Origin: an uncultured Chlorobiaceae bacterium
Lineage (GTDB): Bacteria; Bacteroidota; Chlorobiia; Chlorobiales; Chlorobiaceae
Direction of reading: 5' to 3'
DNA: 64,000 nucleotides
Assembly (NCBI GenBank): GCA_903940125.1
Contig: CAJAJL010000067.1
Location: 1 to 64,000 of the forward strand
Position numbers and translations under genes: made by a program. The notes under the pieces are model-generated. The model worked only from the letters and a program-made list of their open reading frames with translations, was not told where the DNA came from and did no database searches. Positions 1 through 64,000 of this stretch are shown one piece after another (the stretch's first letter is position 1; the number at the start of each line of letters is the position of its first letter).

Positions 1-405
1 AACAAGCTACTGTTCTATGCTGATTTTCTACACTTTAAAACAACAGGCTATTCAATCAGTGGAACCCGTTACTATGCGATTCCGATGGGACCCGTACCGG
101 ATAATTTCAACAGTATTTTTGAGTGGATTGAAAAAAAAGGGTACGTAACTATTGAAAAAACAGAATTTCACAATGGAGGCACCGGGGAGAAGTTTTTACC
201 TTCAGAAGACCATAAATTACATGAAACAATGTTTTCAGCGGAAGAACTGAATACGTTAAAAGCTGTAGCCTCCACGTTCTCTCATGTCAGCACCCAAGAA
301 ATTGTCAAGATCAGTCACGAGGAAAAAGCATGGATTGACAATATCAATGCAGAGAACCATATGATCAGCTACCTCAAATACGGGTTTGTTCTCAATGCCC
401 TCTAA
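1..405 (+). CDS. Panacea-domain (DUF4065, SocA-like) protein, 5' end missing
   Basis: The reading frame is open from the first base and ends with TAA at 403-405, so the start lies outside the window. The visible N-terminal part reads KLLFYADFLHF, then a Gly-Tyr-Ser-Ile-Ser-Gly stretch and YYAIPMGPVP. This is the pattern of the Panacea/DUF4065 domain found in SocA-type antitoxins and phage-associated proteins. The remaining roughly 100 residues are mostly helical and polar, with no membrane segment. Panacea proteins usually neutralise a toxin encoded next to them; any partner would lie upstream, outside the window, because the next gene is a convergent transporter. The domain call is from pattern memory, and an antitoxin role is inferred only from the family. 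Confidence 0.7.
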   Translation, partial: NKLLFYADFLHFKTTGYSISGTRYYAIPMGPVPDNFNSIFEWIEKKGYVTIEKTEFHNGGTGEKFLPSEDHKLHETMFSAEELNTLKAVASTFSHVSTQEIVKISHEEKAWIDNINAENHMISYLKYGFVLNAL

Positions 406-408
406 TCT

Positions 409-1719
409 TTACAGTGCTTTATAACGTTGGTAGGCTGTGCGGACACTTCTACTTGAGTAGATAAGAAATAATGAGGTGAGGATCGTGACGATGCAGCCGA
501 TGCGAATGGCAAACCCTGTCCCGAAGTGTTCCGACAGATAGCCGATCTCAAGGTTGCCAATCGGCATGAACCCCATAAATACCATCATATAGAGACTCAT
601 AACCCTTCCCCTGAAACGATCATCAACCGTACTCTGAATGGTGGCGCTCATGGTTGAGACAGCGGCGACAAGCCCGAAACCTGCGATGAAAAGAAATAAA
701 AATGCTACCGACAGAAGCGTTGTAAACGTAAACCCTATCAAAGCAAGAGCAAAAAGAATATTTCCACCGGCAATAAAAACAAGCCGGTCGATTTTTCTGG
801 AGTATATGGAGACAAACACGGTTCCGACAACGGATCCAAGACCTGAAATTCCGTACAGGTACCCAAGACCTGAAGCATCCATACCGAATGTATGTTTTGC
901 TATAACCGGAAGCATGGTGACATAGGACCATGCAAAAATTGAAATAACCGCAATAAACAGGACTATGGTTCTTATCAATGGATGATCCCATGAATATTTC
1001 AGTCCTTCTCTGATCGCCTGCAGAGGATGTACGGAATCTTTCTCACCAATCTGTTCTGAAAGATCCCGCATGGAAAGGAGGGAGAGAATAACGGCTAAAA
1101 AACTGACTCCGTTAACAAGAAATGAAACACCCGTTCCTGTGGCTGAAATAAGAAATCCTGCAATGGCGGGTCCGATAACCCGCGAACCATTATAGATAGC
1201 CGAATTCATTGCAATGGCCGAAGCGAGTTCCTCCCGCTCAACTATTTCACTTAGAAAAGCCTGCAAGGCAGGGACATTGAGAGCATTGACACAGCCAAGA
1301 AGAAAAGCAAGCACAATAATGATCCAGATAGTTACAGTACCGGTAACCGCAAAAATGCCAAGGATAAAGGCAAGTAACATGGCTGCTGACTGGGTCCAAA
1401 GCAGAATAGTCCGCTTCGGATAGCGATCAACAATAACGCCACCCAAGAGTGAGAGAAAGAGGGTTGGCAAGGTCGATGCTGCAGCAACAACTCCAACATC
1501 AAATGCAGAACCGGTTATTTCCAGCACTAACCAACCCTGCGCCACCATCTGTATCCAGGTGCCAATCATGGAAATCACCTGTCCGGGGAAATAAAGCCGA
1601 AAATTCCGGCTCTGGAATGCAGGAAAAGCGGAAAGCAATTGTCCTGAAAATCCTTTTTTCGTTTGAGGTTCGGTCTTTTCAGGATTGGTTATCGTGGAGT
1701 CTTCAACAGATATGGGCAT
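409..1719 (-). CDS. MFS exporter (MFS_3 / EntS-like family)
   Basis: This 436-residue inner-membrane protein has about 12 hydrophobic segments after a roughly 25-residue polar N-terminus. Features of the MFS_3 (enterobactin-exporter-like) group are visible: a start like FRLYFPGQVISMIGTWIQ, the GGVIVDRYPKR motif between TM2 and TM3, and an RGRVMSLYMM motif between TM8 and TM9. Family members export siderophores or drugs by proton antiport; the substrate here cannot be read from the sequence. The gene is convergent with the Panacea gene, with only 3 bases between their stop codons. It is divergent from the SatP-like gene across about 200 bases. The start MPISVEDS is the first Met in frame. No regulator is adjacent. 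Confidence 0.85.
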   Translation of the reverse strand: MPISVEDSTITNPEKTEPQTKKGFSGQLLSAFPAFQSRNFRLYFPGQVISMIGTWIQMVAQGWLVLEITGSAFDVGVVAAASTLPTLFLSLLGGVIVDRYPKRTILLWTQSAAMLLAFILGIFAVTGTVTIWIIIVLAFLLGCVNALNVPALQAFLSEIVEREELASAIAMNSAIYNGSRVIGPAIAGFLISATGTGVSFLVNGVSFLAVILSLLSMRDLSEQIGEKDSVHPLQAIREGLKYSWDHPLIRTIVLFIAVISIFAWSYVTMLPVIAKHTFGMDASGLGYLYGISGLGSVVGTVFVSIYSRKIDRLVFIAGGNILFALALIGFTFTTLLSVAFLFLFIAGFGLVAAVSTMSATIQSTVDDRFRGRVMSLYMMVFMGFMPIGNLEIGYLSEHFGTGFAIRIGCIVTILTSLFLIYSSRSVRTAYQRYKAL

Positions 1720-1918
1720 CGCAACAAAACATCTTCATTTATTTCTTCATGAAAGCTCAAAGGTATTAAAAGAACTCGACAAACCTGACACGATCGCAAC
1801 GAACAATAGTGTTATTCTTTAAAAAATAATAGCAGTACATTTACGCAGCCGTTGCGTTAACCGTTACACGTGCGACGGTGGTAACTGTTATCAACTAAAA
1901 CAAAAAGGAGTTCTACCG

Positions 1919-2464
1919 ATGAATGTAGTTAATCCGGAAGCTATCGGGTTATTTGGACTTATCGTCACTGTCTGGGTGTTCGGCCTGGAACAGTTGGGAT
2001 TCGGGCTTGACAAGGAGACTGATCATGCAAAACTGGGAAGGAATCTTGCCCATATTGCACTCTATTTCGGCGGCGTCGCTCAGCTTTTCACAGCTGCCTG
2101 TCTCTATCTCTTTGATGTCGGGATGCCGCCTGAGGCAAGAATTTACATTGGTACCATCTTTGCCACTTATGGTTTTTTCTGGGTAGTTGTGGCCATGCAT
2201 TTCTACAATCCCGGAGACAAAAAAATTTACGCTCACCTGTTTCTCGCTATCTTTTTCATCACGGCGGTCTTCAGCTACAAAGCTATCCTGATGGGAAAAA
2301 TATGGCCGTTGGGCACGGTTCTGCTGCTCATCAACTTGCTGACCATATTACTGCCATTTGCCTGGTACAAGCAGAATACACTTATCACTAAGATCTGCGG
2401 CGCAACTAATGTCGCTATCGGGCTCTGCGCTCTGCCGCTTCTGCTCCACTCTCTCGGAGTGTAA
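1919..2464 (+). CDS. AceTr family (SatP/YaaH, GPR1/FUN34) carboxylate transporter
   Basis: This is a 181-residue protein with six predicted membrane helices. It begins MNVVNPEAIGLFGL, which matches the N-terminal NPxxLGLxGF-type signature of the GPR1/FUN34/YaaH (AceTr) family of acetate and succinate channels. Length and spacing fit bacterial SatP, which is about 190 residues. The start is supported by an AAGGAG ribosome-binding site at 1905-1910, eight bases before the ATG. Acetate uptake would make sense in a photomixotrophic green sulfur bacterium, but that is inference. The gene stands alone and is followed by a strong hairpin at 2481-2517. No signal peptide or soluble domain is seen. Confidence 0.8.
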   Translation: MNVVNPEAIGLFGLIVTVWVFGLEQLGFGLDKETDHAKLGRNLAHIALYFGGVAQLFTAACLYLFDVGMPPEARIYIGTIFATYGFFWVVVAMHFYNPGDKKIYAHLFLAIFFITAVFSYKAILMGKIWPLGTVLLLINLLTILLPFAWYKQNTLITKICGATNVAIGLCALPLLLHSLGV

Positions 2465-2480
2465 CAACCCATTCTCTATT

Positions 2481-2517
2481 GCCCGAAACAACCATCGGTT
2501 TTACGGTTGTTTCGGGC
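2481..2517 (+). terminator. Perfect 13-bp hairpin after the SatP-like gene
   Basis: GCCCGAAACAACC at 2481-2493 pairs perfectly with GGTTGTTTCGGGC at 2505-2517, leaving an 11-base loop. It begins 17 bases after the transporter stop codon. There is no T run behind it, so it may be a weak intrinsic terminator or an mRNA-stabilising 3' hairpin rather than a classical terminator. Confidence 0.6.
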
Positions 2518-2695
2518 CGCACCCACCATCTGACAATACCATTCTCTTTTACCGATTATCCTTTTAAAATCAACACATAGAAAGAGAACGGCTATTTGAA
2601 GATTTCGCATGAATTGCTAATATACATGCTTACCTTAAGCACGCGTCGCCTTACGTGTATCTTCTTTTTTTCAAGCACTTAAACCATGCAACGCC

Positions 2696-2908
2696 ATGAG
2701 CGCACACATTTATAAGAAAATCGAAATTGTTGGTTCTTCACCGACAAGCATTGAAGAAGCCATCAATAATGCAGTTGCCAAAGCTTCTGAATCAATCAGA
2801 AATATCAAGTGGGTTGAAGTAGTAGAGACCCGCGGCCATGTAGAGAACCAGAAAATTGCCTATTGGCAGGTGACCATAAAGATCGGCTTCACCCTCGACG
2901 AACATTAA
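2696..2908 (+). CDS. Dodecin family flavin-binding protein
   Basis: This 70-residue protein has the dodecin pattern. A first strand contains the YKKIEIVGSSPTS motif, followed by one helix rich in Ala and Glu (IEEAINNAVAKASESI), then two strands around WVEVVETRGHVE and YWQVTIKIGF. Dodecins assemble into hollow dodecamers that bind and sequester riboflavin, FMN or FAD. The conserved Trp in IKWVEV corresponds to the residue that stacks on the flavin isoalloxazine ring. Size is exactly typical for the family, at 65-75 residues. The gene is monocistronic, with about 230 bases of upstream sequence and a strong terminator 20 bases downstream. It is probably involved in flavin storage or photoprotection; that role is from family knowledge. 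Confidence 0.9.
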   Translation: MSAHIYKKIEIVGSSPTSIEEAINNAVAKASESIRNIKWVEVVETRGHVENQKIAYWQVTIKIGFTLDEH

Positions 2909-2928
2909 TCGTAACAACAGAATTAAAA

Positions 2929-2967
2929 CAGAAAAGGCACCGTTTAAAGGTGCCTTTTCTGTTTTTT
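2929..2967 (+). terminator. Rho-independent terminator of the dodecin gene
   Basis: A 13-bp perfect stem (CAGAAAAGGCACC at 2929-2941 with GGTGCCTTTTCTG at 2949-2961), a 7-base loop and then TTTTTT at 2962-2967. It lies between the convergent dodecin and pckG genes. The T run is on the plus strand, so it primarily terminates dodecin transcripts. Confidence 0.9.
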
Positions 2968-2978
2968 CTACAAAACAA

Positions 2979-4847
2979 TTATACGTTGTCGAGTGAATAA
3001 TCTTCCGGAGCCAGTGACCAGTGCTCGGGAGAGAGCCAGAGTGTGGAAAGCATCAGTTCCCTGATATGATTGAACTCTTTGGGCAGCCGGTCATAAATCA
3101 TGGCAAAAAGCTCCTCATGCGAAAGAAGCTCTTTCTTCCATGCTTCACGGTCTACCGACATCAGTTTTGAAAACTTCTCTGACGTCATCTCTTCAAGACC
3201 GCTCCAATCGATCGACTCATACTTTGGCATCCAGCCAAGGGGACTTTCAACCGCGGCAGCATGTCCACGCACACGTCCTACAATCCATTTCAGCACACGC
3301 ATATTATCACCGAAACCCGGCCAGAGAAACTTGCCGTTTTCATCTTTTCGGAACCAGTTGACACCGAAAATTCTTGGAGGTTCCTGAAGAGTACGCCCGA
3401 CATGAAGCCAGTGATTGAAGTAATCTCCCATATGATAGCCGCAGAAAGGAATCATGGCAAAAGGATCGCGACGGACTTCGCCGATCGTGCCGGCAGCTGC
3501 AGCTGTTTTTTCTGAACCCATGGTTGCTGCGAGGTATACTCCAAAATTCCAGTTTGCAGACTGATACACAAGAGGCACCGTATCCCCGCGGCGTCCACCA
3601 AAAATAAAGGCACTGATCGGCACTCCTTTAGGATTTTCCCAGTCGGGATCAAGCGAAGGGCACTGACTTGCAGGAGAAGTAAAACGTGCATTCGGATGAG
3701 ATGAAACCCTTCCGCAATCAGGAGTCCAGCGATTACCCTGCCAATCGATAAGTTCTTCCGGCGGTACCTTGGTCATCCCCTCCCACCAGACATCTCCATC
3801 CGGAGTCATGGCGACATTGGTAAAAATACAGTTCTTTGAGAGAGTCGCCATCGCATTCGGATTTGACTGATCCGAGGTACCTGGAGCAACACCGAAAAAG
3901 CCATATTCCGGATTGATAGCATGAAGGCGACCATCCTCACCGGGCTTGATCCACGCAATATCATCTCCGATGGTGGTCACCTTCCAGCCTTCAAAAGAGT
4001 GAGGCGGAATGAGCATTGCAAAATTGGTCTTACCGCAGGCGCTCGGGAATGCTGCGCCAACATAAGTTTTTTCACCTTCAGGAGATTCAACGCCGAGTAT
4101 CAGCATATGCTCAGCAAGCCAGCCTTCATCACGGGCCATAGAAGAGGCGATACGCAGTGCAAAGCATTTCTTTCCAAGCAGAGCATTACCGCCATAGCCA
4201 CTACCGTATGAGACAATCAAGCGCTCTTCGGGGAAATGAACGATATATTTCTTTCCATTGCATGGCCATGCGACGTCAATCGCACCGGGCTCAAGCGGCG
4301 CACCGACAGAGTGCAGACAAGGCACAAATTCACTGGTTTCACCAAGCAGTTCGGTGACCTGACGCCCCATTCTCGTCATAATGCGCATGTTAGTAACCAC
4401 ATAAGGAGAATCGGAAATTTCAACTCCAATATGGGCAATATGCGACCCCAGCGGGCCCATGCTGAAAGGAATGACATACATGGTTCTGCCTTCCATACAA
4501 CCGGTGAAAAGCTGATTGAGAGTCTCTTTCATCTCTTTGGGTGCAACCCAGTTGTTGGTCGGGCCGGCATCCTGACGGCGGAGGCTGCAGATGTATGTTC
4601 TGTCCTCAACCCTCGCAACATCACTCGGGTCCGAACGACATAAATAGCTGTTCGGACGTTTTTCTTCGGAAAGTTTGATGAAGGTGCCATTCTTAACCAT
4701 CTGCTGACAGAGGGTATCGTACTCTTCCTGTGAGCCATCGCACCAGTGGACAGAACTCGGACGGCATAGATCCGCGGTTTGCTGCACCCACTGAATCAAC
4801 TTTTTGTTTTTCACATAATCCGGGGGATTAATTTGAAGTAACGTCAT
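2979..4847 (-). CDS. pckG: Phosphoenolpyruvate carboxykinase (GTP)
   Basis: The 622-residue product is the length of GTP-dependent PEPCK and interconverts oxaloacetate plus GTP with PEP, CO2 and GDP. Visible motifs are the hyper-reactive cysteine loop and P-loop [16 protein letters not shown] at about residues 262-277, the kinase-2 motif TIGDDIAWI at about 291-299, and the N-terminal RTYICSLRR and [23 protein letters not shown]-like regions, all characteristic of the GTP class. In green sulfur bacteria the enzyme links the reductive TCA cycle to sugar synthesis or PEP-oxaloacetate balance. The start [11 protein letters not shown] is used. The gene stands alone on the minus strand, separated from the upstream thioredoxin gene by a terminator at 4878-4913. 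Confidence 0.97.
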
Positions 4848-4877
4848 GATCTTTCTTTCATTGTCTAAAGGTTATAC

Positions 4878-4913
4878 AAAAAAAACGTCCGCAACCATCA
4901 CTGACTGCAGACG
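4878..4913 (-). terminator. Intrinsic terminator of the TlpA-like gene
   Basis: On the minus strand CGTCTGCA (4913-4906) pairs with TGCGGACG (4893-4886), with one G-U pair and a 12-base loop. It is followed by eight T residues (A8 on the plus strand at 4878-4885). It sits about 75 bases after the thioredoxin stop codon and ahead of pckG. Confidence 0.75.
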
Positions 4914-4987
4914 TATAAGGATTAAAATTATGTCCGGATTATAAATATTATCCGGGGCTGACAACCATCAATCATTTGATGAAGGCT

Positions 4988-5542
4988 TTATTTAGAGGTC
5001 TTACGTTTCTTTTGAGCATCGAGAATAATTTTTTCAAACACATCTTTACTTCTGGCACCGGTAATGACCTGGGTAATCTTGCCTGAAGAGTTAACGACAA
5101 AAGATGTGGGAATAGCACGAATGCCACCATCAACGTAACGGCTGAATGCATTTACTATCTGCTCGTTAGCCATAACGACAGGATAGGTGATCTTGTTTTT
5201 TTTGATAAACTCCCGGATAGTTGGCTCGGTTTCATTAACCGCCACTCCTATAAAGGTAAAGCCTTTGTGTCTGTATTGATTCTGAAGGGTAACCATATCA
5301 GGAATTTCTGAACGGCACGGAGGACACCAGGAGGCGAAAAAATTTACAATATACGTTGTGCCGGTAAGGTTTGTAGAACCAACTGGTTTTCCATCCAGAG
5401 ACACTACCGAAAACACCGGAACCGGAGGCGGAGCTTCTGCAGAAGGGACAGCAAACAGCGGTCCGGCGAGCCCACCCAATAAAACAAAACTTACCATAAC
5501 TACCCGTACAGCATACTTTACCATCTTCATCATTTCATTCAT
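4988..5542 (-). CDS. Periplasmic TlpA/ResA-like thiol-disulfide oxidoreductase
   Basis: The product is about 184 residues when read from MNEMMKMVKYAVRV. It has a hydrophobic signal or anchor segment (VVMVSFVLLGGLAGPLFA) and then a thioredoxin fold with the active site FFASWCPPCRSEIP. WCPPC is the redox motif of the ResA/TlpA/CcmG group, and the cis-Pro region is present in GIRAIPTSFVV. Such proteins reduce disulfides outside the cytoplasm, often in cytochrome c maturation. The frame is open a further 18 codons upstream (to 5596), but that extension is polar and would bury the signal peptide, so the internal Met at 5542 is preferred. The gene is followed by its own terminator and is not in an operon with ccm genes, so the substrate is unknown. 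Confidence 0.85.
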   Translation of the reverse strand: MNEMMKMVKYAVRVVMVSFVLLGGLAGPLFAVPSAEAPPPVPVFSVVSLDGKPVGSTNLTGTTYIVNFFASWCPPCRSEIPDMVTLQNQYRHKGFTFIGVAVNETEPTIREFIKKNKITYPVVMANEQIVNAFSRYVDGGIRAIPTSFVVNSSGKITQVITGARSKDVFEKIILDAQKKRKTSK

Positions 5543-5692
5543 AGTTCCGGTTAAAAAAAAGCATAAATTTCTACTGCTCCCATTGCTAATATACAATTCT
5601 TCTTTTTTTTGACGGCTATAAATGGGATGTATTTATCTTTGTGTTTCTTTATCAAAAAAATTATATTTCAGCTCGATTTTTTTATATGCTTA

Positions 5693-5765
5693 GCCACCTT
5701 AGCTCAGTTGGTAGAGCAACTGTTTCGTAAATAGTAGGTCGTGGGTTCGACTCCCGCAGGTGGCT
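5693..5765 (+). tRNA. tRNA-Thr (anticodon CGU)
   Basis: A 73-nt cloverleaf. The acceptor stem is GCCACCT at 5693-5699 paired with AGGTGGC at 5758-5764, with discriminator T. The D arm is AGCTCAGTTGGTAGAGC. The anticodon loop reads TTCGTAA, giving CGU, which decodes ACG. The T arm is GTGGGTTCGACTCCCGC. CCA is not encoded. It lies about 100 bases before atpD. Confidence 0.95.
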
Positions 5766-5840
5766 CGTATCCTGAAGTGCCATTATAACGGGTTCCCAAG
5801 CACCGAAACATGGAAGCCTGAACGTTTGATTACTCAATAA

Positions 5841-7250
<1,410 letters not shown>

Positions 7251-7265
7251 ACCAACCGAAGAATC

Positions 7266-7532
7266 ATGGCGAATTCCGATAAAGGGTTCAAAATAGAGAT
7301 CGTCACTCCCCAAAAACTTTATTTTTCAGGGGAGGTTGTCAGTGTCACTGCACCGGGAGAGAAAGGACAATTTCAGATACTGAAAAACCATGCGCCTCTT
7401 CTTTCCTCACTGAAAACAGGCAAGGTCAAGCTTGCTCTGGCAGATCGCACCGAACAATCATTTTCCATTTCGGACGGTTTTTTGGAAGTCAGCAGTAACA
7501 AAGCCATTCTGCTGACCGAAAATATTTCCTGA
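7266..7532 (+). CDS. atpC: F1F0 ATP synthase epsilon subunit (short form)
   Basis: This 88-residue protein has the epsilon N-terminal beta-sandwich: [39 protein letters not shown] and a later [20 protein letters not shown]. It consists of the sandwich domain only. The C-terminal helical hairpin of longer epsilon subunits (about 130-140 residues) is absent, so the inhibitory conformation described for E. coli epsilon is probably not available. It follows atpD by 15 bases in the same operon and is closed by a strong terminator 18 bases after its stop. Confidence 0.95.
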
Positions 7533-7550
7533 TTTCATTACAATGAATTA

Positions 7551-7586
7551 AAAACATCAGCATCTTAACGGATGCTGATGTTTTTT
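7551..7586 (+). terminator. Rho-independent terminator of atpDC
   Basis: AAAACATCAGCATC (7551-7564) pairs with GATGCTGATGTTTT (7571-7584), a 14-bp stem with a 6-base loop, and the T run continues to 7586. The next gene starts only 6 bases later, so this hairpin also forms that gene's leader. Confidence 0.9.
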
Positions 7587-7592
7587 GGTTCT

Positions 7593-8540
7593 ATGAAAAA
7601 CCTTACCCCAAAAGCCCTGCGCAAGGGAGATACCATCGGGCTTATCTCGCCATCGTCACATTGTGCTTATCCTGAAAAAATCGGGCAGGCAGTCAGCTAT
7701 CTCGAAAAAATAGGCTACAAGGTCAAACCCTCCCTCCACCTGAACCGTATTGATCCCGACCCCGCCATTGCCGACAAACAAAAGCTGCACGATATTCACA
7801 ATATGTTCAGCGATCAGTCAGTCAAGGCAATATTCTGCCTGAGGGGAGGAGCCGGAGCTGCCCGGCTGCTCAACAATATTGATTACAGCCTTATATCAGC
7901 AAACCCGAAAATCCTTGCCGGTTATTCTGACATTACCGCGCTTTCTCTCGCCCTCTACGCAAAAACCGGTCTGATCAGTTTTTCAGGCCCAATGCTTGCC
8001 ACAGAACTCTATTCACCCACACCCTATACCGAAGAGCATTTCTGGGGAATGCTCACTTCTCCGAACTTTGCTCTCTCCCTTCAGAACCATCAAAGCCACC
8101 CGGTTACCTGCATCAGAGCAGGAGCGGCAGAAGGCCGGCTCATCGGAGGAAACCTTTCGGTACTTTCCGCCATGATCGGCACCCCCTTTATACCATCTTT
8201 CAAAGAGACCCTTCTTTTTCTTGAAGACATCAATGAACCGGCATACCGAATCGACCGAATGCTCTCGCACCTTTCCAATGCAAACCTTCTTTCAAGCTGC
8301 AGTGCTCTTCTTTTCGGCCAGTTCTCAGGTGAACCTGAAAAAACCGGAGAAGATGAACGAATGAAAAAGGTCTTTGATTATTACAGTTCGCTCAACGAGC
8401 ACGCAACTGTACTCTCCGGAATTTCTTACGGACATATCGCTGATATGATGACCCTTCCCGTCGGTGCGCGTTTCAGGATTAAGATATCATCGACAGGCAC
8501 ATTTTCACTCGGAGCTGTAGTTCCCGTTATTGAAGAATAG
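7593..8540 (+). CDS. LD-carboxypeptidase (peptidase family S66, LdcA/MccF type)
   Basis: The 315-residue product begins MKNLTPKALRKGDTIGLISPSS, the usual start of S66 peptidases. The nucleophile motif is GYSDITAL (Ser in the nucleophile elbow, about residue 109), followed by the SGPML segment. GGNLSVLSAMIGTP and FLEDINEPAYRIDRML supply the catalytic Glu region, and SYGHIAD near the C-terminus supplies the His, giving the Ser-Glu-His triad. Family members remove the terminal D-Ala from murein tetrapeptides in cell-wall recycling or hydrolyse microcin C-like compounds. An upstream in-frame ATG at 7572 lies inside the atp terminator stem, so the ATG at 7593 is chosen. No clear Shine-Dalgarno sequence precedes either. 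Confidence 0.88.
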   Translation: MKNLTPKALRKGDTIGLISPSSHCAYPEKIGQAVSYLEKIGYKVKPSLHLNRIDPDPAIADKQKLHDIHNMFSDQSVKAIFCLRGGAGAARLLNNIDYSLISANPKILAGYSDITALSLALYAKTGLISFSGPMLATELYSPTPYTEEHFWGMLTSPNFALSLQNHQSHPVTCIRAGAAEGRLIGGNLSVLSAMIGTPFIPSFKETLLFLEDINEPAYRIDRMLSHLSNANLLSSCSALLFGQFSGEPEKTGEDERMKKVFDYYSSLNEHATVLSGISYGHIADMMTLPVGARFRIKISSTGTFSLGAVVPVIEE

Positions 8541-8610
8541 CCTTCACTGTTGCATCTGTGGTGTTGCTTTGCCTATTTTACATTTTTAAAAAAGAAAGCA
8601 CGGTATAACC

Positions 8611-8928
8611 ATGAACTTCTCCCTTCTGACCAGGTGGAAAGCATCCTTACCGGTACCAGTTAAAAAAGAGACTGAAAAACGCTCCGGCACTGAAACCCTC
8701 GATGCATACCGTGTCGTGCTGTTCAACGATGAAGAGCACTCCTTCGACGAGGTAATTCAACAGATCATAAAAGCCACGCAATGCAGCCGCATGCAAGCAG
8801 AACGCTGCACATGGGAAGTTCATACCCGCGGTCAGAGCATTGTCTATTTCGGCCCCATGAGCACCTGTCTGAAGGTCAGCTCAATTCTTGAAGAGATCGC
8901 CCTTAAAACAGAAATCCAGACAGGGTGA
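8611..8928 (+). CDS. clpS: ATP-dependent Clp protease adaptor ClpS
   Basis: The 105-residue protein has a disordered charged N-terminus of about 30 residues and then the ClpS core. [20 protein letters not shown] contains the NDxxH-type motif that contacts the N-degron amino terminus. [15 protein letters not shown] follows, then a final helix [16 protein letters not shown]. ClpS binds the N domain of ClpA or ClpC and delivers N-end-rule substrates to ClpP. The usual clpA neighbour is absent, which is common outside Proteobacteria. It stands as a single gene about 70 bases after the LD-carboxypeptidase and may share its transcript. Confidence 0.92.
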
Positions 8929-8975
8929 GAAAATAATCCCAACCTCCACCCCGCTTCATTGCAAACATAACTCCG

Positions 8976-9066
8976 CGTCATTTCGAGCTTCTTACTCTAT
9001 CATTTCGAACATCGTGAGAAATCTATTGCACAACTCATGAGATACCTCTCTTCGATCGGGATGACA
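8976..9066 (+). repeat. REP-like imperfect palindromic element
   Basis: The segment contains two spaced copies of a CATTTCGA core (near 8979 and 9001), a GAGAAATCT block, an AGATACCTCTCTTCG block and a terminal GGGATGACA block. Left and right parts are imperfect inverted copies, as in CATTTCGA... against ...GGGATGA. This is the style of dispersed palindromic repeats seen between genes in many bacteria. It is noncoding and lies between clpS and glyS. Only one clear copy is seen in this window, so the repeat call rests on recognition. Confidence 0.45.
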
Positions 9067-9137
9067 AACCACACAACCTTCTCATCTGGCAAATATTCCT
9101 CCTTTGTTTCTTATATTCAATGTTTTCAATTGAACGG

Positions 9138-9157
9138 AAATCCCTGAGGGATTTTTT
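9138..9157 (+). promoter_or_regulatory. Short terminator-like hairpin ahead of glyS
   Basis: AAATCCC (9138-9144) pairs with GGGATTT (9148-9154) around a 3-base loop and is followed by more T residues. It ends about 14 bases before the glyS ATG. It could end upstream transcription or attenuate glyS. No T-box motif is visible. Confidence 0.35.
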
Positions 9158-9170
9158 CACAAAATTTTGA

Positions 9171-10646
9171 ATGGACATGAGCAATTCCGAGCAGAAACGA
9201 GTGCAGAGTGTGAATCTGCCGCCTGATAAAGTCATGCATAAACTGGTTTCTCTTGCGAAGAGACGCGGGTTTATTTTTCCATCGTCAGAGATATATGAAG
9301 GGCTCTCTTCCTGCTTTGACTATGGTCCGCTGGGCAGTGAGCTGAAAAAGAATATCAAGGATCTTTGGTGGAACTCGATGACACGCAGTCATCAGAATAT
9401 TGTCGGCCTTGATGCCTCGATCATGATGAATCCAAGAGTGTGGGAGGCATCTGGCCATGTGTCGAGCTTCAACGATCCGATGATTGATGACAAAACTACC
9501 AAGCGACGCTACCGTGCCGATCATCTTATTGAAAACCATATCGAAAAACTGCGACGCGACGGAAAAGAAGAGGATCTCCTCAGAGTACAGAACATCTATG
9601 AAGCGGCTGCCGGAGCGACGGATTCGAACCGGGCGCTGTATGAGTTGATCATTGCCGAGGGAATCAAGGCGCAGGATACAGGATCGGGCGACTGGACCGA
9701 GGTGCGTCAGTTCAACCTGATGTTCCAATGCAATATGGGAGCAGTAGCCGATACATCGAGTATTGTTTATCTTCGGCCTGAAACCGCACAGGGTATTTTT
9801 GTAAACTTCCACAACGTGCGTGAATCTTCGCGTATGAAGGTGCCATTCGGTATTGCGCAGATCGGCAAGGCATTCCGGAATGAAATCGTCAAAGGAAACT
9901 TCATCTTCCGCATGGTTGAGTTTGAGCAGATGGAGATGCAATACTTTGTAAAGCCCGGAACCCAGGCTGAAGCGTTTGAAGCATGGAGAGAGGAGCGTTT
10001 TAACTGGTACACCAGTTCTCTTGGCATCAGCAGGGAGAAGCTGCACTGGTACAAGCACGACAAGCTGGCTCACTATGCAGACCTTGCCTACGACATCAAG
10101 TTCGAGTTTCCGTTTGGTATCGAGGAGATAGAAGGGATCCACTCGAGAACCGATTTTGACCTGAAGCAGCATCAGGAGTTTTCAGGCAAGAATATGGAGT
10201 ATATCGACCAGCTCACCAATGAGCGTTACCTTCCTTATGTCGTTGAAACCTCAGCCGGATGCGATCGACTCTTCCTTGCGCTTCTTGCTGACGCATACAC
10301 TGAGGATACCGTTGACGGTGAGGAGCGCGTTGTACTGAGGCTTTCGCCTAAGGTGGCACCGGTAAAAGCTGCGGTACTCCCCCTCATGAAAAAGGGTGGA
10401 ATGGGTGACGCGGCAGCAAAGTTGCGTGATCATCTCTCCGCAGATATCCTTGTCCAGTATGATGACGCTGGCTCTATCGGCAAGCGCTACCGGAGGCAGG
10501 ATGAAATCGGCACACCGTTCTGTATTACAGTGGACCACCAGTCGCTGGAAGAGAATACCGTAACAGTGCGTTATCGGGACAGCGCCGTGCAGGAGAGGAT
10601 CGATATTTCGAGAGTCAAAGAGTTTCTCGCTTCAAAGCTGGTTTAA
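9171..10646 (+). CDS. glyS: Glycyl-tRNA synthetase (homodimeric class IIa type)
   Basis: The 491-residue synthetase attaches glycine to tRNA-Gly. It is the single-chain alpha2 (eukaryote/archaea/Gram-positive-like) form rather than the alpha2-beta2 form. Visible features are the N-terminal RRGFIFPSSEIYEGLSSCFDYGPLG, motif 2 FGIAQIGKAFRNEI with FRMVEFEQMEMQYF, a motif 3 region with SAGCDRLFLALL, and a C-terminal anticodon-binding domain beginning around APVKAAVLPLMKK. Length is typical. MDMSN at 9171 or the second Met at 9177 could be the start. The gene is monocistronic, with 35 bases before bchP, so some co-transcription is possible. Confidence 0.96.
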   Translation: MDMSNSEQKRVQSVNLPPDKVMHKLVSLAKRRGFIFPSSEIYEGLSSCFDYGPLGSELKKNIKDLWWNSMTRSHQNIVGLDASIMMNPRVWEASGHVSSFNDPMIDDKTTKRRYRADHLIENHIEKLRRDGKEEDLLRVQNIYEAAAGATDSNRALYELIIAEGIKAQDTGSGDWTEVRQFNLMFQCNMGAVADTSSIVYLRPETAQGIFVNFHNVRESSRMKVPFGIAQIGKAFRNEIVKGNFIFRMVEFEQMEMQYFVKPGTQAEAFEAWREERFNWYTSSLGISREKLHWYKHDKLAHYADLAYDIKFEFPFGIEEIEGIHSRTDFDLKQHQEFSGKNMEYIDQLTNERYLPYVVETSAGCDRLFLALLADAYTEDTVDGEERVVLRLSPKVAPVKAAVLPLMKKGGMGDAAAKLRDHLSADILVQYDDAGSIGKRYRRQDEIGTPFCITVDHQSLEENTVTVRYRDSAVQERIDISRVKEFLASKLV

Positions 10647-10681
10647 GAAGCATCAATGCTGGTTAATTTCTTTTTATAACA

Positions 10682-11824
10682 ATGCGTTACGATGTCGCCG
10701 TCATAGGAGGCGGACCGTCAGGAGCTGTTGCTGCAGCCGAACTGGCACGGGCAGGAGTTTCAACGGTTCTTCTTGAAAGAAACCTTGATAATGTCAAGCC
10801 TTGCGGAGGAGCTATTCCTCTTGGCCTTATCGAAGAGTTCAACATACCTTCCGACCTTGTGGAAAAAAAGCTTTCACGTATGAAAGCTCGCTCTCCGAAA
10901 GGCAGAATCATTGATATGCGTATGCCGAACGGTTATGTCGGCATGGTACGTCGTGAAATTTTTGACCGCTATCTACGTTCAGAAGCTGAAAAGGCAGGTG
11001 CGATCGTTATTGAAGGACTGGTTACTTCCATAAAGCCTTCTGGCAGCGGCTTTGTCATCAACACCCTCAACAACAAGGTGCCGCCTTTCGAAGTTCATCG
11101 AATTATAGGCGCTGACGGGGCGAACTCTAAAACAGCTGATGAACTTCACTTTCCGCCTAATGAGCTGAAAGTCATTGCCATGCAGCAGCGATTCAAGTAT
11201 ACGCCTGCCATCAGGAAATTCAGTGATATTGTTGAAATCTGGTTTGACGGTGAAGTATCTCCCGACTTTTACGGATGGATTTTCCCAAAGGCAGATCACC
11301 TCGCCATCGGTACCGGCACGGAGGACAACCGTCATAACATCAAGTCGCTTCAGAGGCGATTTATTGAAAAAATAGGGATTACTGATCGGCCCTATCTTGA
11401 CGAGGCAGCTAAAATTCCAATGAAACCGCGTAAATCATTCACTGCAGATAAATCCATTCTTGTGGGTGATGCTGCAGGGCTGGTAACACCGGCTAACGGA
11501 GAAGGCATTTTCTTTGCCATGCGCTCAGGCAAGCTGGGAGCAAGAGCAATGATTGAACACCTGAAAAAGAACTCTCCCCTAAAGAGCTATGAAGATGAGT
11601 TCCGTAAACTCTATGCGCCGATCTTTTTCGGGCTTGAAGTGCTGCAGGCGGTTTATTACCGCAATGACCGGCTCAGAGAGAGTTTCGTGGCTATATGCGC
11701 CGACGATGATGTACAGCAGATCACCTTTGACTCTTATCTCTATAAAAAAATGGTACCGGCACCCTGGTCAACCCAGATGAAAATCTTTTCAAAAAACATC
11801 TACCACATGATCAAGGGCTGTTAA
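10682..11824 (+). CDS. bchP: Geranylgeranyl reductase (bacteriochlorophyll side chain)
   Basis: This 380-residue flavoprotein begins with the Rossmann FAD motif [21 protein letters not shown] and then the CGGAIP segment typical of ChlP/BchP. Further support comes from the [13 protein letters not shown] second motif and the [28 protein letters not shown]-binding motif near residue 265. The family reduces the geranylgeranyl tail of (bacterio)chlorophyll, or its diphosphate, to phytyl using NADPH or ferredoxin. This is the strongest marker that the organism is phototrophic. The stop codon abuts the ATG of the next gene, a membrane protein, so the two are co-transcribed. Related archaeal lipid reductases share the fold, but CGGAIP and the context favour BchP. 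Confidence 0.92.
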
Positions 11825-12508
11825 ATGCTTCTCTCTTTTCCGAACTGGATTATTCATATCTCCTCAGCCCTTGAATGGGGCATTGGCGCAGCCCTGATCT
11901 ATCGTTACGGCAAATTGACTGGAAAGCGCAATATCCGCATCTTCGGCCTTGCCATGCTGCCGCACTGGATCGGCAGTTTTTTTGTTCTTGGCTATCACAT
12001 TTCCACTGACTCCATACCGCTCCTTCTGGATATGTCAGAGGTCATCAATTTTTTCGGCAGCATTGCACTGTTGTGGGCAACCCTGAATCTCCTGAAAACA
12101 ACTAAAAAAAAGCAAGCCGCGGGATATACTGCCGCTTTTGCTGCGATAGTGTTTGCGGGAAAACCCCAATCCTATATGGGTGCGGATATCTTTGATACCA
12201 TTCTGCAGCTCTCAAGTGTCGTCTATCTCACTTTTCTGGTACTGCTGCTGGTACTCTTCAGGCGGGACAGGACTATTTTTTCAGCACTTACTGTAGCTGG
12301 GTTCTGGTTTGTTCTTGTCTTTATTTCGGTGACCGTTTACTGTATATACCTTGCAACTGTGGTTCGGGGTTATCCGACACTTTCACACGACGACCTGCTG
12401 CATGGGCTTGCTGAAAGCCTGCTGACAGTCAGCAATCTCATGATTGCCATTGGTGCGCATCGTAAAATCCGTGAGTTTGAGGCGGAACAGCTGCGTAAAG
12501 GTAAGTGA
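11825..12508 (+). CDS. Membrane protein resembling fused DUF2499 (Ycf49) and DUF3593
   Basis: This 227-residue protein has about six hydrophobic segments. Its N-terminal half (FPNWIIHISSALEWGIGAAL, then MLPHWIGSFF and a conserved His-rich turn) resembles DUF2499/Ycf49 proteins of cyanobacteria and plastids. Its C-terminal half (FWFVLVFISVTVYCIYLA, then DDLLHGLAESLLTVSNLMIAIG) resembles DUF3593, usually a separate neighbouring protein in cyanobacteria. Both assignments are from memory of the families. The function is unknown. The ATG follows the bchP stop directly (TAAATG), so translation is probably coupled and a role near pigment synthesis is plausible. Its last 139 bases overlap the 3' end of the convergent protease gene. 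Confidence 0.7.
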   Translation: MLLSFPNWIIHISSALEWGIGAALIYRYGKLTGKRNIRIFGLAMLPHWIGSFFVLGYHISTDSIPLLLDMSEVINFFGSIALLWATLNLLKTTKKKQAAGYTAAFAAIVFAGKPQSYMGADIFDTILQLSSVVYLTFLVLLLVLFRRDRTIFSALTVAGFWFVLVFISVTVYCIYLATVVRGYPTLSHDDLLHGLAESLLTVSNLMIAIGAHRKIREFEAEQLRKGK

Positions 12509-14226
12509 TGAAGAATTCCTGAATATTTACGGGAATCGGAAAGTACCTCAAGCGCTTTTTTAACCACCGGATCATTATCAAGTTCAGCCTTTCGGGCAAG
12601 TCGCTCGTTATAATGGCGAATAATCTCCTGTTCAAGCATCTGCCCGACAATGCCGGACTCCTTGGCGATCTCATACTCCTTGAGTCTGTTGACCTCCTGC
12701 TGCACTCCAACAAGCGTCTTCATCCATTCTCCAGAGTTTGCCTCTGAGGTTTTCTTCATACTCTCCTTCAGCTCATTATAGCGACGTTCTGCATCAGAGG
12801 TGAAAACAAAATTTTTTCTGCGTAAAAAATCACTGAATGAAGCCATCAATGCCTTTCTATCCAACGGTTGGGAAGGCATAACTGTGTGAGATGAACAGTA
12901 GAATGAAGTAAAAAGAAAAAGCATGCCCTTCTTGCGGAGCGCAGTAAGATATGGAGACTTAGACGGATCAGCAAGCTGGATATCAGGCGTAATACCACCA
13001 CTGCCGTAGACTTTTCTTTTCCCTCTGGTAAAGAAAACCTTAACAGCTTTATCTTCTTTGGTACTGTGCAGCACCTTGCGAGCATCGTGCACCGTTTCTG
13101 TTTCCTTCTGGATTAAACGGCCAGAAGGAGTATAGTACTTTGCTGTTGTAAGTTTCAGGGTATTATTGTAGGAAATCCGTATAACGGACTGTACCAGTCC
13201 TTTACCGAAGGAACGCTCCCCGATAATGACGCCACGGTCAAGATCCTGTATTGCACCAGCGACAATTTCAGACGCAGATGCGCTGTCAGAGTTGATGAGC
13301 ACGGCAAGGGGAAGTGAGGCATCGATGGGCGAAGTCGTGGTGACATAATTTTTTGCGGTGTCCGTCATGCGTCCGCGAATGGAAACGACCAGATTGCCTT
13401 TATTGATAAAAAGCGAGGCAACATCAACAGCAACAGTTAGAAGTCCCCCGGGATTGTTTCGCAGATCGAGAATAATTCCTTTCATCGGCATATGCTTCTC
13501 CGATGCTTGACGTTGCAGGCTTTGAATTGCCGCACGCAAATTTTCTGCCGAATGAGTGCTGAAGTTTTTCATCTCGACATAACCAATGCCATCAATAAGA
13601 GCGGAATAACTTACGGGACTGACCCGCACCTCTTCCCGAATCAATTTTACCGAGAAAGGTGGAGAACCCTCTCGCTCCAGGAAGAGCGAAAGCGGAGTCC
13701 CGGCAGCTCCCTTCATCAGCGATTTAACCTCGTCAAACGGTGACTTCTTTACATCCTTATTGTCGATAGCAATTATAGAATCGCCTGTTTTTATACCAGA
13801 CTTTGCTGCTGCACTGCCATCAACAACCGATGTAACAAAAAGCACGCCATCAACCGGTGAAATGATAACACCGATGCCGGCATACTGTCCGTTTGTAATA
13901 TCATCAAAATCACCCGAATCCTCTTCATCAAGAAAAACCGTATAGGGATCAAGAGCGTTGAGCATACCATCAATACCCGCATAGATCAGCCTGCTGACAT
14001 TGATCGTATCGACATAATTTTTTGAAACTTCCCGATAAACCTCACCCAAAAGGTCGATACTTTTAACGATATCGAAATACTCTTTGTCTTTGGATGTTGT
14101 TGCCGAATAGAGAGTGGCGGAAGGCAGACAGCAGAAGCAAAGAAGTACCACGAGGAACCCCGGCATCCTGTTTCGCAATGAGACAGCCCGCCGCAGTCCT
14201 CCATTATTCTCGTCATGGCTCCGCAT
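12370..14226 (-). CDS. C-terminal processing protease (peptidase S41, CtpA/Prc-like)
   Basis: The 618-residue product has an N-terminal signal segment (FLVVLLCFCCLPSATLYSA). A PDZ domain follows at about residues 90-180 (YAGIGVIISPVDGVLFVTSV, then GIKTGDSIIAIDNKDV), and then the S41 core with ILDLRNNPGGLLTVAVDVA and the catalytic Ser-Lys dyad in NSDSASASEIVAGA and GERSFGKGLVQ. Tail-specific proteases cut C-termini of periplasmic proteins. The start lies 3 bases after dapD's stop, so the two form an operon. The last roughly 46 residues are Ser/Arg/Cys rich, do not look like protease sequence and are read antisense to the DUF2499-like gene. The natural end was probably near 12508, so the stop seems to have been lost or displaced. 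Confidence 0.9.
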   Translation of the reverse strand: MRSHDENNGGLRRAVSLRNRMPGFLVVLLCFCCLPSATLYSATTSKDKEYFDIVKSIDLLGEVYREVSKNYVDTINVSRLIYAGIDGMLNALDPYTVFLDEEDSGDFDDITNGQYAGIGVIISPVDGVLFVTSVVDGSAAAKSGIKTGDSIIAIDNKDVKKSPFDEVKSLMKGAAGTPLSLFLEREGSPPFSVKLIREEVRVSPVSYSALIDGIGYVEMKNFSTHSAENLRAAIQSLQRQASEKHMPMKGIILDLRNNPGGLLTVAVDVASLFINKGNLVVSIRGRMTDTAKNYVTTTSPIDASLPLAVLINSDSASASEIVAGAIQDLDRGVIIGERSFGKGLVQSVIRISYNNTLKLTTAKYYTPSGRLIQKETETVHDARKVLHSTKEDKAVKVFFTRGKRKVYGSGGITPDIQLADPSKSPYLTALRKKGMLFLFTSFYCSSHTVMPSQPLDRKALMASFSDFLRRKNFVFTSDAERRYNELKESMKKTSEANSGEWMKTLVGVQQEVNRLKEYEIAKESGIVGQMLEQEIIRHYNERLARKAELDNDPVVKKALEVLSDSRKYSGILHHLPLRSCSASNSRILRCAPMAIMRLLTVSRLSASPCSRSSCESVG

Positions 14227-14229
14227 GAT

Positions 14230-15093
14230 TTACCTGAGAGCCTCTTCCAGAGCTGTTGCGCTATCGGTCCGTTCATCACGGTATTTGATAATCACCGGCG
14301 TATAGATTGACAGCCCGTGTTCCGAAGCAAAATCACCCTTGATCTTGCGGGATCCGGCAACTACAACAGCCCCTGCAGGAATGACAAGGGGAGCTTCGGC
14401 TGTTTTTCTGTACACAGTATTCAACGCAATATCGTAAACCGGCGTCGAGCCATTGAGAATAACTCCGGTACCTATAACCGCACGCTCCCTGACAATAGTA
14501 CCTTCATAAATGCCACAGTTGCCTCCGACCATTACCTCATCCTCGATAATGACTGGCATTGCTCCAACCGGCTCAAGCACACCGCCAACCTGAACGCCTG
14601 CTGAAAGGTGCACCTTTTTGCCAACCTGAGCACAACTCCCGACAAGTGCATGGGAATCAATCATGGTTCCCTCATCAACATAGGCGCCCACATTGACATA
14701 GGCAGGAGGCATCATCACAACCGAAGGTGCGAGATATGAGCCATCCCGTACCGCAGATCCCCCGGGAACAATACGGACATTATTGTCAAGTGTTATAGCT
14801 TTAAGCGGATAGGTATCCTTGTCGATAAAGGTAAACCCTGCCCCATGTCCATCAAGCGGAACATGACTTTCCTGGAGTCTGCCAAGTCGCATACCGAGAA
14901 GAATACCTTCCTTGACCCAGGCATTGACCACCCACTCCCCGCCAGATTTTTCTGCAGCCCTGACAAGACCGGCATTGAGCAGCTGCTTGAAATGATCGAA
15001 CACAGTGCGGGCTTCCGGAATTTCCCAGAGCGCCGCAGCTCCTAACGATGAAAAGCCAAGAATATCCTCTTTCAATGATTCATACTGTCCCAT
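14230..15093 (-). CDS. dapD: Tetrahydrodipicolinate N-succinyltransferase
   Basis: The 287-residue enzyme transfers succinyl from succinyl-CoA to tetrahydrodipicolinate in the diaminopimelate/lysine pathway. A helical N-terminal domain of about 95 residues precedes a left-handed beta-helix of hexapeptide repeats, visible as [52 protein letters not shown] and [21 protein letters not shown]. The C-terminal strand region is [17 protein letters not shown]. Length and repeat order match DapD rather than DapH. It lies 3 bases upstream of the protease gene in the same direction and 17 bases after the RNase G stop, so rng-dapD-ctp may be one transcript. Confidence 0.93.
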
Positions 15094-15110
15094 AAAACTC
15101 TCTTAAATGA

Positions 15111-16796
15111 TTAGATATCACCATATTCCGCGGTAATGTCCTTGTTGTTTTTTCTGCTGTAGAATCTGAAATCGTCACTTCTCAGGCTTTCATCCGCCTT
15201 CACCTGGACAAACAGCATGTGCTGGAGAAACCATTTCAGTTCGGTTTTCATATCTGTATTTTGAAGCGGTTCGACAACTGTGGGGCTCACATAGAGGTCC
15301 AACTGCTGAAACTTCATGGAGTGCTGAAGCGCATACTTTCTCAACCAGCGCTCAATCTGGTTGATGGTCGTAAACCGTGCCTGAACAACGCCGCTTCCCC
15401 CGCATGCAGGACACTGATCTCCCATACGCTGCATCAGACTCGGACGTATCCTTTCACGGGTAATCTGCATGATTCCGAAATCGGACATGGGCAGAATGTT
15501 TGATTTAGCACGATCGTTGCGAAGTTCGGTCTTCATGGAGTCATACACCTTCTTGGCATTTTTCTGATCAAGCATATCGATGAAGTCAACAACAATAATG
15601 CCGCCGATATCTCTCAGCCTCAGCTGCCGAACCACCTCACGCGCAGCCTCCAGGTTGGTTTTCAGGGAGTTCTCCTCCTGCTCCCGCTTAGCGGCATACC
15701 TGCCGCTGTTGACATCAACAACCACCATGGCTTCGGTATGCTCGATAATAATGTAGCCGCCTGACTTGAGCCAAACTTTGCGCGAAAAGATCGATTCAAC
15801 GTCCTTGGCAATACCGTAACCTTCAAACAGAGGAAGCTTTCCCTGGTAGAGCGTGACATTTTTCACCATTTCGGGCGCTGCCCACTGGATATAGTTCAGC
15901 GTCTCTTTATAGATAACCGAAGAGTTCGCGACAATTTCACTGACATCGGAATTCAGCGAGTCACGCAGAACACTCGATATAATCGTATCCTCCTTGAAGA
16001 TCAGCTGAGGAGGAACGGCATCCTGCAGCTTTTCCTCAATCTGTTTCCACTTGGCAAGAAGCTTTTCAAGATCCTGCTTCAACAGGGTTTCCTCCTGGTC
16101 TTCAGCAACCGTACGGATAATCGCCCCGAAACCTTCCGGGAGCATGGAGCGCACCAGTTTTTTCAACCTCGCCCTCTCCTTGCGCGCAATAACCCTTCTG
16201 GAAACCGCGACCTGGCCTCCGCCAAAAGGAAGAAGCACCATGAAACGACCCGCAATGGTAATATCGGAAGTAAGACGAGAGCCCTTGCTGCTGATTGGCT
16301 CCTTGATAACCTGCACAAGAATGGAGTCATTCGGTTTAAGCTTTCCAGCAATAATCTGGGTATACGACTGGCGCTTTTCAGCCTTTTCCTCGGCATCACC
16401 TGACTGTCTCTTTCCACCGCTGCGTGCAGAAGATTTTACAATCGGCTCAGCCGCAGGCGCTTCAACAGCAAGACCGTTATCCTGAGTATCATCATCAGTG
16501 ACTGCGGCAGTGTCATCATCATCATCATCTTCAATCAGCGCACGATAGTCCTCACTGGTTGTTCCTACATCGGAAAAATGGAGAAACCCGTCAGACTTCT
16601 GTCCTATATCGACAAAAGCTGCTTTCAGTCCCTCGATAACCTTATGCACCCGGCCAAGATAAATATCGCCTATACTTCTCTTGCTTTCAGGGCGCTCAAT
16701 AATCAATTCGACCAGACGACCCTCTTCAACAAGCGCAACCTGTATCTCGTCACCTGTCTTGTTCATCAATAATTGCTTATTCGAACTCTTCTTCAT
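15111..16796 (-). CDS. rng: Ribonuclease E/G family endoribonuclease (RNase G-like)
   Basis: The 561-residue protein has an N-terminal S1 domain ([32 protein letters not shown]) and the DNase I-like catalytic core. Two magnesium-binding aspartates lie in [10 protein letters not shown] (about residue 357) and IVVDFIDM (about 398). The Zn-link CPACGGSG is at about residue 461. It cleaves single-stranded A/U-rich RNA in rRNA maturation and mRNA decay. A roughly 60-residue acidic then basic insertion (DDDDDD run near residue 95, then a KRQ-rich patch) interrupts the S1 domain. There is no long C-terminal degradosome scaffold as in E. coli RNase E. The start is MKKSSNKQ. Confidence 0.92.
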
Positions 16797-17223
16797 TCGC
16801 TCACTCTTTATATAATGGTAAGAACCAGGGGACAGATGCCCCTTCTATAATTTAAACAGCCAGTTATGGCAGAAAACCATCTGTCTCATAAACACACAAC
16901 GCTGCACTCAAACACTGCAAGCGTCAACATCACAGACCATCAATGCGTTTCAACAGGAAAGCCGGCAGACCGAGATAACAACGGGCCTGCAAGCCTACAA
17001 CCAAGATAAGAAATAATAACAAGGAAACAGCAAAACCACCCTTGAACTGGAACACCCGGCTCATGGCTTTTCATGCTTCATGACGAATAGGCTTCGTCAA
17101 GGAGTGTTACCTCAAAAAAATTCCCTGTTTTGTCATTCTGTATGGCCGGCACACCAATAGCTTGTCCCCGACTTGCTGAGTGGCTTGCTCGGTCACCGGG
17201 TAGCTCTGGAACGACCGGTTAAT
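16797..17223 (-). other. 427-base intergenic region, nothing firmly coding
   Basis: This gap separates rng from the STAND ATPase gene, both on the minus strand, and should hold the rng promoter. Between about 17090 and 17215 the minus strand reads for about 40 codons without stop in one frame (ending ...GNFFEVTLLDEAYSS), but there is no start codon or RBS, so it may be the remnant of a lost gene 3' of the island. No clear hairpin terminator was found. Confidence 0.4.
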
Positions 17224-20200
17224 TTACAGTGGTCCAGTTTTTTGGGAGGAGATCACTCCCTTCCACCGCTCAAATATTGCAACAGGAATCCGCCTGTCTG
17301 ATATATTCATTCCCAACATTTGTCCCGGCAGTGGCGGAACAACGATTGCAATTGGTTTTCCATTACGTAAAACAGTCATGGATGTCCGTTCCCGGCTGTG
17401 ACGCTTTATCTCATTCAGGAACGATTGATAAGCCGCCAAGATGTTATCGTTTTTTGTGCCTTTTGCCTGTTCAGCAGCAAGAGCGGTTTGAAACGACCAA
17501 CTACCGTATATCCAGAGAACATCCCCTGCACAAAGACCAACTTTTGCAGCAGGTTGATGCATGTCAATTATTTCTCTGATATACAACAGAGGAATGAGGG
17601 TGTATCTTCCTGGAGATCGTATCGGGCGGTTCTCAGTATCGAAGTTTCGTACCATTTTACCATCCGTTGATTTTTCGATACGATGATACCCTGACGGCCC
17701 GGCAACTGCTTGTCCTTCGAGCCCAAACCATGCCATAGAGAGTACCTTCCCGTTTTTATCCCTCTGTATGCGCTGTTCCGCAAAACCTTCGGGACCGGTT
17801 ATCAATTTTCTGTCCGGACCATAATAGGATAGTTTCAGCGGGCCATCATATTTTATAGCACAACCATACAAAGGATTGAAATTAAGTTTACCATTTGCAC
17901 CAAAGGAATATCGTTCGATTCCGCCATCAGAGTAGTATATCCTAGATCCCTTTGCGTACCCGTAGGGGCCTATTACAAGACGGTTCCGTTCATCATAATA
18001 TGCCTGTTCAGTCCACTTGTTTTCTCTGTTATAAACAGATGTACGTTTTGCAATATCAAGAGAACGATCAAAGTTAGGGCTGCCACCCGCTCTCAGGCGG
18101 GTATAACTGATCTCCCTTCCCCGTTCGTCATACAGCCACTCTTTAACGTGGTCGCCATTACTATCTTCCACCGCTTGTCGGTTAAGCCCAAAGCACTGGT
18201 ATTTAATTTGCTGTCGCTTGTCGTTATAGGCATAAATTATTTCATGGATGCCATCATTGTTCACTGCAGGTTGGATTTTTGTGTCGAAGTTTTTTTCTTC
18301 GATCATCTGGCCTGTATGGGAATCGTAAAACATTTTGGTACAATGGATGCCACTGGGCCCTTTACACGGATTTCTCTCTTTATCGAACCAGCTCACTTTT
18401 GTCATGAAACCTAATTTGTCGTACTCACGTTCGATGCGACTGAAATGCTGAAGGCCATTAACCGGTTTTTCTGAGGGGTCGCAGAACTGTTCAGATCTGC
18501 AGTGACCGAACAGATCAAATGTCCGTAGAACACAAGGTACCCCATTGGTTTTGTCGGATGCCGGCCTGCCAAGAGCATCGAAATAGGCCTCTTTAATGAT
18601 ATTGCCGGCTTGATCATAGTTATTCCGCTTGCAGTGATACCCTTCTGTATTTGTTACGGGATGGTGAGCGGCATCAAAATATCGTTCTTTAATTATTCTG
18701 CCGAAGCTGTCGATTTTCCACTCGGTTCTGCAGAACCCCTGCTGCGTAACAACGGGGGTATCTGTAGCATTCAGCGTGGTAATTGCACAGTTAAAACCGT
18801 TGTTATCATACTCGTATTTCAGTTTGTGCCAGCCGCTTGTGCCCGTGAGCGGTTTTTTTGAATCTGTATCAAAATATGAGTCCGTTTCAAGTTGGTTACT
18901 AGCCGTATAAGTCCGGCGTTTTTCGTGGGCAGGGAAGTCAAAGTATTCTGGTTTTGCTGTAATAGGTTGATCGGCGGTATCAAACAGCTTAATGCTAATA
19001 AGGTTTCCCCTGTCGTCATACAATACAGTAATTTTGTGAGCCTTATAATACTCTTTTTCGACTACAGGTTCTCCCGAAAGACCGAAATATGCTCTCTCGA
19101 CTTCATTACCCCACTTGTCATAAATGCGCTTCACTGCATGCCATCCGGAGCGAACGAGAGTCGGCTCTCCTTTTGCATCTATAGCCGTTGACCAAATCTG
19201 ATTTCCTTCGGCATCGTATTTATGATAAAGGCCAGCATTCCAACCATCATCATTGATCGGCTTGCCTTGCTCGTTCAGTGAAATTCTCCCAATCTCTCTT
19301 CCCTGGTCGTCATAGACCAATTTGATCCCATAGGCATTATCGGGTCCCGGTTGCGGATTTCCCCATCGGTCATAGTACTTTTGGTTGGCTTCAAAACCAG
19401 ACGTATCATAGTGTATTTCAACAATTTCAGCACAGCTATGACCTTGAGGCTTCGGAAATCCGTTGGCATCCACAAAAAAAACCTTTGTGGATGTTATGGA
19501 CGAAGCATGAAAGAATGCATGAATTTTATCTGCGATATCAGCAAAAAAACTCTTTGCAGAAGCTGTTTTCTTTTGCTCGAAAGGGATACGAACAAAGGTC
19601 AAACTTCTTCGTTTGAAACGATCCCTTGCTGCCTCAAAGATTACATTGCCTTGTCGGTCATAGGTAAATTCGTAACGTACCGGTTTTTCCTGCTTTTCGA
19701 CCTTATCCCAATCGGCCAGATAGGTACTTATCGTATGATTAGGCGTTGGATGACCATTTGCATCGAGTACCTCAACCGATTGAACGGGATTTAACCTGCC
19801 GCTACTTGTAAGTTTTAGTGTAAAAGCACGATGTTTAACCGCAGAGTCTGAAAGAGGTCCTACAGGATAAATGACTCCCCAGCGTTTAGTAAAATTCCTA
19901 CTATAGGAGTGATACGGTATCACATATAAATATAAATAGAGAGAAATAGCGATGATGCCTGTTGCTATCGCTATAACCGAAGTTTTTAATAATCGACGGG
20001 TTTTACGAAGTTCCTGTTGCCGTCGAGTTTCCTGTGCGACCTCTTCAGCCTTTTTTTTTGCCTGGCTCGCTTCGAGGAACTCTATCGCGAGCTGAAAGTT
20101 ACCTCCATATCGTTCTGCCCATGAAGCCGTGGGGCGTTCACGCTCTTTCCATGCAAGGGCGTTTTCGAGGTTAGGGGTACTCCAGAGGGCCGCTTGACCA

Positions 20201-21522
20201 TCCTTCCAACGTTTTGCGCTCTGTTCGAGATATCGGTAGGTTTCTGTAGCTTTCGCTTCCTCTTCAACCCAGCGATTCAGTCGTTTCCAAAGCTTGATCA
20301 GACTTTCATGACTGATATCGATGATGCTCTCTTCAAGAAGCTTGCTGGAAACCGGCGGGACAAGAAAACCATAGGAGGGATCTCGAAATATTTCGACAAT
20401 CTCAATGATTTTATCTGTTGACACTCCTGCACGCTCAGCGATTATGGAAATGGATGCAGGATGCCGACCATCCCTATGAGCAGATCCACGTTCACAGATG
20501 GTTCGAAACAGAACTTCGATAATTATTTTTTGTGAATCATTCAGAGTATCGTATGCCTGGTCTGCATGACGAGAAAGAGCCTCGGCAAGTCCACCAACTT
20601 GTTCATAATCCTGCAGGGTCAGCAAATGGCCGAGATGCACCTCGGGAATACCGAAATTAAACGGATTATTCCGATCTGGCTGTTTTGATGGTTTTGTTGT
20701 GGACCACATTCGCATCAACAGATGCTGGAGAACGGGCAGTTGATTGGGATCATTGCCGGTTTCGTTGAGGAGGCGGTTAACCAGTGCTGCCTCAACGTCA
20801 CCGTCGAACACCCGTGCAGGGCCGGTAATGGCAGCTTCACGCTGATCACGGGATAATCGCGGGGTAAGGTACTGGCTCCGGTTCAGCGCTTCGGGTAGAC
20901 CGGGAAATATAGCGCAGTCACTGAGATAGTCGGAACGCATGGTAATCACCACATAAACCCGCATAGCGGATTGAGCAACACTTTCCAGAAGTAATGCCGT
21001 AAAGGCATCCTGCTCATCGCTGTTATCCTTGCTCCGAAAGCGGAAAAGTTCTTCAAACTGGTCAACGATCAGAAGCAGATTGGTCTCCTGTGGCAGCGGA
21101 GTTTCTTCAAGCACCTCTATTAACCCTCTCGGTCCTCGTCGCAAGTTGACCGCAAGCGTTTCCGCACTTTCTTCAGTTGTAGAAGATGTTTTTTTTCGCT
21201 CACAACCAAGGATATTTTCCACCATCAATGCATCGGCAAGAGCTTTCAGTGGATTTGTGCCAGGACGCATGATGGCGATTTTCCAACGGGAACCTGCTGT
21301 TACTATAAATCCAGATTCCAGAGCGGGAATCATCCCTGCAAGAACCAGCGAAGATTTCCCACACCCGGAAGGACCAACAACTCCAAGAAACCGGGTTTGT
21401 GATAATTTCCGTAATAGCTCATCTGTCTGTTCTTCACGCCCGAAAAATATATCAGCCTCTGAAGAATGAAAAGGTCTCAATCCAGGATAAGGAAACATAG
21501 CTGAAGAATACATGGTTGACAT
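17224..21522 (-). CDS. nSTAND1 ATPase with TM segment, YD-like repeat array and PDZ-like end
   Basis: This is a 1432-residue protein. Residues 10-30 (PYPGLRPFHSSEADIFFGRE) are the signature start of the novel STAND-1 NTPases. Walker A is GPSGCGKSS at 50-58 and Walker B is LLLIVDQFEE at 149-158. A helical STAND arm follows to about residue 505, then a transmembrane segment (about 513-533). From about residue 650 to 1310 there are about 18 degenerate repeats of roughly 32 residues with the consensus G-Y-H-x3-x3-YD-x2-G-x6-YFD-x4-P-V. The last roughly 120 residues contain a PDZ-like segment (AAKVGLCAGDVLWIYG). The start overlaps the TIR gene stop (TAATG), so the two are translationally coupled. 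By family analogy it is a signalling NTPase in which ligand sensing by the repeats drives oligomerisation; its function is unproven. Confidence 0.85.
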   Translation of the reverse strand: MSTMYSSAMFPYPGLRPFHSSEADIFFGREEQTDELLRKLSQTRFLGVVGPSGCGKSSLVLAGMIPALESGFIVTAGSRWKIAIMRPGTNPLKALADALMVENILGCERKKTSSTTEESAETLAVNLRRGPRGLIEVLEETPLPQETNLLLIVDQFEELFRFRSKDNSDEQDAFTALLLESVAQSAMRVYVVITMRSDYLSDCAIFPGLPEALNRSQYLTPRLSRDQREAAITGPARVFDGDVEAALVNRLLNETGNDPNQLPVLQHLLMRMWSTTKPSKQPDRNNPFNFGIPEVHLGHLLTLQDYEQVGGLAEALSRHADQAYDTLNDSQKIIIEVLFRTICERGSAHRDGRHPASISIIAERAGVSTDKIIEIVEIFRDPSYGFLVPPVSSKLLEESIIDISHESLIKLWKRLNRWVEEEAKATETYRYLEQSAKRWKDGQAALWSTPNLENALAWKERERPTASWAERYGGNFQLAIEFLEASQAKKKAEEVAQETRRQQELRKTRRLLKTSVIAIATGIIAISLYLYLYVIPYHSYSRNFTKRWGVIYPVGPLSDSAVKHRAFTLKLTSSGRLNPVQSVEVLDANGHPTPNHTISTYLADWDKVEKQEKPVRYEFTYDRQGNVIFEAARDRFKRRSLTFVRIPFEQKKTASAKSFFADIADKIHAFFHASSITSTKVFFVDANGFPKPQGHSCAEIVEIHYDTSGFEANQKYYDRWGNPQPGPDNAYGIKLVYDDQGREIGRISLNEQGKPINDDGWNAGLYHKYDAEGNQIWSTAIDAKGEPTLVRSGWHAVKRIYDKWGNEVERAYFGLSGEPVVEKEYYKAHKITVLYDDRGNLISIKLFDTADQPITAKPEYFDFPAHEKRRTYTASNQLETDSYFDTDSKKPLTGTSGWHKLKYEYDNNGFNCAITTLNATDTPVVTQQGFCRTEWKIDSFGRIIKERYFDAAHHPVTNTEGYHCKRNNYDQAGNIIKEAYFDALGRPASDKTNGVPCVLRTFDLFGHCRSEQFCDPSEKPVNGLQHFSRIEREYDKLGFMTKVSWFDKERNPCKGPSGIHCTKMFYDSHTGQMIEEKNFDTKIQPAVNNDGIHEIIYAYNDKRQQIKYQCFGLNRQAVEDSNGDHVKEWLYDERGREISYTRLRAGGSPNFDRSLDIAKRTSVYNRENKWTEQAYYDERNRLVIGPYGYAKGSRIYYSDGGIERYSFGANGKLNFNPLYGCAIKYDGPLKLSYYGPDRKLITGPEGFAEQRIQRDKNGKVLSMAWFGLEGQAVAGPSGYHRIEKSTDGKMVRNFDTENRPIRSPGRYTLIPLLYIREIIDMHQPAAKVGLCAGDVLWIYGSWSFQTALAAEQAKGTKNDNILAAYQSFLNEIKRHSRERTSMTVLRNGKPIAIVVPPLPGQMLGMNISDRRIPVAIFERWKGVISSQKTGPL

Positions 21523-22859
21523 TATGCATTCTCCTTTTCAAGACCATCAATAAAGGCGGAAATCTCTTTATTCAGATGGAAATCATCAATACCTTTCTTC
21601 AAATCAAGCAATTGCAGATTTGGAAACATGCACTCAATAGAGCTTTTCTCTTCAGGTGGCCCTTCAAATATCGCAAATGCCGGAATCGGCTTCTCCCGTT
21701 TTGAAAGCATTTTTCTGCATTCAAGCAACTGCCTGCGCACCCAAAGAGCGGTACTGCTTCCATAGATGACAATCAGACCATCACACTCAAGAAGATTTAC
21801 TTCAAGATCACTTCTCATATCCGATGGATCTCCACTGGCAAGAGGGCGACTGTACCCGACGCCCTGTCGTTTCAGTTCATCACATACTTTTTCTGCAAGT
21901 GGCCGATCCGAAGACGCCATGTTGACAAAAATCAACGCATTCAAATTTGCTGGCTTTTTCACCGGTAGTGGTTTCACTTGTGGCGGTTTCAGGACAAACT
22001 CCTTAACTGCCCGTTTAAACTCTTCGATACCTTCTGCTCTTACCTTGTCGCCGCTTACCAATAATTGATGTTCCTGATCCTGAATAGATGCAATATCAAG
22101 GTAGGGGCTGCGCCACTGGAAAAGAGGTCTTCCGGAATTTCTGGCAATGTCATACTGCAGCTGTAAATATCCATTTGGAGAATCATCTGGTTTCTTCTCT
22201 GACCGCCCGCTTAGCAACTGCACAAAAACAGCGCATTCAGAGAGATCTTGTTCTGTGCATAATCTCAAATTGGTCGTTTCAAAGGTTGGATCCAGTGTGT
22301 AGCAGCTATTCGGAAGAACATAAATCCCATATTGGTTGAGATAGCTTTTAACACTTGCTCTTTCATCTTCCAAATCGTTAGTAACATCAGCAAGAAACAC
22401 GGAACGTTCCTTTGATTGTATGGGCACTTCTGGCGCATCCGGTATTGGATCCGGAAGTGCTTCTGTTGGTGGAAATGATGTAATAGCATTGAAGAGGTCG
22501 ATAGCTTCATTCCTCTGGGGATTGCAGTAATTGACAAACTGAACTGTCTTTAATTCCGAAGGGAGCTGGCTAATCTTAACATTATCGCCAACAAACACCG
22601 GTAAGATGTGTTTACGAAGACGAAGCGCATAGGTGTACTCAAGTGTACAGGCTACTGAATCATGTGATTCCTGACTCAACGCAAGAACAAAGATGTCACA
22701 AGCGCGTATTCTGGTCAGGATTTCATCCCACCATTGCTGCCCACCTGAAAGTTTTTTGTCGATCCATAGCTCGCAGTTTGGAAACTTGCTCAAATCATTG
22801 AAAAGCACTTCGACACTTTTGTTTGTTTTACTGCTATAGCTCAGGAATATTTTTTTCAT
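21522..22859 (-). CDS. TIR-domain protein with three TIR/DUF4062-like modules
   Basis: This is a 445-residue soluble protein. Module 1 (residues 1-125) is a classical TIR domain: KKIFLSYSSKTNKSV, the DKKLSGGQQWWDEI loop, and FVLALSQESHDSVACTLEY, where Glu74 occupies the position of the NAD-cleaving glutamate. Module 2 (about 150-290) begins SVFLADVTNDLEDERASVKSYL and resembles the DUF4062-like TIR relatives that accompany nSTAND proteins. Module 3 (about 305-440) contains ALIFVNMASSDRPLAEKVCDEL and CDGLIVIYGSSTALWVRRQL, a third TIR-like fold. Its stop overlaps the ATPase start by one base. It is the likely effector (NADase or cyclic-nucleotide producer) of a STAND-TIR pair; activity is inferred from the motif only. 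Confidence 0.82.
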   Translation of the reverse strand: MKKIFLSYSSKTNKSVEVLFNDLSKFPNCELWIDKKLSGGQQWWDEILTRIRACDIFVLALSQESHDSVACTLEYTYALRLRKHILPVFVGDNVKISQLPSELKTVQFVNYCNPQRNEAIDLFNAITSFPPTEALPDPIPDAPEVPIQSKERSVFLADVTNDLEDERASVKSYLNQYGIYVLPNSCYTLDPTFETTNLRLCTEQDLSECAVFVQLLSGRSEKKPDDSPNGYLQLQYDIARNSGRPLFQWRSPYLDIASIQDQEHQLLVSGDKVRAEGIEEFKRAVKEFVLKPPQVKPLPVKKPANLNALIFVNMASSDRPLAEKVCDELKRQGVGYSRPLASGDPSDMRSDLEVNLLECDGLIVIYGSSTALWVRRQLLECRKMLSKREKPIPAFAIFEGPPEEKSSIECMFPNLQLLDLKKGIDDFHLNKEISAFIDGLEKENA

Positions 22860-23182
22860 AATTCACTGCTATATTCGTTGCTGAATTTCATGTACTGCCA
22901 AGTTACCGAAAATACGGGGGAAAAAGTATCTTTGAAGAACGGATTTAGACCTTAACAAGAGATATTGAAGCAGTCTGGCGGCTCTATTGTTATACGTCAC
23001 ATCCTGCCAAGTCACAAAAGCACGAGGACGAGGACTCAGAGCGCGGCATGAATGGTACAGTAATTCCTTCTTCTGGTAGAAATCCATCCTCTATGATATT
23101 CAGCCTTCTGTTTTTTTGATATCTTTACAATATTTTGAGATGAGATGTTGGTGTTCTTCAATCATTTCTTACCTGAATCGTT
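22860..23182. other. Divergent 323-base promoter region with one copy of a direct repeat
   Basis: This lies between the leftward TIR gene and the rightward SLOG-SLATT gene. It must hold both promoters. It contains the first copy of the 26-bp direct repeat (22995-23020). No ORF with a credible RBS is present. The section 23095-23180 is AT rich with a T7 run. Confidence 0.5.
22995..23020 (+). repeat. Direct repeat copy 1 flanking the SLOG-SLATT gene
   Basis: CGTCACATCCTGCCAAGTCA followed by CAAAAG. The same 26 bases with one change (GAAAAG) recur at 24898-24923. The two copies bracket the SLOG-SLATT gene, as would be expected of an inserted cassette or of duplicated element ends. Confidence 0.75.
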
Positions 23183-24886
23183 ATGCCGGAAATATCGGAG
23201 CAACTCTCCTATGAACTTCGTATCGGAGTAACCGGTCATCGGAATCTGTCAAGGCAAGCCGCTGTTGCAGAAGCTGTCGACAGGCTGGTTGACCGTCTTG
23301 ACAAATTGATGGGTCATAATAAAAATCTTCCACTTGAATGGATCGTTATTTCACCCTTAGCAAAAGGTGCTGACAGAATTGTTGCTCGATCAATCTTGAA
23401 CAAAGAGCATGCTCGTTTGAAAGTACTCTCCCCCTTTTCTCTCAATGAATACCGGAAAGACTTCACCAACCCTGAAGATTTGAAGGAATTCAATGAACTC
23501 CTGAAAAAAGCCGATCCTCCGGTGGTAGAGCTCGGAAAAAATACCTCTGATTTGACCAAATCTCAACGTTCTGCAGGGTACCTACGCGTTGGGAGAGAGG
23601 TTGTTGATACCTGCGAAATCCTGATTGCCATCTGGGACGGCAAGCCTGCAGAGGGGCAAGGCGGAACGGCAGAGATTGTCAGCTATGCTCTTGAACGGGG
23701 GCGTACCGTACTCCGCATTGATGCAGAAAACCCCACCGCCCCAGTCAAACTGCTTCTGGCGCTGAAAAACGAGGGGGAACAGGAAAGCAGTCTCGACTTT
23801 CAAGAGTTCACATTACCTGATACTGCAAGGAAGCTCTCTCTGAACTATCATCAGTTTATGACGTTTTGTAGCGATCCATCGTTACCCAAGGAAAAACTCA
23901 ACGATTTGACAGAACAGTGCCGTCAGGAGGTCAAAAAGGTTGCCGACAAAGCAAAACTGGACCCCGCTCGACTGAAACCGATTATCGACTACCTCATACC
24001 GACCTATGCACGGGCAGACGCACTCGCCGCACATTACCAGAACTGGCATTTCTGGTTAAGCATAGTTATCCATATTTTATCCGCGCTTGCCGTTTCTATT
24101 GCGGTGTTTCAAGTGATCCTTTTTCCACAGCTGATAGGGCTGATCTGCCTGGAAGTCATTGCAATGCTTATCGTACTACTAATGAGTAGCAGGAACTCCT
24201 GGCATGAAAACTGGATCGATTACCGATTCCTTGCAGAGCAATTGCGCACCGCCATCTTTACCGGTGTACTGGAACTCAATGCTTAATCAGGTCCGGCTAA
24301 CGCTCCGAAAACAATGCCCTTTTATAATAAACCCAAAAACTGGATTGATTTTACCATTGCCAGCCTGATACAGAAAGTCCTCAGGCATCCGTGTTCGACT
24401 GCTGATTTCAGCGTTCTCAAAGAGTTTGTCATTGAAGGTTGGTTGGACGATCAAAGAAAATGGCACATGAAAAATGCTCGCACAAAGAAGCACACTGAGG
24501 ATCAACTGCGTGGAACGGTACTCTTTTTCTTCTGGGGTACTCTTCTGATGGCGCTGTTCCATTTGAGCGAAATTGGACATGAGCATAGTGCGGCAACGAA
24601 CAAAATTTTGTCGTTGATGAGCAAGTGAAGTAAAGTCTTAGCAATTGCTTTACCTGCATGGGGCGCGGCAATACACGCTATCAGCAAACAGCTGGAGTAT
24701 GATCGTGTGGCTGAACGATCAGAAAAAATGGCCGGTGAATTGGGTCGATTGGTAACTCTCGCAAAAGAGAGTGACAATTTGAACGATCTCAGGGAAATCA
24801 TCCTGTAAACTATCCGTACGGTCAATCTTGAAAATTACGAGTGGTGGGCGCTCATCAGCTTCAACCCACCTGAGCTGGTTGCATGA
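23183..24886 (+). pseudogene. SLOG-SLATT membrane protein gene with three in-frame stop codons
   Basis: One reading frame runs through 567 codons and is interrupted by TAA at 24284, TGA at 24626 and TAA at 24806, with no frameshift; the natural stop is TGA at 24884. The N-terminal part is a SLOG-like nucleotide-binding domain (LRIGVTGHRNLS, ISPLAKGADRIVARS, then GQGGTAEIVSYALERGRTVL). From about residue 275 a SLATT-type domain follows: a first hydrophobic pair, RNSWHENWIDYRFLAEQLR, then beyond the first stop WLDDQRKWHMKNARTKKHTE with a TM segment. Beyond the second stop is LAIALPAWGAAIHAISKQLEYDRVAERS, and beyond the third ENYEWWALISFNPP. All parts match one family in order. The 367-residue first segment might still be made. 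SLOG-SLATT proteins are predicted pore-type effectors that respond to nucleotide signals. Confidence 0.85.
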
Positions 24887-24897
24887 GATGGTGATGT

Positions 24898-24923
24898 CGT
24901 CACATCCTGCCAAGTCAGAAAAG
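24898..24923 (+). repeat. Direct repeat copy 2 flanking the SLOG-SLATT gene
   Basis: 25 of 26 bases are identical to 22995-23020, in the same orientation. It starts 11 bases after the natural stop of the SLOG-SLATT frame. The 150 bases that follow (to 25077) are noncoding, although the minus strand has an open stretch of about 75 codons with no recognisable product. Confidence 0.75.
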
Positions 24924-25077
24924 TTTGAAGAGGTGCAGTTCGATAGTCCGAGATGGTGTCAACGATGACGAATTCGGAATAGGGCCAACATGGGCGTGAA
25001 CCGACAGGAACCGTTGCGCCTGCCTTGGTGATTTGAACTTTAGCATCTACCGTTCTGATCAACTGCCAGCCAGGCTG

Positions 25078-26589
25078 CTATCTCTGCAAACCCAGCACTT
25101 GTTTGCCTTTCGCGGTAGTGCGATATTGTTGTTTTTTGCTTCTTGGAGTGTTGGGCAAAACTTGTTCCACCAATCCCAATTTCAGCAGATGCGAAAGGGC
25201 CTTTTTAAAATTACCAGTACGGGATTCATAGCCAAGAAGGTCAAGAAGCGATGAAGTACTTTGTACCATTTCCAGGCAACCTTCCACTATCCGTTGCTGT
25301 ACCTCAGTCAATGAAATATTTGCCTCATCATGGGCCTCATCATGGGCCTCATCATGGGCCTCATCATGGGCCCCTGATTTTAATCTTAGCACAGGATTTT
25401 CTGTCCCACCAAATTCCGGGGCATGCACAATGATTCGAAACACATCCCCCTCAATCATTTCAGGATCTGCACCACCATATGCTTTACCGTATTTCATCAT
25501 TTTGCGCATTCCAGAACCAAGCTCATCGGCCCACCCAATCTGGCGAAAAAATTTACAGATAACAGGGTTTTTCGGAAATGGGGTAAAGGTGTCTGGGTTG
25601 AGTACTCCCAAACCATGAGGCTTATTGCTGTTTTCGGTGCGTACCTGACCGTATTCAATGATAAACTTAGCCGGAAAAGCGTGACGGTATTCTCGATGGA
25701 TAAGAATATTGGAAGCAACTTCCCTAAAAATAGCTTCACGAATGCTGATTCGCTGTATCCCTTCAAGGTAAAAAGTGTCAGGGAGGTGCTTGCGTACAAA
25801 GGCCATGATGCGATCATGACTCTCAATCAAATTGGTATCAACAAAATCCCGATCGTCATAACGGTCAAGGTTAACCTTGCGCAAGATCAGGTCGGTACGA
25901 TGATGTGGCACTGCAGAAAGGATTACGCAGTCCTTACCCAGGAGCAGAATACCGGCAAGAGTAACGCCCCGTTTACCGGTTTCATGGTCCGTCTGATAAA
26001 GTTGGGCGCTTTTAATCAATTCCATATCATCCATGTTAATCCATGGATGATCTTTGTTCCAAACGCCCGCGAGCCTTCGGCATCGGTCAATCAAATCCGA
26101 ACGCAGGTCGGATAGTGCCGCAAAGGGGTATATCTTATTTTCAGAATAGGTTGCCTGCTTGCGGTGATAGATGTCAGCAACCATGCGTGTATGATCAGTA
26201 ATATCAAAGTCTCCATCTTCATTCCGATCGTAGATACGGCCGTTACAGCGATGTACCTGTGAGCTTTCAGGCACATAAATACGCAGGATCATTTTCCCGC
26301 TCAACGAAACCTCATCTACGGAAAGATAGGCTGGTGGATTAATTTTGTTCGGGTTGTTCATGCCCGTTACAAAGTCCTTTTTGATCTGCGCCATTGCTTC
26401 AACATCGACACCTGTGACCTCTCCTGAATCATTAATACCAAGCAAAATCGTTCCGCCACACCGATTGAGAAAAGCACAAACTGTCTCATAGATATCTCGA
26501 GTGATCTGACTCCGACAGGATTTGAACTCTGTCGACCATCCTTCCCCCTGATGAATCAGTTTCAGTATCTGGTGTTCGCTTCCGTTCAC
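25078..26589 (-). CDS. AlbA_2 (Schlafen-like) putative transcriptional regulator with HATPase_c_4 region
   Basis: This is a 503-residue protein. Residues about 10-130 form an AlbA_2 DNA/RNA-binding domain: EGWSTEFKSCRSQITRDIYETVCAFLNRCGGTILLGINDSGEVTGVD, typical of COG2865 proteins. The middle region (IREAIFREVASNILIHREY, then GLGVLNPDTFTPFPKNPVICKFFRQIGWADELGSGMRKM) is the degenerate ATPase segment of the same family. A C-terminal winged-helix-like part (LLDLLGYESRTGNFKKALSHLLKLGLVEQ) follows a four-fold His-Asp-Glu-Ala repeat at about residues 407-422. Such proteins occur often in defence islands; Schlafen-type AlbA domains can cleave RNA, but no activity can be claimed here. It is monocistronic and divergent from rnhB. 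Confidence 0.85.
   Translation of the reverse strand: MNGSEHQILKLIHQGEGWSTEFKSCRSQITRDIYETVCAFLNRCGGTILLGINDSGEVTGVDVEAMAQIKKDFVTGMNNPNKINPPAYLSVDEVSLSGKMILRIYVPESSQVHRCNGRIYDRNEDGDFDITDHTRMVADIYHRKQATYSENKIYPFAALSDLRSDLIDRCRRLAGVWNKDHPWINMDDMELIKSAQLYQTDHETGKRGVTLAGILLLGKDCVILSAVPHHRTDLILRKVNLDRYDDRDFVDTNLIESHDRIMAFVRKHLPDTFYLEGIQRISIREAIFREVASNILIHREYRHAFPAKFIIEYGQVRTENSNKPHGLGVLNPDTFTPFPKNPVICKFFRQIGWADELGSGMRKMMKYGKAYGGADPEMIEGDVFRIIVHAPEFGGTENPVLRLKSGAHDEAHDEAHDEAHDEANISLTEVQQRIVEGCLEMVQSTSSLLDLLGYESRTGNFKKALSHLLKLGLVEQVLPNTPRSKKQQYRTTAKGKQVLGLQR
25324..25371 (-). repeat. 12-bp tandem repeat, four perfect copies, inside the AlbA_2 gene
   Basis: Four exact copies of CTCATCATGGGC (plus strand) run head to tail and encode (Ala-His-Asp-Glu)4 on the minus strand. 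The unit is a multiple of three, so copy-number change by slippage would lengthen or shorten a linker without breaking the frame. Confidence 0.95.
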
Positions 26590-26710
26590 TTTAGAATTAT
26601 TGTTTTTGAACAGGTGAATTCATTGATCAAATAAATTTCGATCTTTTGTGTGCCTATACAGCCAAATAACAAGTGTATATTTTACGAAATATAACAATAG
26701 CATCAAACAC

Positions 26711-27328
26711 ATGTTCACTGACTACGAATTCCCCTTATGGGAAACGATAGACAATATCTGCGGGATTGATGAGGTTGGTCGAGGACCGCTGGCCGGGCCG
26801 GTGGTTGCCGGAGCGGTTATGTTTCCCCGATGGTTCAGGCCTGACGGAAGTGTGCTCGAACAGTTGAATGACTCCAAGAAGCTGTCAGCTAAAATGCGGG
26901 AGGAACTTGTTCCTGAAATTAAAAAACATGCTCTTGGCTGGGCGGTTGCCGCAGTTGAACCGGACACGATTGACAGCATAAACATCCTGCAGGCGACCAT
27001 GCTTGCCATGAATAATGCCGTCGAGTCGCTGTCAGTCCGCCCGGATCTTCTGCTTGTTGATGGCAACAGATTCAGGACAAATCTCGGGATTCCCTATAAA
27101 ACGATTGTGAAGGGAGACTCGAAGGTGTTTTCAATTGCCGCCGCTTCAGTGCTTGCCAAAATCCATAGGGACGAGCTTATGGCCACATACAGCGCAGAGT
27201 GGCCTGAGTATGGTTTTGACCGACATGTCGGCTATGGCACCGCAGAACACGTTCGAGCCATTATGCAATATGGGCGCTGTCCGATTCACCGTAAAAGCTT
27301 CAAGCTCCGACAACTTGGTGAAAAATAA
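26711..27328 (+). CDS. rnhB: Ribonuclease HII
   Basis: The 205-residue enzyme cleaves the RNA strand of RNA-DNA hybrids and single ribonucleotides in DNA. The catalytic signature [20 protein letters not shown] (Asp-Glu) is at about residues 16-35. Later acidic residues lie in LLVDGNRF and in the segment [24 protein letters not shown], and [10 protein letters not shown]-like sequence appears as [12 protein letters not shown]. The frame is open 21 codons further upstream, but that extension does not resemble the family, so MFTDYEF at 26711 is used. yraN follows 8 bases downstream, the common rnhB-yraN pairing. Confidence 0.95.
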
Positions 27329-27336
27329 CGCCTGCC

Positions 27337-27720
27337 ATGCTTGATCCTCATCAGCTCGGACAAGAGGGTGAACGACTTGCCGCCGATTACCTTATAAAAA
27401 AAGGCTACCATATCATTAAGCGCAATTACCGCTACCATCGTCATGAGATTGATATTGTTGCCCTGCACCATTTGACACTCTGTTTCATTGAGGTGAAAAC
27501 CCGTTCAAACAATGAAAAGGGGCATCCGTCAGAAGCCGTAACCCCATCGAAACAGCGGGAGATCATCAAAGCTGCACGGGCCTTCCTTGCTTTTTCCGGT
27601 GATGAGGTGAGAGATTGCCGGTTCGATGTTGTTGCAATCACAGTTGAAAACATGGAGGAGCACCCTCTCCGCCGGTATGAAATCGAGCATGTTATCGATG
27701 CATTCTGGGAGACATCCTGA
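27337..27720 (+). CDS. YraN family (UPF0102) putative endonuclease
   Basis: This 127-residue protein has the YraN/UPF0102 pattern. LGQEGERLAADYLIKKGYHIIKRNYRYHRHEIDIVALHHLTLCFIEVKTR contains the predicted nuclease-fold residues Glu, Asp and the ExK of IEVKTR, as in Holliday-junction resolvase-like folds. Biochemical function is unsettled. It follows rnhB by 8 bases and is almost certainly co-transcribed with it, fitting a DNA maintenance role. The segment ends 79 bases before gyrB. Length is typical at 115-130 residues. Confidence 0.9.
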   Translation: MLDPHQLGQEGERLAADYLIKKGYHIIKRNYRYHRHEIDIVALHHLTLCFIEVKTRSNNEKGHPSEAVTPSKQREIIKAARAFLAFSGDEVRDCRFDVVAITVENMEEHPLRRYEIEHVIDAFWETS

Positions 27721-27742
27721 GCACTTAAGACAAGTATAATGA

Positions 27743-31078
<3,336 letters not shown>

Positions 31079-31129
31079 TCCTTACGTATAAAATATTATT
31101 TATTCTGCCTCGCACCGTTGCGCTTATTC

Positions 31130-32065
31130 TCAGGATACTTTGCTTCCTCTAAGATGAACAGGGCTTTTTGACAACCTCAGCCAGTCATAGACAAGAGGGG
31201 CTGCAACAAAAATCGATGAATAGGTTCCGATAAGAATCCCGATAAAAACCGCAAAAGCAAAACCTCTTATTGCTGGTCCGGCAAAAATGAACAGAACCAG
31301 AACTGAGAGAAGTACTGTACCAGAGGTAATAATCGTCCTGCTCAGGGTCTGGTTCATGCTTTCATTAAATATTCTTTCATAATCCGAGGGTTTCTGTCCC
31401 CGGATTCTCTCTCTGATACGGTCGTAGACAACAACAGTATCGGTAATGGAATATCCCGCTATAGTCAAAAATGCAGCAATGATACTCTGATCCATTTCAA
31501 GCGGCATAAAATCAAATAACCCTCCGAGAATACTGAAGAGCCCCAAAACGGTCAGAATATCATGAAAAATGGCAACCACACCGGCGGCAGCAAATTTCAA
31601 CTCGAAACGGAATCCGACATAGAGCAGAATCGCTAATAATGAAGCCATCAGCGCTTTGACGGCAGACCATTTCAAATCGGATGCTATGCTTGGTCCAACA
31701 GCGTCAATACGGACAATTTCATGATGATTATCCTTGAGGCGGTCGTTAAGGGCATGTGAAACCAGAGATTTTAAATCATTTGTTTCGCCATTGAAAACCG
31801 TACTGAAAAGAAATGAACGGTCAAGACCATACTGCTTCAGTGACCCTGAAACTCCGGCAACATCAAGAACAGAACGAACCGTACTCACATCGATATTTTT
31901 TTCAAAGCGTATCAGCACTTCCGATCCGCCCCTGAAATCAATACCGTAATTCAAGCCTTTAACCGCCAGTGATATAAGCCCTGAAGCAAGAATAACAAGT
32001 GAAAAGCCGTATGCAATTTTACGGAATCTTATAAAATCAAAACTGGTCTTATGAAAAATCCTCAT
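31130..32065 (-). CDS. secF: Protein translocase subunit SecF
   Basis: This 311-residue inner-membrane protein has six TM segments and the SecF pattern: LNYGIDFRGGSEVLIRFEKN near residue 40, then after a periplasmic domain SDLKWSAVKALMASLLAILLYVGFRFE. The conserved SITDTVVVYDRIRE and MNQTLSRTIITSGTVLLSVLVLF segments follow. SecDF uses the proton gradient to pull preproteins out of the SecYEG channel. It starts 21 bases after the secD stop, so secD-secF form an operon, with the SurA-like gene about 50 bases behind. Confidence 0.96.
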   Translation of the reverse strand: MRIFHKTSFDFIRFRKIAYGFSLVILASGLISLAVKGLNYGIDFRGGSEVLIRFEKNIDVSTVRSVLDVAGVSGSLKQYGLDRSFLFSTVFNGETNDLKSLVSHALNDRLKDNHHEIVRIDAVGPSIASDLKWSAVKALMASLLAILLYVGFRFELKFAAAGVVAIFHDILTVLGLFSILGGLFDFMPLEMDQSIIAAFLTIAGYSITDTVVVYDRIRERIRGQKPSDYERIFNESMNQTLSRTIITSGTVLLSVLVLFIFAGPAIRGFAFAVFIGILIGTYSSIFVAAPLVYDWLRLSKSPVHLRGSKVS

Positions 32066-32086
32066 GGGTTGATGCGTCTTGAAAAA

Positions 32087-33934
32087 TTATCCGAAACTTT
32101 TTTGTGTCATAAGGTTCCTTCCAAGCAGGAACGAGAATATCTCTTTTGTCACCACAATCGATGTGAACAGGCTTGCAGCTGTACCGATCATAAGGGTAAG
32201 GGCAAATCCCTGAATTGGTCCTATTCCGTAGGTATAGAGCAGAAATGCTGCAGAGAGGGTGGTTACGTGCGAATCAAGAATTGATGAAAATGCACGATCA
32301 TAACCCACTTCAATTGCGGATTTCAACGCCTTGCCACTATCAAGCTCTTCCCTTATGCGCTCATAGATAAGAACGTTTGCGTCAACGGCCATTCCAATCG
32401 TCAATACAATACCCGCAATACCCGGCAATGAAAGGGATGCATTAAACCCTGCCAATACTGAAAGGACAATGACGATATTAAGCACCAGAGCAATATCGGC
32501 TGCAATGCCGGCTTTTTTATAGTAGACCAGCATAAAAACGGAAACCGCAAAAAACGCCCAGGCAAGAGAAAGGACACCGGCACGGATATAATCTGCTCCA
32601 AGTGATGGTCCGACGGAACGCTCTTCAATAATGCGGACAGGAGCAGGTAAAGCACCGGCCTTGAGCACAATTTCAAGATCTTTTGCTTCTTCAAGGCTTT
32701 CAATACCATTGATAACTGAGTTACCGCTTGGAATTTTTGATTGGACGACTGGTGCACTGTAAACAGCGCCGTCAAGAACAATCGCAATACGCTTGCCGAT
32801 ATTTGCTCCGGTAATTCGAGCCCATTTTGAAGTTCCTTCAGAGTTCATGGCCATAAGCACTTCAGGCTGTACGCCTTGTGAACCAAAAGTTGCTTTGGCT
32901 TCAGTAATAACACCACCTGTCAACTCAGGAGTCTTTCTAACCAGGTAGATTGGAAAAAGCTTTTCGCCATTTTTACCAGTCTCCGGCTTAGCTGCAAGCA
33001 GGAGTTCTGTATCCTGAGGAAGCAGTGCCTGAATGTCACTCCGATGGAGCAGAGAGATTACAAAGTCCCTTGAGCGCTCGGTAGTATAGGCTGTTCCATT
33101 CTGAAAAACGCCAATGACATCATAAAGGGGTTTTGTAGATACCGGCCTGGCTGGAGCTGCTGCCGGAGCCTTAAGCTGCGATGAAACTGAAGGGGATGGT
33201 GAAGCAGCAGGTGCAGGAACACTCTGCTGTGCTGCACTGTTCTGAACTAGATAAGTGTTGAGTCTGTCAAGAGTCCTGACAAGTATTTCCGGATCACGGA
33301 GAAGCTTGAACTCAAGCTTTGCGGTTCCTTTCAGTAGATTTCTCACCCTGTTTTCATCTGAAACGCCGGGAAGTTCTATGATAAGTTTTCTGCTGCCCTG
33401 TGTCGTGATGACCGGTTCAGCAACACCATACTGATCAATACGGTTGCGGATGATTTCCTTTGCACGGTTCAGCGCATCTTCAGACTCCTTTTCCAGTTTT
33501 TTAACAATTTCCTGGTCTGAATTGCGAATGTCGTAAAAATACCGGCTCAGACGCATATTTTCATTTTTAAACTCGCCGGAGAGAATATCGAGCACTTTTG
33601 CATCGCTTTGAGAGGCCTTAGTCCTTACCGACTTCATAATTGCAGTAAACTTGGCATCTTTATTCCATGCTTTCTGCTCAAACAGATCCACCTGGTCAAC
33701 CTCCATGACAAGATGCATACCACCTTTCAAATCGAGACCGAGTTTAAGGCTTTTTTTACGGGCATTTTCAATCTCATCACGATTACTCAGAGCATATTTA
33801 AGACTGTCCGGTGCTGATTTTATACTGTTAAGTTCTTTCGAAAGGGAGTAGTCGCGCCAGGTCGGCCACAAAGACCAAGCTGCCACCAGGGTAACAGCAG
33901 CAATAAGAAGAAGATTAAAACGTTTATTTTTCAT
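32087..33934 (-). CDS. secD: Protein translocase subunit SecD
   Basis: The product is about 615 residues when started at MKNKRFNLL. It has an N-terminal TM segment, then [19 protein letters not shown], the P1 head domain with [15 protein letters not shown] and [18 protein letters not shown]. The C-terminal membrane domain shows [33 protein letters not shown] and [20 protein letters not shown] Pro/Ala-rich linker at about residues 240-270 interrupts the periplasmic domain. In-frame Met codons upstream at 33943 and 33976 are possible; MKNKRF best matches the usual short cytoplasmic start. It is the first gene of secD-secF-surA. Confidence 0.95.
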
Positions 33935-34403
33935 TGATGGCATCACTTTTCGCTCGAATAGAAATAATTCAGCCAATATATAAAATGGGGTATTGATTAT
34001 CTAACGATCTCCATCAGGCATATAAGCACCATCTGTACTTACCCGTGGACATCCTTTGCAGCTGATATTTCACCTGAGCACAGAGCCAAATCAGGTAAAT
34101 AAGCGATTTGATGTCTTTGTAAAAAGCACGCTGAAGCGAAATACGATGAACAAGAAAACTTGCTTTGGTCATAGCGTTGGATCCCAACCTGGCAGAAAGG
34201 GCTGGGCGGACAGGCCATAATCCGCAAAGCATATCTTTAAAAAAGAACATGTATTATTATATATCATTGTTATTCCAACAGAGACAGTAAGATATTACTT
34301 TTATATTACACTTTCCCTCCATTTATTATAATATTTATACATGAAGGGCATAAAAGACATTTATTAGTATCTTCGGGACATAAATTATTAAGTCATTGAT
34401 AAA
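33935..34403. other. Intergenic region between secD and the first parS site
   Basis: About 470 bases carrying the secD promoter region and the upstream region of mnmG. The minus strand contains a 78-codon ORF at 34014-34250 (MFFFKDMLCG... ending ...YRWCLYA). It is basic and has no recognisable domain or strong RBS. It could be a small lineage-specific gene or chance. The stretch 34250-34400 is very AT rich. Confidence 0.4.
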
Positions 34404-34419
34404 TGTTTCACGTGAAACA
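34404..34419. promoter_or_regulatory. parS site 1 (ParB binding site)
   Basis: TGTTTCACGTGAAACA, a perfect 16-bp palindrome identical to the bacterial parS consensus. It sits 11 bases before the mnmG ATG. ParB nucleates here and spreads, loading SMC and positioning the origin. A second identical site lies after mnmG. Confidence 0.95.
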
Positions 34420-34430
34420 ATTCACAACGA

Positions 34431-36296
34431 ATGTACGATATAATAGTTGTCGGCGCTGGGCATGCAGGCTGTGAGGCCGCATTAGCCGCAGCCAGAACAG
34501 GCTGTTCCTGCCTGCTTATTTCTTCGGATCTTACGGCTGTTGCCCGAATGTCCTGCAACCCTGCCATTGGAGGAGTGGCGAAAGGTCAGATCACAAGAGA
34601 GATTGACGCTCTGGGGGGAGAAATGGCGAAAGCAATAGACGCAACAGGCATTCAGTTCCGTATGCTCAACAGAAGCAAAGGTCCGGCAATGCACTCGCCG
34701 AGAGCACAGGCAGACAAAACGATGTACTCTCATTACATGCGCAGTGTCATTGAGAAAGAATCGAATTTAGATCTACTGCAGGACACCGTCACAGGTATTG
34801 AAGCTGTTTCCGGAATATGCAAGGGAATAAACCTTACATCTGGACGAACCATTCGTTGTTCAGCTGTTATTTTAACGTGTGGAACATTTCTTAATGGGCT
34901 GATTCATATCGGGATGAATCATTATCATGGAGGTCGGACAATTGCAGAACCTCCCGTTTATGGACTTACAGAAAACCTTATCAATCTCGGTTTTTCATCA
35001 GGTCGATTAAAAACAGGGACACCGCCACGAATTGATGGCCGTAGTGTCGATTATTCTCAAGTTGAGGAACAGAGGGGAGACGATGAACCTGTCGTGTTTT
35101 CATTCACGACAAATCCTGTTGTACATTGCAGGCAGATAAGCTGCTTTGTTACGAAAACGACATTAGATACTCATGCCATCTTAAAAACGGGTTTCGACAG
35201 ATCTCCCTTATTTACAGGAAAGGTGCAGGGTGTCGGCCCAAGATACTGTCCTTCTATTGAAGACAAGATATGTCGTTTTCCTGACAAGGAGAGTCATCAC
35301 ATATTTCTTGAGCCGGAGGGGCTTGACACTAATGAAATGTATGTTAACGGCTTTTCAACTTCACTGCCGGAAGATATACAAATGTCCGGACTGCAATCAA
35401 TTCCCGGACTGGGTAATGTAAAAATGATACGTCCCGGTTATGCAATTGAATATGACTACTTCTTTCCTTACCAGATTAACCGAAGCCTGGAGACTAAACT
35501 TGTTGCAAACCTCTATTTTGCAGGACAGATTAATGGAACGTCTGGTTATGAAGAAGCCGCTGCACAGGGATTAATTGCGGGTATAAACGCCTCGCTCAAA
35601 ATCCGCAACCTTCCACCGCTTCACCTGAAACGTTCTGACGCATATATTGGCGTCCTAATTGATGATCTGATTACGAAAGAAACAAATGAACCATATCGAA
35701 TGTTTACATCATCTGCCGAGCATCGCCTAATGCTTCGTCATGACAATGCAGATATCCGTTTATATAACTTTGGATTCAATGCAGGACTTCTCGATATAGA
35801 GAAATTTTCGGTATGCGATAGCAAAGTCAATCACATTGAGATGCTTAAAGAGATTTGTCATGAAAAAAGAATTTTACCATTCGAAATAAACCCACTTCTT
35901 GTCGAACTTGGCTATCCTGCAGTCTCATTACCACAAAATGCCTCAACGTTACTGAAAAGGCCGGGCATTTACCTCCATATGCTGATTGAATTATCTTCTT
36001 CTTTTAAAGAAACGGTATACGAAGTCACTCATGACCAGTCAATTTTTGAGCAGGTTGATATTGACCTGAAATATCATGGTTATCTGAAACGAGATCTTTT
36101 AATGGCGGATAAAATCCTTCGCCTTGATTCTCATCAGATACCGGTATCTTTCAACTATGCCAACGTATCAGGACTTTCAAATGAGGGAAGAGAAAAATTA
36201 CAAAAACATAAACCTGACACTATCGGTCAGGCCTCAAGAATTCTTGGTGTTTCTCCTTCTGATATTTCCGTACTGATGATACGTCTTGGCCGTTGA
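34431..36296 (+). CDS. mnmG: tRNA uridine-5-carboxymethylaminomethyl modification enzyme MnmG (GidA)
   Basis: This 621-residue FAD protein, with MnmE, installs the (carboxymethyl)aminomethyl group on U34 of several tRNAs. The Rossmann motif is [21 protein letters not shown] at the N-terminus. Family signatures are [24 protein letters not shown], the catalytic-cysteine segment TGTPPRIDG, and [28 protein letters not shown]. The C-terminal helical domain contains [19 protein letters not shown]. Length is typical. It is bracketed by two parS sites and lies about 8-10 kb from dnaA, a classic origin-linked location. mnmE is not in the window. Confidence 0.97.
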
Positions 36297-36307
36297 AAAG
36301 CCGGTTT

Positions 36308-36323
36308 TGTTTCACGTGAAACA
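36308..36323. promoter_or_regulatory. parS site 2 (ParB binding site)
   Basis: Second perfect copy of TGTTTCACGTGAAACA, 11 bases after the mnmG stop codon and 1904 bases from site 1. Two identical parS sites around one gene near dnaA strongly mark the centromere-like region of the chromosome. Confidence 0.95.
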
Positions 36324-36367
36324 TTTTTCTTCCGTTTTCACTTTATAAGTAAATGTATTGTGCTCTT

Positions 36368-38761
36368 ATGGAGAACATTATTAATGAAATAGTGAATAAC
36401 TATCTTCTGTTTGGCAAGGATAAAGAGGAGGGGATTGTCGGCGCTTACCAGCTCTCTGACACCCATATCAGGGTTTTCAACAGGGACAAGGATAAAGTCA
36501 GTTTTCATGATGAACCGTTTTTTCCGTTTTTTTTCTTTTCAGACAGTTCGCTGCTTGATGGATTTGTCCCTGAGGACAAAGAAAAATTCTGGATTGTAAA
36601 GCTCGGCGGTTCGAATTTTTATCAGTGCCTGTCTATTTTTAAAAACTGGAAATCATATCGTGGCGCAATTGATTATATCAACAACAGAACTCTGGAAACG
36701 CATTCTGATACCGCACACGATATTTCTGCTTTCGATAACAACTCTCATATCTATAACAAAGGTGACGCTGTCACACAATATCTCCTTCAAAGCGGAAAAA
36801 CCTTGTTTAAAAGTATGATTTTTGATGACCTCTATAGAATGCAGCTCGATATAGAGACTAATTACAATCCCATTAAAAATATTACTGGCAATTCCGGCTT
36901 TGCTGATGATGAGGTGATTATTATTTCTCTTTGTGACAGTCGTGGCTGGGAACAGGTTCTTCATTCCAAAGGCAGAGACGAAAAATCTCTTCTTCTGGAG
37001 CTTATAGCCTTGATATCAGAAAAAGATCCGGATGTTATTGAAGGACATAATATTTTCAGTTTTGATCTTGCTTACCTGCAGAGAAGATGTGAACGGTATG
37101 GTATTCCTTTCAGAATAGGCCGTAACGGTCTTATACCAAAAACTTTCCCCGCAAGCATCCGTTTTGCTGAAAGAAGTATTGATTATCCGTTTTTTGATGT
37201 TCCCGGAAGACATGTTATCGATACACTGTTTCTTGTCCAAGCTTATGATATTTCTAAACGGTCAATGCAAAGTTATGGTTTAAAATCTGTTGCTAAACAT
37301 TTCGGCTTTGCTTCACCTGATCGAACATATGTTGATTATAACGATATAGCAGAACTGTGGAAAAATAATCATGAAGTACTGCTTGCATATGCACTTGATG
37401 ATGTTCGGGAAACAAGAGCGTTATCGTCATTGCTGTCGGGTAGTAATTTTTACCTCGCACAAATGCTGCCCTATACGTATGCAATGACATCGAGAATAGG
37501 ACAGGCCGCAAAAATTGAGGTACTTCTTGTGAGAGAATATCTTCGTCGTAAGCAATCAATTCCTAAGCCATCTTCTGGTCAGCAGCATGCAGGTGGATAT
37601 ACTGAAGTATTTCTAAAAGGTATTCTTGGTCCGATTGTCTATGCAGATGTAGAGTCGCTTTATCCTTCCATTATGCTTTCATACAATATCTGCCCGAAAA
37701 GTGATAATTTGAAGGTATTTCCAATTATTCTCAACGATTTGAAAGAACTTCGTTTCAAAGCGAAAGATAAAGCACGGGAACAAAAAGCTCTCAGTAACAA
37801 AACGCTTGCTAATAATTTTGGTGCAATGCAGAGTTCTTTCAAGATTCTGATCAATGCCATGTATGGTTATTTAGGATATGGGGGAGGGATTTTTAATGAC
37901 TTCGATGAAGCTGACAAGGTTACGTCAACAGGACAAAATATTGCTAAAAGAATGATTTATGAGTTTGAATCAAGAAACTGCAAGGTTATCGAAGTTGATA
38001 CTGATGGTATTCTTTTTGTCCCTCCACCTGACATTGTTACTGAATCAGCCGAAAAAGAACTTGTTCAAAATGTTTCTGTTCTCATGCCAGAGGGAATAAA
38101 TATCGGTTTTGATGGGAGATACAAAAAAATGATCTCCTATATGAAGAAGAACTATGCTCTTCTTGGTTATGATAACATCATGCTGCTTAAAGGCTCCTCT
38201 CTTACAAGCAGAAGCGGGGAGAAATTCGGCAGAGATTTTGTCAGAAGAGGATTTGAAACACTGTTGACTGAAGATATCAATGGTCTTCATGATTTATTTA
38301 TCGAGTACAGAAATAAAATACTCAATCATGAACTTGATGTTTCGGAGTTTTCAAAGACGGAAACACTTAAAAACTCTTTAGAACAATATCTGGCTGATGT
38401 AAAAAACGGTAAAAGATCAAAATCAATTACCTATGAAATAGCCATAAAAGCAGGATTGGGAATTACAAAAGGAGACAGGATAACCTATTATGTATCAGGA
38501 AGCGGTACTGGCAGCTCTTCTTATGATAAGGGAAAACTTGCTGCTGATTGGAATAAAGATATACCTGACGAAAACACATATTTCTATCTAAAACGCCTTG
38601 ATGAACACTGTCAGAAGTTTCTTCCTTTTTTTAAGCCGCAGGATTACAGTACCATTTTTTCGGCAGATACACTCTTTTCTTTTTCTGCTGATGGTATTGA
38701 GCTTTTAAGGGAAATCCGGCATACCGAGACAAGTGATCTGGGCGGTGAAATACCTTTTTGA
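36368..38761 (+). CDS. Family B DNA polymerase with 3'-5' exonuclease
   Basis: The product is about 797 residues. Exonuclease motifs are complete: Exo I MQLDIET (about residue 160), Exo [18 protein letters not shown] and Exo [15 protein letters not shown]. Polymerase motifs are [21 protein letters not shown] (about 427); [16 protein letters not shown]; and [12 protein letters not shown] (about 543), where the usual DTDS is DTDG. The architecture is like archaeal PolB or bacterial Pol II. It probably acts in repair or replication restart. Translation could begin at 36353; MENIINE at 36368 is preferred, but neither start has a clear RBS. It stands alone after parS site 2. Confidence 0.92.
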
Positions 38762-38870
38762 CTTGCATAGACTGTTCATCATTTGCATATAGAGCACAGG
38801 AACTGTAGAGGCCCTATATCGGTAGTATTATGTATAAACTGAATTTTTTAATGTATTCCAAGAAAACAAG

Positions 38871-40094
38871 ATGTCAGACAATAAAGTACTTCCCATTACA
38901 AGTGATGTCAGTTGGATAGGTGTTCTGGATCCCGGTCTTATCACGTTCGATATTGTGATGGAAACAAAATACGGAACCACCTATAATTCCTATTTTATCA
39001 ATGCCGAGAAAAAAACAATTATAGAAACAACAAAAGAAAAGTTCTGGCCAACTTATCTTGATAAAATAAAACAAGTTGTTGATCCTGCTGCCATTCAATA
39101 CATCATTGTTGACCACACCGAGCCTGATCATTCAGGAAATGTCAGAAATCTGCTCGCTTTAGCACCAGAAGCCACTGTTGTAGGAAGTGGAAATGCTATA
39201 AAATTTCTTCGCGATCAGACAGGTCATGATTTTAAATCTATGGTTGTCAAAACAGGTGATTCACTCAGTCTCGGTAATAAAACCCTGCATTTTATTCTTG
39301 CTCCAAACCTTCACTGGCCTGACACTATATACACCTGGCTTGAGGAAGACCAGATTCTCTTTACCTGCGACTCTTTTGGATCACATTTCTGTCAGGAAGA
39401 GATGTTTGATGATGCTGTCGGTAATTTTGACGATGCTTTTACCTACTACTTTGATTCCATATTGAGACCATTCAGCAAATACATGCTGCTGGCAATTGAA
39501 AAAATCAAGTCCCTTGATATCAGAATCATCTGTCCTGGTCATGGTCCAATCCTGAGAAGTCATTGGAAAAAATACGTTGATCTTTCTTTTACGTATGCGA
39601 CGACAGCTATCGCACTTCCTCAAGACAAGAATATCCTTATAGCCTATGTCTCTGCTTATGAAAACACAGGCATGCTGGCAGAAAAGATAGCTGACGGCTT
39701 AAGACAATCTTGTGACTTCAATATTGATATCTGTGATATTGAATCAGTGCCTTTTCTATCACTCGAGGATAAACTGGCACACTGTTCAGGAATTATTGTA
39801 GGATCGCCTACAATAAACCAGAACATTCTGCCTCAGATTTATCAGCTTTTCGCCGCTATTAATCCTATCCGTGACAAGGGTAAACTAGGTGCAGCATTCG
39901 GCTCTTTTGGATGGAGCGGTGAAGCAGTAAAGATGATTGAAACTAATTTCTCAATGCTGAAGCTGAAGGTATTTGATCAGAACGTAAGAGTGAAGTTCAA
40001 ACCTCATGATGAGGAATTTGCGCTTTGCAACGCTTTCGGGAAGGCTTTTGCAGAAAAAATGATTGAAATGTATCAGCTCAGCTGTGACCTTTAA
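38871..40094 (+). CDS. Flavodiiron protein (FprA-type O2/NO reductase)
   Basis: The 407-residue protein has an N-terminal metallo-beta-lactamase-like diiron domain and a C-terminal flavodoxin domain (about 255-400). The diiron ligand motif HTEPDHSGN is at about residues 82-90, with further ligands in FTCDSFGSH and in CPGHGPI. The flavodoxin part has [39 protein letters not shown] and [17 protein letters not shown]. Flavodiiron proteins reduce O2 to water or NO to N2O and protect anaerobes. There is no fused rubredoxin, so it is the class A form that needs an external donor. A hairpin terminator follows at 40109. Confidence 0.93.
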
Positions 40095-40108
40095 GGTGTT
40101 TTTGTTTT

Positions 40109-40140
40109 GAGCTGTAGTGTTGACGCATTACAGCTCGTTT
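40109..40140 (+). terminator. Terminator between the flavodiiron and DciA-like genes
   Basis: GAGCTGTA (40109-40116) pairs with TACAGCTC (40129-40136), with a 12-base loop and then GTTTTA on the plus strand. It ends the flavodiiron transcript and abuts the stop of the convergent DciA-like gene. Confidence 0.65.
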
Positions 40141-40433
40141 TACTTAAAAATAATATCTTTGACCATCTGGCTTTTTAAAGCCTGGTTAAGTTTAGTCAGG
40201 ATATCTTTTTTACGGAAATTCAGCTCCATTCTCCATGAGGGATTTTTAACCTTGATAAATAACTGTCCATTGGTAAATCTCTCTATGGAAGTTGCGTTTG
40301 CTATTGTTTCTCCTGCTACAGTATCCCATATCTGAAGTGTTTTGTACTGCTTGTATGCCTCATCAAATCCTAATGAATAACACATATCGCCAAGTACAGC
40401 AGATATTTTTTTTGGATCGCTTGTTCTTGACAC
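40140..40433 (-). CDS. DciA-like (DUF721) protein
   Basis: This is a 97-residue protein with the DUF721/DciA pattern. ISAVLGDMCYSLGFDEAYKQYKTLQIWDTVAGETIANATSIERFTNGQLFIKVKNPSWRMEL includes the conserved W-x2-V-G region and the NPSWRMEL strand. DciA proteins help load the replicative helicase in bacteria that lack DnaC/DnaI. It is the fourth gene of the leftward dnaA-dnaN-recF group, 12 bases after recF. Its position in a replication operon supports the DciA reading, and short forms of about 100 residues are common. Confidence 0.8.
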   Translation of the reverse strand: MSRTSDPKKISAVLGDMCYSLGFDEAYKQYKTLQIWDTVAGETIANATSIERFTNGQLFIKVKNPSWRMELNFRKKDILTKLNQALKSQMVKDIIFK

Positions 40434-40445
40434 GATTTTTCTGTA

Positions 40446-41546
40446 CTAATTTTTTCCAAAAGATTCTATTGAGCGGGCGGTCATATTCGAATACTCTTTT
40501 TTAACAGCAGAGGTAATAATGGTTTGTCCGTACGTTTCGAGTATCCTCAATATATCTTCTGCCCGTTTTTCATCGAGTTCACTGAATACATCATCAAGGA
40601 GAGAGATAGGCTTTTCTCCAATGATTTCAGAAAAAAAACGGTGCTGTGATAGTTTAAGACAAATAAGAAATGTTCTCATCTGACCTTGCGATGCATATTT
40701 TTTTATTTCTTTCTCATTGAGCAAAAAGAGAAGATCATCCCGGTGTGGTCCGATCAGGGTCTGTGTACGGGCTATTTCCTGTTTTGTTATCTGTTGAAAT
40801 TTGTTAGTGATAAGAGAGTAAAGCTCTTCAAGAGAGGGATCTTCACTGATTTTCCCTGCGGAACACCGGTATAGTATTGAGGGATCTTCGTTGATCATGA
40901 GACGTGCATAAACTTCCTTGAACTGATACAAAAAAAGTGATAGAAATTTTGTCCTTGCATAAATAAGTGATGCTGCAAGTTTCGTCAACTGTTCAGTCCA
41001 TAAGGAGAGCATGTCACTATAGACCTCGTTCTGTTCATTCATATGCATGAGAACAGCATTTCTCTGCAGAAGCACCCTTCTGTATGCCAAAAGGTCATCC
41101 AGGTATCTTCGATCGGTCTGACTGATGGTATTATCGATAAAACGTCTTCTTTCTGCAGGTGCACCATTCACTATAACAATCTCCTGTGGAGAAAAAGTAA
41201 TGCATGGCACCCTGCCGATATGTTGTGAAAAAGGTTTTATCTCACTGTGGTTGACTATTATCTGTTTTTCTTTTTCTTTTGTAAATGTTATTTTTACATT
41301 AATATCACCTTCTTTATCATCACAGAAAATACTGTTCAGTATAAAGTAGTCTTTAGAAAAAGAAAGAGAGTCATTGTCGGTGGCGCCAACAAATCCTTTT
41401 GTCAGCGCACAAAAATGTATACCCTCAAGAATAGAGGTTTTTCCCGATCCATTTGGTCCATGCAAGAGATTAATTCCTGCTGAAGGGTCAAACCTCAAAA
41501 ACCTGTGATTTCTGAAATTTTCATAGGTGATGCTCTTCAGTCTCAA
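40446..41546 (-). CDS. recF: DNA replication and repair protein RecF
   Basis: This 366-residue SMC-like ATPase loads RecA at gaps with RecO and RecR. The N-terminus reads MRLKSITYENFRNH. Walker A is GPNGSGKTSI at about residues 30-39. The ABC signature region lies in ASQGQMRTFLICLKLSQ, Walker B is in PISLLDDVFSELDEKRAEDIL, and the family motif GPHRDDLLFLLN is present. Length is typical. It lies 16 bases after dnaN, in the usual dnaA-dnaN-recF order. Confidence 0.96.
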   Translation of the reverse strand: MRLKSITYENFRNHRFLRFDPSAGINLLHGPNGSGKTSILEGIHFCALTKGFVGATDNDSLSFSKDYFILNSIFCDDKEGDINVKITFTKEKEKQIIVNHSEIKPFSQHIGRVPCITFSPQEIVIVNGAPAERRRFIDNTISQTDRRYLDDLLAYRRVLLQRNAVLMHMNEQNEVYSDMLSLWTEQLTKLAASLIYARTKFLSLFLYQFKEVYARLMINEDPSILYRCSAGKISEDPSLEELYSLITNKFQQITKQEIARTQTLIGPHRDDLLFLLNEKEIKKYASQGQMRTFLICLKLSQHRFFSEIIGEKPISLLDDVFSELDEKRAEDILRILETYGQTIITSAVKKEYSNMTARSIESFGKN

Positions 41547-41562
41547 TAATTTCCTCCACTCA

Positions 41563-42687
41563 TCAACTATTTATTCTGACAGGCATAACCAGTATTATTA
41601 GTTTGTCATCTTCCTCTTCCTTATGCGGCTTGAAAATTACAGCTGTCGTTGGACTTTTAAGCTCAATGCGAATCTCATTATCATCAAGATGTGCCAGAGC
41701 TGCTTCGATAAATCTTGAATTAAACCCTATGGTGATAGTATCTCCGCTGTAGGTGCAGTTCAGTTCTTCCTGGGCAGCCTCACCTTCATTGGTATTTTCC
41801 GCCATGACCTTCAGGAGTTGTCCCTCTATGACCATTTTTATGTCGCCTATACTCGAAAAACGACCAACGCGCCTTACTGAATCGTAGATTGCGGAACGGT
41901 CAATGATAAGATGTTTATCATGTTCTATTGGAATAACCGCATCGTAGTTCGGATATGGCTCAACAATAAGTGCTGCATCAAGAACAATATTGCCAGAGAT
42001 AAAACGCACAAATCTGCGATCAGCATCAATGCTCATCGTTACGGATTCGTTTTGAAAAAGTTTCTGAATAATTGAGAGCACTCTTGCCGGTACTACAAAC
42101 TTCTGCTTTTCATCTACCTCTATGGATGAATTCTTTCTGCATCTTACCAGCCGATGCCCGTCTGTTGATACCCCTGTGAGTGTTGTTCCTTCAAGTTCAA
42201 ATAATACACCCATCATGGCAGGCCTCATGCCATCTACACTGCAGGCAAAAAGTGTTTTCTGTATCAGGTCAAGGAGTTCTGCTGTAACAAGTTCAAGTGA
42301 AAGATTATAAGTTTTTTCGTGTTTCTCCGGTTTACTCTCAAACTGGCAGGGTATTTTGTATTTTCCCTTGTCCGTAGAGATATGCACAGTACCATGATCA
42401 CTTATTTCCTGTCGTTCAATAACAAAGGACACGGAGGTATCATACATACTCCTGAGAAAATCCTGCAATGTTCTGGCCTTGATACCAATATGACCATTGT
42501 CAGTTGTATCAACCTCGCTTTTTGCCGTTATGGACAGTTCTCCATCAGTAGCAAATAGAGTAAGCGATCCTGATTCTATGGATAAGTGAATGTTTTCAAA
42601 ACGCGCATCAATGGCTTTTGCTGGAATTGCCTGCGCTACTTTACTGACAGCGTCCTGCAGTTGACGAATTGAGGATGTTAATTTCAT
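41563..42687 (-). CDS. dnaN: DNA polymerase III beta sliding clamp
   Basis: The 374-residue clamp has three similar domains. Recognisable segments are the N-terminal [58 protein letters not shown] and the C-terminal [17 protein letters not shown] and [22 protein letters not shown]. The last segment shows the usual end with a diverged ...LMPM motif. The dimeric ring tethers polymerase III to DNA. It is separated from dnaA by 277 bases that contain DnaA-box-like sites, so it probably has its own promoter. Confidence 0.97.
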
Positions 42688-42964
42688 CTGCTACAACTTT
42701 TACTATTATTTTTTAAAATTATGTTGTTGTTGTTGTCTGTGTTGATATCTGGATAACCCGCGGTAAATCATTTGTATTTTATTTTACAGTAATACTTTAA
42801 CTACCATATTCTTTCTTGTTCGATTGTTGATAACCTGTATGATGCGGTTGTTAAGGTTTGTGTACAGTATGTTGACTGTTATTATTCTTTTACAACAGTG
42901 TTGATAATGTGCAGGTTGTCAAGAGGTAGTCTACATCTCGCCAACACTTTGTACACATCCTGCA
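42688..42964. promoter_or_regulatory. dnaA-dnaN intergenic region with DnaA-box-like sites
   Basis: A 277-base AT-rich stretch rich in TTGTTG. Near-consensus DnaA boxes on the minus strand are TTATCCAGA (42756-42748), TTATCAACA (42833-42825) and TTATCAACA (42907-42899), each one mismatch from TTATNCACA. It could be dnaN's promoter under DnaA control or part of a bipartite origin. Confidence 0.5.
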
Positions 42965-44374
42965 TTACATGGAACTGATCTCAATCCTTTTTTTGATCTC
43001 CTCAATTCTTTTTCGGTCTTCTGTAACTGATTCCACGCGTTTTGCTATCGTGTTGACGGCATGGATAACTGTGGAGTGGTCTCTTCCTCCGAAATGAAGT
43101 CCTATTGTTTTCAATGAGGATTCAGTAAGATGTTTTGCAAGATACATGGCGATCTGACGACCAACAGCAATTTCCTTTTTTTTAGATTTTCCTTTCAAGT
43201 CATTAGGAGTAATTGAAAGGTAAGAACAGACTGATTTTTCGATAGTGTCAAGCGTCAAACGTTTTGTTGTATGACGGATGATGTCTTTAAGGGTAGTTTT
43301 TGTAAAGTCAAGATCAATTTCCTTGTTGTCAAGCGATTGTGCGGCAAGAAGTTTTACGATGCACCCCTCAAGTTCTCGCACATTCTCAGTGATATTGGTA
43401 GCTATAAATTCTATAACAGTTTCGTCAAGATTAACGCCGCTTTGGTGTAACTTACTAAGAATAATAGCTTTACGTGTCTCGTAATCGGGAGGTTGGATAT
43501 CTGCGGACAGTCCCCAGTTAAAGCGTGATATCAGTCGATCTTCTATTCCTTTTATCTCTTTTATAGGCCTGTCAGCAGAGAGTATAATTTGTTTGTTGGA
43601 TTGATGCAACGTGTTGAAAATATGAAATATTTCCTCCTGCGTTTTTTCTTTGCCTGAAAAGAACTGGATATCGTCGATAATGAGGACGTCAATAGAGCGG
43701 TAGAAAGAGGAGAATTCCTGGATTTTACCGTTCTGAATTGCGTTGACAAAGTCGATAGCAAATTTTTCACTTGAAACATAAAGCACTCTTTCCGAAAGTC
43801 TGTTTTCCCTGACGCTATTACCGATAGCCTGCATCATATGGGTTTTGCCAAGTCCCACGCCGCCATAAATAACAAGCGGATTAAAGGCATTCTGTCCCGG
43901 ACTCTGGGCTACTGATTTCGATGCCGCAAAAGCGAGAGAGTTGCAGTCGCCTCTGATGAGGGTATCAAACGTATATTTGATGTTGAGATGGGTTTCAAAG
44001 CGGGCAAGGTTGCGTTCAAAGTCTTCAGTAAGTTTTGAGCGGGCAGCAGCAGGAATGCCTGATGAGGTAAAATCACCATTCATGGAGTTTTGATGCGGTA
44101 ACTCTATTGTTACCGGTTGGCCTTGTGATTTATCCATGACAATTGAATACATCAGCCTTGCTTCGGGACCAATCACGTTTTTAAGGGCTTCTTTTAAAAA
44201 AGAAGAGTAATTTTCTTCAATCCACTCGTAAAAAAACTGGCTTGGAACTTCAATAGTCAATTCACTGCCTGAAAAGCTGAGAGGTTTGATTGGAAAAAAC
44301 CAGGTTTTAAACGCAAGAGGGTTTATTTTTTCTCTGATAGCATTAAGACATGCGTCCCAGACTTGCTGTGACAT
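42965..44374 (-). CDS. dnaA: Chromosomal replication initiator DnaA
   Basis: The product is about 469 residues from [10 protein letters not shown]. Domain I ([24 protein letters not shown]) is followed by a linker and then the AAA+ domain, with Walker [16 protein letters not shown] at about residue 168 and Walker [20 protein letters not shown]. Domain IV ends with the DnaA signature [18 protein letters not shown] at about residue 427. It binds DnaA boxes and opens oriC. The frame extends 22 codons upstream to 44440, but an AAAGGGAG ribosome-binding site ends six bases before the Met at 44374, which decides the start. It is first in the leftward dnaA-dnaN-recF-dciA group. Confidence 0.97.
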
Positions 44375-44460
44375 TGAGCTCCCTTTCTGTGTCATTGTCT
44401 GCGGATAATCCGGAAACACTTTTGGTGTAACTTCGAGCATAAAAGAAAGGTATTTGAGAG

Positions 44461-44760
44461 GTGTAAGTCAGGATTGTCGAATCTATCAACATTTACTGTT
44501 CACAAGTTAGTGTTTTAAGTGGATAAAAAACAATTTCGTTTATGAAAATGCTTTCCTATGGAGGCGTGTGCGCAGGCAGGGTTTTCAACAGGTTAACGTT
44601 TTGTTTTTATATCCATTAACGGGTCTGTACGGAAAATTTGTCAACATGTGTTGATTCTTTTGACTGCAGCGTTTCCGCTGTGTGCGGGATGGTTGAGAAA
44701 TTTTATCCACAAGTTGTCAACACTGTTGACAACTTGTGGCACTGATATTTTTTTTACGAC
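44461..44760. other. Probable replication origin (oriC) region
   Basis: The dnaA-rpmH gap is noncoding and transcribed away from on both sides. It holds a consensus DnaA box TTATCCACA (44703-44711), a one-mismatch box on the minus strand (TTATCCACT, 44526-44518), and a TCAACA/TGTTGA hairpin at 44641-44654. It also holds a perfect 33-bp palindrome at 44707-44739 and adjoining AT-rich stretches. dnaA, dnaN, recF, gyrB, parS, mnmG, rpmH, rnpA and yidC nearby fit a bacterial origin. The exact unwinding element is not established. Confidence 0.65.
44707..44739. repeat. Perfect 33-bp palindrome overlapping a DnaA box
   Basis: CCACAAGTTGTCAACA (44707-44722) and TGTTGACAACTTGTGG (44724-44739) are exact reverse complements around a single C. 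The left arm shares five bases with the consensus DnaA box at 44703-44711. It may be a regulator or initiator binding site. Confidence 0.95.
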
Positions 44761-44823
44761 ATAAGGTGCTTTTTTTTGTATAGAAAGGATCGGATTTTGT
44801 GGTAAATATCCTGGAGGTAATTG

Positions 44824-44901
44824 ATGAATTTGTTAATGAGTGTTCATTATGCTAAATTACGCGCCCTGTATTTTGAATTACTAATAAGTTTGGAGCTATA
44901 A
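44824..44901 (+). CDS. 25-codon leader ORF upstream of rpmH
   Basis: ATG at 44824 follows a GGAGG ribosome-binding site (44813-44817) at a normal distance and opens 25 codons ending with TAA at 44899. The predicted peptide starts MNLLMSVHYAKLRALYFELL and is hydrophobic at its end. The rpmH ribosome-binding sequence GGAG lies inside the last codons, and rpmH starts 3 bases after the stop. Translation of the leader could therefore control access to the rpmH start. It may also be chance; no homologue is known to me. Confidence 0.45.
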   Translation: MNLLMSVHYAKLRALYFELLISLEL

Positions 44902-44904
44902 GCG

Positions 44905-45066
44905 ATGAAAAGAACCTTTCAGCCTCGGAATAGAAAAAGAAGAAACAAGCATGGTTTCAGACAGAGAATGGCCACAAAGAACGGACGGAAAGTTCTCTCT
45001 GCAAGAAGAGCCAAAGGTCGTCACTCTCTTTCTGTAAGCAGTGCTATGGGGACGGCAGGTCAGTAA
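44905..45066 (+). CDS. rpmH: 50S ribosomal protein L34
   Basis: This is a 53-residue, highly basic protein beginning [19 protein letters not shown]. It continues through the conserved [23 protein letters not shown] pattern, so the L34 family is certain. The C-terminal tail ([10 protein letters not shown]) is about seven residues longer than E. coli L34. It has a GGAG ribosome-binding site ten bases upstream. It is the first main gene of the rpmH-rnpA-yidD-yidC group next to the origin. Confidence 0.97.
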
Positions 45067-45108
45067 ATGACTGCACTGTCAACCTTCCGCGTTGACTCAT
45101 GAAAAAAA

Positions 45109-45540
45109 TTGCTCCTTCACGCTTTGAATAGGTTACCCGTCCATTCTCTGCGAAAGCATGAGATTTTGAGGAAAAAAATACTGATTTCACTCTTGTTCAG
45201 GAGGGGAAAAAGTTTGAAAGGCGATTTTTTAAAAATGGTGTATGCCTCTCTCAATCCCGAGAACAATTGCGTTACCGGGATTCCATCGATTCTTTTTGCT
45301 GTGAGCAAAAAGACCGTCCCGTCATCTGTTAAGCGCAACAGGATAAAAAGAATGATGAGAGAAGCCTACAGGATAGAAAAATCGAGTGTGGAACTAAGGA
45401 TGGGGGTTCATCACGAAGGCCGTGCTTCTGAACAGCTTTGCATTGCTTTTCTTTATACCGGCAGAAAAAAAACTTTTCCAAATCTTGACGCATTCAGAGA
45501 GGAAATCAGCAGGTTGTTGCATAATATGACCTTTTCATGA
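45109..45540 (+). CDS. rnpA: Ribonuclease P protein component
   Basis: The product is about 143 residues. It contains the RnpA core: LRKHEILRKK at the start, then a central beta-alpha region and the RNA-binding signature VKRNRIKRMMREAYR. It binds RNase P RNA for tRNA 5' processing. The start is unusual. In this frame the first start codons are TTG (45109 or 45124). A better-looking ATG at 45099 is in another frame, and its reading meets TAG after ten codons. Removing one A from the A7 run at 45102-45108 would join that ATG to the RnpA frame. It lies between rpmH and yidD, the usual order. Confidence 0.85.
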   Translation: MLLHALNRLPVHSLRKHEILRKKILISLLFRRGKSLKGDFLKMVYASLNPENNCVTGIPSILFAVSKKTVPSSVKRNRIKRMMREAYRIEKSSVELRMGVHHEGRASEQLCIAFLYTGRKKTFPNLDAFREEISRLLHNMTFS

Positions 45541-45575
45541 AAGGGTGCAGTAGAGATGATAAAGGATGAGAGAGC

Positions 45576-45824
45576 ATGAGTAGCTGGATGTTTTTTAATC
45601 AGGTGCCGATTTTGCTGATAAAATTTTATCAGGCATTTCTTTCGCCTTTGCTTGGTCCGTCCTGCAGATATTTTCCTACCTGTTCAAGTTATGCTCTTGA
45701 AGCTTTTCGGCAGCATAACTTTTTTTATGCCTCATGGTTGACTGTCTGGCGCATTCTGCGATGTAATCCCTTTTCAAAGGGAGGGTTTGACCCGGTGCCA
45801 GTAAATAAAAAACGATTTTCATAG
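45576..45824 (+). CDS. yidD: Membrane protein insertion efficiency factor YidD
   Basis: This 82-residue protein has the YidD signature: [63 protein letters not shown]. The three conserved cysteines and the CNPFxxGGFDPVP ending are complete. It is thought to assist YidC-dependent membrane insertion from the inner-membrane surface. It sits between rnpA and yidC as in most bacteria. The N-terminal [10 protein letters not shown] could be slightly shorter if another start is used. Confidence 0.95.
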
Positions 45825-45842
45825 TTAAAAAAGTGAGTGGTA

Positions 45843-47588
45843 ATGGATAGAAATTCAGTAACTGGTCTTGCGCTTATTGGCTTGATCATGATTGTCTGGC
45901 TTCAGTTTATGTCGCCGGAGAAAAAGCTGGTAAAACCGGCAACTGCCGTGAAAACGGAGAAGGTTGAACGGCAGGTTCAGGCAGCACAGCTTGTCCATGC
46001 CCCAGTTGCAGAAGATTATGGAGTTTTTGCGCCGGCAGCCGGTGGTAAAGAGCAACTGCTGAAGGTTGAAAATGACATGTTTCGCGCAACACTTTCAACA
46101 AAAGGCGCTACTCTTAAGTCTCTGGTGCTGAAACAGCATCTGGACAGCAACCACAAAGCGTTTGACCTGATCAGCAACGATAAGAATGGTGCACTTTCAC
46201 TTCTTTTTTTAACAAAGGAAGGCAAAAAAATTGATACGCGTGACCTGTATTTCCGCAACGTAACACTTGATACTCTTCGGACTATCAGCGGCAAGGAGAG
46301 TTATGCTGTACACTATCACCTTGATGTTTCTCCCCGGCAGGCTATTGATATTACCTATCTTTTCGCTGGAAACAGTTATAAGGTGGACTATGACGTCAAG
46401 CTGACAGGGTTTGGCAATGCGCTTGCCGGCAATGAGTATCAGCTCCAGTGGGATGGCGGTCTTGCATACTCTGAAAAAAACCGGCAGGATGAGGCTCAGA
46501 GTGCCATTGCAAGTGCGTACCTCGGCGGAAGTATGGTAAAGTTGGCGGCAAGCAAGGAGAATCAGGCTTATCGTGAAGAGCAGTCAGGTGAAGCCAAATG
46601 GGTTGCTGTCCGCAACAAGTATTTTGTTGCAGCCCTTATTCCTCAGGGACGCACTGAAGGCATTTTCCTTGATGGAAAGAAAAAGGCAGCTGATTTTGCG
46701 GATTACGTTGTAGCCTTGAAAATGGGTGTTCCATCTACCGGCAGTGTTGTCGATAACAAGTTCAGTATATATCTCGGGCCGCTTGATTATAATACAGTCA
46801 AGGCGCAGAAGGTGGATCTTGAAAAAATAATGGACTTTGGATGGGACTGGCTGACAAGACCGTTTGCGGAGTTTATCATATTACCGGTCTTCAGCTGGCT
46901 GAATACGTTTATCAGTAATTACGGCCTGATAATCATCATTTTCGCACTCCTGATCAAGCTTATAACCTACCCGCTTTCAATGGCTTCCACGAAGTCAATG
47001 AAGAAAATGTCGGCTCTTCAACCTGCTCTCAAAGAGCTTCAGGAAAAGTACAAGGATAATCCTGCAAAACTGCAGAGTGAGCTGGGCCGAATTTACAAGG
47101 AAGCAGGGGTGAACCCGCTTGGTGGCTGTTTACCGGTGCTGCTGCAGATGCCGTTGCTCTATGCCATGTTTTATGTTTTCCGTTCGTCCATTCAGCTCCG
47201 TCAGCATGGACTGCTTTGGGTAAAGGATCTGTCGATTCCTGATTCTATTCTGGATTTCGGCTTCAGCATCCCCATGTATGGTGATCATATCGCGGTGTTT
47301 CCGATTCTTATGGCCGTGACCGTTTTTGTACAGCAGAAAATTACACCTACGACTCAGACCAATGAGCAGATGAAAGTGATGATCTACATTTTTCCTGCCA
47401 TGATGCTGCTGTTTTTTAATAATATGCCTGCTGGTCTTGGCCTCTACTATCTGATGTTTAACATATTCAGTGTTGCCCAGCAGTTTTATATCAATAAAAC
47501 CACTACGGCTGACGATCTGCCTAAAGTTAACCTCGGGACTTCTTCAAGCTCGTCCTCGAAACAGAAAAAAGGGGGAGCTAAAAAGTAA
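45843..47588 (+). CDS. yidC: Membrane protein insertase YidC
   Basis: The 581-residue insertase starts [22 protein letters not shown], the first TM. A large periplasmic beta-sandwich domain (about residues 60-340) follows, then the conserved C-terminal 60KD_IMP core with [57 protein letters not shown] and the following TM helices. The tail is Ser-rich and basic ([14 protein letters not shown]). It inserts membrane proteins alone or with SecYEG. A GTG two codons upstream (45837) is possible, but the ATG fits the family start better. It is the last of the origin-proximal rightward group. Confidence 0.96.
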
Positions 47589-47597
47589 AACTGCATT

Positions 47598-48200
47598 ATG
47601 GCGCTGATTGAGCAGGCTGATGTATGGCTGTTCCAGCTGCTGAACCTTCATCTGGTTCATCCGGCAGCCGATGATCTTATGGTGTTTCTGACCAGAGAGA
47701 GGCTGTCCGGACATATTTTTTTACTCGCAGCTCTGTTTATTGCTGTCAGGAGGGGAAAAGAGGGCTTTGTCATTATCTGTTTCGCGCTTCTTGCTGTCGG
47801 CCTCTCTGATTTTATCGCATCCGGCATTTTTAAACCTCTTGTTCAGCGGACCCGGCCATGCTTTGCTTTGGAGCATGTACGTCTGCTTATCGACCAGCCG
47901 GACAGCTATTCGTTTGCATCGTCTCATGCGGCTAATTCCGCCGCTGTTGCCTCCATCATCTGGATATTCTTTCACCGGGGCGTCCTGGTTGAAAAGCTTT
48001 TTACCATCACCATGATTTTCTATGCGCTCGCCGTTGCGTTTTCGCGGGTCTATGTGGGCGTTCACTACCCGGGAGACGTCCTTGCAGGGCAGTTGATCGG
48101 AGTATGCAGCGCTACAGTTGTCTATCTGCTGGTTACGTGGTTGTGGAAAAATCTTATCCAGCCCCGTTTCCAGCGTCAACGGAGCTGCAGCAATGGCTGA
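47598..48200 (+). CDS. PAP2-family membrane phosphatase
   Basis: This 200-residue membrane protein has about five to six TM segments. The PAP2 catalytic motifs are present: KPLVQRTRPC (KxxxxxxRP), SFASSHAAN (the PSGH-type motif in variant form) and SRVYVGVHYPGD (SRxxxxxHxxxD). Members dephosphorylate undecaprenyl diphosphate, phosphatidate or similar lipid phosphates at the membrane; the exact substrate is unclear. It starts 9 bases after yidC. The stop overlaps the following ROK kinase start by 8 bases, indicating translational coupling. Confidence 0.88.
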   Translation: MALIEQADVWLFQLLNLHLVHPAADDLMVFLTRERLSGHIFLLAALFIAVRRGKEGFVIICFALLAVGLSDFIASGIFKPLVQRTRPCFALEHVRLLIDQPDSYSFASSHAANSAAVASIIWIFFHRGVLVEKLFTITMIFYALAVAFSRVYVGVHYPGDVLAGQLIGVCSATVVYLLVTWLWKNLIQPRFQRQRSCSNG

Positions 48201-49113
48201 AGAGTATTGGGGAATTGATCTTGGCGGCACAAAAATCGAGGCGGTGGTGATTGACCGATCCATGAAGCCTCTTGTACGCCGACGGATTCCTTCCGAAGCC
48301 TCCGGAGGCTACCGTCACATTCTTGAGCGCATCAGGCAGCTGGTTGGGATGATCTCTCAGGAATCGGGCTTTGCGCTCCCGGAGGTGATCGGCATCGGCA
48401 CCCCCGGCCGGTATGACACGGTATTGGGCGTCATGAAAAATTCCAATACGGTATGCCTGAATGGCTGCGATGTGAAACGTGATCTTGAAGGGGTTCTAAA
48501 AAGACGAGTTGCCATCGAAAACGATGCCAACTGTTTTGCCCTTGCAGAATCCCTTCTTGGCACAGCTGCACCACTCATGCGCGACACAACAAAGACAGCT
48601 TTCGGCATTATTCTCGGTACCGGCGTTGGCGGAGGAATTGTCTGCCACGGGAATGTGCGGCACGGTGCTCATGGTATTGCCGGTGAATGGGGGCATAATG
48701 AGCTGATTCCGGGGGGAGAACCATGCTATTGCGGCAGGCGCGGATGTGTGGAGACGGTTATTGCGGGTCCTGCGCTTGAGCGGTTTTATAAAAAACTCAG
48801 TGGATGCTTCAAGCCGCTGGAGCAAATCTCTGCAGACGCCCGTTCTGATCCTGCGGCAGCGGAAACGATTGAACGCCTGCTCTTTTATTTCGGTAAAGCA
48901 CTGGCACAGGTGCTCAATATCCTTGATCCTGATGTCTGCATTCTCGGTGGCGGGGCAGGACAGGTTGAACAGCTCTATGCAAAAAAAACAGTAAAAGCCA
49001 TTGAACGGCATCTCTTCAACAGCGAACTCAGAATTCCACTCCTTCGCCCCCTTCTCGGCGACAGTGCCGGTGTTTTCGGCGCCGCGTTGCTTGCCTCTTC
49101 CGGCAGGATATAA
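48193..49113 (+). CDS. ROK family sugar kinase (glucokinase-like)
   Basis: The product is about 306 residues from MAEEYWGIDLGGTK. The ATP-binding phosphate-1 motif is GIDLGGTKIEAVV. The catalytic Asp is in IENDANCFALAES, the ATP-binding GTGVGGGIV follows, and the ROK zinc motif GGEPCYCGRRGCVE is at about residue 173. The ExGH signature appears as GEWGHN. ROK kinases phosphorylate glucose, fructose or N-acyl amino sugars. There is no HTH domain, so it is an enzyme rather than a repressor. Upstream codons in frame to 48118 lie within the phosphatase gene, so the ATG overlapping that gene's stop is preferred. Confidence 0.9.
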   Translation: MAEEYWGIDLGGTKIEAVVIDRSMKPLVRRRIPSEASGGYRHILERIRQLVGMISQESGFALPEVIGIGTPGRYDTVLGVMKNSNTVCLNGCDVKRDLEGVLKRRVAIENDANCFALAESLLGTAAPLMRDTTKTAFGIILGTGVGGGIVCHGNVRHGAHGIAGEWGHNELIPGGEPCYCGRRGCVETVIAGPALERFYKKLSGCFKPLEQISADARSDPAAAETIERLLFYFGKALAQVLNILDPDVCILGGGAGQVEQLYAKKTVKAIERHLFNSELRIPLLRPLLGDSAGVFGAALLASSGRI

Positions 49114-49177
49114 ATCCAGGACTTTTTCAATCCCCACGCATTTTTTTATTGGTTATGGCAAACATGCTGAAAATAAA

Positions 49178-49205
49178 TTGCATAAAAGAACGATCGTTCT
49201 TAAAT
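49178..49205 (+). promoter_or_regulatory. Promoter with palindromic TetR-type operator
   Basis: A -35-like TTGCAT (49178-49183) and a -10-like TTAAAT (49200-49205) are 16 bases apart. Between and over them lies a perfect 16-bp palindrome, AAGAACGATCGTTCTT (49186-49201). It is immediately ahead of the tetR-RND operon, so TetR autorepression is the natural reading. Confidence 0.75.
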
Positions 49206-49234
49206 TAATGCCAATCATTCAAGGATACCGTATC

Positions 49235-49813
49235 ATGGCCAGAACCAAGAAAGTCACCACACACGAAATACTGGATGCAATTGAGCGGGTTGTCGTAAAG
49301 CTCGGGGTATCACGCTTATCTATTGATGCTGTGGCCCAGGAGGCGGGAATCAGTAAATCCCGAGTTGTGTATGACTACAAATCCAAAACGGCCCTTCTTG
49401 AAGCACTTATCGATCGTCAGTTTCAAAGGGATAAAGAGCGTATCGGGATGCTTGTCCGGGAATGTGCCGAATCTCCCCATCCGGAGCTTTTCGCACGTAT
49501 CAAACTGGCAGAGCAAGCTCCGGATGACATTGAACGAGCAGTTGCAATGGCCGTATCCTCCTCGATGTCAAGTGAAGTCTCTCTCCAGCGGAAGATGCGG
49601 GAATGGACCGTTCATGACCTGAAAGCCATGGAAGCTGGAGAAAAACCTGAAGCCGCCCGCATAGTCTATTTTGCCCTGATCGGATTTAATTGCCATGAAT
49701 GGTTCGGCCTGGTCAACTGGAGCAGCCAGGAGCGGTTTTCGTTTCTGGAGGGTATCCGGGCGATGTATGCAAGTCATCCCGAGAGTCAAGCACCAACCAC
49801 ACACACCACATAA
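49235..49813 (+). CDS. TetR family repressor of the RND efflux operon
   Basis: This 192-residue protein starts MARTKKVTTHEILDAIERVV and has an N-terminal HTH: GVSRLSIDAVAQEAGISKSRVVYDYKSKTALLEALI. The C-terminal ligand-binding domain is all helical. An AAGGAT ribosome-binding site lies 9 bases before the ATG, and the upstream palindrome overlaps the promoter. It is the first gene of tetR-adaptor-pump-outer membrane factor, spaced 15 bases from the adaptor, so it probably represses the whole operon and its inducer is a pump substrate. The longer frame to 49001 overlaps the ROK gene and is not used. Confidence 0.88.
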   Translation: MARTKKVTTHEILDAIERVVVKLGVSRLSIDAVAQEAGISKSRVVYDYKSKTALLEALIDRQFQRDKERIGMLVRECAESPHPELFARIKLAEQAPDDIERAVAMAVSSSMSSEVSLQRKMREWTVHDLKAMEAGEKPEAARIVYFALIGFNCHEWFGLVNWSSQERFSFLEGIRAMYASHPESQAPTTHTT

Positions 49814-49828
49814 AGGATAAGCTCAATC

Positions 49829-50965
49829 ATGAAAAGGTCTTATATCATTGCAGGCTTGCTTGTCGTCTCGATTGCCGCCTGGTACCTCTGGCAGAAAAGT
49901 TCGCCAGGCAACCGCATGGGTTCAGACTTTAAACCGGAGGTCAGTGTTGTAACCATGAAGGCCGAGCCTGTGGTATTGACCAAAGACCTTCCGGGCCGAA
50001 CCTCGGCCATACGGGTCGCGGAGATACGCCCTCAGGTCAGTGGTATTGTCACCAAGCAATTTTTCGTGGAAGGCAGTCTGGTCAAGCAAGGTCAGCAACT
50101 CTATCAGATTGACTCCGCTCCGTATCAGGCAGCTTATAACAGCACCCGCGCCAACCTCGGCAAAGCCGAAGCAAACGTCAAGTCGGTCCAGGCTAAGGCA
50201 GCTCGATATACCGAGCTGGTGACAATCGGCGGGGTCAGCAAACAGGAGTATGATGACGCAAAGGCAAGCCTTGCCCAGGCCCAGGCCGATGTCGCCATCG
50301 CCAAGTCTGATGTTGCGACTGCCAGAATCAACCTTGACTATACCAAAGTCATGTCTCCGATTTCCGGACGTATCGGGCAATCGAAAGTGACGGAAGGGGC
50401 GCTGGTCAATGCCAATCAGTCTGTGGCTCTGGCTGTTGTTCAGCAGCTTGACCAGATCTATGTGGACGTTTCCCAGTCGAGTGAGGAACTGATGCTCCTG
50501 CGAAAGCATCATCCGGACCTGAAGAGCGGGGCGCCCGTTCGCCTTCTGGTAGACGGCAAACCAGTTGGCCAGCCGGGCAAGCTGAAATTTTCGGATGTGA
50601 CGATCAACCAGGGCACCGGAACGGTTCTGCTTCGGGTGCTGTTTCCCAATCCCAACCACGAGTTGCTCCCCGGCATGTTTGTCCATGCACGTCTGGAGCA
50701 ATGGAAAGACGAACAGGTGATTCTTGTTCCACAGAAATCGGTGAGCCGAAATGTTGACGGCACAGTTTCGGTATGGGTTGTCGGGAAAGACGGCCAGGTG
50801 AATCAACGTCCGATCGGAGTTTCGGAAATCATCGGAGATAAATGGATGGTCACGAGTGGACTCAAGTCCGGTGAGAAGGTCGTTTATGAAGGTATCATGA
50901 AAATTCAACCAGGCATGAAGGTGAAAACAGTAGAGGCTGCACAACCTGCCGTTCCTGTCAGATAA
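49829..50965 (+). CDS. RND efflux periplasmic adaptor (MexA/AcrA-like)
   Basis: The 378-residue membrane fusion protein has an N-terminal anchor ([17 protein letters not shown]) without a lipobox. A lipoyl/barrel-sandwich region follows ([30 protein letters not shown]), then a coiled-coil hairpin (about residues 95-160) and the matching lipoyl half [23 protein letters not shown]. The beta-barrel and membrane-proximal parts include [23 protein letters not shown]. It links the inner-membrane pump to the outer-membrane channel. It is the second gene of the operon, 28 bases before the pump. Confidence 0.93.
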
Positions 50966-50993
50966 TTTCATTCATTCAAGTAATCTCTCGCTC

Positions 50994-53900
50994 ATGTCCA
51001 GATTTTTCATTGACCGACCCGTGTTTGCGTGGGTGATCTCCATCTGTATTATGCTGGGGGGGTTCATTGCCATACAGACCCTTCCGGTTGAACAGTATCC
51101 ACGCATTGCGGCGCCAACCATCAACATTAACGCTTCCTACCCGGGAGCTTCTGCCGAAGCGGTCGAAAACAGCGTGACGCAGGTTATTGAACAGGCGCTG
51201 ACCGGCCTTGACCATCTCCGTTATTTTGGTGCAGGCAGCGATTCCAACGGTAATGTCACCATTACCTTGACATTCGAGCCGGAAGTCAACCCTGATATAG
51301 CCCAGGTTCAGGTACAGAACAAGTTGCAATCCATCATGTCAAACCTCCCGCAGCAAGTCCAGCAGCAAGGATTAAAAGTCACCAAAGGGGACACCGGGTT
51401 TCTGATGGTTGTCGGTGTCTACTCGGCCGATGGTCGCGTCGATGAATTCACCATGAACGATTTCCTGAACTCCAAAATACTTGATCCGCTGAGCCGCGTC
51501 CCCGGTGTAGGAAACATTCAGGTGTTCGGTCAACCTTATTCCATGCGAATCTGGCTTGATCCCTACAAGCTTGCCAGTTTCAACCTCACGACCACCGAGG
51601 TACAGGCGGCGATAAGCGCCCAGAACGCTGATGTTTCTGCCGGTCAGCTGGGTGGAACGCCATCGGTACCGGGACAACAGCTGAACGCCACAATTTCAGC
51701 CCAATCCCGACTTAAAAGCGTTGATGATTTTAAAAAAATCATGCTGAAGGTTAATACCGACGGTTCCCAGGTTCGCCTCAAGGATGTCGCTCGCATCGAA
51801 CTTGGAGTGCAGAACTATGATATGACAACACGCTTCAATGGCAAATCCGCAGCCGGCATGGCAATAACTCTTGCGACCGGGGCCAATGCCCTGAATACCG
51901 CCAACCTGGTGAAAGCCAGAATGGAAGAACTGAAGCCGTTGCTGCCGCCCGGAGTTCAAGTCGTTTTCCCGTTCGATACGGCGCCCTTTGTCAAGACTTC
52001 GATCGAAGGCGTCGTTCATACCTTGTTCGAGGCAATTATTCTTGTGTTCTTCGTGATGTTTCTGTTTCTGCAGAATTTTCGTGCGACTCTGGTTCCCACA
52101 ATCGCGGTGCCTGTTGTGCTTTTGGGTACCTTTGGAGTCATGGCGGCTTTCGGGTTCTCTATAAACACCCTCAGCATGTTCGCCATGGTGCTTGCTATCG
52201 GATTGCTGGTGGATGACGCAATTGTTGTGGTCGAAAACGTTGAGCGCATTATGGAGGAGGAACAACTCTCCCCTCTGGAGGCCACCAGAAAATCCATGCA
52301 GCAGATCTCAAGTGCCCTGATCGGAATAGCCCTTGTGCTTTCGGCGGTATTTGTGCCAATGGCCTTCTTTAAAGGCTCCATCGGCACGATTTTCCGTCAG
52401 TTCTCGATTACCATCGTTTCGGCCATGCTCCTCTCTGTTCTGGTAGCCCTGATCTTGACGCCGGCCCTTTGTGCCAGCCTCCTCAAGCCGAAGCCAAAGA
52501 GCGAGCATCTATCCCGCAAAGGCATCGTCGGACGTTTCTTTGCCTGGTTCAATGCGTTGTTCAATGTCAACCGCGAACGATATGTCAAAGGAGCGATGGT
52601 CATGACCGGCAATGTCAAACGCTCGCTGTCAGCTTTCATATTGGTCGTGCTGCTGCTGGGCATCGTCTTATGGCGTATTCCGACCTCGTTTCTACCTGAA
52701 GAAGACCAGGGGTTCATGTTCGTTCAGCTTTCCACCCCATCAGGAGCGACGAAGGAACGGACACTCGAAAGTGTGAAAGTCATGGAAAAGTACATGCTCA
52801 ACCAGGAAAAAGATGTCGTTGAAAGCATTTTCAGTGTTACAGGCTTCAGTTTTGCCGGTCAGGGCCAAAACTCGGCCATGGGCTTCGTACAACTGAAAGA
52901 CTGGAGTGAACGCAAAAAAAAGGGACAAGATGTCGCCTCAATAGCCGGACGGACCATGGCAGCCCTGTCAAGTGTCAAGGACGCCATGATATTTGCATTT
53001 TACCCGCCCGCCGTCATGGAGCTTGGCAATGCTTCAGGTTTTGATTTCCAACTGCTTGATCGTAAAGGCAAAGGTCACGAGGCGCTGATGAATGCCCGAA
53101 ATCAGTTACTGGGCATGGCTGCAAAAAATCCCGCACTGATCGGAGTGCGACCCAACGGTCTTGAAGATGTTCCTCAATACAAGATTGACATCGACCACGA
53201 AAAGGCCAGCGCCTTCGGTCTTTCCATTGCTGACATCAATACCACACTGCAGACTGCATGGGGATCTTCCTATGTCAATGATTTTATTCATGATGGCCGC
53301 ATCAAGAAGGTATTCATGCAGGGTGATGCTCCATTCCGCATGAACCCTGCAGATGTCAACAGCTGGCACATCCGGAACGCCAATGGAGATATGGTGCCCT
53401 TCTCTGCATTTTCCACTGGCCGCTGGAGTTTCGGTTCGCCGAAGCTGGAGCGTTTCAATGGCATATCGTCGGTCAATATCCAGGGAGCTTCAGCTCCAGG
53501 TGTAAGTTCAGGTGATGCGATGGCTGTATTGACGCAATTGGCACTGAAGCTTCCTGAAGGATTTGGTATCGAATGGACTGGTCTGTCCTACGAAGAGCGG
53601 GCAGCCGGCCAGCAAACACTACTGCTCTATGCTTTCTCATTGCTTTTTGTTTTCCTCTGCCTTGCAGCTCTTTATGAAAGCTGGACCGTGCCGCTGGCCG
53701 TCATGCTGGTGGTGCCGCTTGGTGTTCTTGGAACGGTTCTCGCAACTTTCCTTGCAGGTCTCTCAAACGATGTCTACTTCAAAGTGGGCCTGCTGACCAC
53801 GGTAGGCCTTACTGCAAAAAATGCCATCCTTATTGTGGAGTTCGCCAAATCCCTCAACGAACAAGGTGTTAACCTCAAGGAGGCTGCCCTGACTGCCGCC

Positions 53901-54161
53901 AGACAACGTTTACGCCCGATTGTCATGACCTCCATGGCCTTCATTCTCGGTGTAACGCCTCTGGCATTTTCTTCCGGAGCAGGCTCGGCAAGCCAGCACG
54001 CTATCGGTATCGGCGTCATCGGAGGGATGTTGTCGGGAACGGTGCTGGCAATATTCTTCGTTCCGTTGTTTTACATTCTGGTACAATCCCTTTTTACCGG
54101 GAAGCCTGTAACCGAAAAGACCGAAAACCAAAAAGATAAGGGATCGAACCATGACCATTAA
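50994..54161 (+). CDS. RND (HAE1) multidrug efflux pump, AcrB/MexB-like
   Basis: The 1055-residue protein has the full length of HAE1 pumps, with 12 TM segments and two periplasmic domains. It starts [20 protein letters not shown]. The proton-relay aspartates are in [16 protein letters not shown] (TM4, about residue 407), and the partner Lys is in [14 protein letters not shown] (TM10). The last domains read [32 protein letters not shown]. It exports drugs, dyes or detergents as a trimer using proton motive force; the substrate is not predictable. Its end overlaps the outer-membrane factor start by 11 bases. Confidence 0.96.
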
Positions 54162-55575
54162 GCTGCTGATCCCTGTCTGCCTGTCTGCCGCCATGCTGAC
54201 ATCCTGTTCACTGGCTCCACGCTATGAACGCCCCATGGCGCCTGTCGCCACAGAATGGCCGACCTCTGCGGGGATTGGGCCCGTGCCGGCTTTGGAAGCT
54301 GCAGGAGAACCGCATGTTGCTGATATCGGATGGCGGAGCATGTTCACATCGCCGAAGCTCCTGAGCCTTATTGAAGCCGCACTTGCCAATAACCGCGACC
54401 TCCGGATAGCGACGCTCAACATAGAGGCTGCCCGCAACACCTATCGCATACAGCGTGCAGATCTCGTGCCTTCGGTTAACGCGTCGGGAAGCGCCATTCG
54501 ACAACGGTTATCGGAAAACAGCAGCACTTCCGGAACTTCGGAAACGATCTCGTCCTATACCTCCGGCATAGGTGTCACCGCATATGAATTGGATCTGTTC
54601 GGACGCGTCCGCAGCCTCAGCACCCGCGCCTTGAACCAGTATCTTGCAACGGAAGAAGGGCGTAAGGCTGCCCAGACAAGCCTGATCGCCGAGGTGGCCA
54701 ATGCCTATCTCACCTATCTTGCCGATAGTGAACTGCTCCAGTTGACCGCAAACACACTCAAGACCCAGCAAGAATCATTCGATCTCATCAAGCGCACTTT
54801 CGATCTGGGAGCGAAGTCTCAGCTGGAGGTGTCACAATCCGGCACCCTGGTTGAAACCGCCCGGGCAAACCGCGCCCAATATCAGCGTCAGGTGGAAAAG
54901 GACAAGAACGCCCTTACTCTTTTGGTAGGCAAGGTAATCGATCCTGAACTCCTCAAGCCCGAAAGTCTCAGCTCTGTTCAGCTGATGGAAGTGCTCCCCG
55001 TGGGAATTCCATCCACTGTTCTGCTGGACCGACCGGATGTCCGCAAGGCTGAATATGCACTGAAAGCTGAAAACGCCAATATTGGGGCAGCACGGGGAGC
55101 CTTCTTCCCGAGCATCAGCCTTACCGGTTCCGCAGGGTTTGCCAGCAGCAGCCTTACCAATCTCTTTGTGACGGGATCGAGCAGTGTCTGGAGCTTTTCC
55201 CCTCAGGTGAACTTGCCGATTTTCCAGGGAGAGCGACTGATCTCCAACCTCAAACTGGCAAAAACCAACCGCGACATTGCCATCGCACAATACGAAAAAA
55301 CCATCCAGACTGCTTTTCGGGAAGTTGCGGATGCGTTGGTGGCCAGTGCAACCTACACGGAGCAGTTGCACGCCCAGCAAGCACTTGTCAAATCCAGCGA
55401 ACAGGCCTATACGATCTTGAAGGCCCGTTACGCCCATGGCATCGACAGTTACTTTGTCCTCCTGGATGCCCAGCGATCTCTCTATGCGGCGCAGCAGAAC
55501 GAGATTATGGTACGTCAGCAGAATCTGACCAACCGGATTGACCTTTATAAAGCATTGGGAGGCGGATGGAAATAG
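54151..55575 (+). CDS. Outer-membrane efflux lipoprotein (OprM/NodT family)
   Basis: This 474-residue protein carries a type II signal [19 protein letters not shown], in which Cys19 is the lipidation site. Two OEP repeats follow. The first contains [27 protein letters not shown] and the second [43 protein letters not shown], the typical NodT/OprM motif. The trimer forms the exit duct for the pump encoded just upstream. It is the last gene of the operon; no strong terminator is visible after it. Confidence 0.93.
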
Positions 55576-55914
55576 AGTGTGAACCCTGAGATGAATATTT
55601 TTCCGAATATCCAATCAAAAGGGCCAATCTTTGAGCCATTAAAGGATAAAGGATAAAAGCTTTTTTTGCAGGCATATCTATAGACGGCGGAACAATGTCA
55701 TGGCCGAATAGGGCTGACATAGGACCAGAAACACTCTATAAGAAAATCCAGTAATGAACGGAACCTGTGTTGAAAAGCTGTAAATGGCTTTATTGTTTTC
55801 ATTTGACGGGTTTATTTGGTAAAATAAAAGGAGGTTATTTCGAATCGCTCTTTCGATTGAAAAGTTTATTTGCCTGTTACATGTGAGGTTCCAGATAATG
55901 AAGAGAAGGGCAAA
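55576..55914 (+). promoter_or_regulatory. 339-base region upstream of the NUDIX-helicase pair
   Basis: Separates the RND operon from the NUDIX gene. It contains a short AAAGGAT tandem (near 55641-55653). A plausible promoter is TTGACG (55803) with TAAAAG (55825) 16 bases later. An orphan AAGGAGGT-like sequence at 55828 has no start codon at the right distance. No ORF is supported. Confidence 0.4.
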
Positions 55915-56319
55915 ATGGATCATTTTCAAGTAACTTGTGCTATTATAGAACGTGATGGGTTCGTTCTTGCTGCACAGCGGAGTGCCGCTATGAGTTTGCC
56001 TCTTAAATGGGAATTCCCAGGAGGTAAGATCCATCATGGGGAATCAACAACAGAGTGTTTGCATCGTGAGTTATTTGAAGAGTTGAGTATTCAGGTAAGT
56101 GTAGGAAAATCTCTTCCAGTTAGCACGTATCAGTATCCGACCTTCACGGTCACACTTCATCCTTTTATCTGTTCAATTGCAGCTGGTGATATAGTTCTCA
56201 ATGAACATGCAGCTGTAACTTGGTTGGCACCTAATAACCTCCATTCTCTCGACTGGGCTGAAGCCGATGTACCGGTAATAGAATCTTATCTTGTTGAAAA
56301 TAGAGTAGATGCCTCATGA
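55915..56319 (+). CDS. NUDIX hydrolase (MutT-like)
   Basis: This 134-residue protein starts MDHFQVTCAII. The NUDIX box is complete except for one residue: GKIHHGESTTECLHRELFEELSI at residues 37-59 fits Gx5Ex7REUxEExGU, with Ser in place of the late Gly. The length and QRSAAMSLPLKWEFPGGKI look like the 8-oxo-dGTPase (MutT) branch. An AGAAGGG ribosome-binding site decides the ATG at 55915 over the earlier in-frame Met at 55870. The stop overlaps the helicase start (ATGA), so the two products are made together. The NUDIX partner may act on a signalling nucleotide rather than oxidised dGTP; this is inference. Confidence 0.9.
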   Translation: MDHFQVTCAIIERDGFVLAAQRSAAMSLPLKWEFPGGKIHHGESTTECLHRELFEELSIQVSVGKSLPVSTYQYPTFTVTLHPFICSIAAGDIVLNEHAAVTWLAPNNLHSLDWAEADVPVIESYLVENRVDAS

Positions 56320-59300
56320 GCCAACTTGCTTTTGGAATATATGAAGCACTCATTGATGAGTTTCTCCAAGAGGCTTTAGCTCAGCACCCAGAGTTACGAA
56401 GTGTCTTTGGCAAAATCGATCAAGAAGAGCAGCCAGCCATCTATGCTTCATTTGTTGCCAAGGTAATCGAGCAGGCATTGCGAGAAGAGAAAGACCCGGA
56501 AAAACGTCTGGAGATCTGCAATCGGATTCTTGGTCAGGTTGCCAGTGAACCGGGCTTGAGTCACCTCGCAAAACGTCGCCTTGTACAAGAAAAAAAACCA
56601 ATACTCCTTGAAATCACCCCTTCCAATTATGGCTCATCAAGAGTTCCGCGTCCCCAGACCTCTTTAACTGAAAGCACTCTTTTTACCGGTTCGCCACAAG
56701 AGCCTCAACTTGCTCACGAATTGCTTGAAGAGATGAAGTCTGCTGACCGTGTTGACATTTTGGTCTCGTTTATCAAGTGGTCTGGTCTCCGCCTGCTGAT
56801 GCCCGCTTTTGAGGATTTGTCTCTGCGTAAGATCCCAGTTAGGGTTATCACTACGTCATACATGGGGGCATCCGATGCACCTGCCGTTGAATGGCTGGCT
56901 AAAATGTCAAACGTTAAGGTGCGCGTATCCTACGATACTGAACGCACCAGGCTTCATGCAAAGGCCTATCATTTTAAGAGGAAATCTGATTTTTCAACTG
57001 CCTATATCGGCTCGGCAAACATGTCCAATGCTGCCATTACCAGCGGACTCGAGTGGAATCTTAAGGTTACTGCACAGGATATGGGGCATATTCTGGAGAA
57101 ATTTACGGCCGAATTTGAGACCTACTGGAATAGCAAGGAATTTATTCCATTTGACACTGAAGAGCCTGAGCGTTTCAGGGATGCAATTGTTCGTGAACGA
57201 ACAAGAAAATACGGGACCACATCGGTTTTCTTTGATCTTACGCCGCACCCGTTTCAAGAGCGCATCCTTGAAGCCTTGAAGCGAGAGCGGGAAGTACACA
57301 ATCGCTATAAAAATCTTGTCATTGCAGCTACCGGAACCGGTAAAACCGTGGTTGCCGCATTCGATTTTAATGAGTTTTATAAGGGACGTAAGCGTAATGC
57401 AAAATTACTGTTTGTTGCCCATCGCAAAGAAATCCTTGAGCAGGCGCGTATAACTTTCAGAAATGTTCTCCGTGACCAGAATTTCGGCGAACTTCTTGTT
57501 GGAGATTTTGCGGCTGACCGATTGGAACATTTGTTTTGCTCGGTACAGATGCTGACAAATCGCGAACTCTGGAAGCAGGTTGGACGGAGTTTCTACGACT
57601 ATATTGTTGTTGATGAGGTTCATCATGGAACCTCAGACAGTTATCGCCCCATCTTTGAACATTTTGATCCACAGATACTTCTGGGCCTAACCGCCACGCC
57701 GGAACGAATGGACGGAAAATCTGTTGCTGCCGATTTTCATAACACATTCGCGGCAGAAATCCGTCTTCCAGAAGCACTCGAGGAGAAGCTCCTCTGTCCA
57801 TTCCATTATTTTGGGGTGTCAGACCCGATAGCGACCGATAATGATCGTTTCTGGAGCAACGGCAATTATAACAAGTCGGAGCTGGAAAACGTCTATACTT
57901 TAGACCAAGTGAATGCTTCTCAGCGAGTTGACGCAATCATTGGGGCGTTAGAGCGCTATCAGCCAGACTATTTTACCAATGCTAAGGGGATTGGCTTCTG
58001 CGTCACAATTAACCATGCGCTCTACATGGCAGAGCGCTTTAATGAGAGGGGTATCCCTTCCAAAGCAGTTGTTGCCAACCTTACATCCGATGTGCGTAAT
58101 AAGGCCATCTCTGACTTCAAGAACGGGCATCTGCGCTTTCTCTTTACCGTTGATGTCTTTAATGAAGGTCTTGATATTCCGGAGATTAATATTGTCATGT
58201 TCCTCCGTCCTACAGAGAGTCTCACCGTTTTTCTCCAGCAGTTAGGGCGGGGCCTTCGTCATGCGCCTGAGAAAGAGTGCCTCACTGTTCTCGATTTTGT
58301 AGGGCAAGTACACCGGCGCTACCGGATGGATACAAAATTTCGAGCATTGCTGCCCAAGCATCGCTATGCCATAGACCGTGAGGTTGATCTGGATTTTCCG
58401 CACCTACCTCCAGGGTGTTCTATCCAGCTTGACCGGCAGTCTCGGGAATATGTACTCCGAAATATTAGGGAAAACCTCAGGAATCTTACCGTGCAGGTGC
58501 CTGACCGCTTGCAGACATTCACGAGCGAGACGGGACAGGAGTTGACCTTTGGCAATTTCATTCGCTACCACGAATATGAACCGGAAGTACTGCTGGCAAA
58601 AGAATCCTGGTCGGGGTGGAAAGCCAAAGTGCAGTTAGCTCCGAATCCTACTGATCCTGATCTTGTAAGGTTGAAAAAGGCCTTAATTCGGGCTGCATTT
58701 ATCAATGGACCGAAGGAAGCTGCCTTGTTAAGAAATGTCATTAGCAAAGTTTCGCAAGGTGAACTAGCAGAAGCCGTTGCACTTGCAGGACAATCGGCTA
58801 TGGTAGTGTATTATCGAATATGGGGAGAGAACGGTAATATTCTTGGTATTTCATCTTTTGAAGATGCGTTACAGCGGCTTTCGAAAAACCCGTCAATTCT
58901 TGCCGATTTAGGAGAAATCTTGAACTGGTCTATCGACTCGAGTGAAGTGAGTGGTCTTGTTCCGGAATTGCCTTTTCCTTGTCCACTCGAGCTGCATGCA
59001 CAATACAATAGCAGAGTAATCCAAGCTGTATTTGGAAAGGCAGATATTACAACAACAGGTCAGACCGGGGTTGGGGTATTTCACTTTCCAGAGGTAAAGA
59101 CTTATGCGCTACTGCTCACCTTTCAGAAAACCGAAAAGGAGTTTTCGCCGAGTACCATGTATGCTGATTACCCAATTAGCAGAGAACTTCTCCATTGGGA
59201 GTCGCAAGCCAATACCGCCCAACATCACAGTGATGGCCAAAATCTAATTCATCATCTTGAACGTGGATATACCATTTTGGTTTTTGCTCGTGATCAGAAA

Positions 59301-59447
59301 AAGCGGAATTCGACCTCCGTACCGTTTACTTATCTTGGACCGGTGGAAATGGTGAGTTACGAGAGCGAGAGGCCGATAAAGATGGTCTGGCAGTTACGTT
59401 ACCCAATGCCAGTAGAAATGTTTGAAGACAACAGAAGAGGCGGGTAA
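56316..59447 (+). CDS. PLD-SF2 helicase-DUF3427 fusion protein
   Basis: This is a 1043-residue protein. After a helical N-terminal region, residues about 135-280 hold a phospholipase D-like nuclease domain with an HKD-type motif (RLHAKAYHF, then YIGSANMS). An SF2 helicase follows: Walker A AATGTGKTVVAAFD at about 337-350, DEVH in VVDEVHHG at about 431, the SAT-type motif in GLTATPERMDGK, and motif VI in QQLGRGLRHAPEKECLTV. From about residue 800 the C-terminus matches DUF3427. This architecture is widespread in variable genome regions, usually with a NUDIX gene, and is thought to be antiviral; its mechanism is not established. The ATG overlaps the NUDIX stop by 4 bases. Confidence 0.9.
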   Translation: MSQLAFGIYEALIDEFLQEALAQHPELRSVFGKIDQEEQPAIYASFVAKVIEQALREEKDPEKRLEICNRILGQVASEPGLSHLAKRRLVQEKKPILLEITPSNYGSSRVPRPQTSLTESTLFTGSPQEPQLAHELLEEMKSADRVDILVSFIKWSGLRLLMPAFEDLSLRKIPVRVITTSYMGASDAPAVEWLAKMSNVKVRVSYDTERTRLHAKAYHFKRKSDFSTAYIGSANMSNAAITSGLEWNLKVTAQDMGHILEKFTAEFETYWNSKEFIPFDTEEPERFRDAIVRERTRKYGTTSVFFDLTPHPFQERILEALKREREVHNRYKNLVIAATGTGKTVVAAFDFNEFYKGRKRNAKLLFVAHRKEILEQARITFRNVLRDQNFGELLVGDFAADRLEHLFCSVQMLTNRELWKQVGRSFYDYIVVDEVHHGTSDSYRPIFEHFDPQILLGLTATPERMDGKSVAADFHNTFAAEIRLPEALEEKLLCPFHYFGVSDPIATDNDRFWSNGNYNKSELENVYTLDQVNASQRVDAIIGALERYQPDYFTNAKGIGFCVTINHALYMAERFNERGIPSKAVVANLTSDVRNKAISDFKNGHLRFLFTVDVFNEGLDIPEINIVMFLRPTESLTVFLQQLGRGLRHAPEKECLTVLDFVGQVHRRYRMDTKFRALLPKHRYAIDREVDLDFPHLPPGCSIQLDRQSREYVLRNIRENLRNLTVQVPDRLQTFTSETGQELTFGNFIRYHEYEPEVLLAKESWSGWKAKVQLAPNPTDPDLVRLKKALIRAAFINGPKEAALLRNVISKVSQGELAEAVALAGQSAMVVYYRIWGENGNILGISSFEDALQRLSKNPSILADLGEILNWSIDSSEVSGLVPELPFPCPLELHAQYNSRVIQAVFGKADITTTGQTGVGVFHFPEVKTYALLLTFQKTEKEFSPSTMYADYPISRELLHWESQANTAQHHSDGQNLIHHLERGYTILVFARDQKKRNSTSVPFTYLGPVEMVSYESERPIKMVWQLRYPMPVEMFEDNRRGG

Positions 59448-59818
59448 ACAGTAATTGCCTCTTTCGATATTCTTAAGTAACAGGTATTACATCAATCCCT
59501 TTCTTGCTCTTAAGTGTTTTTCGGACTATGATTACAGCAGCGCTTTAGTATCACTGACACCTATCCATTTCCGGTAAAGACCCGCACTGGAGTTTTCTTG
59601 CGACAGGTCACTGGTTATCATGTTGTTTATTCCGGGTGTGTATGCCATTGCGGTTCATGCAAAATGGCTTCAAGATAATGGAAAAGCAGACTTCGATGAC
59701 CGTACCCCCGAAGCCCTCTCACTGCTCAAACATGCTTCTTTTCAAAAAAACTTAAAGTCTCTTAACTCGATTCATATTTCAATGAATAGTAAGTGTTCAT
59801 AATTATATTACATTATTG
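59448..59818 (+). other. 371-base gap between helicase and toxin genes
   Basis: Holds a 60-codon ORF at 59620-59802 with no recognisable domain and a weak start; it may be a decayed gene fragment. The last 60 bases are AT rich and probably contain the toxin-antitoxin promoter. Confidence 0.35.
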
Positions 59819-60160
59819 ATGAACATTTCATTTGAGAGTAGAGATCTGAGGAAATATGCAAATGATGATCGTTTGTCGGTGCGTAAACTTGGGCCGAGAA
59901 GAGCAGAGTTATTCAAGCAACGGCTTGATGGCTTGAGAGCTGCTGAAACTCTTGAAGATGTCCGCCACCTTCCGGGTCACTACCATGAAATGAGAGAAAA
60001 TCGTAAAGGCCAATGGGCATGTGATTTGGACCAACCTTACCGTTTGATTTTCGTGCCTCATGAGAATCCGATTCCTGTAAACGAGCACGCACAATACATT
60101 TGGCTTGAAATAAAGGGTGTAGAAATTGTTGAAATTGTGAACTATCACAAAAAAGGTTGA
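59819..60160 (+). CDS. HigB-like (RelE superfamily) toxin
   Basis: This 113-residue basic protein resembles HigB/RelE mRNA-interferase toxins. A helical N-terminus (RKYANDDRLSVRKLGPRRAELFKQRLDGLRAAETLEDVRHL) is followed by the GHYHEMRENRKGQWACDLDQPYRLIFVP strand region typical of the fold, and the protein ends EIVEIVNYHKKG. Such toxins cut mRNA on the ribosome. The antitoxin gene follows after 2 bases, giving the toxin-first order of higBA. The ATG at 59819 follows an in-frame TTG at 59816. Catalytic residues are too variable to name with certainty. Confidence 0.82.
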   Translation: MNISFESRDLRKYANDDRLSVRKLGPRRAELFKQRLDGLRAAETLEDVRHLPGHYHEMRENRKGQWACDLDQPYRLIFVPHENPIPVNEHAQYIWLEIKGVEIVEIVNYHKKG

Positions 60161-60162
60161 AA

Positions 60163-61254
60163 ATGTTGAAGCCTAACGAATATATCCCGCAAACGGTAAC
60201 CCATCCAGGGGTGACTTTGAAGGAGAAGCTGGAAGAGCTGGGCATGAGCCAGAAAGAATTTGCGGTGCGCACTACTAAACCAGAGCAGACCATTGTTAAA
60301 GTTATTAATGGAGAGAGCTCACTGACTCCCGATATGGCTGTGCAGTTTGAATCAGTCCTTGGAATCCCTGCTAATTTCTGGCTGAAGAGGCAGCAGAACT
60401 ACGATGAGGCGGTTGCACGGGCGAAGCGCCGGGATGTTTTAGTAGCAGGAGTTGATTGGGCAGGTTCTTTTCCCGCTTCAAAAATGACTCAACTGGGTTG
60501 GCTGCCAAAAACAGAAAACCATGAACAAAAAGTTGAGGCGCTGTTATACTTTTTTGGGATTTCCGGTCACCAGGCCTGGGAGGACTATTACTGTGGCCAT
60601 AAGCTGAAGGTAAGTTTTCGAATATCTTTAGCCCATTCCCGTGAGCCCTACGCTATTTCCGCATGGCTTCGACAAGGCGAGTTGGAGGCCATGAAGCTTG
60701 ACGCCCCAACTTTCTGCGCAAAAACGTTTAAAGCAAATCTTGAGAGCATCAAGAAGATCATGGCCGGGCATCCTGAAAATTTTTTCCCTTTTCTTCAGCA
60801 GCTCTGTCTTGATGCGGGTGTAAAGGTTGTCTATACGCCTTGTCTCCCCAAAGCCCCTGTTCACGGCTCAACCCGCTGGATAAACGATAATACCCCATTG
60901 ATTCAATTGTCAGCCCGGTATAAACAGAATGATCGGTTCTGGTTTACCTTTTTTCATGAAGCCGGTCATATTCTTCTGCACGGCAAAAAATACATATCAA
61001 TAGAAGATGACGCCTTTAACGATATCGATATGGCAAAAGAGCGCGAGGCCGATGCATTTGCTGTGCGATGGACTTTTTCTGAAGAAGAGGAGCAGGAGGT
61101 ACTTGAGTATGGATCGTTGAAAGAAAAGGATATCATCAACTTCGCACAAAAATTCGGCACTCATCCTGCCATGATTATCGGGCGTTTCCAGCATAAAAAA
61201 TTGCTCTCCTATACTGTTGGTCGTCAGTTTATTCAGCCTGTTCATCTTGACTGA
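60163..61254 (+). CDS. HigA-like antitoxin fused to ImmA/IrrE metallopeptidase domain
   Basis: This is a protein of about 363 residues. Residues 1-90 form an XRE/HigA HTH: VTHPGVTLKEKLEELGMSQKEFAVRTTKPEQTIVKVINGESSLTPDMAVQFESVLGIPANFWLKRQ. The C-terminal half carries an ImmA/IrrE-type zinc peptidase with HEAGHILLH at about residue 265 and a later READAFAVRW segment that supplies a third ligand. Long HigA proteins of this kind are known. The peptidase may regulate the antitoxin or a phage repressor. An AAAAGG ribosome-binding site precedes the ATG at 60163, 2 bases after the toxin stop. The pair is probably autoregulated through the HTH. Confidence 0.87.
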   Translation: MLKPNEYIPQTVTHPGVTLKEKLEELGMSQKEFAVRTTKPEQTIVKVINGESSLTPDMAVQFESVLGIPANFWLKRQQNYDEAVARAKRRDVLVAGVDWAGSFPASKMTQLGWLPKTENHEQKVEALLYFFGISGHQAWEDYYCGHKLKVSFRISLAHSREPYAISAWLRQGELEAMKLDAPTFCAKTFKANLESIKKIMAGHPENFFPFLQQLCLDAGVKVVYTPCLPKAPVHGSTRWINDNTPLIQLSARYKQNDRFWFTFFHEAGHILLHGKKYISIEDDAFNDIDMAKEREADAFAVRWTFSEEEEQEVLEYGSLKEKDIINFAQKFGTHPAMIIGRFQHKKLLSYTVGRQFIQPVHLD

Positions 61255-61518
61255 CAGCTCCCCCTATCCCTCCGCTCGCAACCTTCAGAACACAAACTCA
61301 ACATAAGCCATGAAACAGATGAGTACCAAGGCTCTTGAGTTTCAATATTAGTTTAACCTTATTCATAACTTATCCGTTACTGCAGTTTTTGCGTAAAAGT
61401 GTAGGCGTGCTACTCAAATAAGTATCTTATTTCCTTTGTATTTTTAATATTATTTGATGATTTTTAATAATAATAAAAAATCAAAATAAAGATTTGTTCT
61501 AAAATAAGCGGAGATAAC

Positions 61519-61767
61519 ATGACGATTCGAGTATCGGAAAAAACTCGAGATATTGTCTGCAAAAGCCTTAATATAAACTGCTTAGCAGAAATAATTAACA
61601 GAAGTTATAGCGGGTTTTCAAGCACAGACGATGTTGATCGAGAGAAAACGGCGCTATATTCTGATTGTAACAGAGGGTCTATACGGATCAATACGGGACG
61701 TTTCTATACTGCGCAGGAGTATGATGAACGAGTAAAACGTGTAACGCGTATGAAACTTCCTTACTAA
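61519..61767 (+). CDS. Hypothetical 82-residue protein, first of a two-gene operon
   Basis: No family is recognised with confidence. The protein is polar and soluble. The N-terminus resembles a small helical region (RVSEKTRDIVCKSLNINCLAEIINRSY). The C-terminus (RINTGRFYTAQEYDERVKRVTRMKLP) has a compact Gly-Arg-Phe-Tyr-Thr and Glu-Tyr pattern that seems conserved in small proteins beside membrane-anchored partners; this is a weak memory only. It has a GCGGAG ribosome-binding site 6 bases before the ATG and a long AT-rich promoter region. The next gene starts 13 bases later, so they form an operon. Confidence 0.6.
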   Translation: MTIRVSEKTRDIVCKSLNINCLAEIINRSYSGFSSTDDVDREKTALYSDCNRGSIRINTGRFYTAQEYDERVKRVTRMKLPY

Positions 61768-61780
61768 GTATTTAAATATA

Positions 61781-62482
61781 ATGGTAATAGTGCCGCAAGG
61801 AGATAATGCCAAGGGTTTTTCTGAGGACGAGATAACCCAGTTAGAAAGCTTGGCATCTCTTTATATGCAGGCAAAGCTCTTGATTTTATACTCCGAAGAA
61901 GTCGATCCTGATTTCAGGTCAAACTTACAAACAATAAAAGAGCTTAGAGATGCTTTTGATCATCTCATGCGAATTGTCATTGAGCGTTTTGGCAAGGATC
62001 AGTTCGTTCTTGGAGATATGGCAGGTACTGAGTATTGTAAAATAAATCTTCAAAAAGCTATTGGGCATGTCTATCGAGCAGCATTCGATGCTCTGGATGG
62101 AACAGTAATGTCTTTAAGAGAAAAAATTATAAACAGTCTGGACGCATTTCCTCTCGAAGCAGTAAAAGATATTCTCCCTGAATACTGGGATATTCGTATT
62201 AAGCTTGAAGAGCTAAATGAACATATTGGAGAGCACCGCGCCAAAAAAGATATCGGGAACAACATAGGGGAAGTATATGACCAGTTCATCAAAGACGTTG
62301 AAATCCTGAAAAGTTTTCATAAGAAACTTCTTACTGCAAGTCCGGCACTTACCGAATATATTTCTAAGCAAGGCAAAATCCAGGACTCAAGTACAAATAG
62401 ACAAATTATTGTAGCAATAATTGGTGCGGTTGTCGGTGGTCTTATTGTGGCAGCCTGTGTGGCGCTAGTATCCGCTCATTAA
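61781..62482 (+). CDS. Hypothetical membrane-anchored protein with Rx4H motif
   Basis: This is a 233-residue protein. The first roughly 190 residues are helical and charged, with no signal peptide. The stretch LRDAFDHLMRIV contains Arg56 and His61, an Rx4H arrangement like that in HEPN ribonucleases. A single C-terminal TM segment (IIVAIIGAVVGGLIVAACVALV, about residues 209-230) makes it a tail-anchored type protein. It follows the small hypothetical gene by 13 bases. A toxin-like or abortive-infection role is possible from the motif and its placement after higBA, but nothing proves it. There is no strong RBS at 61781; a GTG at 61790 is an alternative. Confidence 0.6.
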   Translation: MVIVPQGDNAKGFSEDEITQLESLASLYMQAKLLILYSEEVDPDFRSNLQTIKELRDAFDHLMRIVIERFGKDQFVLGDMAGTEYCKINLQKAIGHVYRAAFDALDGTVMSLREKIINSLDAFPLEAVKDILPEYWDIRIKLEELNEHIGEHRAKKDIGNNIGEVYDQFIKDVEILKSFHKKLLTASPALTEYISKQGKIQDSSTNRQIIVAIIGAVVGGLIVAACVALVSAH

Positions 62483-62812
62483 TTTGCCAACACCTCGGTT
62501 TACGAGTTTTTTTTGTAGGGCCTGTGTTTTCTCTATAACCTGCAGGGTGATGTTATTATTTTTTCAACTTCTCCCACTTCCTCTCCAGCCTTTTTTAGCC
62601 TCATGAGCCTGTAAGAGCTTATCAATAATGAGCATACTTCAATCGCCTCTAACAACCCAGTTTTATTGAGTCAACATTGGGGTAGATAGCTCCGCTGAAG
62701 TTATTTTATTACTTTAGCACCTATCGCAATAGAACTGAATGCGGTTTTGATAACCCTGGCATTGAGCCCGGTGGAACAAAGTTCTGTTTAAGGCATATAA
62801 ATACAAGATATT
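62483..62812 (+). other. 330-base intergenic region, nothing supported
   Basis: Between the hypothetical operon and rlmD. It is AT rich in patches, with no ORF, no strong hairpin and no repeat that I can defend. It presumably contains the rlmD promoter. Confidence 0.4.
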
Positions 62813-64000
62813 ATGGATACCACTGAACAACCGAAATTAAAACGAGACGATATTATAGAGTTGAGAATAACTGATCAGGCGGAGAAAGATCAGTGTTTCG
62901 GGCGGCTTGAGAATGGGATGGGAGTTATGGTCAGCGGAATGCTTGCGGTAGGCGACCTGGTATCGGCAAAGATAAAAAAAATAAGGCAGCGCTATATCGA
63001 GGCATTTGTGGTTGAGGTGCTTGAGCCATCGCCCGACCGGACCGAACCACTATGCAGCTATTTCGGTGTTTGCGGCGGATGCAAGCTGATGCATATCCGT
63101 TATGAGGCCCAGCTGCAGTACAAACAGAAAAAGGTAAAAGATGCCCTTGAGCACCTCGGGGATTTTATTAATCCACCGGTTGCCCCTGCGGTTCCCTGTT
63201 CCGATCCTTTCCACTACCGGAACAAGATTGAGTTTTCCTTTTCAAATATGCGCTATCTGCTGGCAGAAGAGCTCTCCATGGAAACACTTGACCGCCCGAA
63301 GGATTTTGCGCTTGGGTTTCATACGCCGGGCAATTTTGAAAAGGTCATTGACATAGACTACTGTTATCTGGCCAAAGAGTCGATGAACAGAGTGCTTAAA
63401 CTGACCAGAGAGTTTGTGCTTGCCAATGCCCTTGTGCCCTATTCCGCTAAAGCGCATACCGGATATTTGCGCAATCTTGTGGTGCGGTTCAGCGAGAATC
63501 GCGAAGAGGTTATGGTCAACCTTGTCACCTCCTGTTATGATGAGGACATTATGCAGCGATACAGGAAGCACCTTGAGTCGGGGATGGAGGGCGTGAAGAT
63601 GACGGTGCTGAATAATGTGACTCAACGTCTGAACAGTGTTGCAACGGGCGATGAGGAGTTTACCCTGAGCGGCGACGGGTATATTACCGAGCGCCTCGGC
63701 AGCCTTGATTTCAGGATATCGGCAAATTCGTTTTTTCAGACCAACTCATCACAGGCGGAGGTGCTCTACAATGCCATTCTGGAGGTTGGAGGTCTGAAGC
63801 CGGGGGATACCGTCTATGACCTTTATTGCGGAACAGGAACTATAACACTCTATCTGGCAAAGCACTGCCGGCAGATTATCGGGCTTGAAGTGGTTGAAAG
63901 CTCCATCAACGATGCACGTTCAAATGCTGAGTTGAACGGCATTGCCAATGCGGCATTTTACAAGGTTGACCTCAAGGATTTTCATGCGCTGTTAGGGACA
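62813..64000 (+). CDS. rlmD: RlmD-type 23S rRNA (uracil-C5) methyltransferase, 3' end cut off
   Basis: The frame is open from ATG at 62813 to the window end (396 codons). A TRAM-like beta-barrel (about 10-70) precedes the iron-sulfur cluster motif CSYFGVCGGCK at about residues 81-91. A central domain then leads to the SAM-binding methyltransferase core (VYDLYCGTGTITLYLAKH at about residue 334) and the family segment SANSFFQTNSSQAEVLY. These enzymes methylate U1939 or related uridines of 23S rRNA, or U54 of tRNA. RlmD rather than TrmA is favoured by the TRAM domain and cluster. The catalytic Cys-containing C-terminus lies beyond the window. Confidence 0.9.
   Translation, partial: MDTTEQPKLKRDDIIELRITDQAEKDQCFGRLENGMGVMVSGMLAVGDLVSAKIKKIRQRYIEAFVVEVLEPSPDRTEPLCSYFGVCGGCKLMHIRYEAQLQYKQKKVKDALEHLGDFINPPVAPAVPCSDPFHYRNKIEFSFSNMRYLLAEELSMETLDRPKDFALGFHTPGNFEKVIDIDYCYLAKESMNRVLKLTREFVLANALVPYSAKAHTGYLRNLVVRFSENREEVMVNLVTSCYDEDIMQRYRKHLESGMEGVKMTVLNNVTQRLNSVATGDEEFTLSGDGYITERLGSLDFRISANSFFQTNSSQAEVLYNAILEVGGLKPGDTVYDLYCGTGTITLYLAKHCRQIIGLEVVESSINDARSNAELNGIANAAFYKVDLKDFHALLGT

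Follow-up and report, generated by a model that had tools for sequence, protein, structure and literature searches.

The perfect 33-bp palindrome found at 44707–44739 of the window (the whole stretch of 64,000 nt from an uncultured Chlorobiaceae bacterium that was analysed here) is very probably the core of a predicted DnaA-binding array belonging to the chromosomal origin. It reads CCACAAGTTGTCAACA-C-TGTTGACAACTTGTGG, with 16 of 16 arm pairs complementary around a centre of 1 nt, and was correctly located and described in an earlier sequence-only reading, which also noticed that the left arm shares bases with a DnaA box, TTATCCACA, at 44703–44711. That reading took the palindrome to be fused to the box; however, the palindrome itself consists of three predicted boxes and a half-box that form one array (TTATCCACA-AG-TTGTCAACA-C-TGTTGACAA-CT-TGTGG, 44703–44739), and its inner arms are DnaA-box variants, a point absent from the earlier account. 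Box 1 (TTATCCACA, 44703–44711) and box 2 (TTGTCAACA, 44714–44722) lie on the plus strand in an 11-bp register with a 2-nt gap, box 3 (again TTGTCAACA, read on the minus strand at 44724–44732) stands head-to-head with box 2 at a distance of 1 nt, and half-box 4 (TGTGG, 44735–44739, minus strand) mirrors box 1 without its ATAA. These calls use what we take to be the DnaA-box consensus and its variants, in which position 3 may be A or G and position 6 may be A or C. The proposal that the palindrome binds an origin regulator can be kept provided that the regulator is DnaA itself, on boxes predicted from the letters. The palindrome, as the product of boxes 1–4, would owe its perfect symmetry mostly to a coincidence of the permitted A/C and A/G letters; the array is an origin DnaA-box array of a known kind whose head-to-head spacing is unusual and is kept in much of one family.

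A search of the whole window for perfect inverted repeats (arm of at least 11 nt, loop of at most 10 nt) found three loci, at 2925–2965, 7550–7585 and 44707–44739. Twenty first-order Markov resamplings of the window yielded a single perfect inverted repeat in total, with an arm of 11 nt and none longer, which bears out the earlier opinion that the palindrome is unlikely by chance. The other two repeats, at 2925–2965 and 7550–7585, each end in a T run and resemble ordinary intrinsic terminators.

The array lies between two divergent genes, dnaA on the minus strand (42965–44440, 491 aa from the upstream ATG; NCBIfam TIGR00362, 535 bits; Pfam Bac_DnaA, Bac_DnaA_C and DnaA_N) and rpmH on the plus strand (ribosomal protein L34, 44905–45066; NCBIfam TIGR01030, 80 bits); dnaN and recF lie on the far side of dnaA, and yidD on that of rpmH. 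Several DnaA boxes are thus found in the intergenic region adjoining dnaA, as in the box arrays of oriC. The start of dnaA is uncertain within 44374–44440; the ATG at 44440 is common to many relatives, and the upstream extension has diverged in others (L036, L038, L044 and L045 among them), in which only the later start region is conserved. Among named records, the best match by DnaA (94%) is L221, a metagenome-assembled genome of the Chlorobiaceae.

GC skew had been proposed as a check on the position of the origin and, at chromosome scale in a relative, supports an origin here. The genome of the window consists of 129 contigs, and skew was sampled in a closed genome of the same genus (G025) as 40 stretches of 20 kb covering about one third of the chromosome. 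It was positive in 17 of 19 stretches between 60 kb and 1.14 Mb and negative in 20 of 20 from 1.2 Mb to the end, the first 20 kb being near zero, and dnaA lies at the chromosome end where the sign changes, so that the pattern fits an origin here to the resolution of the sampling, about 60 kb per step. Within the window, on the other hand, the skew minimum is broad and falls at 34,092, 10.6 kb from the array, which alone is not decisive.

Conservation was followed through 86 genomes of the family, 82 of which had a dnaA match, and 77 dnaA–rpmH gaps were analysed, including that of the window (left out were G003, G049, G057 and G076 without a dnaA match, G015, G024 and G072 with partial or poor matches, and G073 and G002, whose stretches, L010 and L081, lacked the rpmH side). 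The tandem pair formed by boxes 1 and 2 matched at 18 of 18 informative positions in 62 of the 77 gaps and at 15 or more in all 77, whereas only two of 231 Markov controls reached 15 and none went higher (printed scores count two free positions on top of the 18 informative ones). The best tandem pair of three of these gaps (L071–L073) has a TT or TC spacer, stands some 145 nt from rpmH and may represent another array. The inverted box 3 (at least 8 of 9 positions) was present at a spacing of 1 nt in 48 of the 77 gaps and once at 12 nt, with no instance at a spacing of 0 or 2–11 nt in any of the 77; it was degenerate or absent in 29, so that some members of the family can do without it. For half-box 4, a TTG at 44734–44736 or the equivalent place was found in 35 of 77 gaps. 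The perfect 33-mer is confined to three of them, those of the window, L026 and L046, so that conservation of the palindrome in its perfect form was rejected; in L004 and L005, which are closely related, 15 of the 16 arm pairs are kept. Comparison with relatives, the other check proposed earlier, thus gave two results, since the perfect form is missing from most gaps and the array of boxes is conserved in its place: what the family maintains is the array and not the symmetry.

Genome-wide, a strict three-box pattern matched once in each of 31 of the 86 family genomes and nowhere else in those genomes, and comparison of coordinates placed all 31 matches just upstream of dnaA; the reversed pattern had no match in the 86 genomes. 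Together with the Markov controls, this rejects chance for the array. With up to two mismatches, the pattern was found in 58 of 98 genomes of the order, and five of the relaxed matches lay away from the origin (in G002, G025, G026, G030 and G090). When exact boxes in the dnaA–rpmH regions are taken in pairs, three spacings stand out: 11 bp between direct boxes, seen in 62 regions, and, between convergent boxes, 10 bp in 32 regions and 21 bp in 36. The next in frequency were seen in 7 regions. Outside the family, a tandem pair with a 2-bp gap (at least 16 of 18) was counted without a control near dnaA in 13 of 20 stretches; the remaining seven had none, two of them being only 300–500 bases long. 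No 1-nt mirror was visible in the flanks listed for these out-of-family stretches, and in one of them (L130) an inverted box scoring 8 of 9 follows the second box after 4 nt.

Five further blocks stand at near-fixed distances to the left of the array in 58–71 of the 77 gaps. Block A1 (CTATCAACA, 44483–44491) and block A2 (TGTTCACAAG) are DnaA-box-like sequences that together occupy 44483–44506 on the plus strand; counted from the array start, A1 is found at -220 ± 2 nt in 71 gaps (exactly in 49) and A2 at -206 ± 2 nt in 67 (46 exactly). Block A3 (GTGGATAAAAAACAATTTC, 44519–44537, minus strand) combines a reverse box-like TTATCCAC with an A-rich stretch and is a candidate unwinding element; it matches at 19 of 19 positions in 40 of the 77 gaps and stands at -184 ± 2 nt in 64. 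Block B is a box variant (TTTTCAACA, 44582–44590, plus strand) found at -121 ± 2 nt in 69 of the gaps, in 52 of them exactly. Block C (44638–44657) comprises TTGTCAACA, 2 nt and TGTTGATTC, a second and weaker head-to-head box pair, at -68 in 46 gaps and -69 in 12 (58 within 2 nt), the other 19 showing more than 3 mismatches. In gaps outside the 2-nt range, A2, A3 and C had more than 3 mismatches, and the short A1 and B motifs were matched elsewhere. The block C pair, 65 bp to the left of the array, is conserved and has a 2-nt gap and a degenerate right box. All these blocks recur in two separate alignments, one of 45 gaps with more than 185 nt between array and rpmH and one of 25 with 140–165 nt (a split by distance and not by genus code). 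Surroundings rich in A+T were found at -200 to -180 and -120 to -100 in the far group and at -120 to -110 in the near group. In the window, the 30-mer of lowest stability in the listed profile begins at 44508, and the candidate unwinding elements are 44519–44537 and 44745–44780. What had been noticed as an odd palindrome becomes in this way a defined, family-wide origin architecture with near-fixed spacing.

From the sequence, spacing, conservation and origin context described above, we infer how DnaA binding, cooperativity, unwinding and the direction of assembly might proceed. ATP-DnaA would load cooperatively on the direct boxes 1 and 2, phased by 11 bp, and box 3 and half-box 4, both inverted, would engage DnaA from the opposite side. 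The array and blocks A–C would then jointly form an oligomer that opens an AT-rich stretch and recruits the helicase. Several observations count against this model, namely the 1-bp inverted gap, the 29 of 77 gaps with a poor or missing box 3, the lack of a DnaA-trio, the covariation of the outer arms described below and the skew minimum at 34.1 kb. The 640 bp preceding rpmH were scanned in a simplified way (not with the published program) for DnaA-trios, defined after PMC8287927 and required to lie within 16 nt 3' of a box; none was found beside any box.

Comparison with known origins points to both familiar and unfamiliar features. In E. coli oriC, the sites within an array are spaced 2 bp apart. 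This origin contains oppositely oriented arrays of low-affinity DnaA sites (Rozgaja 2011, as described in PMC4285127) and so resembles the present one in having opposed box arrays inside the origin; unlike it, the Chlorobiaceae array has two consensus-like direct boxes and an inverted box at a 1-nt gap, with no R2-like box between. According to PMC10316083, the oriC of Thermotoga maritima has direct boxes 2 bp apart and an inverted box, and the optimal gap for dimerisation of its DnaA is 2 bp between direct boxes and 4 bp between inverted ones. The direct pair in the window fits this optimum because of its 2-bp gap, whereas the inverted spacing of 1 bp does not and constitutes the unusual feature; nor were the three TAG repeats of T. 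maritima seen by eye in the window gap. The 1-bp head-to-head arrangement offers a natural test of inverted DnaA-box cooperation. Tandem boxes no more than 3 bp apart also recall the basal unwinding systems (BUS) of the B. subtilis type, as outlined in PMC8287927, the difference being that the simplified scan found no trio in the window gap. A predicted Melioribacter oriC with its DnaA sites is mentioned in the legend to a supplementary figure of PMC3534657. Among the matches listed in the open-access literature no paper on Chlorobium origin boxes was found, most subscription papers lying outside the scope of that search.

The palindrome may alternatively act as a hairpin or cruciform, each strand folding on origin opening into a stem that carries a duplex DnaA box and aids helicase loading. 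This was raised in part by the sequence-only reading and is to be regarded as improbable. Folding itself is possible, since the DNA fold at the palindrome has an energy of -16.3 kcal/mol (z -6.6) and is stable on either strand; nevertheless, the inner arms do not covary, and a fully paired stem is consequently not what the family conserves. In the 45 rows whose boxes 1–3 each scored 8 of 9 or better, one variable inner pair was matched 23 times against 25.5 expected and the other 16 times against 21.3 expected, and Pagel tests on the DnaA tree gave p 0.16 and 0.78; inner position 6 was mismatched in 40 of 69 rows. A fully paired hairpin under selection was rejected on these grounds. The outer pair behaves differently, being matched 31 times against 19.8 expected (Pagel LR 19.5, p 0.0006 given the half-box and p 0.02 unconditioned), and the C/A–G/T letters agree in 28 of 32 half-box rows (3 of the 35 carry other letters and were left out). 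The spacer pair was matched 34 times against 28.4 expected, and in the 35 half-box rows it was G-C in 24, C-G in 3, T-A in 1, A-T in 1 and unpaired in 6, yet its likelihood-ratio test gave p 0.15. The outer-pair test was moreover post hoc and one of five. Independent-pair contrasts for the outer pair ran in the expected direction in a mean of 4.2 of 5 pairs, with none opposed and a median p of 0.125, a test that cannot reach 0.05 with only five pairs. The outer arms therefore covary weakly, in a manner not explained by independent DnaA boxes, and this unexplained post hoc signal keeps the hairpin alive at a low probability. The comparable A-site hairpin of the ABC primosome is a stem with a duplex DnaA box; here the fold is possible, but the inner pairing is not conserved.

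Still less probable is a regulatory site for transcription of dnaA or rpmH (DnaA autoregulation) in place of a replication element. The divergent intergenic position would suit such a site, and one promoter-like match on the minus strand overlaps the array (44729–44700); however, matches of this kind are at the level of shuffled sequence (1 found, mean 1.1), and a promoter overlapping the array was rejected. The array also lies about 260 bp from the dnaA start with its spacing to blocks A–C kept, and similar pairs occur in a gap between convergent genes (lpxC–pgsA, see below). Transcription control could nonetheless be an added role beside replication, the two not being exclusive. The bidirectional intrinsic terminator suggested by the sequence-only reading, to which the long and perfect stem would lend itself, can be dismissed almost entirely, since no T tract lies within 0–2 nt on either side, a terminator scan returned 0 sites, the flanking genes diverge and are transcribed away from the array, and the conserved features are DnaA boxes. 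The remark that T runs are lacking was accurate only for the immediate flanks, as a T8 run (TTTTTTTT, 44748–44755, plus strand) does occur 8 nt beyond the right arm, too distant to serve an intrinsic terminator. A T-rich stretch at this place is partly conserved in the far alignment of 45 gaps and not in the near alignment of 25.

With the palindrome taken as the core of a predicted DnaA-box array at the origin, its tandem unit can be followed to other chromosomal places. A reduced pair pattern (TCMACA-RS-TTRTCMACA) gave 178 matches in the 86 genomes, with at least one in 84 and at least two in 64, and its control pattern gave none in the same genomes. The strict form is matched three times in all in the genome of the window, at the origin, at C8:109934 and at C34:1930. 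In the scores that follow, the maximum is 20 including two free positions, the better strand is taken, and g1 and g2 are genus codes of family genomes, which we take to stand for Chlorobium and for genomes of the Chlorobaculum type. The first extra-origin pair (G000:C8:109934–109950 in the window's own genome, stretches L257 and L289; L227–L276) lies just downstream of a gene of the DedA/VTT family (Pfam PF09335). Fifty of the 84 genomes with this gene were sampled (the 30 best matches and 20 chosen), and the pair scored 17–19 in 37 of 37 g1 genomes against 12–16 in Markov controls, whereas it was found in 0 of 13 g2 genomes (scores of 12–14, within the controls). A tRNA-Pro is near the locus in eight of the nine cases checked, two of the nine being g2 loci without the pair.

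The second pair lies between genes which we take to be lpxC and pgsA (G000:C34:1930–1946 in the window's own genome, stretches L302 and L337; L277, L338–L366 and L380–L385), and these converge in L302. Downstream of lpxC it scored 17–20 in 30 of 31 loci, with 2 of 155 controls reaching 17, and 19 in five of six further loci, being absent in G025; L277 had entered the scoring set as a prior pattern match. The third site is a tandem and sometimes triple run upstream of a gene judged by eye to be kdsC-like, adjoining what is presumably ppa (L278–L281, L290, L295, L307–L336, L367–L379 and L386). Scores of 18–20 were obtained in 10 of 30 g1 loci, the controls going up to 16, and in five of six g2 loci, all six of them prior pattern matches. 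Another 14 stretches (13 from g2 and one from the window's own genome) scored 18–19 and L279, taken over its full length, scored 17, all without a control; 11 of the 13 g2 stretches came from genomes with a known pattern match at this place (the exceptions being G014 and G017). In 17 of 21 g2 genomes, coordinates compared by hand put a strict match no more than about 300 nt from the kdsC-like gene.

The surroundings of these distant pairs differ in the third box. Among the 29 kdsC-like loci with scores of at least 18, 13 have a direct third box (at least 7 of 9) at 11 bp, which all lpxC loci lack; an inverted one (at least 8 of 9) at 1 nt occurs in one of the 67 loci of the first lpxC and kdsC-like scoring set (L354). 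It is conceivable, and is put forward tentatively, that one rare tandem unit serves in two syntaxes. At the origin, where an inverted third box accompanies it, it would initiate replication; at dedA/tRNA-Pro, lpxC–pgsA and kdsC-like/ppa, where the third box is direct or missing, it would tune free or ATP-bound DnaA in the manner of datA/DARS. The rule is not clean, given that the dedA sites of G025, G026 and G030 carry inverted boxes and that 29 of 77 origins have no good inverted box. As conserved clusters of predicted DnaA boxes outside oriC, the pairs share that feature with datA, DARS and DBC; they would resemble in kind datA, DARS1 and DARS2 of E. coli and the B. subtilis clusters, which according to PMC5295017 are DnaA boxes at non-origin places, and may possibly be DnaA-control loci. 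The loci and the make-up of the boxes differ from those described there. No paper on extra-origin pair loci in green sulfur bacteria was among the matches listed in the open-access literature, and the distant pairs supply concrete coordinates that bear on initiation control in this group. One order-level relative (G090) also has a three-box match with a single mismatch far from dnaA (C1:1004228; 2028–2057 of L226). About 530 bp downstream of this match lies a gene that, by eye, we take to be dnaN-like.
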